This document shows positions 1-38,162 of a stretch of DNA of 38,162 nt, in pieces (the first letter of the stretch is position 1; the number at the start of each line of letters is the position of its first letter). The position numbers and the translations under genes are program-made. The notes under the pieces are model-generated. The model did no database searches. It saw only the letters and a list, made by a program, of their open reading frames with translations, and was not told where the DNA came from. Origin of the DNA: Actinomycetota bacterium (GTDB taxonomy: Bacteria; Actinomycetota; Acidimicrobiia; Spongiisociales; UBA5794); assembly GCA_013151445.1 (NCBI GenBank), contig JAADIG010000103.1:1-38162 (forward strand), written 5' to 3'.

Positions 1-1430
1 CCCGCAGACGTCACGAGCTGATACCGATCACACGGTTCCTCGTGGAGCCACCAGCGGCCTGTTTTGCGCCACGGTCCCGCCCATGAGATGACCTCTACCC
101 AGCGTGTTCCGAGTCGCACACGTACGGGGCGTCCGACATCCCACTCAACCTCCAGAGGGTACGGGTCGGGTGGGATAAGGCTCGGTGTCGGTGACGGGAT
201 CGCCCCGGGCCATGGTGCGTTGATATCGCGCTCCCCCTCGGGTTGCTCGTCACCCCAGCGGTACCAGATGACCCGTTCGACGGGGTCTCGGCCACCTTGT
301 GGGGCAGCCTGGAGGACCTGGTCGTCACCAACAATTGCCTGGGTCTGCATCAGCACTCGTTGCGCCTCGGCGGCCGATTGGGCATCCTCGTGGAGCGCGA
401 GTTGGCGCCCGTCGCCCGAGAGGTCGACGGGTGTGATCGAGAGTCGTATCAGTCCACCGTCGATGCCGTCTCCCCCGCTGCGTCGTTCCCCTTCCAGCCA
501 CGCCTGAAGTTGCCACCGAATCCGGTCGGAGAGAGTCGTTTCGTTGAGAGGATCACGGCTCCGCCACGTCCGGGTGCGGAGGGTGCCGTCGGCAGCTTCG
601 GCTTCGACGATCACACAAAATGGTGTGACTCCGGCCATTGCGGGGTTGCTCATTAATCGGTTTGCCAGCGCTCGCCCCAGGAAGGCAACCTGTTCGAGGT
701 TGATGAGCGGTGGTGAGCAACGCTCCTCAACGGTGAGTTCTGGCGGAATTTCTCGTGCCTGCGGAGTCCTGTCTTCACCGTGGGCGTGTCGGTGTGCTTG
801 CAGGCCGACGTCACCGAAGCGTGAGGCGACCACCGCACGTGGCAGTGCGGCGAGATCTCCAAGGGTGCCAATCCCTAACCACCGGAAGGTCGCTACCAGC
901 TCTTCGCTGCCAACAGCGGAGACGTCCATGGTGCGCAAAAAGGCTGCATCGTTATCAACGATGAGATAGGGCGATTCCGCAGTGGTTGCCTCGGCGGCCC
1001 GTTGGGCAGCGAAGGGCCCCGCGGCGAGACCGACCCGTTGGCCGGGGAGCGCCACCGCGGCGAGTTCTTTGTTGACTCGCTCAAGGACCGCCTCTTCTCC
1101 GCCGAAATATCGCACCGCCCCGGTGATGGGAACAAGCACGAGACCGGGGCGGACAATCTCAACACGCGGCACTATCGATTCGATTGCTTTTACCACCGGT
1201 TCGAACCGTGCCGCATCGTGACCCTGGTCGGCAATGATGGTTTCGATAGCGGGACAGATCGCTTCTGCCTCACGACGACGCATCCCGATCGTGACACTCT
1301 CATCGGCTGCCTCATTGTTAATGGCGATCACCCGGTTGCCGGCGTCGATCGCCTGAACCGGTTTACCCGTTGGCGTGCCGGGTCGCCGCAGTGGCCAATC
1401 CGGGAACCATATGCAGAGTGTTCGTTCCAT
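1..1430 (-). CDS. imuB: ImuB, catalytically inactive Y-family polymerase-like mutasome protein (3' end cut by window edge)
   Basis: An open frame of 476 codons runs from ATG at 1430, preceded by AGAGG, to the left edge without a stop. The N-terminus (LCIWFPDWPLR, residues 5-15) and the C-terminal WAGPWRKTGRWW (about 450-461) are typical of ImuB, so only a few tens of residues should be missing. ImuB is the Y-family-like adaptor of the actinobacterial mutasome: it brings ImuA' and the error-prone polymerase DnaE2 to the beta clamp. As in the family, the polymerase acids are absent: the SxDE region reads PITGAVRYFGG (101-111). The place where ImuB proteins carry a clamp-binding QLxLW-like motif reads QLALH (343-347), a weakened version. 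The start lies 68 bp inside imuA', which implies coupled translation and shared SOS control. No dnaE2 is visible here. Confidence 0.93.
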   Translation of the reverse strand, partial: MERTLCIWFPDWPLRRPGTPTGKPVQAIDAGNRVIAINNEAADESVTIGMRRREAEAICPAIETIIADQGHDAARFEPVVKAIESIVPRVEIVRPGLVLVPITGAVRYFGGEEAVLERVNKELAAVALPGQRVGLAAGPFAAQRAAEATTAESPYLIVDNDAAFLRTMDVSAVGSEELVATFRWLGIGTLGDLAALPRAVVASRFGDVGLQAHRHAHGEDRTPQAREIPPELTVEERCSPPLINLEQVAFLGRALANRLMSNPAMAGVTPFCVIVEAEAADGTLRTRTWRSRDPLNETTLSDRIRWQLQAWLEGERRSGGDGIDGGLIRLSITPVDLSGDGRQLALHEDAQSAAEAQRVLMQTQAIVGDDQVLQAAPQGGRDPVERVIWYRWGDEQPEGERDINAPWPGAIPSPTPSLIPPDPYPLEVEWDVGRPVRVRLGTRWVEVISWAGPWRKTGRWWLHEEPCDRYQLVTSA

Positions 1431-2094
1431 CGTCCTCTACTTCGATCATGGTGGTCATCCCGCGCATCACCTTCCCCGAGGCCGACAGCAGCAACCGCCG
1501 CTGGGTAAGCCGCCCGTAACCCTGTGCGACGCCTTCCCATTGCAGGGTCTCGGGGGTCACGGTGAGTTGGACGGTCCCGGGCGGGAGTCGACCACGCACC
1601 GGTCGCAGCACTAGGGGTGTCTTTGAGCGGCGGGAGATCGCAGCGAGCCGGCGAATGTGGGCCTCGGGCACGTCGCTGGGTACTTCGGCATACACCGAAC
1701 CGACACCTTCGAGCACAACAGCTACCACCTTGGCCCACTGCACGGGATCCTTGGCACGGACCAACACAAGCCTGTCGGCCGGCACCCCTGCTTCCCAGGC
1801 GGCGGTCGGCGATAACCATCCCCGTACGTCAACACACACCACCGGACCCGCAGCGGCGTACTCGCCAACCATTGACAATCCGAGACGGGTGAGCCCGAAC
1901 CCTGGAGGCCCGACCAAACCGACCACACGACCTGGCATTAACACCAGCGATTCGCTCCGATTTAACTCACCCGGGTCATGGTCTTGCCCATTGGATGCGG
2001 GTTCCGCAATAGATACATGTCTCCGGGCGACCCTGTTCCCTACACCTGGTGGCGATGCTATTCCCGCAGGCACCTGATCAATCCCCATCATCAT
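1363..2094 (-). CDS. imuA': ImuA'-type RecA-like mutasome protein
   Basis: This 243-residue protein has a RecA/SulA-like core and sits directly before imuB in the same transcript, the standard actinobacterial arrangement for SOS mutagenesis. The glycine-rich loop that should bind phosphate reads GPPGFGLTR (62-70): the Walker A lysine is replaced by leucine, so ATP binding is doubtful. After it comes a Walker B-like strand (PVVCVDVRG) and a C-terminal beta-rich tail. The start is one of three consecutive ATG codons with GGAG about ten bases upstream. The promoter carries a perfect LexA box. The assignment rests on context (SOS box, imuB overlap) plus the RecA-like fold pattern, because ImuA' proteins diverge strongly in sequence. 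Confidence 0.85.
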   Translation of the reverse strand: MMMGIDQVPAGIASPPGVGNRVARRHVSIAEPASNGQDHDPGELNRSESLVLMPGRVVGLVGPPGFGLTRLGLSMVGEYAAAGPVVCVDVRGWLSPTAAWEAGVPADRLVLVRAKDPVQWAKVVAVVLEGVGSVYAEVPSDVPEAHIRRLAAISRRSKTPLVLRPVRGRLPPGTVQLTVTPETLQWEGVAQGYGRLTQRRLLLSASGKVMRGMTTMIEVEDDGTNTLHMVPGLATAATRHANG

Positions 2095-2156
2095 GTGGCA
2101 TGCTCCGTCCGTCGTTAACTACCCGACGGTCCCCACAGCGACACCCTCGGACACTC

Positions 2157-2184
2157 ACTGTATCGAACATATGTTCGATGTCAA
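2157..2184 (-). promoter_or_regulatory. SOS promoter of imuA'-imuB with LexA box in the spacer
   Basis: Read on the minus strand, TTGACA (2184-2179) is followed by a 16-base spacer and TACAGT (2162-2157). The spacer is exactly the palindrome TCGAAC-ATAT-GTTCGA (2163-2178), which matches the known actinobacterial LexA consensus TCGAAC-N4-GTTCGA at every fixed position. LexA bound here would block both hexamers. Transcription should start near 2150, giving a leader of about 55 bases before imuA'. Confidence 0.92.
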
Positions 2185-2185
2185 G

Positions 2186-2213
2186 TTGTATCAGGGAGAC
2201 TGCGGAGTACTCT
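2186..2213 (+). promoter_or_regulatory. candidate promoter of the lipoprotein gene
   Basis: TTGTAT (2186-2191), a 16-base spacer and TACTCT (2208-2213) lie about 37 bases before the lipoprotein start. The promoter is divergent from, and adjacent to, the SOS promoter, so LexA bound at 2163-2178 could also affect it. Hexamer matches are moderate. Confidence 0.45.
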
Positions 2214-2249
2214 GTTAGGTATCACGAACAGCACACCAAGAGGAATCTC

Positions 2250-2816
2250 ATGAAACGATCACTTCGCCTCGGAACCGCCGTCATCGCACTTGCTTTGATC
2301 GCCGCGGCATGCGGAGGTGGCGACAATCTCGCCGAGGCAATCGTCAACTCACAGACCGATGGCAACGTCAATATTTCCGACGACGGCCAAACCATCACCT
2401 TCGAGACCGAGGATGGAACCGGGACGATCAACACCGACGGGGAAGGCAATATCAGCTTCGAGGGAACCGACGAAAGCGGCGGGCAAATTTCATTGTCGGG
2501 TGCCGGTGGGGAGGTCCCGTCGGACTTCCCTCTCCCGATCGCCCCCGGCGGCACAGTTGGACTCACGATGAACTCGCCCGAGGGTGAACTGTATACCATC
2601 ACATACCCGAACGAGGTCTTCGACCAACTCGCCGAGATGTACACCGAGTACATGACCAACACCCCAGGCGAAGAGAGCATCTCAAGCGGTACCTTCGAGG
2701 GCCTGAAGTCGTTTTTCGCCAAGATCACACTTGACGACGGCACCACCCTCAGTGCCAGCATATCCCAAAGCGATTCCGAGACGATCGTGACCGTGGGTCG
2801 CAGCAAGAACCCGTAG
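2250..2816 (+). CDS. secreted lipoprotein of unknown function
   Basis: The 188-residue product starts with a lipoprotein signal peptide: MKRSLR, a hydrophobic stretch, then IAAAC with the lipidated Cys at 21. Start ATG 2250 has AGAGGA upstream; an in-frame extension further upstream would bury the signal peptide and is not believed. The mature part is acidic and rich in Gly, Asp, Ser and Thr (about 25-90), followed by a compact domain with DFPLPIAPGG (about 95-105), a motif often seen in small actinobacterial lipoproteins. It is probably anchored on the outer face of the membrane. No enzymatic motif is visible. The gene is single, diverges from imuA' and ends before a strong hairpin terminator. 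Function is unknown. Confidence 0.85.
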   Translation: MKRSLRLGTAVIALALIAAACGGGDNLAEAIVNSQTDGNVNISDDGQTITFETEDGTGTINTDGEGNISFEGTDESGGQISLSGAGGEVPSDFPLPIAPGGTVGLTMNSPEGELYTITYPNEVFDQLAEMYTEYMTNTPGEESISSGTFEGLKSFFAKITLDDGTTLSASISQSDSETIVTVGRSKNP

Positions 2817-2861
2817 AGAACAAATGGAGCGGGTGCGAGCGCTCAAACCGTAACTCGCCGC

Positions 2862-2889
2862 ACCCTTCTGGGGTTGACCCCAGAAGGGT
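2862..2889. terminator. hairpin terminator between convergent genes
   Basis: A perfect 12-bp stem (ACCCTTCTGGGG / CCCCAGAAGGGT) with a TTGA loop lies 45 bases after the lipoprotein stop and 42 bases from the stop of the convergent DUF899 gene. There is no T-run on either side, so it may act as a bidirectional but non-canonical terminator. Confidence 0.7.
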
Positions 2890-2931
2890 CGACCAACGTC
2901 GCGACCCAGCCAACGGGGGCGTTCGAACCCG

Positions 2932-3630
2932 CTAGCGCGAATACTCACCGCGCCGTCGGAGCCATTCCATCGGATTGCTGAACTCCGCTTCGTCGCGCCC
3001 TCTGGGAACGATGTCGAGGTACTGGTAGGTCGCGTTGAACGGGTCGAGGCCACGCGCGAAGGTCGAGTACGTGTGGTAAACCGACGCCTCCTCCGTCTTC
3101 GCAAAAATGCTGATACCCGGCATCTCCTCCCCGACCAAAGCGCCACTGGCGTAGTTATAGGTTGCCGAACCCGCTTTCACCTCCTCGGGCGTGAACGAAA
3201 CGTTGAAGTCTGCGTTGAATCGGGACCTGGACGAAGAAAACCATGGGAAGGTCCATCCCATGGCGAGCTGGTAGTTCGCCAACTTCGCATGGGGAGCGCG
3301 CGACACCGCAACCATGGACGTGTCGCGGGCACGGAGATGCTCGATCGAACGATCGAAGCTGTCAGCCCAGAATGAACACGACTTGCAGCCCTCGGACCAG
3401 TCTGGATGAAACATGAAGTGGTAGACAACGAGTTGCGAGCTCTCCCCAAACAACTCGGCGAGACCCCGCACTCCGTCTTCGCCTTCGAAGACATAGTGTG
3501 CGTCAACGAGCCGCCATGGCAGGGATCGCCGTTTCCGGGCGAGCTCGTCCCGCCTCACCTGGAACTCCTTCTCTTCGGCCAATAACTCCCGCCGTGCCTC
3601 GTTCCACTCGTCTGCGCTTACAACGTGCAT
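2932..3630 (-). CDS. DUF899-family thioredoxin-like protein
   Basis: The 232-residue cytoplasmic protein carries the DUF899 hallmarks: a basic N-terminal helix (RRDELARKRRSLPW), then VVYHFMFHPDW and CKSCSFWADSFD with a CxxC pair at Cys82 and Cys85, and a C-terminal YLDIVPRGRDE block. The fold is thioredoxin-like and the family is linked to dithiol chemistry, but no substrate is established. The chosen ATG at 3630 has GGAGGG eight bases upstream; an ATG 15 bases further up would overlap that ribosome site. The gene stands alone, converges on the lipoprotein gene, and shows no signal peptide or membrane segment. Confidence 0.88.
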   Translation of the reverse strand: MHVVSADEWNEARRELLAEEKEFQVRRDELARKRRSLPWRLVDAHYVFEGEDGVRGLAELFGESSQLVVYHFMFHPDWSEGCKSCSFWADSFDRSIEHLRARDTSMVAVSRAPHAKLANYQLAMGWTFPWFSSSRSRFNADFNVSFTPEEVKAGSATYNYASGALVGEEMPGISIFAKTEEASVYHTYSTFARGLDPFNATYQYLDIVPRGRDEAEFSNPMEWLRRRGEYSR

Positions 3631-3890
3631 ACGGTCACCCTCCATCGGACTCGTCGTGGCTCTGCAGTATCACCACGATCGTCGCGCCGGACAATCGACG
3701 GCCCCACGAGGTGGTGTCCAGAAACGACCAAAACAACACACGACACGGCCATAGGGAACATATCCGACGCGGCGAGAATCCTCCTGATAGCGTGCAACAC
3801 CAAATCGTCCGTGGTGCGGGGAGGGCACTGCCATCGAAGACGGCACGGTCATGGGTGACGGTGGGGGTGAGTCACCCCCAAGGTGGTGTG
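3631..3890. other. intergenic stretch, mostly without recognisable content
   Basis: Together with the small reading frame at 3891-4061, this gives about 480 bases between the DUF899 gene and the BlaI-like gene with no clear full-length gene. Six-frame reading gives only arginine-rich frames without family resemblance. The one structured element is the palindrome at 3863-3879. The stretch looks like decayed coding DNA or a long promoter region. Confidence 0.5.
3863..3879. promoter_or_regulatory. 17-bp perfect palindrome, possible operator
   Basis: GGGGGTGA-G-TCACCCCC is a perfect inverted repeat with one central base. It ends 11 bases before the ATG of the small cupredoxin-like frame and is followed by AAGGTGGT, a possible ribosome site. 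It could be an operator or the stem of an RNA hairpin. The regulator is unknown. Confidence 0.4.
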
Positions 3891-4061
3891 ATGGTCATGC
3901 CGCAACCCGGATCCGCAACGACAAATGAACCAGGCGAGGTGACGTTTCTCGAGTTCACCGCCCTGGAGGACCGAGCCGGAACCTGCCAGATCGGTTGTTT
4001 CCAAGAAGCCGGACAGCATTGCGAAGACGGCATGCGTGCAACACTGATCGTCGAGACGTAA
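3891..4061 (+). CDS. small cupredoxin-like C-terminal fragment (56 aa), possibly a gene remnant
   Basis: From ATG 3891, with AAGGTGGT just upstream, the frame encodes 56 residues ending in GTCQIGCFQEAGQHCEDGM followed by a short hydrophobic strand. The spacing Cys-x6-His-x4-Met resembles the C-terminal copper loop of cupredoxins, here with two extra Cys. A complete cupredoxin also needs an earlier His ligand and about 50 more residues. I could not find these upstream in any frame, so this is either a remnant or a genuine Cys/His-rich microprotein. It lies directly before a BlaI/CopY-family repressor, some members of which answer to copper; that link is speculation. Confidence 0.35.
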   Translation: MVMPQPGSATTNEPGEVTFLEFTALEDRAGTCQIGCFQEAGQHCEDGMRATLIVET

Positions 4062-4072
4062 CGACGACTGCT

Positions 4073-4100
4073 GCGTGGATTAACACCACGCCGCTAGGCT
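4073..4100 (+). promoter_or_regulatory. candidate leaderless promoter and inverted repeat of the BlaI-like gene
   Basis: The inverted repeat GCGTGG-N7-CCACGC (4073-4091) is followed by TAGGCT (4095-4100), a plausible -10 box only nine bases before the ATG at 4110. No Shine-Dalgarno sequence is present, so the transcript may be leaderless, as is common in actinobacteria. The repeat would lie between the promoter hexamers, a good place for self-repression. Confidence 0.4.
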
Positions 4101-4109
4101 CAATCCTGC

Positions 4110-4460
4110 ATGGCAAGGGAACCTGTACTTGAAAGCGCCGTCATGGCGACCCTATGGGATACCTCCGCCTGGATGACACCGGGTGATATGCAGCCGCGAC
4201 TCCCCGGGGACCTCGCCCTCACAACGGTCGGGACTGTCATGTCTCGACTGTGGCGCAAGGGTCTGCTGATTCGCCAGAAGAGGGGGCGTGCGTACGAGTA
4301 CCGACCCGCCGAGAGCCGCGAGGAGTACACGGCGCAGCGGATGTCGGAAATCTTGACTGCCGCACGCGAACCCTCGGTAGCTCTTCACCGGTTCATTGAA
4401 CTACTCCCCCACCGCGACCGGAGAAACCTGAGGCGAGCCCTCGAACGGGAAGATTCGTGA
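4110..4460 (+). CDS. BlaI/MecI/CopY-family winged-helix repressor
   Basis: At 116 residues the protein has the full length of the family. The N-terminal winged helix contains LESAVMATLWD, the recognition-helix region TTVGTVMSRLWRKGLL (about 39-54) and the wing RQKRGRAYEYRP. A C-terminal dimer helix follows. Such repressors bind inverted repeats and are removed when a partner M56 protease is activated. That partner overlaps this gene's stop codon (GTGA at 4457-4460), so the two are co-translated. No beta-lactamase or penicillin-binding protein lies nearby, so the regulated target is unknown. Confidence 0.9.
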   Translation: MAREPVLESAVMATLWDTSAWMTPGDMQPRLPGDLALTTVGTVMSRLWRKGLLIRQKRGRAYEYRPAESREEYTAQRMSEILTAAREPSVALHRFIELLPHRDRRNLRRALEREDS

Positions 4461-5374
4461 ACAGCCTACGGCTCGCATTCGCTGTGAGCCTGCTCGTCCT
4501 GCCCTCGGTCACCCGACGGTGGGCAATCACATCCATCCGGCCAGCGACGTGGGCTCGGTTTGTCCTCATGTCCCTTGTTGCCGGAGCGACACTACTCGCC
4601 GTCGGCCTTGCCCACGAGGCACTGCCGCTCATGTTGGCGTTGGCCGGCCCCGCGGACCTTGCCGCGGTGTGTCTTCGAATCGGAGGCCATGTTATCGCTC
4701 GCCTCCCGTTTGGGGGATGGCTCTCCGTGGCCCTCCTCGCTGCGCTTCTCGCCGGAAGTGTCAGAGGAGTCGTCAGAGCCCGAAGTCGTTGGGGGGACAT
4801 GCATGCGGAACCGACCCTCGGCTTGCACAGTCCGTTGGGTGACAACGAAATGGTCATCCTCGATACTCGGCAACACCTTGCGGTCAGTATTCCCGGGTCA
4901 CCGGGACAGGTTCTCGTCTCCCAGTCCGTACTCAACGAACTCAACCCAGACCAGTTTGACGGTCTTGTCCGTCATGAAGAGGCACATCTCAACCTCCACC
5001 ACGCGCGATTCCTCCTCGCTGGTGCCGCGCTCGACGGTGCGTTCGGGGCGGTTGGCCCCATCCACAGTGGTGTTGCCACGCTACGCCTGTCGCTCGAACG
5101 GTGGGCGGACGAGGTAGCCATCGGAAGTTCCGACATTCGGCGCATCGCCTTACACGGCGCGTTAGTGGATCTGGCCAAAAAAGCAGACCGGGACGAGAAC
5201 GGTCACGATCACTCCCTTGTTGAGCCTCGAGTTGCGGCCCTCAACACGCGACCCGGTAGACCACCACGCCTCTGGCCATGGGCAATAGGCGCCGTATCGA
5301 TCGGAGTCCTCCTCGCGTCACTCACCGGGACGCTTGGTTTCCACGTCATAAAACTCCTCATCGCCGGTACCTGA
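4457..5374 (+). CDS. M56-family (BlaR1/MecR1-like) membrane metalloprotease without sensor domain
   Basis: The 305-residue protein has membrane segments at about 34-52, 86-102 and 275-300. Between them is a zinc-protease domain with HEEAH (173-177) and a downstream ERWADEVA motif (Glu214) that supplies the third ligand in M48/M56 enzymes. It lacks the extracellular penicillin-binding sensor of BlaR1, so the inducing signal must differ or be sensed by the membrane part. It starts with GTG inside the stop codon of the BlaI-like gene. The likely job is to cleave or inactivate that repressor, an inference from the known BlaI/BlaR1 pairing. Confidence 0.88.
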   Translation: MNSLRLAFAVSLLVLPSVTRRWAITSIRPATWARFVLMSLVAGATLLAVGLAHEALPLMLALAGPADLAAVCLRIGGHVIARLPFGGWLSVALLAALLAGSVRGVVRARSRWGDMHAEPTLGLHSPLGDNEMVILDTRQHLAVSIPGSPGQVLVSQSVLNELNPDQFDGLVRHEEAHLNLHHARFLLAGAALDGAFGAVGPIHSGVATLRLSLERWADEVAIGSSDIRRIALHGALVDLAKKADRDENGHDHSLVEPRVAALNTRPGRPPRLWPWAIGAVSIGVLLASLTGTLGFHVIKLLIAGT

Positions 5375-5502
5375 ACCTTCGTTACCCGCACACCTCGCTA
5401 CCTTGCATGTCGCCTTCGGCACTAGGAAGCCATGGCCCGGCCTTTCGATGCCCGACGGGGTACAGTCGGGTTGTACGTCGCGTTCGAACAAAGGAGAACA
5501 AT

Positions 5503-5706
5503 ATGTCTGTGGCAAAGGTGATTGAGGTGACATCCACCTCGCCGGAAAGTTTCGAAGATGCCATCCGCAAGGGGATCGCAAAGGCACAAGAGTCCGTCAG
5601 CGGTATCAGAGGCGCATGGGTCTCGGGACAGAAGGTCGAACTCGCAGATGACGGCTCGATCAAACACTTCCGAGTCGACCTCAAGCTCACATTTGTTCTG
5701 ACCTAA
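5503..5706 (+). CDS. dodecin, flavin-storage protein
   Basis: The 67-residue product matches dodecin over its whole length: MSVAKVIEVTSTSPESFEDA, then the helix KGIAKAQESVSGI, and the two strands GAWVSGQKVEL and HFRVDLKLTFVL. Dodecins form hollow dodecamers that bind flavins (mostly riboflavin/FMN or CoA-associated) and protect against free-flavin chemistry. The Trp in GAWVSG is the residue known to stack on the flavin. Start ATG 5503 follows AAGGAGAA; longer in-frame extensions have no support. The gene is single and ends 24 bases before a strong hairpin. Confidence 0.95.
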   Translation: MSVAKVIEVTSTSPESFEDAIRKGIAKAQESVSGIRGAWVSGQKVELADDGSIKHFRVDLKLTFVLT

Positions 5707-5730
5707 CCGTCGCGACGCGGGCTGTAGACA

Positions 5731-5765
5731 AAGAAGGCCCCAGCCGATACGGCTGGGGCCTTCTT
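5731..5765. terminator. bidirectional rho-independent terminator (dodecin / pnp)
   Basis: A perfect 15-bp stem (AAGAAGGCCCCAGCC and its complement) encloses the five-base loop GATAC. It lies between the dodecin stop and the pnp stop. The stem ends in A/T-rich TTCTT on both strands, continuing as TTCTTTGTCT on the minus strand, so it can end transcripts from both sides. Confidence 0.92.
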
Positions 5766-5781
5766 CACAATGTCACTGCGG

Positions 5782-8283
5782 TTAGTTGCCGCTCTCGAAG
5801 TCGTCTTCGAAAGAGACCGTACGCCGTTGACCCCCGGAGCTTCCGCTTCCGCTTCCGCTGTCGCTGTCGCTTCGGCTGCCACCGTTACCGCGTCCACCGC
5901 TGTACCGGTCACCGCCGCTGTCACGTCCACCACGGTCGCCGCCGCTGTCACGCCCGCCACGGTCACGATCACCACGGCTACCGCCGCTGTCACGCCCGCC
6001 ACGGTCGCCGCCGCTGTCACGTCCGCCACGGTCGCCGCCGCTGTCACGTCCACCACGGTCACGATCACCACGGCTGCCGCCGCTGTCGCGTCCGCCACGG
6101 TCACTGCGTTCGGTCGGAGCGGAGGCTCCGGGCTTCATCTCAAGCTCAACACCCTCGGCGAGTTCAAGGCTGACCTTGCCGCGATCGTCGATCTCGCGGA
6201 TGACAACCTTGATGGCGTCTCCGAGAGCAAGCACATCCTCGACCTGGGCGATACGACGACCGCCACCCATCTTGGAGATATGAAGCAGTCCGTCACGACC
6301 AGGCATGATGTTTATAAAGGCACCGAACTTCGTGACGTTGACGACCTCGCCGTCGTAGTCCTTGTCCAGTTCTGGTTCCGGTGGGAACCCGATCGCCAGT
6401 ATCCGTTCCTTCGCCATCTGCATCGATGCGGTGCTCGAGGCTCCAACACGGATTGTGCCGTCGTCTTCGATCTCGATGGTCGCACCGGTATCTTCTTCGA
6501 GCTGGCGGATGTTCTTGCCCTTCGGCCCAATGACTTCGCCAATCCGGTCCTTGGGGATCTGGATTGCCTCGATCTTGGGAGCGTTCTCCGCAAGTTCTTC
6601 ACGCGGCGCAGGCAGCACTTCGGCCATCTTGCCGAGAATGAACATACGAGCCTCGCGGGCCTGCATCATGGCGCGAGCAAGAATCTCCGACGGCAAGGAT
6701 TCGATCTTCGTATCGAGTTGCAGTGCCGTGATCATGTCCTCGGTACCAGCAACCTTGAAGTCCATATCACCGAGATGATCCTCGGCTCCAAGGATATCTG
6801 TGAGCGTGACGAATTCGCCGTCCTGCTCGATCAGACCCATCGCAATACCTGCGACCGGAGCATGAATTGGAACGCCAGCGTCCATGAGGGAGAGCGACGA
6901 ACCGCAGACCGATGCCATCGAGCTGGACCCGTTGGACATGAGGACCTCGGACACCAAACGATAGGCGTACGGGAACTCTTCGATGTCCGGAATGACCGGG
7001 AGCAATGCCTTTTCGGCGAGTGCCCCATGGCCGATTTCCCGACGCTTCGGACCACGCATGAAACCGGTCTCACCTGTCGAGAATGGTGGGAAGTTGTAGT
7101 GGTGCATGTACCGCTTGGTCTCGTACGGGTCGATGGTGTCGAGCATCTGCTCCATCTTCAGCATGCCGAGCGTCGTCGTGTTCAAGACCTGGGTTTCGCC
7201 ACGGGTGAACAGGGCCGACCCGTGTGACTCTTTCAGCAAGTCAACCTCGACCGTGATCTTGCGAACATCGGTGAGGCCACGCCCATCCATACGGATGCCG
7301 TCAGCAACAACACGGGCGCGCATGACATTCTTCTGAACCTTGCCGAAGGCGTTCTTCGCTTCGCGAATCTCGTCGTCCTCAAGCCCGAGGCTTTCGAGAA
7401 CGTCGTCACGGATTGCAGACTCCTGAGCCTGGCGCTCGTGCTTGTCGGCAACCACGCCCATGGCTTCAAGTTTCGATTTGGCGACGGCCTCGACCTTGGT
7501 GAACATTTCCGGCGAGTACTCGACGGCGACGGGCCACTCGATCTCTTCCGGTGCCGGCATCTGAGCCTTCAGTTCGAGCTGGAGGTCGATCAGCTCACCG
7601 ATGACCTTCTTTGCGGCCTCAAGACCCTCGGTAATCGTTTCCTCGTTTGATGGGACCTGCCCAGCTTTGAAGTGACGGTACCCGTGCTCGGTTGCACCGG
7701 CTTCGACCATGGCGATATCAATGTCGCCGGCTTCATTGCGCTTACCAGCGACAACGAGATCGAAGACGGATGCTTCGAGGTCTTCGTACGTTGGGAACGC
7801 AACCCATTCGCCATCGCGCAACGCAAGACGAACTCCACCGATCGGCCCAAGGAACGGAATCGGGCTGGTTGAAAGTGCCGCGGAGGCTCCGTTCAGTGCC
7901 GCGACGTCGTACGGGTTCTCAAGGTCCGCGGACAGAACAGTTGTAACGATGTGGGTCTCGTTGCGGAATCCATCGATGAACGATGGACGCAACGGACGGT
8001 CGAGAAGTCGGCAGGTGAGGGTTGCCCTCTCGGTGGCGCGACCTTCACGGCGGAAGAACGATCCGGGGATCCGACCCACGGCATACATACGTTCTTCAAC
8101 GTCAACCGTAAGAGGGAAGAAATCTGCACCGTCACGCATCGTGCGCTTCGCGGTGGCTGTCGTGAGCACCTGGGTATCACCAATAGTGACCACGACGGCC
8201 CCATCGGCGAGTTGGGCAAGTTTGCCCGCAGACATGGTGATTTTTACACCTTGGATCTGCTTACTGACGCTGAACTCTGTCAC
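5782..8283 (-). CDS. pnp: polynucleotide phosphorylase (PNPase)
   Basis: The 833-residue enzyme degrades RNA 3'-5' with phosphate and can add tails. The domains appear in order: first RNase PH-like domain (about 10-215), helical linker, second RNase PH-like domain (about 325-560) with MDGRG, TRGETQVLNT, SSSMASVCGSSL and the catalytic-acid region EDHLGDMDFK, a KH domain (IPKDRIGEVIGPKGKNI), an S1 domain (about 638-710), and a tail of about 112 residues rich in Gly, Arg, Asp and Ser. The tail is a tandem nine-residue repeat, unlike the short acidic tails of model bacteria. GTG 8283 is the start, with AAGGAGAG upstream. The gene follows rpsO, a widely conserved pairing, and ends at the hairpin 5731-5765. 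Confidence 0.97.
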   Translation of the reverse strand: MTEFSVSKQIQGVKITMSAGKLAQLADGAVVVTIGDTQVLTTATAKRTMRDGADFFPLTVDVEERMYAVGRIPGSFFRREGRATERATLTCRLLDRPLRPSFIDGFRNETHIVTTVLSADLENPYDVAALNGASAALSTSPIPFLGPIGGVRLALRDGEWVAFPTYEDLEASVFDLVVAGKRNEAGDIDIAMVEAGATEHGYRHFKAGQVPSNEETITEGLEAAKKVIGELIDLQLELKAQMPAPEEIEWPVAVEYSPEMFTKVEAVAKSKLEAMGVVADKHERQAQESAIRDDVLESLGLEDDEIREAKNAFGKVQKNVMRARVVADGIRMDGRGLTDVRKITVEVDLLKESHGSALFTRGETQVLNTTTLGMLKMEQMLDTIDPYETKRYMHHYNFPPFSTGETGFMRGPKRREIGHGALAEKALLPVIPDIEEFPYAYRLVSEVLMSNGSSSMASVCGSSLSLMDAGVPIHAPVAGIAMGLIEQDGEFVTLTDILGAEDHLGDMDFKVAGTEDMITALQLDTKIESLPSEILARAMMQAREARMFILGKMAEVLPAPREELAENAPKIEAIQIPKDRIGEVIGPKGKNIRQLEEDTGATIEIEDDGTIRVGASSTASMQMAKERILAIGFPPEPELDKDYDGEVVNVTKFGAFINIMPGRDGLLHISKMGGGRRIAQVEDVLALGDAIKVVIREIDDRGKVSLELAEGVELEMKPGASAPTERSDRGGRDSGGSRGDRDRGGRDSGGDRGGRDSGGDRGGRDSGGSRGDRDRGGRDSGGDRGGRDSGGDRYSGGRGNGGSRSDSDSGSGSGSSGGQRRTVSFEDDFESGN
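5876..6105. repeat. 27-bp tandem repeats inside the pnp 3' end
   Basis: Imperfect 27-bp units, with 18-bp partial units, encode GGRDSGGDR and variants such as GGSRGDRDR. This is a coding tandem array that makes the RG-rich tail of PNPase. It is expandable by slippage, so its length may differ between strains. Confidence 0.85.
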
Positions 8284-8446
8284 GCGTCTCTCCTTTATGT
8301 GTTAGGAGAAGACCCAATTGGCAGTGGACCGTGTTTGAACGGTGTGTGGGGTAGTGTCCAACCACCGACCACTGACAACTGAACTTCTCCGCTTCTTGTG
8401 TCACCACGCACAGAAAGCAACCGAAGCCGCCTCCTGGGTCTGTGAT

Positions 8447-8704
8447 CTAACGTCGCAGACCAAGCTTGGCAATCAGCGAGCGATAACGCTCGACGTTCTG
8501 ATCCTGCAAGTAGGAAAGCAACCGACGTCGCTTACCTACCATCATCAGAAGGCCACGACGACTGTGGTGGTCCTTCTTGTTGGTCCTGAGATGATCGGTG
8601 AGATGCGTAATACGCTCGGTTAACAAAGCAACCTGAACCTCTGGCGAGCCAGTGTCGGTGGCATGGGTACCAAACTCTTCGATTATCGTCTTCGTGTCTT
8701 TCAC
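8447..8704 (-). CDS. rpsO: 30S ribosomal protein S15
   Basis: The 85-residue product matches S15 throughout: [31 protein letters not shown] and [10 protein letters not shown], ending [14 protein letters not shown]. It binds the central domain of 16S rRNA early in 30S assembly. GTG 8704 fits the family length and has GGAAAG upstream; the in-frame ATG further up would add 28 unrelated residues. It precedes pnp by 163 bases and is read in the same direction. Confidence 0.97.
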
Positions 8705-8761
8705 GCAGGACTTTCCTTTGCGGGAATCAAAATGTGCGCGGACGAATGTCCGGCGAAGAGA

Positions 8762-8788
8762 AGTGTACCAGGAATTCCAACCGTGCAA
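8762..8788 (-). promoter_or_regulatory. candidate rpsO promoter (extended -10)
   Basis: On the minus strand TTGCAC (8788-8783) is followed after 15 bases by TACACT (8767-8762), preceded by TGG as in an extended -10. The predicted leader of about 50 bases holds a small hairpin, CGGAC-N4-GTCCG (8739-8752). Spacing is short, so this is tentative. Confidence 0.4.
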
Positions 8789-8811
8789 AGTCAGGCCAGC
8801 CCAGCCACCTC

Positions 8812-8874
8812 CCTCTCCGTTCTTGTGACGTTTCGATGGGACTATTCCCCCGAAACGTCACAAGAACGGAGAGG
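8812..8874. repeat. 24-bp perfect inverted repeat with 15-base loop
   Basis: The arms 8812-8835 and 8851-8874 are exact reverse complements and enclose a 15-base loop. The element begins 13 bases after the Rid-gene stop and lies upstream of rpsO on the same strand. It may terminate the Rid transcript, but neither end has a T-run and the arms are longer than usual for a terminator. No second copy was noticed in the window. Confidence 0.85.
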
Positions 8875-8886
8875 TGGTTTGTTGGC

Positions 8887-9270
8887 TCAGGGGTCGATTA
8901 CGGCCTCGACCTCGAGCTCCACCTTCCAGGACGGATCAATCAGGGCGGCGACGACCACCATGGTCGCGGCCGGGTTAGCGTCACCGAACAGGACACCGTG
9001 CGCCTGACCGACAGCATCTGCGTCGTCGACGTCGGTGATGAACATTCGGGTTCGCACCACGTCGTGGATCGAACCGCCGAGTTCGGTGAGGGCATCGGCG
9101 ACGATTGTGCCACAGCGCAACATCTGGGCATACGCACCCTCGGCTACCGGCTCACCCTCCGGCGGTACCGGGGCGGTGCCGGCGACGTCGATCCGGTTGC
9201 CGGTACGTACCGCTCGGCAATACCCGTACACCGGCTCGAATGGGGATCCTGATTGCACGCGACGTTTCAT
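8887..9270 (-). CDS. Rid (YjgF/YER057c) family protein
   Basis: The 127-residue protein covers the whole Rid fold: YGYCRAVRTGNRIDVAGTAP, a central helix region, VVRTRMFITDVDDADAV, and the C-terminal strand KVELEVEAVID. RidA enzymes hydrolyse reactive enamine/imine intermediates using an Arg in a PxRSxVxV motif near the C-terminus. The equivalent here reads NPAATMVVVAAL with no Arg, so RidA-type deaminase activity is unlikely and this belongs to another Rid subgroup. Start ATG 9270 has AGGTGG five bases upstream. It is the nearest upstream gene to rpsO but is probably a separate transcript because of the inverted repeat between them. Confidence 0.9.
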   Translation of the reverse strand: MKRRVQSGSPFEPVYGYCRAVRTGNRIDVAGTAPVPPEGEPVAEGAYAQMLRCGTIVADALTELGGSIHDVVRTRMFITDVDDADAVGQAHGVLFGDANPAATMVVVAALIDPSWKVELEVEAVIDP

Positions 9271-9403
9271 GGAACCACCTTAGAGCAGCGAACGGCCCGG
9301 TGCCGCGCGACCAGACCAGGTGGCCGAGAAACACCCTAGCAATGCGGCGACTCGCGGCGATTGCCCGCGTTCCAGGGTCCCCAAGACGTGTAACCTCCTC
9401 GTC

Positions 9404-9736
9404 ATGAAAAAGACAAAGAACGTCACCCCCGCCGAGGCGAACATCCTCATCGCCGATTCCGGCGCCCTGCTCATTGACGTCCGCGAACAGGACGAGTGGG
9501 ACAAGGTGCGCATCCCGGGAGCACTTCACAAACCGATGTCAGGCTTCGCGCAATGGCACCAGGACCTCCCCACGGACCGTATGGTCGTTGTGTACTGCCA
9601 GTCCGGTACCCGCTCGGCGAAGGTTGCAAAGGCGCTCCGCAAACACACGAATCATCCCAATATCGCCAACCTCTCCGGCGGCATTATTGACTGGGCGCAG
9701 GGCAGTTTCCCCATCGACGCTGGTCCGGCCCGATAG
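9404..9736 (+). CDS. single-domain rhodanese-like protein
   Basis: The 110-residue protein is one rhodanese domain. It has the CH2-type start (ALLIDVREQDEW, about 21-32), PGALHKP, and the active loop CQSGTR (65-70) with catalytic Cys65, then the NLSGGIIDW end motif. Such proteins carry sulfur as a persulfide or act in thiol transfer. There is no signal peptide. The upstream sequence has no Shine-Dalgarno but does have TAACCT 13 bases before the ATG, so initiation may be leaderless. Its last 53 bases overlap the end of the convergent hydrolase gene. Confidence 0.93.
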   Translation: MKKTKNVTPAEANILIADSGALLIDVREQDEWDKVRIPGALHKPMSGFAQWHQDLPTDRMVVVYCQSGTRSAKVAKALRKHTNHPNIANLSGGIIDWAQGSFPIDAGPAR

Positions 9737-11012
9737 GTTCGGCCGGTAGATCGGACACCGGTCCGGCCCGCCACCTCGACGAACCCGGAGCGATAATTTC
9801 CTGACGCGTCACCAGCGCGACCTGGGGGTCGTCAACGATCGAGCTGTGAGCTTCCCCGATCCGCCTCGCCGCGACGGACACTCTCGATGCGAGATCCAAA
9901 CTCGGCATCATCTGGATGTACCACGGGACCTCAGCGGAGATTGCGGCGTCCAGCGGAGAACCCGCACCGTCATCAACCAGGTCGTACATCACCGCACCGG
10001 GTGCTGGACCAACGTTGGTAATCATTGCATCGGGGTTGCGGATGATGCGCACGACAACGTCACCCGACCGACCAAGGTCGTTCAACTTGTCGGTGCCGTC
10101 GTTCCACGTCCGCTGGAACCCGCCATCGTTGGGAACCAGCCCAAAGACACCCTCACCCACCGACTGTGCTTGCCCGAGCACTCCTCCCGCTAGTGGAGGG
10201 TCGAGCAGCATCGCGGTGCGGACACGGTCGTCATACCCACAGACTCGGTCTTGTGCGGCGAGGAACTCGGCGATCAGGACCGCTCCTTTCGAGTGGCCGA
10301 TGAACGAAATCTCGACATCCTCCGGCAACGTGGACAGCCACGCTCCGAGGGTCAGGAGTCCCTGGTCAATGCTCGCTCTTCTTGACGCCTCTTCCGATGA
10401 TGCGAAACGGCCATCCCAGTTCCAGTCGAAGTTTGCGACCTGTTCCTCCGGGATACCCATCGACGACAGCAGCACATCAAACGTGTTCCCCGGGGATGAA
10501 GCGAAACCACCGATCGTGACCACAAGAACGGTGGGTGGGAAGGGCAATCGAGTGTCGTAGCGTGCCAGAACAGTATCGGATCCATTGGATGGTGACGTTG
10601 CGGAGCCAGCCACCACCGGTGGAATCGCGATGCTCGGCGGCTTCGTAGCCCGAAACTGTGCCGCGGTCCGCCGTCCACCACCGCGACTTCGCGGCTCGTA
10701 CGTTACGGGGCGCGCAAAGATGCCGAGCAGCGCGATCCAAAGTCCCGCAATCCCGAAACCACCGGATCCAGAAGCCCCACCAGAATTGACCGGTACCAGA
10801 CCAGGATTCACCGATGTCACAGTGGACGCGGGCAGCGGCGCTCCTGTCGACACGGGGCGGGGTGTGTCCCGCTTCGAGAGGCCAAGACCGGCCCCCGGGG
10901 CAAGCGGGACCGTCTCACCGAAATCTGACGGGGGCACACCAGGTGTCGCTGCGGTGGCGGGGCCGGCAAGGAGGAACACAATCCCAACGGTGGCAAGCGC
11001 AAACTTCAACAT
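9684..11012 (-). CDS. exported alpha/beta-hydrolase-like protein
   Basis: The 442-residue product begins with a signal peptide (MLKFALATVGIVFLLAGPATA) and has a second hydrophobic stretch at about 85-100. The C-terminal half has alpha/beta hydrolase features: a strand with GGFASSP, the nucleophile elbow FIGHSKGAV with Ser241, and a later conserved-looking Asp region (LLDPPLAGG). This suggests an esterase or lipase-like enzyme outside the cytoplasm, but no family is recognised and the substrate is unknown. ATG 11012 has GGAGG five bases upstream; a start 63 bases earlier would put residues before the signal. The 3' end overlaps the rhodanese gene tail-to-tail by 53 bases. Confidence 0.75.
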   Translation of the reverse strand: MLKFALATVGIVFLLAGPATAATPGVPPSDFGETVPLAPGAGLGLSKRDTPRPVSTGAPLPASTVTSVNPGLVPVNSGGASGSGGFGIAGLWIALLGIFARPVTYEPRSRGGGRRTAAQFRATKPPSIAIPPVVAGSATSPSNGSDTVLARYDTRLPFPPTVLVVTIGGFASSPGNTFDVLLSSMGIPEEQVANFDWNWDGRFASSEEASRRASIDQGLLTLGAWLSTLPEDVEISFIGHSKGAVLIAEFLAAQDRVCGYDDRVRTAMLLDPPLAGGVLGQAQSVGEGVFGLVPNDGGFQRTWNDGTDKLNDLGRSGDVVVRIIRNPDAMITNVGPAPGAVMYDLVDDGAGSPLDAAISAEVPWYIQMMPSLDLASRVSVAARRIGEAHSSIVDDPQVALVTRQEIIAPGSSRWRAGPVSDLPAEPIGPDQRRWGNCPAPSQ

Positions 11013-11107
11013 CACAGCCTCCAGCTGCGGGAAGTGCAGTGTCTCCACCGTGCCGTAAGAGCACATCAATTGCAAGGGGGATGGCGAGGCTCACCCCAAG
11101 CCGTGGG

Positions 11108-12013
11108 TTACTCCAATACCCGGCGAGCATGCTCACAGTCGACACTGATCTGAGCGACGAGTTCATCAACGCCCGCAAACTTCATCTCGCTGCGGAGATG
11201 TCTGCGAAACCAGACCCGCATGGTGCGGTCGTACAGATCAAGGTTCGTGTCGAAGAGATGCACCTCGACCGTTTCTTCGCTGGCGTCAAAGGTTGGTCGG
11301 ACCCCAACGTTGGCGACACCGTGGAAATGCTCACCATCGACCGACGCCGTCACAGCGTAGACCCCGCGACCCGGGACCATCGTCCAAATCTCATCCAGGT
11401 TCGCCGTCGGGAATCCGATCGAACGGCCCCGACCATCACCCGAAACGACCTTCCCCGAAATCATGTGATCTCGTCCCAACAGGCGTGCGGCGTTGGCGAC
11501 ATCGCCAGCCTCAAGCAGTTCCCTGATTCGGGTTGATCGAATCGGTACACCGTTGTCAACGATGTCATCGACAACAACGACCTCAAAACCATGTCGGTCA
11601 CCAAGAGTCCGGAGCGTTTCCGCCGAACCGGACGCCCGGGCTCCAAAACGGAAGTCAGCCCCGATGACGACAGCTACTGGTCGAAATTTGTCGACAACGA
11701 TACGTTCCACGAAGGAGTCCGGCTCCATCGCTGCGGTCACTTTGTCGAACGGCATCGGAGCAACGATGTTGGCACCATGGAGTTCGAGAAACCGCACGCG
11801 GTCGTCGAGGGTCATGAGAGCCGGCGGAGCGTGCCCGGGGGATACAACGGATACCGGATGGACAGCGAACGTCAGCACCGCAGTCGGTGTATCAAAAGCT
11901 CCCGTACGTTCCAGAATCGCCTGGTGTCCGCGGTGTACCCCGTCGTAGACGCCAATCGTAAGAGCCGTCCTTTCGTCGAGTGCCCACGACTGCCAAGGAC
12001 CATGCAGCCTCAC
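11108..12013 (-). CDS. ribF: bifunctional riboflavin kinase / FAD synthetase
   Basis: The 301-residue enzyme makes FMN and then FAD from riboflavin. The N-terminal nucleotidyltransferase domain has GVYDGVHRGHQAIL (HxGH type) and RSTRIRELLEAGDVANAARLLGR. The C-terminal flavokinase domain has GRGRSIGFPTANL and GVYAVTA, with RPTFD and EVHLFD. It starts at GTG 12013, inside the stop codon of truB (GTGA overlap); an ATG at 12003 is in the wrong frame. The truB-ribF order is a classic bacterial arrangement. It is the last clear member of the long housekeeping block. Confidence 0.97.
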   Translation of the reverse strand: MRLHGPWQSWALDERTALTIGVYDGVHRGHQAILERTGAFDTPTAVLTFAVHPVSVVSPGHAPPALMTLDDRVRFLELHGANIVAPMPFDKVTAAMEPDSFVERIVVDKFRPVAVVIGADFRFGARASGSAETLRTLGDRHGFEVVVVDDIVDNGVPIRSTRIRELLEAGDVANAARLLGRDHMISGKVVSGDGRGRSIGFPTANLDEIWTMVPGRGVYAVTASVDGEHFHGVANVGVRPTFDASEETVEVHLFDTNLDLYDRTMRVWFRRHLRSEMKFAGVDELVAQISVDCEHARRVLE

Positions 12014-12897
12014 GATGGCAACACCGCGGCTGGAACTACGACCGCCCCCTGGCGCTCGTACACTGCGAGCAGGGAACCCTCGTGCACCATGCGGACAACG
12101 GTACAGTCGCCGAGTTCCACACTCGCTGCGTCAAGTCGGACCCCATTGCGGACACGCGCCGCGACATCATCGGGCAGATCAATCCGGCCAAGGTCGGGAA
12201 GGCCTTCAGCGGCGGACACAAGCATCTCGTGTGCCCGCCCCTCGTCCGCGGCAGTCTGCAACGCATCGATGCTGTGGGCATCGGAAACACGCAAAGAACC
12301 ATTCGCTGTTCTACGAAGAGCCGTTAGATGAGCACGAGATCCGACCCGGCGGGCGATGTCATCGGCGAGGGTCCGAATGTAGGTGCCCTTCGAACAGGTG
12401 ACGACGAACCGGACGCTCGCACTGTCTGGCTGGGCGTCAATGCCGACAACTGCGAGTTCATAGATGGTGATGGGCCGCGGTGGGCGTTCGACTTCCTCGC
12501 CCTTGCGAGCAAGCTCATACAGGCGTTGACCATCAATCTTGATTGCCGACGTCATCGGAGGTACCTGCTCAATGTTGCCGACGAACGACTCTGCGGCGGT
12601 TTGGATCTCGTCCGCGGACGCTCGGAGCGCAAGCACCTCAGTCTCCCTCCCATCGGCATCCAGGGTGTCGGTAGCCACTCCGAACAGCGCCGTTGCTTCG
12701 TACGTCTTGCGCCCCTCTTGCACGAAGCGCAGCAGCTTGGTGCAAGCCCCGATCCCAAGGACGAGCAACCCGGTTGCCATGGGGTCCAGGGTGCCAGCGT
12801 GCCCAACTTTCTTTGTCCGCAGGAGGCCCCGTACCTTTGCGACAACGTCGTGCGACGTCCATCCCCCGGGTTTATCGACAAGCAAGAAACCCTGCAC
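12010..12897 (-). CDS. truB: tRNA pseudouridine-55 synthase
   Basis: The 295-residue protein isomerises U55 in the T-loop of tRNAs. The catalytic motif HAGTLDPMATG holds Asp38, and the substrate motifs KTYEATALFG, SAIKIDGQRLYELAR and GTYIRTLADD are present. The C-terminal part (about 230-295) is a PUA-like end. GTG 12897 lies before the stop of nrnA by two bases, so initiation probably depends on coupling; the ribosome site is weak. Confidence 0.97.
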   Translation of the reverse strand: MQGFLLVDKPGGWTSHDVVAKVRGLLRTKKVGHAGTLDPMATGLLVLGIGACTKLLRFVQEGRKTYEATALFGVATDTLDADGRETEVLALRASADEIQTAAESFVGNIEQVPPMTSAIKIDGQRLYELARKGEEVERPPRPITIYELAVVGIDAQPDSASVRFVVTCSKGTYIRTLADDIARRVGSRAHLTALRRTANGSLRVSDAHSIDALQTAADEGRAHEMLVSAAEGLPDLGRIDLPDDVAARVRNGVRLDAASVELGDCTVVRMVHEGSLLAVYERQGAVVVPAAVLPS

Positions 12898-12899
12898 GG

Positions 12900-13865
12900 C
12901 TAAACAAGCAACTCCGTGATCGCGGCGATCACATCGTCGGGACTCTTACGAGCGAAGAAACCGGCAGCGTTGTGATGGCCGCCGCCGCCAAAGACCTGGG
13001 CAATGGCAGCAACGTCCGTCGCACCCCGGGACCGAAGGCTGCCCTTCGTTTCATTCTCGCCGATCTCCTTGAGCAGACAGGCGACATCGGCTCCGATGGT
13101 TACCCTGATCAGGTCGATCAACCCGTCGGCGTCATGACGCTCCATGCCAGCCTCAGCAAGGTCCGAGGCCAACAGGATCGACCACACAAACTTGTGCTGC
13201 TCATCGAACACGGCCCGTGACATGACGGCCCCGGCAACTTTCAGGTAGCCGAACGGGGACTGCTCGTACACTTGTTGGCCGACCTTGTCCGGTTCCACAC
13301 CATAATCAAGCAGCTCGGCCACGATACGGTGCACCTGCGGGGTCGTCATCGAATACTGGAACCGGCCAGTGTCGGTGAGTATGCCCGTGTACAGCGCCGT
13401 CGCGGCGGCCACGTCGAGGGACCATCCAAGTTCTCGGATCAGTCGAAACGCCATCTGAGCGGTGCTTGCTGCTGTTGGATCGATCACGTTGATGTCACCG
13501 AAACCCTCATTGGACCCGTGATGATCGATGACGATGAATTTCGGTGCCTTGCGGGCGTAGGGCAGCAGATCCGAGAGTCGATCAGGGGCGGCGACATCAC
13601 AGCTCACGACGAGATCGACGTCAGTCGGCAGATCGTCTGGGGCAACCAGGAGGTCGTCACCGAGGAATGCAAGCGGTTGCGGGACAACGAACGGACGCGG
13701 GAAGGATGCCACCGCCACCTTGCCAGCCTTCCGTGCTGCATGGGTGAACCCCATGATCGTGCCAAGGGCATCGCCGTCGGGGCCCACGTGCCCAAGGAAC
13801 GCAATGGAGTTCGCACCATCGATGAGCGCAACCGCGGCGTCTATTTCGTCATCGAGCGACATCAT
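12900..13865 (-). CDS. nrnA: DHH/DHHA1 nanoRNase / pAp phosphatase
   Basis: This protein (321 residues from ATG 13865) degrades very short RNAs and 3',5'-bisphosphate adenosine. It has the DHH metal motifs: GHVGPDGDALG (25-35), VVSCDVAAPDR, VIDHHGSN and a later DTGRFQY. The C-terminal DHHA1 domain ends in GGGGHHNAAGF. ATG 13865 is preceded by GGAGG nine bases away; in-frame codons further upstream lie inside rbfA. It overlaps rbfA by 17 bases. The order rbfA-nrnA-truB is widespread in Gram-positive bacteria. Confidence 0.95.
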   Translation of the reverse strand: MMSLDDEIDAAVALIDGANSIAFLGHVGPDGDALGTIMGFTHAARKAGKVAVASFPRPFVVPQPLAFLGDDLLVAPDDLPTDVDLVVSCDVAAPDRLSDLLPYARKAPKFIVIDHHGSNEGFGDINVIDPTAASTAQMAFRLIRELGWSLDVAAATALYTGILTDTGRFQYSMTTPQVHRIVAELLDYGVEPDKVGQQVYEQSPFGYLKVAGAVMSRAVFDEQHKFVWSILLASDLAEAGMERHDADGLIDLIRVTIGADVACLLKEIGENETKGSLRSRGATDVAAIAQVFGGGGHHNAAGFFARKSPDDVIAAITELLV

Positions 13866-14235
13866 CGGTCGCGTCCTCCGTATCTTCTTGACTTTCGATC
13901 TCGCTGAGGAGTCGGGTGATACGCATGCCGTTCTCAACGGAGATGTCGACCGCGAATTCAATGACGGGCGTGAACTTCATCCTGACTTGGCCTGCGACAT
14001 TGGCCTGCACACGTTTGGTCGCCCGCTCAAGAGCGTCGCCGGACGCTTTGCGTTGTTTTTCCGATCCGAGCGGTGAAAAGAACACGATAGCCCTGCGCAA
14101 ATCCGGCGAACAGTCCACCCCGGTGATCGTTACGAATCCGAGTTCGGGATCGGTGAGCTCGGCCACTGCGGCGGCAACGATCTCCTTGATGAGGCCGTTG
14201 ACTTTTCGGATACGGGGTGAAGGGGATTTGCTCAT
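13849..14235 (-). CDS. rbfA: ribosome-binding factor A
   Basis: The 128-residue KH-type protein helps late 30S maturation by acting on the 16S 5' end. The family features are an N-terminal RIRKVNGLIKEIVAAAVAEL, DPELGFVTITGVDCSPDLR, and a C-terminal RMKFTPVIEFAVD strand, followed by an acidic tail. It starts four bases inside the DUF503 gene (ATGA) and ends 17 bases inside nrnA, so it is translationally coupled on both sides. Confidence 0.96.
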   Translation of the reverse strand: MSKSPSPRIRKVNGLIKEIVAAAVAELTDPELGFVTITGVDCSPDLRRAIVFFSPLGSEKQRKASGDALERATKRVQANVAGQVRMKFTPVIEFAVDISVENGMRITRLLSEIESQEDTEDATDDVAR

Positions 14236-14531
14236 TGTTCATCATCCAAATACGAAACCACAACCGAGAGCACGTCAAGGTCAGTGCGCCCGTGGAGAAG
14301 TTCGTCGACGTCGTTCACCAACTGCTCCAGGCGTTGCGGATGCGAAGCAACCGTAGCGACGCCCAATGTCGATCGCTGCCAAAGGTCCTGGTGATCGATC
14401 TCGGACACTCCGACACCGTCGCGGGAGGCGAGCGCCGCAATGACTGATTTCACCACGTGACGTTTCTCCTTTAGCGACTGGGCCCCGGTGATGCGGAGGT
14501 CCGCCCGGATTCCGGCCACCAGCAGTCTCAT
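14232..14531 (-). CDS. DUF503 (YlxP-like) protein
   Basis: This 99-residue protein matches DUF503: MRLLVAGIRADLRITGAQSLKEKRHVVKSV and the later ATVASHPQRLEQLVNDVDELL. DUF503 proteins are small ferredoxin-like folds found between infB and rbfA in many Gram-positive bacteria; a role in ribosome assembly is suspected from that position. It begins two bases after the infB stop and ends in an ATGA overlap with rbfA. Confidence 0.93.
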   Translation of the reverse strand: MRLLVAGIRADLRITGAQSLKEKRHVVKSVIAALASRDGVGVSEIDHQDLWQRSTLGVATVASHPQRLEQLVNDVDELLHGRTDLDVLSVVVSYLDDEQ

Positions 14532-14533
14532 GC

Positions 14534-16783
14534 CTACGTCCTAGCGACCTCGTTGACCTCGTACGACTCGATCGTGTCGCCTTCCTTGATGTCGCGGAAC
14601 TTCTCAAGTCCGATGCCGCACTCGAAACCGGTTGCGACTGTCTGCACGTCGTCTTTGAACCTACGCAACGACGCAATCTTGCCGTCGTAAATCACGACCC
14701 CCTCACGCACCAAGCGCGCACGGGCGTTGCGACTGATCTCTCCCTCGGTCACGTAACTACCGGCGACCATGCCAAGACGCGGCGCACGGAACACGGCCCG
14801 AACTTCCGCAACCCCGAGGAACGATTCCACCTGGTCGGCAGATAGTTGACCAAGGAGCAACTTCTCAGCATCGTCAAGCAGTTCATAGATGATCGAGAAC
14901 GTGCGAATGTCGATCCCTGAATCCTTCGCCGCCCGGCGAGCGTTGGTGTCTGGTCGGGCATTGAAACCGTAGATGACAGCATCCGACGCCTCGGCGAGCA
15001 TGACATCGTTTGCAGTGATACCCCCCACAGCGCCGTGAATGATCGTAATGCGAGCATCTTCACGGGTGATCTTTGCAAGCGAGTCCCGGATTGCCTCCAG
15101 CGAACCATGGGCATCGGCTTTGACGATGACTCGGAGTTCTGCATGGTCCGACGTGCGGAGATGCTCAAGGAGCTGCCCCAACCTCTCGGTTGCAGTCGGT
15201 ACCCGTAGCTCCGACGCTCGAACATCGGCGGTCCGTGAGTCCGCAAGTTTGCGAGCGGTCCGCTCGTTTTTCGGCACCTGGAACATATCCCCCGCTACCG
15301 GTACGTCGTCCCAGCCTGTTACGAGCACCGGTGTTGACGGACCCGCCGTCTGCACCTGTTCGCCTTTGTCGTTAAACATCGCACGCACTCGACCCGAAGA
15401 CTCACCGGCAACAATCGCATCGCCACGCTTCAGCGTGCCTCGCTGGACAATCACGGTCGCAACTGGGCCGCGGCCGACCTCAAGCTGTGCCTCGATCACG
15501 GTACCGATCGCGGCGGCTGCCGGGTTCGCCTTGAACTCTTCAACCTCAGCAATGAGTCCGATCATTTCGAGGAGGGTCTCAACGCCGTCACCCTTCAGTG
15601 CGGACATTTCGACAGCCACCACATCGCCACCGAGGTCTTCGACCACAACGTTGTGCTGGGTGAGTGCGGCCCGAACCGCAAATGGGTCGGCTGCAGGAAG
15701 GTCCATCTTGTTGATAGCGATGATGATCGGTACATCGGCTGCCTGAGCATGGCTGATGGCCTCGGCCGTCTGCGGCATCACCGAGTCATCGGCAGCTACC
15801 ACGATGACCGCGATATCGGTCACGTTCGTTCCCCGCGCCCGCAACGCCGTGAACGCCTCGTGGCCGGGTGTATCAAGAAATGTGACTGTAGTGTCACCAA
15901 CTGCGACCTGATAGGCCCCAATGTGCTGAGTAATCCCACCGGCTTCCCCGGCGATCACGTTGGCCTGACGGATCGTGTCGAGGAGTTGGGTCTTACCGTG
16001 GTCAACATGCCCCATGACGGTGACGACCGCAGGACGCAGCTTCATCGATGCTGGATCGTCCGTGTATTCAATCTTGTGCGAGGTCGGCCCGACTGGTTCC
16101 TCTTCCTCGTCAGTCTCTTCAACAAGAACTTCGTAGCCGAAAGCAGTTCCGAGCTTTTCGAGGGCATGCTCGGGGATCGCTCCGCCGCCGGGGATCATCT
16201 CCCCCATTCCCATTAGCTCTTTTACGATGTCGCCGGTGCGTTTGTCGATCATCCTCGCAAAATCACCAACCGTGATTCCCGGGGTGACGAGCAACATGTT
16301 TTCGGCGAGTTCCTTCTTCTTGCCAAACGGCTCCAACGCCTCCAACACCTTCGGGGGCACGGCCTCGGCTACCGGGTCAAAGACCTCTTCCGGTGCGGGT
16401 GCAGGTTCCGGTGCGGGTGCGGGTGCAGGTTCCGGTGCGGGTGCAGGCGCAGGTTCCGGTGCGGGTGCGGGTGCAGGTGCAGGTTCCGGTGCGGGTGCAG
16501 GCGCAGGTTCCGGTGCAGGTGCAGGTTCCGGTGCGGGTGCAGGCGCAGGTTCCGGTGCGGGTGCAGGCGCAGGTTCCGGTGCGGATGCGGGTGCAGGTTC
16601 CGGTGCAGGCTCTGGTTGTGCGGGGTTTTCGGCGAGGGCGGCAGTGAGTGCAGCTATCTGATCCTCGTCAAGTCCAGAAGACGCAGTCTTCACTGGTAGG
16701 CCGAGCTCCTGAGCGCGTTCAAGCACCTCCTTGGACTCGCGTCCAAGTTCACGTGCTAGCTCATAGATTCGGGATTTTGCCAC
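14534..16783 (-). CDS. infB: translation initiation factor IF-2
   Basis: The 749-residue GTPase places fMet-tRNA on the 30S subunit and promotes subunit joining. An N-terminal IF2-N helix pair ([20 protein letters not shown]) is followed by a Pro/Ala/Glu repeat linker (about 57-132), a second IF2-N domain, then the G domain with GHVDHGKT (258-265), DTPGHE and NKMD, and the beta-barrel and C-terminal domains. GTG 16783 has AAAGGAG six bases upstream; an in-frame start 18 bases earlier would overlap it. It follows nusA by 27 bases with no ylxR gene between them, unlike many Gram-positive operons. Confidence 0.97.
16390..16613. repeat. Pro-Ala-Glu tandem repeats in the infB linker
   Basis: Short imperfect units built of GCACCCGCACCG and GAACCT blocks (minus strand) encode PAPAPAPEP-type repeats across about 75 residues. 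It is a coding low-complexity array in the flexible N-terminal linker of IF-2 and a likely site of length variation. Confidence 0.9.
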
Positions 16784-16810
16784 GGTTACTCCTTTGAACA
16801 CACCAGCCGA

Positions 16811-18115
16811 TTACGCCTCGGGTGGTGTCTCATCCTCATCATCTGTTTGGACGGTCTCATCATCAGACACAGTGTCTGCATCGACGTCTGGCGACTCGGC
16901 AGCCGCGTCGGAAGTCTCATCGATGACGGCATCTGCCTCGTCGCCCTCGGTTGGTGTCGCATCGACGCTGGCATCGGTGACATCAGAGGAGGGTGTGTTC
17001 GGTTCGGGCTCGCTGGAGTCCTCCACGACTTCGATTGTCTCTTCGGCGGTTACGACGGCCGCGTCCTCGACAGTCTCAGGTTCGGTGGTGGTGCTCTCTG
17101 CCTTGGTGGTCTCCACCGGGGCATCGTCGCTAGCGTCGACGTCCAGTCCGAGATCCTGGCTCTCTGATCGAATATCAATTCGATGACCCGTCAGTCGGGC
17201 AGCCAACCGAGCGTTCTGCCCCTCTTTACCGATTGCCAGCGATAGCTGGTGATCGGGAACGATCACGATGGCCGAGACCTCTTCTTCGTCGATCCGGACT
17301 TCCTTCACCCTCGCAGGACTCAGTGCCTCAGCAATAAATGCCGGCAGGTCCTCACGCCATTCAACAATGTCGACCTTCTCGCCGCGGAGCTCGTTCACAA
17401 CTTGACGAACCCGCGACCCGCGAGCACCGACACACGCACCAACGGGATCGACGTTGGGGTCGTTCGATGCGACCGCGATCTTCGTGCGGTGACCAGCCTC
17501 GCGAGCAATCACCTTGATTTCGATATCACCATCGACGAGCTCCGGCACCTCGAGTTCGAACAACGACCGAATGAACTCGGGATGGCTGCGGCTCACGACG
17601 ATTTGGGGACCCTTGCCCTCCTGGCGAACCTCAAGAATGTATGCCTTGACTCGGTTGTTGCGCTCAAGCCTCTCGTATGGAATGCGCTCGGACGATGGCA
17701 TAATCGCCTCGGCATTGCCAAGATCAAGGATGGCGAACCGGTGATCCGATTGCTGCACGATCCCCGTCACGAGATCACCCTCGCGTCCGTCGTAGAGATC
17801 AAAGACCTGCTCGCGTTTAGCGTCGCGGAGGCGTTGTTTGATGACTTGTTTTGCGGTCTGGGCGGCGATGCGACCGAAGTCCTCGGGTGTGTCTTCCCAT
17901 TCGCGGACAACCACGCCGTCTTCGTCCAATTCCTGGCCGTAAACCGTCATGACCCCAGAGTCCGGGTCGATCGTGACGCGGGCCTCCTCGGCGGCACCCG
18001 GGGTCCGCTTGTAGGCGCTCACCAAGGCGTTGGCAAGAGCATCAAGAATGGTTTCGGGAGAGACGCCCTGATCGCGGGCCAAGAGCTCAAGTGCGTCCAT
18101 CATATTGTTATCCAT
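16811..18115 (-). CDS. nusA: transcription factor NusA with long acidic tail
   Basis: The 434-residue protein binds RNA polymerase and controls pausing, termination and antitermination. The N-terminal polymerase-binding domain (1-105) is followed by S1 (about 111-178), KH1 (VDPVGACVGARGSRV, 222-236) and KH2 (LAIGKEGQNARLA, 293-305). Residues 321-434 form an Asp/Glu/Thr-rich disordered tail with no AR repeats. The ATG at 18115 overlaps the end of rimP by eight bases. The rimP-nusA-infB order is near-universal and is often self-regulated by NusA. Confidence 0.97.
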   Translation of the reverse strand: MDNNMMDALELLARDQGVSPETILDALANALVSAYKRTPGAAEEARVTIDPDSGVMTVYGQELDEDGVVVREWEDTPEDFGRIAAQTAKQVIKQRLRDAKREQVFDLYDGREGDLVTGIVQQSDHRFAILDLGNAEAIMPSSERIPYERLERNNRVKAYILEVRQEGKGPQIVVSRSHPEFIRSLFELEVPELVDGDIEIKVIAREAGHRTKIAVASNDPNVDPVGACVGARGSRVRQVVNELRGEKVDIVEWREDLPAFIAEALSPARVKEVRIDEEEVSAIVIVPDHQLSLAIGKEGQNARLAARLTGHRIDIRSESQDLGLDVDASDDAPVETTKAESTTTEPETVEDAAVVTAEETIEVVEDSSEPEPNTPSSDVTDASVDATPTEGDEADAVIDETSDAAAESPDVDADTVSDDETVQTDDEDETPPEA

Positions 18116-18617
18116 AGTGCGGTCCCTTCACCTTTTGCTTGCCCGGTTTCGCGCCGCGTTCCCATGTGAACACTGTACGCGCTGCGTTGATCGCATCGAA
18201 TGGAATCGTGCGTTCGATACCATCGACTTCGACAGTGCAGGAGGCTTCGTCGCACGAAATGAGAACACCCTTGTGATGCTTCGATTCGGCGATCAATCCT
18301 TTGGTTTTGATCTTGATTTCGCGGCCAATCGACTTCCGGAAATGGGCGGGGCGTCGTAGTTTGCGTTCGAGGCCCGGAGAGCCAACTTCGAGCGTGTATG
18401 ACGTGGCGAGACCCTCGACGTCGTCAAGCAGCCGCCCAATGCCGCGTGATAGCTCGGAGATTCGACCGATGTCCACCGGCTCATCGCCATCGACGAGAAT
18501 GCGAACAACACGGCCGCTTCCACTTGCACCAACAACCTCAAGGTCGTCCAGCTCAAGACGCTCAGCGCCAAGGTATGGCTCGATCAGGTCCCACAAGCGG
18601 GTATCTAGGTCTGTCAT
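18108..18617 (-). CDS. rimP: ribosome maturation factor RimP
   Basis: The 169-residue protein assists early 30S assembly. Typical blocks are the N-terminal alpha/beta domain ending RVVRILVDGDEPVDIGRISELSRGIGRLLD and LEVGSPGLERKLRRPAHF, then a C-terminal SH3-like barrel. ATG 18617 is preceded by AAAGGAGG; the open frame upstream is not family-like. It is probably the first gene of the rimP-nusA-infB transcript, because 148 bases and a hairpin separate it from proS. Confidence 0.95.
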   Translation of the reverse strand: MTDLDTRLWDLIEPYLGAERLELDDLEVVGASGSGRVVRILVDGDEPVDIGRISELSRGIGRLLDDVEGLATSYTLEVGSPGLERKLRRPAHFRKSIGREIKIKTKGLIAESKHHKGVLISCDEASCTVEVDGIERTIPFDAINAARTVFTWERGAKPGKQKVKGPHYG

Positions 18618-18712
18618 CGAGCCTCCTTTCTTCAACGCTGGTGACTCACTACACAAAACAAGGCGGGCACGGCCCACCTCGACGACACACATCTCAGTTG
18701 CCCCACAGCATA

Positions 18713-18753
18713 GCAGAGCTTGGGTGCACCCACTATGCGCACCCGAACTCTGC
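18713..18753 (-). terminator. imperfect hairpin between proS and rimP
   Basis: On the minus strand GCAGAG...GGGTGC pairs with GCACCC...CTCTGC as a 15-position stem with one wobble and one mismatch around an 11-base loop, starting 13 bases after the proS stop. It lacks a U-run. It may be a weak terminator for proS or an attenuator-like leader element of the nusA operon. Confidence 0.45.
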
Positions 18754-18765
18754 ACCCTTGTGTGT

Positions 18766-20472
18766 TTAGCCGCTCAGCAGCCCATGGACGTGGTCAACGA
18801 CGGCGTCGAGCGCGACATCCGATTGGGTCCCGGAGCGCCGATCAACAACCTCAACAGTACCCGTCTCAAGGCCGCGCGGGCCAACGGTAATCCGGTAGGG
18901 GAAACCAACCAGTTCGGCGTCAGCGAACTTCACGCCCGGACGTTCGTTGCGGTCATCGATCATGACGTCCCAACCGCGGCCTTCGAGCCCATCGGCGATG
19001 CTTGACGCAACCTCCTGGCTCGCCTCGTCCTTCGCCCGCACCACCGTGACCACGACATGCCAGGGAGCGACCGAGACGGGCCACACGATCCCTTTTTCAT
19101 CATGGTGCACCTCGACAACCGCAGCTAGATTCCGCTCCAACCCGATCCCGTACGATCCCATTACGATTGGTCGACTCTTGCCATTCTCGTCAAGCACCGT
19201 GGCACCGAGAGCCTCGGCGTACTTGGTACCCAGCTTGAAAATGTGACCACATTCGATCGTCTTGAAGACCTCTAAAGTGCCCGAGTCACAGCTCGCACAG
19301 CGCTCGCCGGCAACTACCTCGCGCAAACTCTCCCACCGGGTGACCGCGATATCGCGATCAACGTCGACTCCGCGGTAGTGCTTGTCGTTGATGTTGGCTC
19401 CGGTAGTCATGCTCGTGCGCCCCCGGAGGGCGTCGTCGGCGATCACGGTCACATCCAACACATCGACGGCACCGAGAGACCCGGCGTCCGCTCCAAGCAG
19501 CCCCCTGATTTCGTCGGCCTCAGCGGGACGCACCTCGCCGACACCGAGCGCATCGGCGAGTTTCTGCTCCTGAAGTGCATGGTCACCGCGCAGGAGCGCA
19601 AGAACCAATGTGTCATCAGCAACGTATACGAGGGTCTTAACCTGACGATCAGCGGTGGCGCCGCCCGGAAAGGTCTCCAGGGCCTGAATCGTGCGCACAC
19701 CCGGCGTGTCGAACATCTCTAGCGCATCGGGTCCTCCCTCGTCGTCAATGGCGGGTACCACCGACACGGCTCGCTCGACGTTCGCCGCATAACCACAAGC
19801 CTGGCAATACGCGACAAGATCCTCGCCGGCGTCGGACCGCACCATGAACTCCACCGACCCGGACCCTCCCATCGCACCCGAACTCGCATCGACCGCGATG
19901 GCGTCGAGGCCGAGGCGCGAAAAGATCCTCTCGTAGGCGCCATAGTGGGCGTCGAACTGCTTATCCAGGCCGTCCTGATCAATGTCTAATGAGTAGGAAT
20001 CCTTCATCGTGAACTCGCGCACGCGCAGAAGACCGGACTTGGGACGCGGCTCGTCCCGGAATTTTGTCTGAATCTGATACCAAAGCTGTGGAAGTTGTTT
20101 GTATGAGGTGAGTTCGCTTGCGACAGTCGCAAAAATCTCCTCGTGTGTCATGCCAAGCGCCACATCGGCACCCTTGCGGTCAACGATGCGAAACATCTCG
20201 TCGCCCATGACATCCCAGCGCCCCGATCGCCGCCACACATCCGCGGGATGCAGGGCACCCAGCAGGAACTGTTGGCCGCCGATCGCATCGATCTCCTCAC
20301 GAATAATCCTGTCGATCTTCGCGCGAACACGAAACGCGGCCGGAAGGATGGAATAGCTCCCTGCCATGAGCTGACGGATAAATCCCGCACGGACAAGCAG
20401 GCGGTGGCTGACGGCGTCCGCGTCCGAAGGGTCGTCGCGCAGGGTAGGTATGAAAGCTTGTGACCAACGCAT
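18766..20472 (-). CDS. proS: prolyl-tRNA synthetase, bacterial type with editing domain
   Basis: The 568-residue class II enzyme charges tRNA-Pro. Motif 2 is visible at 137-161 ([18 protein letters not shown]), motif 3 at 439-447 (GSYGIGLER), and the C-terminal anticodon-binding domain follows. Between motifs 2 and 3 lies the inserted YbaK-like editing domain (about 230-400) that removes mischarged Ala, as expected for the bacterial form. It starts at ATG 20472, 45 bases after ispG. Position in the ispG-proS-rimP order is typical of actinobacteria. Confidence 0.97.
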
Positions 20473-20517
20473 GGTTGCTCCAACCGGTGAATCGGGAGGC
20501 GCCAGCTTACCCGCCGA

Positions 20518-21732
20518 TCAGGTGTCCTTGGTTGCGACGTCGGCAACCGTTGCCCGGCGTATCACCGTGTCGTTGACGTCACCCTGGATACCGAGCAGCT
20601 CGATACGGGTTTCTTCGGCGAGATCGGCTGCCGTCACGTCTGCCTTGGCGAGCCGTGCCTCGGCTCCCTCCTCGTGGAGGGCAATCGCCTCATCAATCAA
20701 TGCCTCAACCATCGCTCCCTCGGGCACAACACGCACAACCTGGCCCTTGATGAAGAGATGGCCCCTTCCTCGACCCGCCGCAATACCGATGTCGGCCTCG
20801 CGGGCTTCGCCGGGACCGTTCACGACGCAGCCCATCACGGCGACCTGAATGGGGAGTCCCGACCCCTCAAGTGCCGCGTTGACGCGGTTCGCCACGTCAA
20901 TCACGTCAACTTCGGCACGCCCACACGAGGGGCAGGCAACGAGGTCGAGATCAGAGCGCTCCCGCAGACCGAGATACTCCAACAGCTGGCGACCGGCCTT
21001 GGCCTCCTCGACAGGATCGGCAGTAAGGGAGAATCGGATCGTGTTTCCGATCCCCTCGGAAAGCAACGTTGCGATGCCGGCGACCGATTTGATGAGTCCA
21101 CCGGGTGGTGGACCCGCTTCGGTTACACCAAGATGCAGCGGGTAGTCGGACGTCCGGGACAACAGGCGATAGGAATCGATCATCCGGGGAACGTTCGAGT
21201 GTTTCACCGAGATCTTGATGTCGTAGAAGTCGACCTCCTCGAGGTAACGAGCCTCAAGCATGGCGCTCTCGACCAGGGCTTCCGGTGTTGCCGACCCATG
21301 CTTTTCAAGCAGGTCCTTGTCGAGCGATCCCGCGTTGACGCCGATCCTGATCGGAATACCGGCATCCCTGGCGGCACGAGCGACCTGTTTGATGTGGTCC
21401 TCTTTGCGGATGTTCCCGGGGTTGAGCCTCAGGCCAGCAACACCGGCTTCAATAGCCCCCAGCGCAAGTTTGTACTGGAAGTGGATATCCGCAATCAAGG
21501 GGACCGGAGACCGGGGCACCATTTCCGCAATGCCCTGGGCTGCGGCGACATCGTTGCAGGTGATCCGAACAATGTCGGCACCGGCGCCGGCAAGTGCGTA
21601 GATCTGCGCCAACGTTGCATCAACGTCAGCCGTCTTGGTGGTCGTCATCGACTGTACCGTGACCGGAGCGTCGCCCCCCACCGCAACAGAGCCGACCATC
21701 AATGGCCGCGTCGTGGAACGTGGTGTGTTCAT
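20518..21732 (-). CDS. ispG: 4-hydroxy-3-methylbut-2-enyl diphosphate synthase (MEP pathway)
   Basis: The 404-residue iron-sulfur enzyme converts MEcPP to HMBPP. The TIM-barrel part has PVTVQSMTTTKTADVDAT, DIHF, LRLNPGNI and NAGSL. The cluster ligands Cys267, Cys270 (CPSC), Cys302 (GCVVNGPGE) and Glu309 are all present. It continues about 45 residues beyond the point where E. coli-type proteins end. ATG 21732 is chosen over a GTG two codons earlier because GGGGTGG lies just before it. With dxr in the same block, it shows that isoprenoids are made by the MEP route. Confidence 0.96.
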   Translation of the reverse strand: MNTPRSTTRPLMVGSVAVGGDAPVTVQSMTTTKTADVDATLAQIYALAGAGADIVRITCNDVAAAQGIAEMVPRSPVPLIADIHFQYKLALGAIEAGVAGLRLNPGNIRKEDHIKQVARAARDAGIPIRIGVNAGSLDKDLLEKHGSATPEALVESAMLEARYLEEVDFYDIKISVKHSNVPRMIDSYRLLSRTSDYPLHLGVTEAGPPPGGLIKSVAGIATLLSEGIGNTIRFSLTADPVEEAKAGRQLLEYLGLRERSDLDLVACPSCGRAEVDVIDVANRVNAALEGSGLPIQVAVMGCVVNGPGEAREADIGIAAGRGRGHLFIKGQVVRVVPEGAMVEALIDEAIALHEEGAEARLAKADVTAADLAEETRIELLGIQGDVNDTVIRRATVADVATKDT

Positions 21733-21776
21733 GTCCACCCCAGCCTACCGACTCTCCGTGCGCCGAAGATACACCA

Positions 21777-23033
21777 CTAGAACTGGATCGGGTTGAAGAT
21801 ATCCAAATACACGCCGTACAGGCCCAGCGTCACCAGGAACGCCAATACCACAGCCGCGACGGGCATGAGTTTACGAATATCCGGGGAGCGCCCGCGAATC
21901 TTTTCGTAGATAGCCACGACGAAGTGTCCGCCATCGAGGGGGAACATCGGAAATAGGTTGAGCACACCGACAAAGACGTTCACCGATGCCAGCAAACCGA
22001 TAGCACCCGCAATCTCTGCTTGGCCGGCTATCTGGACGAGACCGATGGGAGAGATGGGTCGAACATCGTCGACGGGAACGGTGTTTCCAGAAAAGATTCC
22101 TCCGATCATCGCGGGGACGGCCCCGATGAGTCCGAGGAGTCCGATGACGGCGTCACCCGTGGTTGTCACAAGGAACGACGCCCCCTGGCGAACCGCTCCA
22201 AAGGCCGAGTACTTCTCGGTGATCTGTCCCGGAGCGACACCGAGGAACCCGGTGACGGTTCCATCAATCTCGCGCTGCGCCAACGTCACCGTCAACTCGA
22301 TTGGTGTTCCGTTGCGCTCCACGACCAGTGCGGTCGATTCGTTCGGTCTTGCCTGGGCGATCGAGACGAACTCGTCCCAACTCGAAACCGGTGTGTTGTT
22401 GATCGAAACAATCGTGTCGCCACGGCGAATATCCACACTCGCCGCGGGGGCGGCAGCGAGTGCGAAGTCGGTTTTCAACGTGACCTGTACACCGTCGCGA
22501 TCAACAACGACGTCAACGGGTTCACCTTGTTTCGGCTGGAGATACTCGAAGTCCGCTATCGGAACACCATCGACGGACAGGACCCGGTCCGTCTCACCCC
22601 ATGCCAGAGGTTGAGTGCCGTCGCCGGATTCGTAGATCTCCGATACGGCATCAATCGTGAGAGTCTGAGTGGTCTGCCCGAACATCGCCGCCGCAATAAC
22701 GAACAGCACGAACGCTACGACAAAGTGCGATCCGATGCCAGCGAGAACCACGACTGACTTCTGCCAGAACGGCTTCCCGCGATACGTACGGTGTTCTTCT
22801 TCGGGATCGACCTCTTCGAGCGGGTTCATGCCGATGATGCGGACATAACCACCGAGTGGGATGGCCTTGACCCCGTATTCGGTTTCACCGCGTTTTATCG
22901 ACCACAACTTTGGCCCAAATCCGAAAAAGGCCTCCGTGGCCTTCATGCCGAATGCCTTTGCAGCCAGGAAGTGGCCGCCCTCGTGAATAACGATCATCGC
23001 CAAGATGCCGACGCCGACGATTAATGATCCCAT
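21777..23033 (-). CDS. M50 site-2 intramembrane metalloprotease (RseP/Rip1-like)
   Basis: The 418-residue membrane protein has the zinc motif HEGGH (17-21) in the first membrane segment and the second-ligand motif NLFPMFPLDGGH near 355. A PDZ domain lies about 170-255 (VDIRRGDTIVSINNTPVSSW) and four membrane segments are visible. Such enzymes cut transmembrane anti-sigma factors or clear signal peptides within the membrane. The position between dxr and ispG is the usual actinobacterial one. No anti-sigma factor is encoded nearby, so the substrate is unknown. Confidence 0.95.
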   Translation of the reverse strand: MGSLIVGVGILAMIVIHEGGHFLAAKAFGMKATEAFFGFGPKLWSIKRGETEYGVKAIPLGGYVRIIGMNPLEEVDPEEEHRTYRGKPFWQKSVVVLAGIGSHFVVAFVLFVIAAAMFGQTTQTLTIDAVSEIYESGDGTQPLAWGETDRVLSVDGVPIADFEYLQPKQGEPVDVVVDRDGVQVTLKTDFALAAAPAASVDIRRGDTIVSINNTPVSSWDEFVSIAQARPNESTALVVERNGTPIELTVTLAQREIDGTVTGFLGVAPGQITEKYSAFGAVRQGASFLVTTTGDAVIGLLGLIGAVPAMIGGIFSGNTVPVDDVRPISPIGLVQIAGQAEIAGAIGLLASVNVFVGVLNLFPMFPLDGGHFVVAIYEKIRGRSPDIRKLMPVAAVVLAFLVTLGLYGVYLDIFNPIQF

Positions 23034-23092
23034 GAAACCTCGTGGTTCTTGTTAGCCCGCAACGGTAGCGCTGCTGGGTGCGTACCTCGTGT

Positions 23093-24235
23093 CTATTCCG
23101 TCCCGGCGATCCACTGAGCGGCGACACGACGCGCTTCGGCATCGTAGGCAACGACATCTGCAATGTTTTCAACCGGCCCATGCTCGACGGTGTCGAGCGT
23201 TGCCTCGATCACGTCCGCGATTTGAAGAAATCCAATTCGTTGCTCAAGAAACGCCGCAACGGCAACTTCGTCGGCGGCGTTGAGCACCGCCGGGGCGGAT
23301 CCCCCGGCGCGGCCCGCAGCATACCCAAGGGCGAGACAACGGAACGTTTCCGTATCTGGCTCATAGAAGGTCAGGTTCTGTGCCGTGAAGTCGAACCGAT
23401 TCGGAGGAACCGACATGCGATCCGGATAGGTCAATGCGTACTGGATGGGCAAACGCATGTCGGGAGCACCAAGCTCGGCAATGATCGCCCCATCGACATA
23501 TTCCACCATCGAGTGGACGATGCTCTCGGGGTGTACCACAACGTCGATGGCGTCATAGGAAACGTCGAACAGATAGTGGGCCTCAATGACCTCCAGTGCC
23601 TTGTTGAGCAGAGTCGCCGAGTCGACCGTGATGCGAGGCCCCATCGACCACGTCGGATGGTTTAGTGCCTCGGCAACCGTAACCTCCTCCAGTTCGGCTG
23701 GCGTCCTTGACCGAAAGGGACCACCGGATGCCGTGAGAATGAGTCGTCGCACGTCGCCCCGGCGTTCACCGACGAGGCACTGCCACAGCGCCGAGTGTTC
23801 CGAGTCGATCGGTACGATTTCGCCCCCACCACGCGCGGCCGCCGCCACCACAACGGGACCACCCGCAACCAGGGTTTCCTTGTTGGCCAGGGCGAGTCGG
23901 TTGCCGGACTCGAGTGCCGTGACCGAAGCCCGCAGCCCGGCTGCACCCACGATGCCGTTGACCACAATCGCACCACTGTGTGCCGCAAGTGCATCAACCG
24001 CGTCGGGACCGAAATCGACCCGAGCCCCAAGGGCACTCTGCAATCGTCTGCGGCCTTCGTCGGTTGGGTCCGCCACAGCGACAGACGCATCGGGAAATTC
24101 GGCGGCAGCGCCCAGGAGCTCCTCCGATGCCGACCGGGCCGCGAGACCGACAATGTCCCAGCCGTTGCGGGCAACGACATCACGTGTCTGGGATCCGATC
24201 GAGCCCGTGGCACCGAGCAGAACGATCGGTCTCAC
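23093..24235 (-). CDS. dxr: 1-deoxy-D-xylulose-5-phosphate reductoisomerase (MEP pathway)
   Basis: The 380-residue NADPH enzyme makes MEP from DXP. Visible are the nucleotide motif GATGSIGSQT, NKETLVAGG, the metal/substrate motif DSEHSALWQCL, ASGGPFR and HPTWSMGPRITVDSATLLNK. Its GTG start overlaps the cdsA stop (GTGA). The cdsA-dxr-rip-ispG order is conserved in actinobacteria and other phyla. Confidence 0.97.
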   Translation of the reverse strand: MRPIVLLGATGSIGSQTRDVVARNGWDIVGLAARSASEELLGAAAEFPDASVAVADPTDEGRRRLQSALGARVDFGPDAVDALAAHSGAIVVNGIVGAAGLRASVTALESGNRLALANKETLVAGGPVVVAAAARGGGEIVPIDSEHSALWQCLVGERRGDVRRLILTASGGPFRSRTPAELEEVTVAEALNHPTWSMGPRITVDSATLLNKALEVIEAHYLFDVSYDAIDVVVHPESIVHSMVEYVDGAIIAELGAPDMRLPIQYALTYPDRMSVPPNRFDFTAQNLTFYEPDTETFRCLALGYAAGRAGGSAPAVLNAADEVAVAAFLEQRIGFLQIADVIEATLDTVEHGPVENIADVVAYDAEARRVAAQWIAGTE

Positions 24236-26817
24236 ATCAGCCCTGCCCAGCTAAAGACGATCCAGGCGACAGGGATCGCAAATAACAGTGCGTCGATACG
24301 GTCGAGCACACCCCCGTGCCCTGGCAACACGACACCCATGTCTTTCATACGCAGCGACCTCTTGATCACACTCACCGAGAGGTCGCCAAACGGCGCCACA
24401 ATCCCGATCGCGACCACAAGTACGGCCACCGTCGTTTGGTCCCAGAAAGCAAACCGTGACAATACGAGGCCAGCAACGGCGAGAGCAATGTATCCACCAA
24501 CAAGTCCCTCCACGGTTTTCTTTGGAGAGACAATCGGTGCGAGCGGACGCTTCCCAAGAGCCCGCCCCGAGAAATACTGTGCCACGTCGAGCACCATCAC
24601 CAGCAGAATGACGACGGCCACTAACACCCGGTAGTTGGGACTCCTGAGGATCGCGAACACCAGAGATCCCGAACCACCTATCCAGGCAATACCGAGCATC
24701 GTGAACGCCAGGTTCACGCCCGGGCGAGGCCATGTCGGCTTGAAAGATAAGAACAGTGCAGCCGCAATGGTCGATAGGACCACTGCCACTGGTACCGCGA
24801 CAAGACCGAATGCCCAGGTCCCCAGGAACGCACCAGCAATGCCAAGCAGTCCCGCCCAGGTGACGGGCCGCGCACCGGCTCGTTGCAGCGCGGTGTAATA
24901 CTCCAGTGCCGCCACTCCAAATGCGACGAATGCAAGGATTCCTGTGGATGAAGCGTTGAGGAGCGCAAGCGCAACAACCGCGATCAAACCGATTCCGGTG
25001 CCGACCCTGGCTGCGATATCAGACGGTGGCGCCGGTTTGGCGAGATCCACTGACGCTTGTTCCATGGTCATGTCGACCACGTCCTCGAGCCCCAACACCT
25101 CATCCTCGGTCCCAGGGAGTGCCGCATACAGGGCAGCGTGCTCGCTGCCTCGTTCGTCGGCCTCGGCTATTGCCCGGGCGAGGCCCTCGTGCTCGGCGGT
25201 CGACGCTTGCACATACTCGTCAGAGGTGTATGCGCTCACATCAACCGGAGTACCCGGTTTGACCTCGACATGTTCGTACTCATGCACGTCGTCGTCATCC
25301 TCGGGGAGGACGACCTCGGGAATGACGTTGTCACCGTCCGCTGGCTCGTCAGACCCGCCGTTGGGCTGCCAGTCGTCCGCTGCGGCCGGTGGGCCACCCA
25401 CAGCGAGGGAGTTGAACACAGCGTCCGCGTTCTGCTCGTTCGGTGCGGTGGGCGTGGCACCAGGCTCAACCGCTTCCGACGTCGCCTCATCCTCCGCCGT
25501 AGCGGATCCGTCTTCGGGCCATTGAACCAGGGGAATACCCGACGGATCAAGTTCGGGTTCGTCGGGCGGTTGGGATATGAGATCCTCAAAGTCGAACGCA
25601 AAGTCGTCGAAGGAGTCGACCGAATAGGGAGTCGATTGGGAGGGATCGTCGGGCACGGCGCTCAATGACGGAGCCGGTGGCACGACACTCAGGGTCGACG
25701 AAATTCGCCGGCCATCACCCTCTTGTGCCACGAACTCCTCAGGCGGTGAGCCTGGTGCGGCATCTCCGGGAGGAATGTTCGAGGGGCGGTCGGCTTCGAT
25801 ATCGAACACATCACCGAGATGGGAAGCGCTCTGCGGTACCTGCTCGGTGGGCCGCACGGTCTCGGTGGTGTCGGGGATACCGTCAGCGACGAGGGCAGTT
25901 TCCTCCACACCGAGCGTCGGTGGCTCGGCATGCTCGACCGGGGGCGGGTTCTCAGCCTCGGAAAAGGGAGTGCTGAGGGGTTGTGGATCTTCATTGACTG
26001 CCGGTGGTGGGATGAGGGGGATCCTGGTCAGCTCATCGGGGGACTCCTCAAACGAGTCCGCTAGCGCCACCGGGGTGGCCCCCGTCGGCGACTCATCCGG
26101 AGTCGGGACGATCGGGTCTTCGATGGGGCCCGGGGACTCGCGGACCGGTCGGACTCGGTCCCCCGGTTCACCGGTAGGGAATGCTTCGCTCTGCGGTGCT
26201 GGCTGGGCGCGCAGCCAACCGAAACGACGTCGTTTGCGCTCGGCGACCTCTCCAGCCGCGGCCTGATGATCGACCTCGTCCGTGACGGTCAGCCAGCTGT
26301 CGACGCCGTCATCAGCGCTGCCGGAAGCCTCCCCGGCCTCCGGAATAGACGAACCGGTTTCCGGGTCGGCGTCGTCGAAATTTTCGTCGCCCTCGATATC
26401 GTCCGCAGTTGCCATCGCCGTGTCCTGCACCACTTCAGACCGCTCAGGATCATCATGGGTCGGTGCTCTGGCATCACCGAGGTCCACCGGCCCACCCGGT
26501 TCCGAGACGGGATCAACGGAAGGAACCTGCGGGGAAGCGGATGCGCCACGCCTGCCGAATAACCGGCGTCCTCGTTGGATTGGACCGGTCGGCGAATGGT
26601 CAGTAATGGGGTCGGAGTCGGGAATGTCATCGCCATCCACCGCCCAAAGGTCCCCAAACCCGGACCCAATGTCCAGAGGGTTACCGGCATCGTCGACGCC
26701 GTACTCTTCGGGATCACCGATCAGGTCGAAAAGTGGCGGTTGGGCAGGGTCAACTGCATCCGACGATTCTTCGCCAGTATCTCGGCTGTCGCCGTCACCG
26801 CTATCTGTTGAACTCAC
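24232..26817 (-). CDS. cdsA: phosphatidate cytidylyltransferase with a ~600-residue acidic disordered N-terminal region
   Basis: The C-terminal part (about 605-861) is a complete CdsA: eight or so membrane segments and the family signature from Ser816 to Asp842 (KRSLRMKDMG and LPGHGGVLDRID). It makes CDP-diacylglycerol for phospholipids. Before it lie about 600 residues very rich in Asp, Glu, Pro, Ser and Gly, predicted disordered by composition, with two short basic islands (RRLFGRR, 84-90; RKRRRFGWLR, 194-203) and no recognisable domain. The frame is continuous from GTG 26817, which has GGAG upstream, to the CdsA part. Ordinary CdsA proteins are about 270-300 residues. The extension would be cytoplasmic and membrane-tethered; its role is unknown. 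Confidence 0.93.
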   Translation of the reverse strand: MSSTDSGDGDSRDTGEESSDAVDPAQPPLFDLIGDPEEYGVDDAGNPLDIGSGFGDLWAVDGDDIPDSDPITDHSPTGPIQRGRRLFGRRGASASPQVPSVDPVSEPGGPVDLGDARAPTHDDPERSEVVQDTAMATADDIEGDENFDDADPETGSSIPEAGEASGSADDGVDSWLTVTDEVDHQAAAGEVAERKRRRFGWLRAQPAPQSEAFPTGEPGDRVRPVRESPGPIEDPIVPTPDESPTGATPVALADSFEESPDELTRIPLIPPPAVNEDPQPLSTPFSEAENPPPVEHAEPPTLGVEETALVADGIPDTTETVRPTEQVPQSASHLGDVFDIEADRPSNIPPGDAAPGSPPEEFVAQEGDGRRISSTLSVVPPAPSLSAVPDDPSQSTPYSVDSFDDFAFDFEDLISQPPDEPELDPSGIPLVQWPEDGSATAEDEATSEAVEPGATPTAPNEQNADAVFNSLAVGGPPAAADDWQPNGGSDEPADGDNVIPEVVLPEDDDDVHEYEHVEVKPGTPVDVSAYTSDEYVQASTAEHEGLARAIAEADERGSEHAALYAALPGTEDEVLGLEDVVDMTMEQASVDLAKPAPPSDIAARVGTGIGLIAVVALALLNASSTGILAFVAFGVAALEYYTALQRAGARPVTWAGLLGIAGAFLGTWAFGLVAVPVAVVLSTIAAALFLSFKPTWPRPGVNLAFTMLGIAWIGGSGSLVFAILRSPNYRVLVAVVILLVMVLDVAQYFSGRALGKRPLAPIVSPKKTVEGLVGGYIALAVAGLVLSRFAFWDQTTVAVLVVAIGIVAPFGDLSVSVIKRSLRMKDMGVVLPGHGGVLDRIDALLFAIPVAWIVFSWAGLM

Positions 26818-26852
26818 TTTGCTCCGTTTCGACCGTTGCGCGACGGTGGCTC

Positions 26853-27401
26853 CTAAACTTCGAGGAGCTCTTCCTCTTTGCGTGCTAACAAGCTGTCGAT
26901 CCGACCAACCGACGCGTCGGTAAGCTCCTGCAGGGCCTTCTCCGCCCGCCGGACATCATCCTCCGAGATGTCGTCGAGGCTCTCAACTTCGTCCTTGACA
27001 TTCCGGCGCAAGTTGCGAACCGCAATGCGTCCCTCCTCGGCCGTGTTGCGCACCATCCGGATCAGCTCCTTGCGGCGTTCCTCCGTGAGGGCCGGGAATG
27101 CGAGGCGAATGACGTTACCGTCATTCGAGGGATTCAGACCAAGGTTTGCCTCGCTGATCGCCCGTTCAATCAACTCCATGGCAGTCTTGTCGTACGGTTG
27201 CACCACCAGCATTCGGGCATCGGGAACCGCAAACCCGGCCAACTGGTTGAGCGGCGTTTGAGTACCGTAGTAGTCGACTGTGACGCGGTTCAGGATGCCG
27301 GGACTCGCTCGACCCGTGCGGATGTTGCCAAACTCCTGCGCCGTGTGTTCCACAGCGAGATCCATCTTGAGTTGGGCTTCTTCGAGAACCGCTTTAACCA
27401 T
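26853..27401 (-). CDS. frr: ribosome recycling factor
   Basis: The 182-residue two-domain protein splits post-termination ribosomes with EF-G. Family blocks are GNIRTGRASPGILNRVTVDYYG, TPLNQLA, YDKTAMELIERAI and the C-terminal helix with RRAEKALQELTD. ATG 27401 gives the normal length; frames further upstream overlap pyrH. It begins 10 bases after the pyrH stop. Confidence 0.97.
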   Translation of the reverse strand: MVKAVLEEAQLKMDLAVEHTAQEFGNIRTGRASPGILNRVTVDYYGTQTPLNQLAGFAVPDARMLVVQPYDKTAMELIERAISEANLGLNPSNDGNVIRLAFPALTEERRKELIRMVRNTAEEGRIAVRNLRRNVKDEVESLDDISEDDVRRAEKALQELTDASVGRIDSLLARKEEELLEV

Positions 27402-27411
27402 GGCAAGCCTT

Positions 27412-28116
27412 TCAGTGGACGAGAGACCCCACGGCCTCCCCGCGGACCGCGGCCGCAACATTCCCCGGTTTGGAAATGTTGAAAACGCGGATCGGCAAGT
27501 TATTTTCCATGCACATCGTAATGGCTGTTGTGTCCATGACACGGAGCCGGCGGTTCACCGCATCCATGTAAGACACCTCGGGAAGCATGATTGCATCGCC
27601 GAACTGGACCGGGTCCTTGTCGAAAACACCATCCACCTTGGTGGCCTTGAGGACCGCCTCAGCACCGACCTCGGCAGCTCGAAGAGCCGCGGTCGTATCG
27701 GTAGTGAAGTAGGGGTTTCCGGTACCACCAGCAAAGATGACGATGCGGCCCTTCTCAAGATGTCGAATGGCACGCAACCGGATGTACGGTTCGGCCACCG
27801 CCTGAATGTTCACCGCCGTTTGCACCCGACACTCCGCACCAGCCTTTTCGAGCACGTCGCGCAATGCCAGACCATTGATGACAGTTGCCAGCATGCCCAT
27901 GTAGTCGGCGTTCGCACGATCCATGCCCTCGGCGGCTGCGCTCAGTCCCCTGAAGATATTGCCGCCTCCGACGACAACGCCGATCTCGTACCCCTCGCGT
28001 GATACCTCGGCGACTTCGGCTGCGACGCGTTCGATTGTGGAGGGATCAATCCCGTAACCAACCTCCGGGTCAGCAAAGGATTCGCCAGACAGTTTGAGGA
28101 GGACACGCCGAGCCAT
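27412..28116 (-). CDS. pyrH: UMP kinase
   Basis: The 234-residue amino-acid-kinase-fold enzyme phosphorylates UMP to UDP. Motifs are [56 protein letters not shown] and [16 protein letters not shown] 28116 is the usual family start, four bases after the tsf stop; a GTG six codons earlier would overlap the GAGGA ribosome site. It is part of rpsB-tsf-pyrH-frr, a near-universal cluster. Confidence 0.97.
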
Positions 28117-28120
28117 CAGG

Positions 28121-28735
28121 CTATTCCTCTTCACCGACGACGAGGCGAGCCATCGCTGTCACGGATATGTTCTCACCCATGCGGGCGGCCAAATCGGTCA
28201 CGAGAGCACCAACCGTACCGTCGAACTTATCGGAACGGACGAACTTTTGTTCCGTGAGCACATAGTCGGCGTAGAACGACTTGACGCGTCCCTCGACGAT
28301 CTTCTCAATAATCGCATCGGGTTTGCCCTCGTTGCGCGCCTGGGCAGCAATGAGCTCACGCTCTTTGGCAACTGCGTCGGCGGGAACATCTTCGATCGTG
28401 ATCCACTTCGGTGCCGACGCCGCGATATGCATCGCGAGGTCATCGGCAACCGTCTGGAACTCATCGCTCTTTGCAACAAAGTCCGTCTCGGACGAGAGCA
28501 CCACAGTCACACCGATCACGGGCCGACCGGATTGCTCGTGCATGTAACTACCGATCGTTCCCTGGGTCGCGGCGCGGTCGGTCCGCTTTGCGGCAGCGGC
28601 AAGGCCCTTCTCACGGAGGAGGTCCTTTGCCCGCTCCATGTCACCGTCGGTCTCGGTAAGCGCACGCTTGGCATCCATCATTCCAGCACCGGTCGCCTGG
28701 CGGAGTGCCTGTACGTCCTTTGCAGTAACCGCCAT
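28121..28735 (-). CDS. tsf: elongation factor Ts, short form
   Basis: EF-Ts exchanges GDP for GTP on EF-Tu. The N-terminal UBA-like domain ([21 protein letters not shown]) and the EF-Tu-contact motif [13 protein letters not shown] are clear, and the C-terminal end is [16 protein letters not shown]. At 204 residues it is shorter than the 270-285 typical of E. coli-type proteins; the second core subdomain is reduced, as in some other phyla. It starts two bases after the rpsB stop. Confidence 0.96.
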
Positions 28736-28737
28736 GC

Positions 28738-29496
28738 CTAAGCCTCGGCCTTAGGTGCCGCCTTGTCGGCGGTCGCGGCCTTGTCGTTATCACCCTTGCT
28801 TGCCTTGGCGTGGAACTCTTCAAGACCAGCCAGTGCAGCATCGGCGAGCACACCCGCCATGAGTTCTGCGGTACGGATCGCGTCGTCGTTGCCGGGGATG
28901 ACAATGTCGACATTGTCGGGATCACAGTTCGTATCAACAACGGCAATGACCTCTGCACCGATGCGTGACGCCTCGGTCACCGCAATATGCTCTTCCTTCA
29001 CGTCGATAATGAAAACGACGTTGGGAGGTTCGTTGAGGCTGCGGACACCGCCGAGCACCGCCTGAAGCTTGACAAGTTCACGATGGAGCTTGAGCCGCTC
29101 CTTCTTCGTCATTGCATCCATCTCGCCGGTATTTTCCATGGCCTCAAGCTCGAGCATGTAACGAATACGCTTGTGGATTGTTTGGAAGTTTGTGAGCATG
29201 CCACCGAGCCAGCGATGGTTGATGTAGGGCATGCCGGCGCGCAGGGCGTTCTCTTGAATCGCAGCCTGGGCCTGCTTCTTCGTTCCCACGAAGAGGACTG
29301 TGCCACCCTTGGCCGTAGCGTCACGGACGACCTTGGCGGCTAGCTCGACGGCAGTAATCGTCTGCCGCAGGTCGAGGATATGGATACCGTTGCGTTCACC
29401 GAAAATGAATGGACGCATCTTCGGGTCCCAGCGACGTGTCTGGTGACCGAAGTGCACACCTGCTTCGAGCAGTTGCCGCATACTTACTGCAGGCAT
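28738..29496 (-). CDS. rpsB: 30S ribosomal protein S2
   Basis: The 252-residue protein has the S2 blocks MRQLLEAGVHFGHQTRRWDPKM, FIFGERNGIHILDL, FVGTKKQAQ, NHRWLGGMLTNFQTI and DTNCDPDNVDIVIPGNDDA, ending in a Lys/Ala-rich tail. ATG 29496 has AAGGAG upstream. It is probably the first gene of its transcript: 150 bases separate it from whiG. Confidence 0.97.
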   Translation of the reverse strand: MPAVSMRQLLEAGVHFGHQTRRWDPKMRPFIFGERNGIHILDLRQTITAVELAAKVVRDATAKGGTVLFVGTKKQAQAAIQENALRAGMPYINHRWLGGMLTNFQTIHKRIRYMLELEAMENTGEMDAMTKKERLKLHRELVKLQAVLGGVRSLNEPPNVVFIIDVKEEHIAVTEASRIGAEVIAVVDTNCDPDNVDIVIPGNDDAIRTAELMAGVLADAALAGLEEFHAKASKGDNDKAATADKAAPKAEA

Positions 29497-29646
29497 TGCT
29501 TTCTCCTTGTTTTTTTGGTTCGTACATCGGTGCGCTCTTTAAGCCTCCACGACGCGCGACAAATGCACATCGACCACTGGAGATTGCAGCGAACCTGCTT
29601 ATTGAGTGTGAGTGTACCCCAGGGTGAGCCGAATCGGGAAACCGAC

Positions 29647-30441
29647 TCAACGCTGATACGGCGGTTCCATCAAACGGTTGCGCAGACTCATCACAGCTTT
29701 GGTGTGGATCTGACAGACCCGTGACTCAGTGACGGTGAGGACCCGACCAATCTCCGCAAGCGTGAGACCCTCGTAGTAGTAGAGGGTGACAACCAGACGC
29801 TCACGTTCCGGCAGACGGTTGATCGAGTCGGCAAGGGCGAAACGCGACTCCTCTTTCTCAAACGAACCACTCGGATCCAGCGCCTTCGGATCGGCCAACA
29901 GATCACCGACCGCGGAACTGTCACGCTCCCCCGGGTTCAGCAGGTCATCAAGCGCAATGAAACCGAGCGTCGAGAGTTCACCGAGATGGTCCTGGAGTTG
30001 CTTGAGCGGCATGTCCATGTGGATCGCGAGTTCTTCGTCGGTCGGCGAACGCTGCAGCGTATGCTCCATCTCCGCCATCGACCGCTGGATCTCGCGGGCC
30101 CGAGATCGAACCGATCTCGGTACCCAGTCGAGGGCACGGAGCTCGTCAAGAATGGCACCCTTGATACGTTTGACCGCGTAGGTCTGAAATTTGTACCCGA
30201 GTTCTAGGTCGAACTTGTCGATAGCATCGATCAGCCCAAAGGTGCCGTAGCTAACGAGGTCCTGAGCATCCACATTACGAGGAAGCCCAGCACCAAGACG
30301 GCCGGCGACAAACTTCACCAGAGGTGAATAGTGGAGAATCAGACCCTCCCGGGACCTGTTGTCACCTTCGGTCTTGAACTTCTTCCAAAGCTCTTGTAGT
30401 TCGTGCTCGGCTGGATCAGGCACGCGGATGGGATCGCTCAT
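29647..30441 (-). CDS. FliA/WhiG-family RNA polymerase sigma factor
   Basis: The 264-residue sigma factor has region 2 (YSPLVKFVAGRL...DLVSYGTFGLIDAIDKFD, then YAVKRIKGAILDELR), region 3 with WVPRSVRSRAREIQ, and region 4 (LPERERLVVTLYYYEGLTLAEIGRVL...ESRVCQIHTKAV). It is WhiG-like: in streptomycetes WhiG starts sporulation, and in other bacteria the homologue drives motility genes. Neither flagellar nor sporulation genes occur here. It starts 26 bases inside the end of xerC, so the two are coupled. The dprA-xerC-whiG-rpsB order is typical of actinobacteria. Confidence 0.93.
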   Translation of the reverse strand: MSDPIRVPDPAEHELQELWKKFKTEGDNRSREGLILHYSPLVKFVAGRLGAGLPRNVDAQDLVSYGTFGLIDAIDKFDLELGYKFQTYAVKRIKGAILDELRALDWVPRSVRSRAREIQRSMAEMEHTLQRSPTDEELAIHMDMPLKQLQDHLGELSTLGFIALDDLLNPGERDSSAVGDLLADPKALDPSGSFEKEESRFALADSINRLPERERLVVTLYYYEGLTLAEIGRVLTVTESRVCQIHTKAVMSLRNRLMEPPYQR

Positions 30442-31309
30442 AAGTATTTCTGAGATGTGTTCGAGTTACGGCAGTGTAAATCTCGGTAGTGGCTAGTTCA
30501 ACGTGACCGAGAAGTTCCTGCACGGCGCGGAGATCCGCGCCTCCTTCGAGAAGGTGTGTCGCGAAAGAGTGCCGCAACGCATGTGGAAAAGTTCCCAATC
30601 GTTGGTGAACAATACGCCGAATTCCTCGTGTGTCTAGTACCCCGCCCCGAACACCCACCCAAAGCTCGTCATTCACCGCGCTCCCGACGAGTGCTGGACG
30701 GCCCATTTTCAGGTATTTCGCGACGGCAATTCCCGCCATGCCGCCGAGGGGAACCGCCCGTTCCTTGTCCCCTTTCCCGACCACACGGAGGAACCGGTCG
30801 GTGCGTTCCACGTCGCTCACGTTTAGTTTCACCAGCTCGGACACCCGCAGTCCGGTGGCATAGAGGAGTTCGAGAATGGCACGATCGCGCAATGTCACGG
30901 GATCGGTATCGGCGAGCTGGTCAAGAGCCGCACCGAGGGTGGAGGCCCCGAGATGTTTCGGTAGGCGAGCAGGTTTCTTGATCGGACGAAGCCCCGTGGT
31001 CGGATTGACGGCAACAACACCCTCGTCTACCAGGTAAACAAAAAACCCTCGTAGCGCACTCACCTTGCGCTGGAGCGTCGAGCGTGCCGCCCCTCCCCCA
31101 GCGAGATGTTGCACGTAGCGGCGCATCACGAGTCGATCGACATCCCCCAACTCGGTCACGGCGACATCCACACAGAACCGAGCGAACTGCCGGAGGTCAC
31201 GACGATACGCGACCACCGTGTGGTCCGAGAGCATGCGTTGATTGGAGAGCCTGCGCAAGTATGCGTTGCGCTCTTCCGCCGCAAAGGTACAAATGTCAAT
31301 GGTCGTCAC
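30416..31309 (-). CDS. xerC: XerC-type tyrosine recombinase
   Basis: The 297-residue recombinase resolves chromosome dimers at dif together with XerD. The N-terminal SAM-like domain (RMLSDHTVVAYRRDLRQF) and all catalytic residues are present: Arg155 (ATGLRVSEL), Lys179 (GKGDKER), His243 and Arg246 (HALRHSFA), His269 (LLGH) and Tyr278 (EIYTAVT). GTG 31309 overlaps its own Shine-Dalgarno (AGGAGGTG), so the true start could be a rarer codon just downstream, such as ATT at codon 4. Context and size favour a housekeeping recombinase over a mobile-element integrase. Confidence 0.94.
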   Translation of the reverse strand: MTTIDICTFAAEERNAYLRRLSNQRMLSDHTVVAYRRDLRQFARFCVDVAVTELGDVDRLVMRRYVQHLAGGGAARSTLQRKVSALRGFFVYLVDEGVVAVNPTTGLRPIKKPARLPKHLGASTLGAALDQLADTDPVTLRDRAILELLYATGLRVSELVKLNVSDVERTDRFLRVVGKGDKERAVPLGGMAGIAVAKYLKMGRPALVGSAVNDELWVGVRGGVLDTRGIRRIVHQRLGTFPHALRHSFATHLLEGGADLRAVQELLGHVELATTEIYTAVTRTHLRNTYERSHPRA

Positions 31310-31471
31310 CTCCTACATGGTGGTCGAAACGCGTGGTTAACCCAACGATCTACAACAATCGGCGCGAGCATCGCCCGGCGCTGTTCAGGGTCAGCGCACC
31401 GCAAGAAACCTCACCGCCCGACTCGCGGCGTACGTGGTGCGATCACCAGGGGAGGCAACATCGACCTCACT

Positions 31472-31498
31472 CCAACGTCCGATCGGTGGGGACGTTGG
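31472..31498. promoter_or_regulatory. 9-bp inverted repeat upstream of the membrane protein gene
   Basis: CCAACGTCC (31472-31480) and GGACGTTGG (31490-31498) are exact complements nine bases apart. The right arm touches TTGGGG, a possible -35 box, with TATATG (31519-31524) as a weak -10. It could be a second operator for the divergent xerC / membrane-protein region. Confidence 0.35.
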
Positions 31499-31549
31499 GG
31501 CTTAGGACCCTATCGCGGTATATGGCTCGGGCGGAGAATAGAGCTGACC

Positions 31550-31567
31550 TTGTGAAAACATTCACAA
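31550..31567 (+). promoter_or_regulatory. Rex-type redox operator
   Basis: TTGTGAA-AACA-TTCACAA matches the published Rex consensus TTGTGAA-N4-TTCACAA at all 14 fixed positions; the palindrome extends by C/G on each side (31549-31568). It ends seven bases before AAGGAG and 21 before the ATG of the membrane protein gene, a place where a bound repressor would block transcription. Rex releases DNA when NADH rises relative to NAD. Confidence 0.75.
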
Positions 31568-31588
31568 GCGGAATAAGGAGTGATTCAA

Positions 31589-32293
31589 ATGTTGCGAAGA
31601 CTCCGACTATTGGGGATCGCACTAATAGCGGTTGGTCTCGGATTCATTGTTGCAAGCGGCGTTGCCTACACCCGGATTCAGGCTGGGTACGACACACTGC
31701 AGGCGTTCAGCCAAGCACAAAACGTCACACTGAGTTACAACGAAGACGGCCAACTCATCGATCGCGGTACGACCGAAGGTGCGGATGCCATCATGGCGCT
31801 CCTCACCGATGACTGGGCTTACCCGGTCAAGATGGCCGACCTAGATCCGAACGATCCACTGGTGAATACGGCAAGCGAGTACATGTTCCAGATGGCGACT
31901 ATCGGGTACCACGTCCTCAACGGCACACAGACCGTCACACTTACCGAGGCGGCCGAGTACAAGGGTGAGACGTATCCCGCCGGAACGTACGAGTTCGAAG
32001 TTGACGGTCGCTACTGGACCGACTTCGATCGAAAGAATCCGATTGAAGGGCCCGCCCGAAGCCAGGCATGGAGTGGAACGGTCCATGGTTTGTTTGGTGA
32101 ACTCGGTGTCGGAGTGGTCACCCACTCGGTGCTCCAGATGGGTCTCGGCCTCGCGGGTATCCTCGCAGGACTGGGTCTTATCTTCGGACTCACCGGAGGT
32201 GGTCTCGTGTGGGTAGCCAAGTCGGATTCGTTCGACAGCCTCGCACAACGGCTCGTCGAGAACGATCCAGCACAACCCAAGGTAACGGTCTGA
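31589..32293 (+). CDS. membrane protein of unknown function, candidate Rex-regulated
   Basis: The 234-residue protein has one N-terminal membrane segment (about 7-26) and one C-terminal segment (about 182-207), with an extracytoplasmic domain of some 150 residues between them. That domain contains YPVKMADLDPNDPLVNTASEYM, YHVLNGTQTVTL and GRYWTDFDRKNP, followed by ARSQAWSGTVHGLFGELGVGVVTH at the membrane. No enzymatic motif or known domain was recognised. ATG 31589 is nine bases after AAGGAG; a GTG three codons earlier sits right against that site. A Rex palindrome precedes it and a strong terminator follows, so it is a single-gene unit that may respond to the redox state or oxygen supply. Confidence 0.85.
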   Translation: MLRRLRLLGIALIAVGLGFIVASGVAYTRIQAGYDTLQAFSQAQNVTLSYNEDGQLIDRGTTEGADAIMALLTDDWAYPVKMADLDPNDPLVNTASEYMFQMATIGYHVLNGTQTVTLTEAAEYKGETYPAGTYEFEVDGRYWTDFDRKNPIEGPARSQAWSGTVHGLFGELGVGVVTHSVLQMGLGLAGILAGLGLIFGLTGGGLVWVAKSDSFDSLAQRLVENDPAQPKVTV

Positions 32294-32307
32294 CCTACCT
32301 CAGACCG

Positions 32308-32336
32308 AGAGGCCCCTGCACCATGCAGGGGCCTCT
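32308..32336 (+). terminator. hairpin terminator of the membrane protein gene
   Basis: A perfect 13-bp stem (AGAGGCCCCTGCA and its complement) with a three-base loop lies 14 bases after the stop codon and is followed by ATTCGATAT, a weak T-rich end. Confidence 0.85.
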
Positions 32337-32493
32337 ATTCGATATGGCAGCTAAACCATCTGCGCGATGTTCGGACATCTCGAAACCAGCGTGAAACCCT
32401 CGGAGCGCCGCAGCGACGAGCACCCGGCATTCCCGCAGCACACCGCCAACCCGAATCGATAGAACCGGTTCGGCTCCCGTGTCCTCGTGTCGC

Positions 32494-32904
32494 TCAGTCC
32501 AGGGAATCAACCCAGGAGGCGAAACCCTCAGGAACCTTGCGGCCGCGGGCCTTGAACTGACCGGTGACCTGCGCCCCTCGGTCCGTCATCGCTTCGGCCA
32601 TTTTGGGGAGCATCTTGCCGGGTGAAGTCTTATAGGTACAGAATACTGCGGCCGGTTTCCCGTCGAGAGTCAACGTGTCGATGAACTCGATAGTTGCCTT
32701 GGTCGCGTGCTGGAGAATGAAAAACAGACCTTCGGTCCAGCTCCCAACACAGACCGCATCCGCACTGGAAACATCCCCAGGTTTGGCGTCTGTTACCGAA
32801 ACCGCGCTGCATTGATGACCCTCACTCGTTGCGAGTTCGGCCATCATCTCGGCGGCGGCCTTGGTTGTTCCGGTTCGACTGTCGTAGACAATGGCGATGC
32901 GCAT
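32494..32904 (-). CDS. flavodoxin-like FMN protein
   Basis: The 136-residue protein has the FMN phosphate loop YDSRTGTTKAAAEMM at the end of the first strand and the later WTEGLFF and CTYKTSPGKM loops, consistent with a small flavodoxin fold. Such proteins carry electrons or act as small quinone reductases; no partner is visible. ATG 32904 is preceded by GGAGGA. The gene stands between dprA and the terminator of the Rex-controlled gene. Confidence 0.88.
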   Translation of the reverse strand: MRIAIVYDSRTGTTKAAAEMMAELATSEGHQCSAVSVTDAKPGDVSSADAVCVGSWTEGLFFILQHATKATIEFIDTLTLDGKPAAVFCTYKTSPGKMLPKMAEAMTDRGAQVTGQFKARGRKVPEGFASWVDSLD

Positions 32905-33048
32905 GGAATCCTCCTCGATGCTCCGACGTGCTCGGAGGCCACGCGGGACCGCACGGTCACGTTCATTGCAGCCAGTGTAGGCACGTCGCTGCCGTGCGCT
33001 TCGGGGTGATTGCTTGCAAGAAGTCCACCGAATCAGCCGGACCTCGGG

Positions 33049-34113
33049 TTATTTCCCGGCGCCGCTGTTTGGATTCGTACCGTAGATGTCGCCATCGACC
33101 CTGAGGACTCCGGCCACGACCAGCTCTCCAACAGCCGCGACGACCTCCCCGATGGGCCGACCCGATTCCGCAACGAGGTTGTCGATCGTGCCCGGGTGTG
33201 CATGCACCAACGCCTCGACAAGCCAACGGTGCACACCTTCATACACCGCCGTGGCGCCCCGTTTCGCCGGAGCACCGACGAGGAGCCGCAGATCTTCGAT
33301 CAACTCTTCGGGATCGAGCGCCGGAAACGCCCCATCGCGTACGAGCAAGTTGCATCCCCGACTTGTGCGCCGGGTCACATCACCGGGTGTTGCAAACACC
33401 GGGACACCCTGATCGAGGGCAAGGGATGCCGTGATCAGTGCGCCACCCTTCACATCGGCCTCCACCACAATCACGGCGTCGGCCATGCCGGAGATGATTC
33501 GGTTACGAGGGGGGAACCGCCACGGGCGGGGTTCGGCACCGAGTGGATACTCCGATACGATCGCTCCCCCAGTTTTAACGAGTTGGTTCCCAAGTGCGCG
33601 ATGTTCCGCCGGATAGAGCACGTTGACCCCGGACCCGAGCACGGCGCATCCATGGCCGCCAGCACGGACCGTCCCACGGTGGGCGGCGCCATCAACACCA
33701 CGCGCCAATCCGCTCACGGTGCTCCACCCCTCGCCTGCGATCGCTGCACCGTACGCCTCGGCGAGTCTGCGCCCATACGCACTCGTTGTCCGAGTGCCTA
33801 CCACGGCGAACGTCGACCCTGTCGCCAACTCGCCGACGAGAAACAGCCCCGGTGGTCGATCGGGTCGATCTGTGAGCCGCCGGGGGAACTCCGGGTCGGT
33901 ATCGGGTATCCAGCGAACCCCGGCCCTGGTGAGCTCTTCGCGCCGAACTTCGGCCGGAACCCTGACGGCAGCGCGGGTCTCCGCCGAATGTCTCGTCCTG
34001 CCGCGGACGATGGCCTCCACGACTTGCTCATGGGATCCGAATCGGTCGACCAACTCTCGAAGAGCTCTCGGTGCCATTCCTGTCCATTGGCAACGCAACT
34101 TTGCATCGCTCAT
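33049..34113 (-). CDS. dprA: DNA processing protein DprA
   Basis: The 354-residue protein loads RecA on incoming single strands during transformation. A short N-terminal helical domain is followed by the Rossmann-like core: FAVVGTRTTSAYG, SGLARGVDGAAHRG, LGSGVNVLYPAEH, SEYPLG, FPPRNRIISGMADAVIVVEA and KGGALITASLALDQGVPVFATPGD. A C-terminal winged helix (about 290-345) matches the DML1-like end. It starts inside the comM stop (ATGA). No uptake machinery is seen in the window. Confidence 0.95.
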   Translation of the reverse strand: MSDAKLRCQWTGMAPRALRELVDRFGSHEQVVEAIVRGRTRHSAETRAAVRVPAEVRREELTRAGVRWIPDTDPEFPRRLTDRPDRPPGLFLVGELATGSTFAVVGTRTTSAYGRRLAEAYGAAIAGEGWSTVSGLARGVDGAAHRGTVRAGGHGCAVLGSGVNVLYPAEHRALGNQLVKTGGAIVSEYPLGAEPRPWRFPPRNRIISGMADAVIVVEADVKGGALITASLALDQGVPVFATPGDVTRRTSRGCNLLVRDGAFPALDPEELIEDLRLLVGAPAKRGATAVYEGVHRWLVEALVHAHPGTIDNLVAESGRPIGEVVAAVGELVVAGVLRVDGDIYGTNPNSGAGK

Positions 34114-35582
34114 TGCCGGACCCCGCGCAATACGAGGGCCTCAGCGACGTGTCCCTTGTTGATTGTCGCCGACCCGGCGAGATCGGCGACGGTACGGGCG
34201 AGACGCCGGACTCTGTCCCACCCGCGCGCCGTCAACGCGCTCGTCGACACGGCCTTGCGTAACAAGGCGGTAGCCCCGGTGTCCCAGGGTTGGTCGTCGA
34301 GGTCTCGCCGATGAAGGTCGCGATTGAGCTGTCCTCGCAGACGCTGCAGTTCCACCGCCGCCACCACCCGAATCCGTACAGCTGCCGACGATTCGGCACG
34401 CCCGCCGACCAGGTCGTCGGCAGGAACACGATCGACCACAACACGGACATCGAACCGGTCGACGAGCGGACCCGATAGTCGCCTCCGATATCGTTCGATG
34501 GAGGTAGCGGAACAGACACAGGCCGTCGTGCGATCGTCACGAAATCCGCAGGGGCATGGATTGGTCGCACCGATCAGTTGAAAACGCGACGGGAACTCGA
34601 CCGACGCACCCTTGCGGGCAACAACGACGCTCCCGTCCTCGATCGGCTGGCGCAGTCCGTCGAGCAGATGCACCGGGAACTCCCCGAGCTCGTCGAGAAA
34701 AAGGACACCATGGTTGGCAAGCGTTACCTCGCCGGCGACCGGTATCCCCGAGCCACCGCCGATAAGGGCAGCCATCGTCGCGGAATGATGCGGTGCGCGA
34801 AATGGTGGCACCAGCATGTCGATACGATGACGACCGACCGCGGCCCACCCGAGCGCTACATCGAGTGCGGCCTCTCGATCGAGCATCGGGAGAATGCTCG
34901 GGACCGCCCGGGCGAGCATCGTCTTGCCCGCCCCAGGCGGGCCAGACAGCAGCACATGGTGACCACCCGCGGCGGCGACCTCCAGGGCTCGCTTCGCAAG
35001 AGCGTGGCCTCGAATATCCGAGAAATCCGCGCGCGAAGTAGGTTCCGCGACTGCCGCAGGCATCGGGGTCCGAACGTCGACACCGCGGGCCGCCTGGATC
35101 GCCTCGGCCAATGACGCCGCGAGTGCAATGGGGGTGTCGGTGATCACTGCGGCCTCTGGACCGCTTGCTTCGGGCAGAATGCACAGACGCTTCATCGACC
35201 GACCAACGACTGCGGCACCAAGCCCACCGGTCACCGATCGCAGTGCACCGTCGAGACCCAACTCCCCGAGTGCGACAACGTCCGCGAGTCCCACCGCGAT
35301 CTGACGCGAGGCTGCGAGAACTCCGAGCGCAATCGGCAGGTCATAGGCTGATCCCGCCTTGGGGAGGTCGGCCGGGGACAAGTTGATCACGACTCTGCGT
35401 TGCGGGAACTCGAATCCGGACGCCACGATCGCGGCCGAGACCCGTTCGCGGGCCTCACGAACGGCCGCGTCGGGCAAACCAACGATCGCTACACCCGGTT
35501 TCTTGCCCGCGATGTGAACCTCGATCCGAACCGGACGCGGTTCGACCCCGACAAGGGCGACGGACGTGACAGCAGCGAACAT
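34110..35582 (-). CDS. comM: ComM/YifB Mg-chelatase-like AAA+ helicase
   Basis: The 490-residue protein has an N-terminal Lon-protease-like domain (VHIAGKKPGVAIVGLPDAAVREARERV), an AAA+ domain with Walker A GPPGAGKTML and Walker B GVLFLDELGEF, and a C-terminal Mg-chelatase-type domain with CPCGFRDDRTTACVCS Cys cluster. ComM drives branch migration during natural transformation. The comM-dprA pair with a four-base overlap is typical of actinobacteria. The ribosome site is weak. Confidence 0.95.
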   Translation of the reverse strand: MFAAVTSVALVGVEPRPVRIEVHIAGKKPGVAIVGLPDAAVREARERVSAAIVASGFEFPQRRVVINLSPADLPKAGSAYDLPIALGVLAASRQIAVGLADVVALGELGLDGALRSVTGGLGAAVVGRSMKRLCILPEASGPEAAVITDTPIALAASLAEAIQAARGVDVRTPMPAAVAEPTSRADFSDIRGHALAKRALEVAAAGGHHVLLSGPPGAGKTMLARAVPSILPMLDREAALDVALGWAAVGRHRIDMLVPPFRAPHHSATMAALIGGGSGIPVAGEVTLANHGVLFLDELGEFPVHLLDGLRQPIEDGSVVVARKGASVEFPSRFQLIGATNPCPCGFRDDRTTACVCSATSIERYRRRLSGPLVDRFDVRVVVDRVPADDLVGGRAESSAAVRIRVVAAVELQRLRGQLNRDLHRRDLDDQPWDTGATALLRKAVSTSALTARGWDRVRRLARTVADLAGSATINKGHVAEALVLRGVRQ

Positions 35583-35668
35583 GTGCTCAACGTACGAACT
35601 CCGCAGCCGCGATGGAAGGGGGTTGACGCGGCTTGTCCCTCAGACCGTCAAGTTTTGCCGAACTCAGG

Positions 35669-36493
35669 TCAGTCCGCACCGATCGCTTTGCGGGCGGCCA
35701 CGTTCGCTCCTGCGTAGAACGCATGCAGCATCGCCGTGGCCTCACCCAGATCGTCCGGGAGATCACTGCCGTTGATAAGTGCACCGACCCAGCCATCCGT
35801 TGTCCAGGCGCCGACTTCGAGATCGTCAAGAACATCGGGTGATGGGGCCGGCCATGGCAACACATAGGCGTAGGGAGTTGGGGACCCACCATCACCGAAC
35901 GACAACCCCATCGTCACGGAACGAGCCTCCTCGGGGTCGGCGTCTTTGTCGATGACGCCGATCGCGGCACCATCAAAGTGATGTGGCCAGATCCGCATCG
36001 GGGTGGGATCGTCGAGGTCTGCGCGGGCGCCATCGATGACGGTCGATGCCATTGCAATCCACGCCTCAACCTGTGGCAGCGCCGGCTCAGCAACAAACAC
36101 CCCACCCGATGCAAGGTCGTGCTCGCCCATCTTCTCGAACGGAAACTCGAACCCCTCGGGAATGTCACCGTTGTTGCGCAGGCCGACCTGAGCACCCAGC
36201 CATGTCATTGCCTCACCGACGGTCCTTCCGACGAGGGCGAAGGTATCAGACTTGTCCTGACTCGCAACGATCAATTCCAAGGAGGCGACACGAAGTCCCA
36301 CTCTGAACGGATGGGGAGCGCTGGCTGGCTGGCTGAGCAAGAGCCCCTTTGCGGAGTCCCACGCCACCGACACGTGGCCCCAATCGTCCTGCGGATCGGC
36401 GAGGACCCGTCCCACTGTGCCGGGAAACTGCATCGCCCAGTGGGTAACCGTACGAGCCGCCGAGTAAGCGTCAATGTCTTGTATCTTCAGCAT
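35669..36493 (-). CDS. uncharacterised cytoplasmic protein with WPHHFD and PYAYVLPWP motifs
   Basis: This 274-residue protein has no signal or membrane segment. The features that stand out are RIWPHHFDGAAIGVI, MGLSFGDGGSPTPYAYVLPWPAP and DGWVGALINGSDL, which resemble a family of uncharacterised bacterial proteins (DUF5996 is my tentative name for it; not certain). His-His and several Asp could bind metal, but no catalytic site is recognised. ATG 36493 has GGAGG seven bases upstream. It follows comM's start by 86 bases on the same strand and shows no functional link to the competence genes. Confidence 0.8.
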   Translation of the reverse strand: MLKIQDIDAYSAARTVTHWAMQFPGTVGRVLADPQDDWGHVSVAWDSAKGLLLSQPASAPHPFRVGLRVASLELIVASQDKSDTFALVGRTVGEAMTWLGAQVGLRNNGDIPEGFEFPFEKMGEHDLASGGVFVAEPALPQVEAWIAMASTVIDGARADLDDPTPMRIWPHHFDGAAIGVIDKDADPEEARSVTMGLSFGDGGSPTPYAYVLPWPAPSPDVLDDLEVGAWTTDGWVGALINGSDLPDDLGEATAMLHAFYAGANVAARKAIGAD

Positions 36494-36562
36494 CAAAAGA
36501 CCTCCAGGTTGTCACTCGTCGAACAACCGGGACTCACCGGTCATTCCCGAACATCTGGGAGC

Positions 36563-37354
36563 TTATCCGCCGCTGAAGCTCGGTGGCCTCTTGTCCTGGA
36601 ACGAACGGACCCCCTCGGCGAAGTCAAGTGACGTCAGTAACGCCGCTTGGCTCTGGGTTTCGAATGCCAGCGCCTGCTCGAAAGACCACTCCATCGAGCG
36701 GTTCAGCCCCTGCTTGATGAACCTCTGGGCCAGTGGGGCACCAGCAGCAAGGGTGTTAGCAAGTTCGTTGACTGTCGATCGGAGATTGTCGCCGGGGACA
36801 ACTGTGGCCACCAGTCCGATGCGGAGCGCCTCATCAGCGTCCACAATTCGACCGGTGAGGGCGAGTTCTTTCGCCCTCGCAAGTCCAACGATGCGCGGCA
36901 GCAGCCAGGTGCCACCGAAGTCGATGGTGAGTCCTCGCAGGACGAACGCAGCACTCATCCGAACGGACTCGGATGCAACAACGATGTCGCATCCCAGGGC
37001 AAGGTTGAGACCCGCTCCGGCGGCTACACCATCAACCATGGCAATCACCGGTTTGGGCATTTCGAAGAGCTCCGTCGCCGCCTCACCAACGGGGCGCATC
37101 TGTTGCGCCCCGACGGCTGCCGAGGTGAATAACATATCCGTCCCGTCGCCCGACACGTCGGCACCGGCACAGAAGTTGTCGCCGGCGCCCGCGATCACCA
37201 GCACCCGCTGCTCAGCGGATCGGAAGTCACGGAACTCGTCTCGCAACGCTGCCCAACCGGCCAGCGGTATCGCATTCATGCGGGTCGGCCGGTTCATGGT
37301 CAACCACCGCACGTACCCAACATCCGTCGTCGAGAAGAAGCTTGTATCAGACAT
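36563..37354 (-). CDS. enoyl-CoA hydratase/isomerase (crotonase) family, PaaG-like
   Basis: The 263-residue protein has the crotonase blocks: LTMNRPTRMNAI, the oxyanion region GDNFCAGADVS, and DGVAAGAGLNLALGCDIVVASE. At the first catalytic Glu position of hydratases (CEL) it has Asn (GLNL), and downstream it has GLTIDFGGTWLLPRIVG with an Asp, the pattern of PaaG-type isomerases. It is therefore more likely a CoA-ester isomerase than a classical hydratase. No paa or beta-oxidation genes are adjacent. Confidence 0.9.
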   Translation of the reverse strand: MSDTSFFSTTDVGYVRWLTMNRPTRMNAIPLAGWAALRDEFRDFRSAEQRVLVIAGAGDNFCAGADVSGDGTDMLFTSAAVGAQQMRPVGEAATELFEMPKPVIAMVDGVAAGAGLNLALGCDIVVASESVRMSAAFVLRGLTIDFGGTWLLPRIVGLARAKELALTGRIVDADEALRIGLVATVVPGDNLRSTVNELANTLAAGAPLAQRFIKQGLNRSMEWSFEQALAFETQSQAALLTSLDFAEGVRSFQDKRPPSFSGG

Positions 37355-37412
37355 GAGGGAACCCTACTCCGTGGTGCGATGACAAGACGCACAATGCACG
37401 TAGCATGGAGGC

Positions 37413-37523
37413 ATGGGACTCAATCCTTTTCGAAACCAGACGACCTCGCGCCTCGACATCGGGTTAGTAGTCTTCTTCGTGATCCTGACCGTAGTGTTGG
37501 TCGGTTGGGGTTTCTTTGGGTGA
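37413..37523 (+). CDS. 36-residue single-span membrane microprotein
   Basis: From ATG 37413 the frame encodes MGLNPFRNQ, a short polar linker, and a membrane segment (LVVFFVILTVVLVGWGFF) ending right at the stop. The NPFR start followed by one helix resembles small proteins I recall from other actinobacteria, which supports it as a real gene. A GGAGG lies just before the ATG but only one base away, so initiation strength is uncertain. The next gene starts five bases after its stop, which suggests coupling. Confidence 0.6.
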   Translation: MGLNPFRNQTTSRLDIGLVVFFVILTVVLVGWGFFG

Positions 37524-37527
37524 CGAG

Positions 37528-37725
37528 ATGCCTTTTGGTCACGAAGACGTGATGACGATCCAGCCCTACCAGGCGCGCAAGCGGTATCTGTGTCCGGGTT
37601 GTGAGCTGTCGATCGACGAAGGTGTCGGTCACGTCGTCATCGTTCCTCAACTCGCCCCAGACCTGCGGCGCCATTGGCACCGCGGCTGTTGGTACAAGGA
37701 GCGCCGCCGCCGCGGCGATGCCTAA
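37528..37725 (+). CDS. small zinc-ribbon-like protein (CxxC...HxHxxC)
   Basis: The 65-residue product has MTIQPYQARKRYLCPGCE, then GHVVIVPQLAPDLRRHWHRGCW and a basic tail. CPGC and HWHRGC give four to five candidate zinc ligands in an HNH-like spacing, and this sequence type is widely conserved in actinobacteria as an uncharacterised short protein. ATG 37528 is taken as the start, five bases after the preceding microprotein; a TTG four codons earlier is possible. Nuclease function is not implied, since the protein is too short for a complete HNH enzyme by eye. Confidence 0.75.
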   Translation: MPFGHEDVMTIQPYQARKRYLCPGCELSIDEGVGHVVIVPQLAPDLRRHWHRGCWYKERRRRGDA

Positions 37726-37898
37726 ACGGGCAACAATTCGGCCGGTGTGAGTGTTTCGAGGATGCCTCCGACACCGCCACCCCTCGTGGTGGATTCAGCG
37801 GCCTGTACCTCTGTCACTATCCAGATCATCACCACACCGAGGCAAGGCGGTGAACAGTCCGGCCGGATTACTCGTCACAAACCATGCCGTCTCCCCGA

Positions 37899-37941
37899 TG
37901 TGAGAAAAGTCACAGTATGTCGCGCGCCGGGATCGTACACT
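37899..37941 (+). promoter_or_regulatory. CRP/FNR-type site in a class II position and -10 box
   Basis: TGTGA-GAAAAG-TCACA (37899-37914) matches the CRP consensus TGTGA-N6-TCACA at all ten fixed positions. A -10-like TACACT lies at 37936-37941 with no -35 match. If transcription starts near 37948, the site is centred at about -41.5, the class II activator position. The downstream gene is the class V aminotransferase, whose leader would be about 30 bases. Confidence 0.6.
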
Positions 37942-37978
37942 GGTCGGGGTCCAGGTTGCCGTCGTGTTGAGGTCTCCC

Positions 37979-38162
37979 ATGTTTGATGTACGTTTCGCCC
38001 GGTCGCTGTTCCCTGCGTTTGAGAGGGAACCATCGGACGCCTGGGGGTTCTTCGAGAACGCTGGCGGCAGCTACCTACCCGCAGCGGTTCTTGACCGCTA
38101 CACGGAGTTCCTCACCGACTTCAGGGTGCAGCCCTACGGTAACAATCCAATGGCAAGGCGCG
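37979..38162 (+). CDS. class V aminotransferase / cysteine desulfurase-like protein (3' end beyond window)
   Basis: Sixty-one codons are visible. The start ARSLFPAFEREPSDAWGFFENAGG followed by SYLPAAVLDRYTEFL is the N-terminal pattern of PLP-dependent class V enzymes of the cysteine-desulfurase-like group. The active lysine lies beyond the window, so the substrate cannot be judged. ATG 37979 has GAGGT six bases upstream. The promoter region holds a CRP-type palindrome. Confidence 0.8.
   Translation, partial: MFDVRFARSLFPAFEREPSDAWGFFENAGGSYLPAAVLDRYTEFLTDFRVQPYGNNPMARR

Follow-up and report, generated by a model that had tools for sequence, protein, structure and literature searches.

The locus and its control region

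The window, the whole stretch of 38,162 nucleotides that was analysed, carries a gene for a membrane protein preceded by two predicted regulatory sites. The features of this locus are the following.

31495..31512, reads on either strand: probable DevR/DosR/OsdR-type box TTGGGGCTTAGGACCCTA, 2 mismatches to TAGGGACNNNNGNCCCTA
31550..31567, no strand: predicted Rex operator TTGTGAAAACATTCACAA, exact against the Rex consensus, kept at 42 of 64 loci
31575..31581, + strand: ribosome-binding site AAGGAGT, seen in the sequence before the ATG at 31589
31589..32293, + strand: gene for P0001, a membrane protein of 234 residues with two helices and the founder of a family not yet characterised (open reading frame, alignment, AlphaFold2)
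31712..32092, + strand: encodes residues 42-168, the conserved alpha/beta domain, which is probably extracytoplasmic; mean column identity 64%
about 32308..32336, no strand: 13-bp inverted repeat 3' of the stop codon, a probable terminator between convergent genes (sequence and fold; no T-run)

An earlier note on this DNA had claimed that the palindrome TTGTGAA-AACA-TTCACAA fits the Rex consensus at all fixed positions, 21 bases from the start codon. Both statements were borne out by our scan of the window, which gave 0 mismatches at 31550-31567 to TTGTGAANNNNTTCACAA, the consensus established for Rex of Streptomyces avermitilis (PMC5355995), and by the distance from the 3' end of the palindrome at 31567 to the ATG at 31589. 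TTGTGAAAACATTCACAA is the sole 0-mismatch match in the window, for which 0.81 matches are expected by chance at ≤3 mismatches. An alternative GTG start at 31580 is less likely, and a promoter scan recognised no sigma-70-like promoter at the locus.

The claim that the gene ends at its own terminator was borne out in part. A hairpin does follow the stop codon, but it lacks a T-run and the repeat at 32308-32336 was not reported by a scan for T-run terminators, so that a terminator is no more than plausible. Since a flavodoxin-like gene converges on the 234-residue gene from downstream, a two-way terminator is plausible. Comparison of the gene neighbourhood across 64 loci revealed no conserved neighbour, and the gene is therefore a free-standing one-gene unit with its own control region.

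The membrane protein family

The two-span layout with a large domain that the earlier note had described is reproduced by the AlphaFold2 model (mean pLDDT 93.1), in which two long helices, residues 2-44 and 163-211, flank an alpha/beta domain. By the positive-inside rule, this domain most probably lies outside the membrane. Thirty-one columns are invariant in 51 family sequences and include His108 and the Met-x-Gln-Met and Tyr-Trp segments. The protein of the window has no cysteine and so can contain no CXXCH haem or Fe-S motif, which makes covalently bound haem c and Fe-S clusters unlikely.

The description of the protein as uncharacterised also stands. The sequence matched no Pfam or NCBIfam entry above any curated cut-off, the matches to TarH and DUF998 of Pfam being weak and below cut-off, and no relative was found in the PDB. 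Structural searches of the PDB and of viral structures, with the full-length model (pLDDT 93) and with the domain model (pLDDT 79), gave no match at E≤0.001 and Z values under 8 only; ATP-synthase gamma and P450 appeared as low-score helical matches. Plasmids, phages and PHROGs were searched for the family and yielded nothing. Long open frames in two relatives (L134 and L138) resembled fusions that might have indicated a function, and the extension in L134 proved spurious, since the gene there has its own ATG and ribosome-binding site.

The predicted Rex operator and its genomic company

Sixty-six relatives of the gene were found, mostly in metagenome-assembled genomes (MAGs) of Acidimicrobiia, and 64 loci, the window included, had enough upstream sequence for comparison. 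An operator was called at ≤1 mismatch to the operator or its TCGTGA variant within 120 bp upstream of the gene, and the expected count was taken from the rest of the same loci. By this definition the palindrome is kept before orthologues, as the earlier note had proposed to check, in 42 of the 64 loci against 0.17 expected. When the loci were aligned on the operator, the 70 flanking bases were nearly unconserved, so the conservation of the operator does not stem from recent common descent. The spacing from operator to ATG ranges from 17 to 77 bases.

The 22 loci in which the operator is absent come mostly from genomes in which rex was found. Three operator-bearing genomes gave no rex match (L018, L023 and L034), and all of them are MAGs. 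Three Demequina isolate genomes have neither rex nor the operator, and in an Ornithinimicrobium isolate, too, the gene has no Rex operator. An independent, phylum-wide draw of 396 genomes contained the family in 11; rex is present in all 11, as compared with 280 of the 396 overall (p 0.02), and several of the 11 show the operator.

The source genome (G000) has one rex gene, a PF06971 protein at C17:20548, which answers the question of its presence raised in the earlier note. Against the NCBIfam Rex equivalog, whose cut-off is 226, the product reaches 281 bits, and its DNA-binding domain and Rossmann domain are both retained. The palindrome overlaps the start of rex itself, an arrangement shared by the close relative G021. 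The 12-base core TTGTGA-N6-TCACAA occurs at 5 exact places in the 3.07 Mb of the source genome, and these together with one more site lie at the 234-residue gene, rex, the ATP-synthase operon, whiB, a principal-type sigma factor and a multihaem cytochrome c. The ATP-synthase operon is led by atpZ/atpI-like genes, with the AtpZ assignment (Pfam) coming from G021. In four relatives, near-exact 18-mers number 2-5 per genome against 0 for the reversed control, and they lie again at atp (atpZ/atpI-atpB), whiB, an rpoD-like sigma gene, rex and the 234-residue gene, and at Sec-type nosZ; the exception is L162 in G021, at an ABC-transporter-like gene. Of the nuo, cyd and atp promoters that the earlier note had proposed to search, the atp operon bears the palindrome; no near-exact site at nuo, cyd or ndh appears in the list for the source genome.

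Rex of S. avermitilis binds and represses atpI, wblE and rex through the same consensus (PMC5355995). The Rex regulons of S. avermitilis and S. coelicolor share with the set described here the operator TTGTGAANNNNTTCACAA and, as targets, rex, the atpI operon and wblE/whiB; the present set differs by also including the uncharacterised membrane protein, the principal-type sigma factor and nosZ. We infer that Rex binds at the gene and regulates it. The suggestion of the earlier note that a Rex operator places this protein in the redox or respiration response is supported by the rex gene, by the conservation of the operator and by its further occurrence at cytochrome and sigma genes as well as at atp, whiB and rex.

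Two other readings of the palindrome have to be considered. TTGTGAAAACATTCACAA also fits the Crp/GlxR core TGTGA-N6-TCACA, which the earlier note did not weigh; at least one Crp-type HTH protein is encoded in the source genome, and in Corynebacterium GlxR controls atp and respiratory genes. A site for a cyclic-nucleotide regulator is nevertheless quite unlikely. In the logo of the 42 operators, position 7 is A in 38 and position 12 is T in 32, with no preferred TA centre, a pattern that fits Rex TTGTGAANNNNTTCACAA and not Crp/GlxR; membership of a GlxR regulon (TA centre) or a Crp regulon (TC..GA in the spacer) was rejected since the core alone matches. In addition, one site overlaps the start of rex, and the three Demequina genomes without rex also lack the site. 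The assignment to Rex over Crp is thus consistent with the logo and with the company of genes. The palindrome could instead work at the RNA level, by forming a hairpin in the 5' leader, given its perfect stem 21 bases before the ATG and the other leader hairpins in several relatives. This appears very improbable, because the letters themselves are kept beyond what pairing would explain, the spacing to the ATG is variable, and the sequence turns up again at genes unrelated to this one; no Rfam match was obtained.

Several variations on the control region were seen among the relatives. Five loci (L044, L047, L051, L056 and L078) have a tandem pair of Rex-type operators before the gene. Ilumatobacter-like members (L031, L071, L073, L075, L077, L142 and L143) have the variant TCGTGA-N6-TCACGA, mainly at the 234-residue family gene, and the rex genes have their own degenerate site, so that no argument for co-evolution of operator and Rex can be drawn. 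TCGTGA..TCACGA is also the operator of hppA, a probe of which was bound by Rex (PMC5355995), and the Ilumatobacteraceae variant thus equals the hppA operator form of the Streptomyces Rex regulon. A group without the Rex operator (L026, L027, L040 and L060) has other inverted repeats in its place, for example GAGATCGATAAACACATATCGATCTC, possibly for another regulator or as an RNA hairpin. Inspection by eye of the leaders of L024, L033, L042, L044, L045, L049 and L050 indicated possible hairpins just ahead of the ribosome-binding site, with no conservation of their sequence.

Rex-type operators were also found at 1501-1518 just 5' of Sec-type nosZ, the gene for nitrous-oxide reductase, in the relatives G391 and G096 (L163 and L164), which suggests that Rex may control N2O reduction in Acidimicrobiia. 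Another lies between the principal-type sigma-70 gene and a divergent DUF255/YyaL-like gene (L149, at C135:26085 of the source genome, and L161 in G096), and is kept in two genera.

A second element and the proposed dual control

Upstream of the operator, most relatives have the sequence TAGGGAC-N4-GNCCCTA, which was overlooked in the earlier note and is probably a DevR/OsdR-type box. It agrees with the consensus published for OsdR, AGGGCCGATCGGCCCT, and with individual OsdR sites, for example AGGGACCTTCGGCCCC (PMC5069765). The published OsdR core was found at ≤1 mismatch in 25 of the 64 loci (0.35 expected) and at ≤2 mismatches in 52 (5.7 expected); the scan with this core is the only independent one, as the 18-mer box pattern was derived from these same promoters. 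Operator and box occur together in 36 loci, the box 5' of the operator and most often 29-48 bp away, and at 16 loci the box (≤2 mismatches) is present without a Rex operator. The copy in the window is weak by itself, and it is conservation at the same place in relatives that argues for it as a candidate site.

The source genome encodes probable components of a DevR-type system. An exact box lies between divergent genes for a DevR-like regulator, whose best PDB match is Mycobacterium tuberculosis DevR (E 1e-65; the next is VraR, 9e-44), and for a DevS/DosT-like kinase, whose best matches are the GAF domains of DosT and DevS. A similar regulator is encoded in 27 of 27 genomes tested, with identities of 49-95% but of 40-43% in Demequina and G018. 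The boxes beside devR in the relatives are mostly weak. DevR/OsdR systems are likewise made up of such a regulator and a GAF kinase, and the hypoxia and dormancy regulons of M. tuberculosis DevR/DosR and S. coelicolor OsdR share the same AGGGACCTTCGGCCC-type box, which fits OsdR AGGGCCGATCGGCCCT (PMC5069765). In contrast to those regulons, the box is paired here with a Rex operator downstream, and a literature search of limited scope found no report of such a pair.

We propose, with a probability of roughly 0.75, that in Acidimicrobiia the gene belongs directly to the Rex regulon and probably to a DevR-type hypoxia regulon as well; Rex would block and the DevR-like regulator would recruit. When NADH is low, Rex on 31550-31567, just 3' of the presumed transcription start, would block transcription, and it would be released from the operator once oxygen is exhausted and NADH rises. 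At low oxygen the DevS/DosT-like kinase would activate the DevR-like regulator, which would bind 31495-31512 and recruit RNA polymerase from there, the centre of the box being about 55 bp 5' of that of the operator. Expression would then require low oxygen together with high NADH, and the product would be anchored via its two helices with the conserved domain outside the membrane. DevR boxes of M. tuberculosis lie near -42; by analogy, transcription would start near 31546 and the Rex operator would span about +4 to +21. The S. avermitilis cydA1 operator similarly lies just 3' of its transcription start.

The proposed scheme may be challenged on its second input and on the job of the protein. 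Rex alone might matter, with the upstream GGGAC box being a promoter or an unrelated conserved element: the window copy is imperfect, its GGCCCTA arm could belong to a promoter, and the motif at 2 mismatches shows no enrichment in the source genome (17-18 against 42-60 in the reversed control). We regard this as unlikely, in view of the OsdR core at ≤1 mismatch in far more loci than expected, the boxes kept where the Rex operator is missing, and the exact box flanked by the DevR-like regulator and DevS-like kinase genes. A closer contest concerns the protein, which, under the same regulation, could act in the cell envelope or in dormancy and have nothing to do with electron transport; we would put this at slightly below even odds. 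DevR regulons include many stress and dormancy genes (PMC5069765), and the product has no cysteine and its gene no conserved neighbours, but the other Rex targets in these genomes are mostly energy genes or global regulators.

Returning to the dual-control reading, the 234-residue protein probably contributes to the way in which these bacteria withstand oxygen exhaustion. It would be a guess, and one that we doubt, that it serves the respiratory membrane at low oxygen as an accessory or stabilising component. The wider proposal is tentative and on balance rather doubtful: an unrecognised membrane family under a two-input promoter (hypoxia through DevR and NADH through Rex, at roughly constant spacing) would, in Acidimicrobiia, be a new component either of the respiratory membrane at low oxygen or of dormancy. 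Members of this class are abundant in soils and seas, but few have been brought into culture and little is known of how they respond to oxygen. Because Rex and DevR-type sites are conserved across much of the class, the family is a strong candidate for a core role in the oxygen response, and dual control would join the Rex and DevR regulons, which are usually studied in different organisms. The DosR-induced Rv1733c-type proteins of mycobacteria likewise belong to a hypoxia regulon and span the membrane with two helices that carry an outer domain, although the likeness is one of layout only.

Sites of both types were also observed elsewhere in the source genome. At C127:167-201 a Rex operator directly adjoins a DevR-type box 5' of the multihaem cytochrome c gene (L005/L189). 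Of two further DevR-type boxes, one lies beside a COX1-like oxidase gene near rex (L170, C17:26982) and the other separates a cytochrome c gene from a Rieske-like gene (L171, C1:17953).
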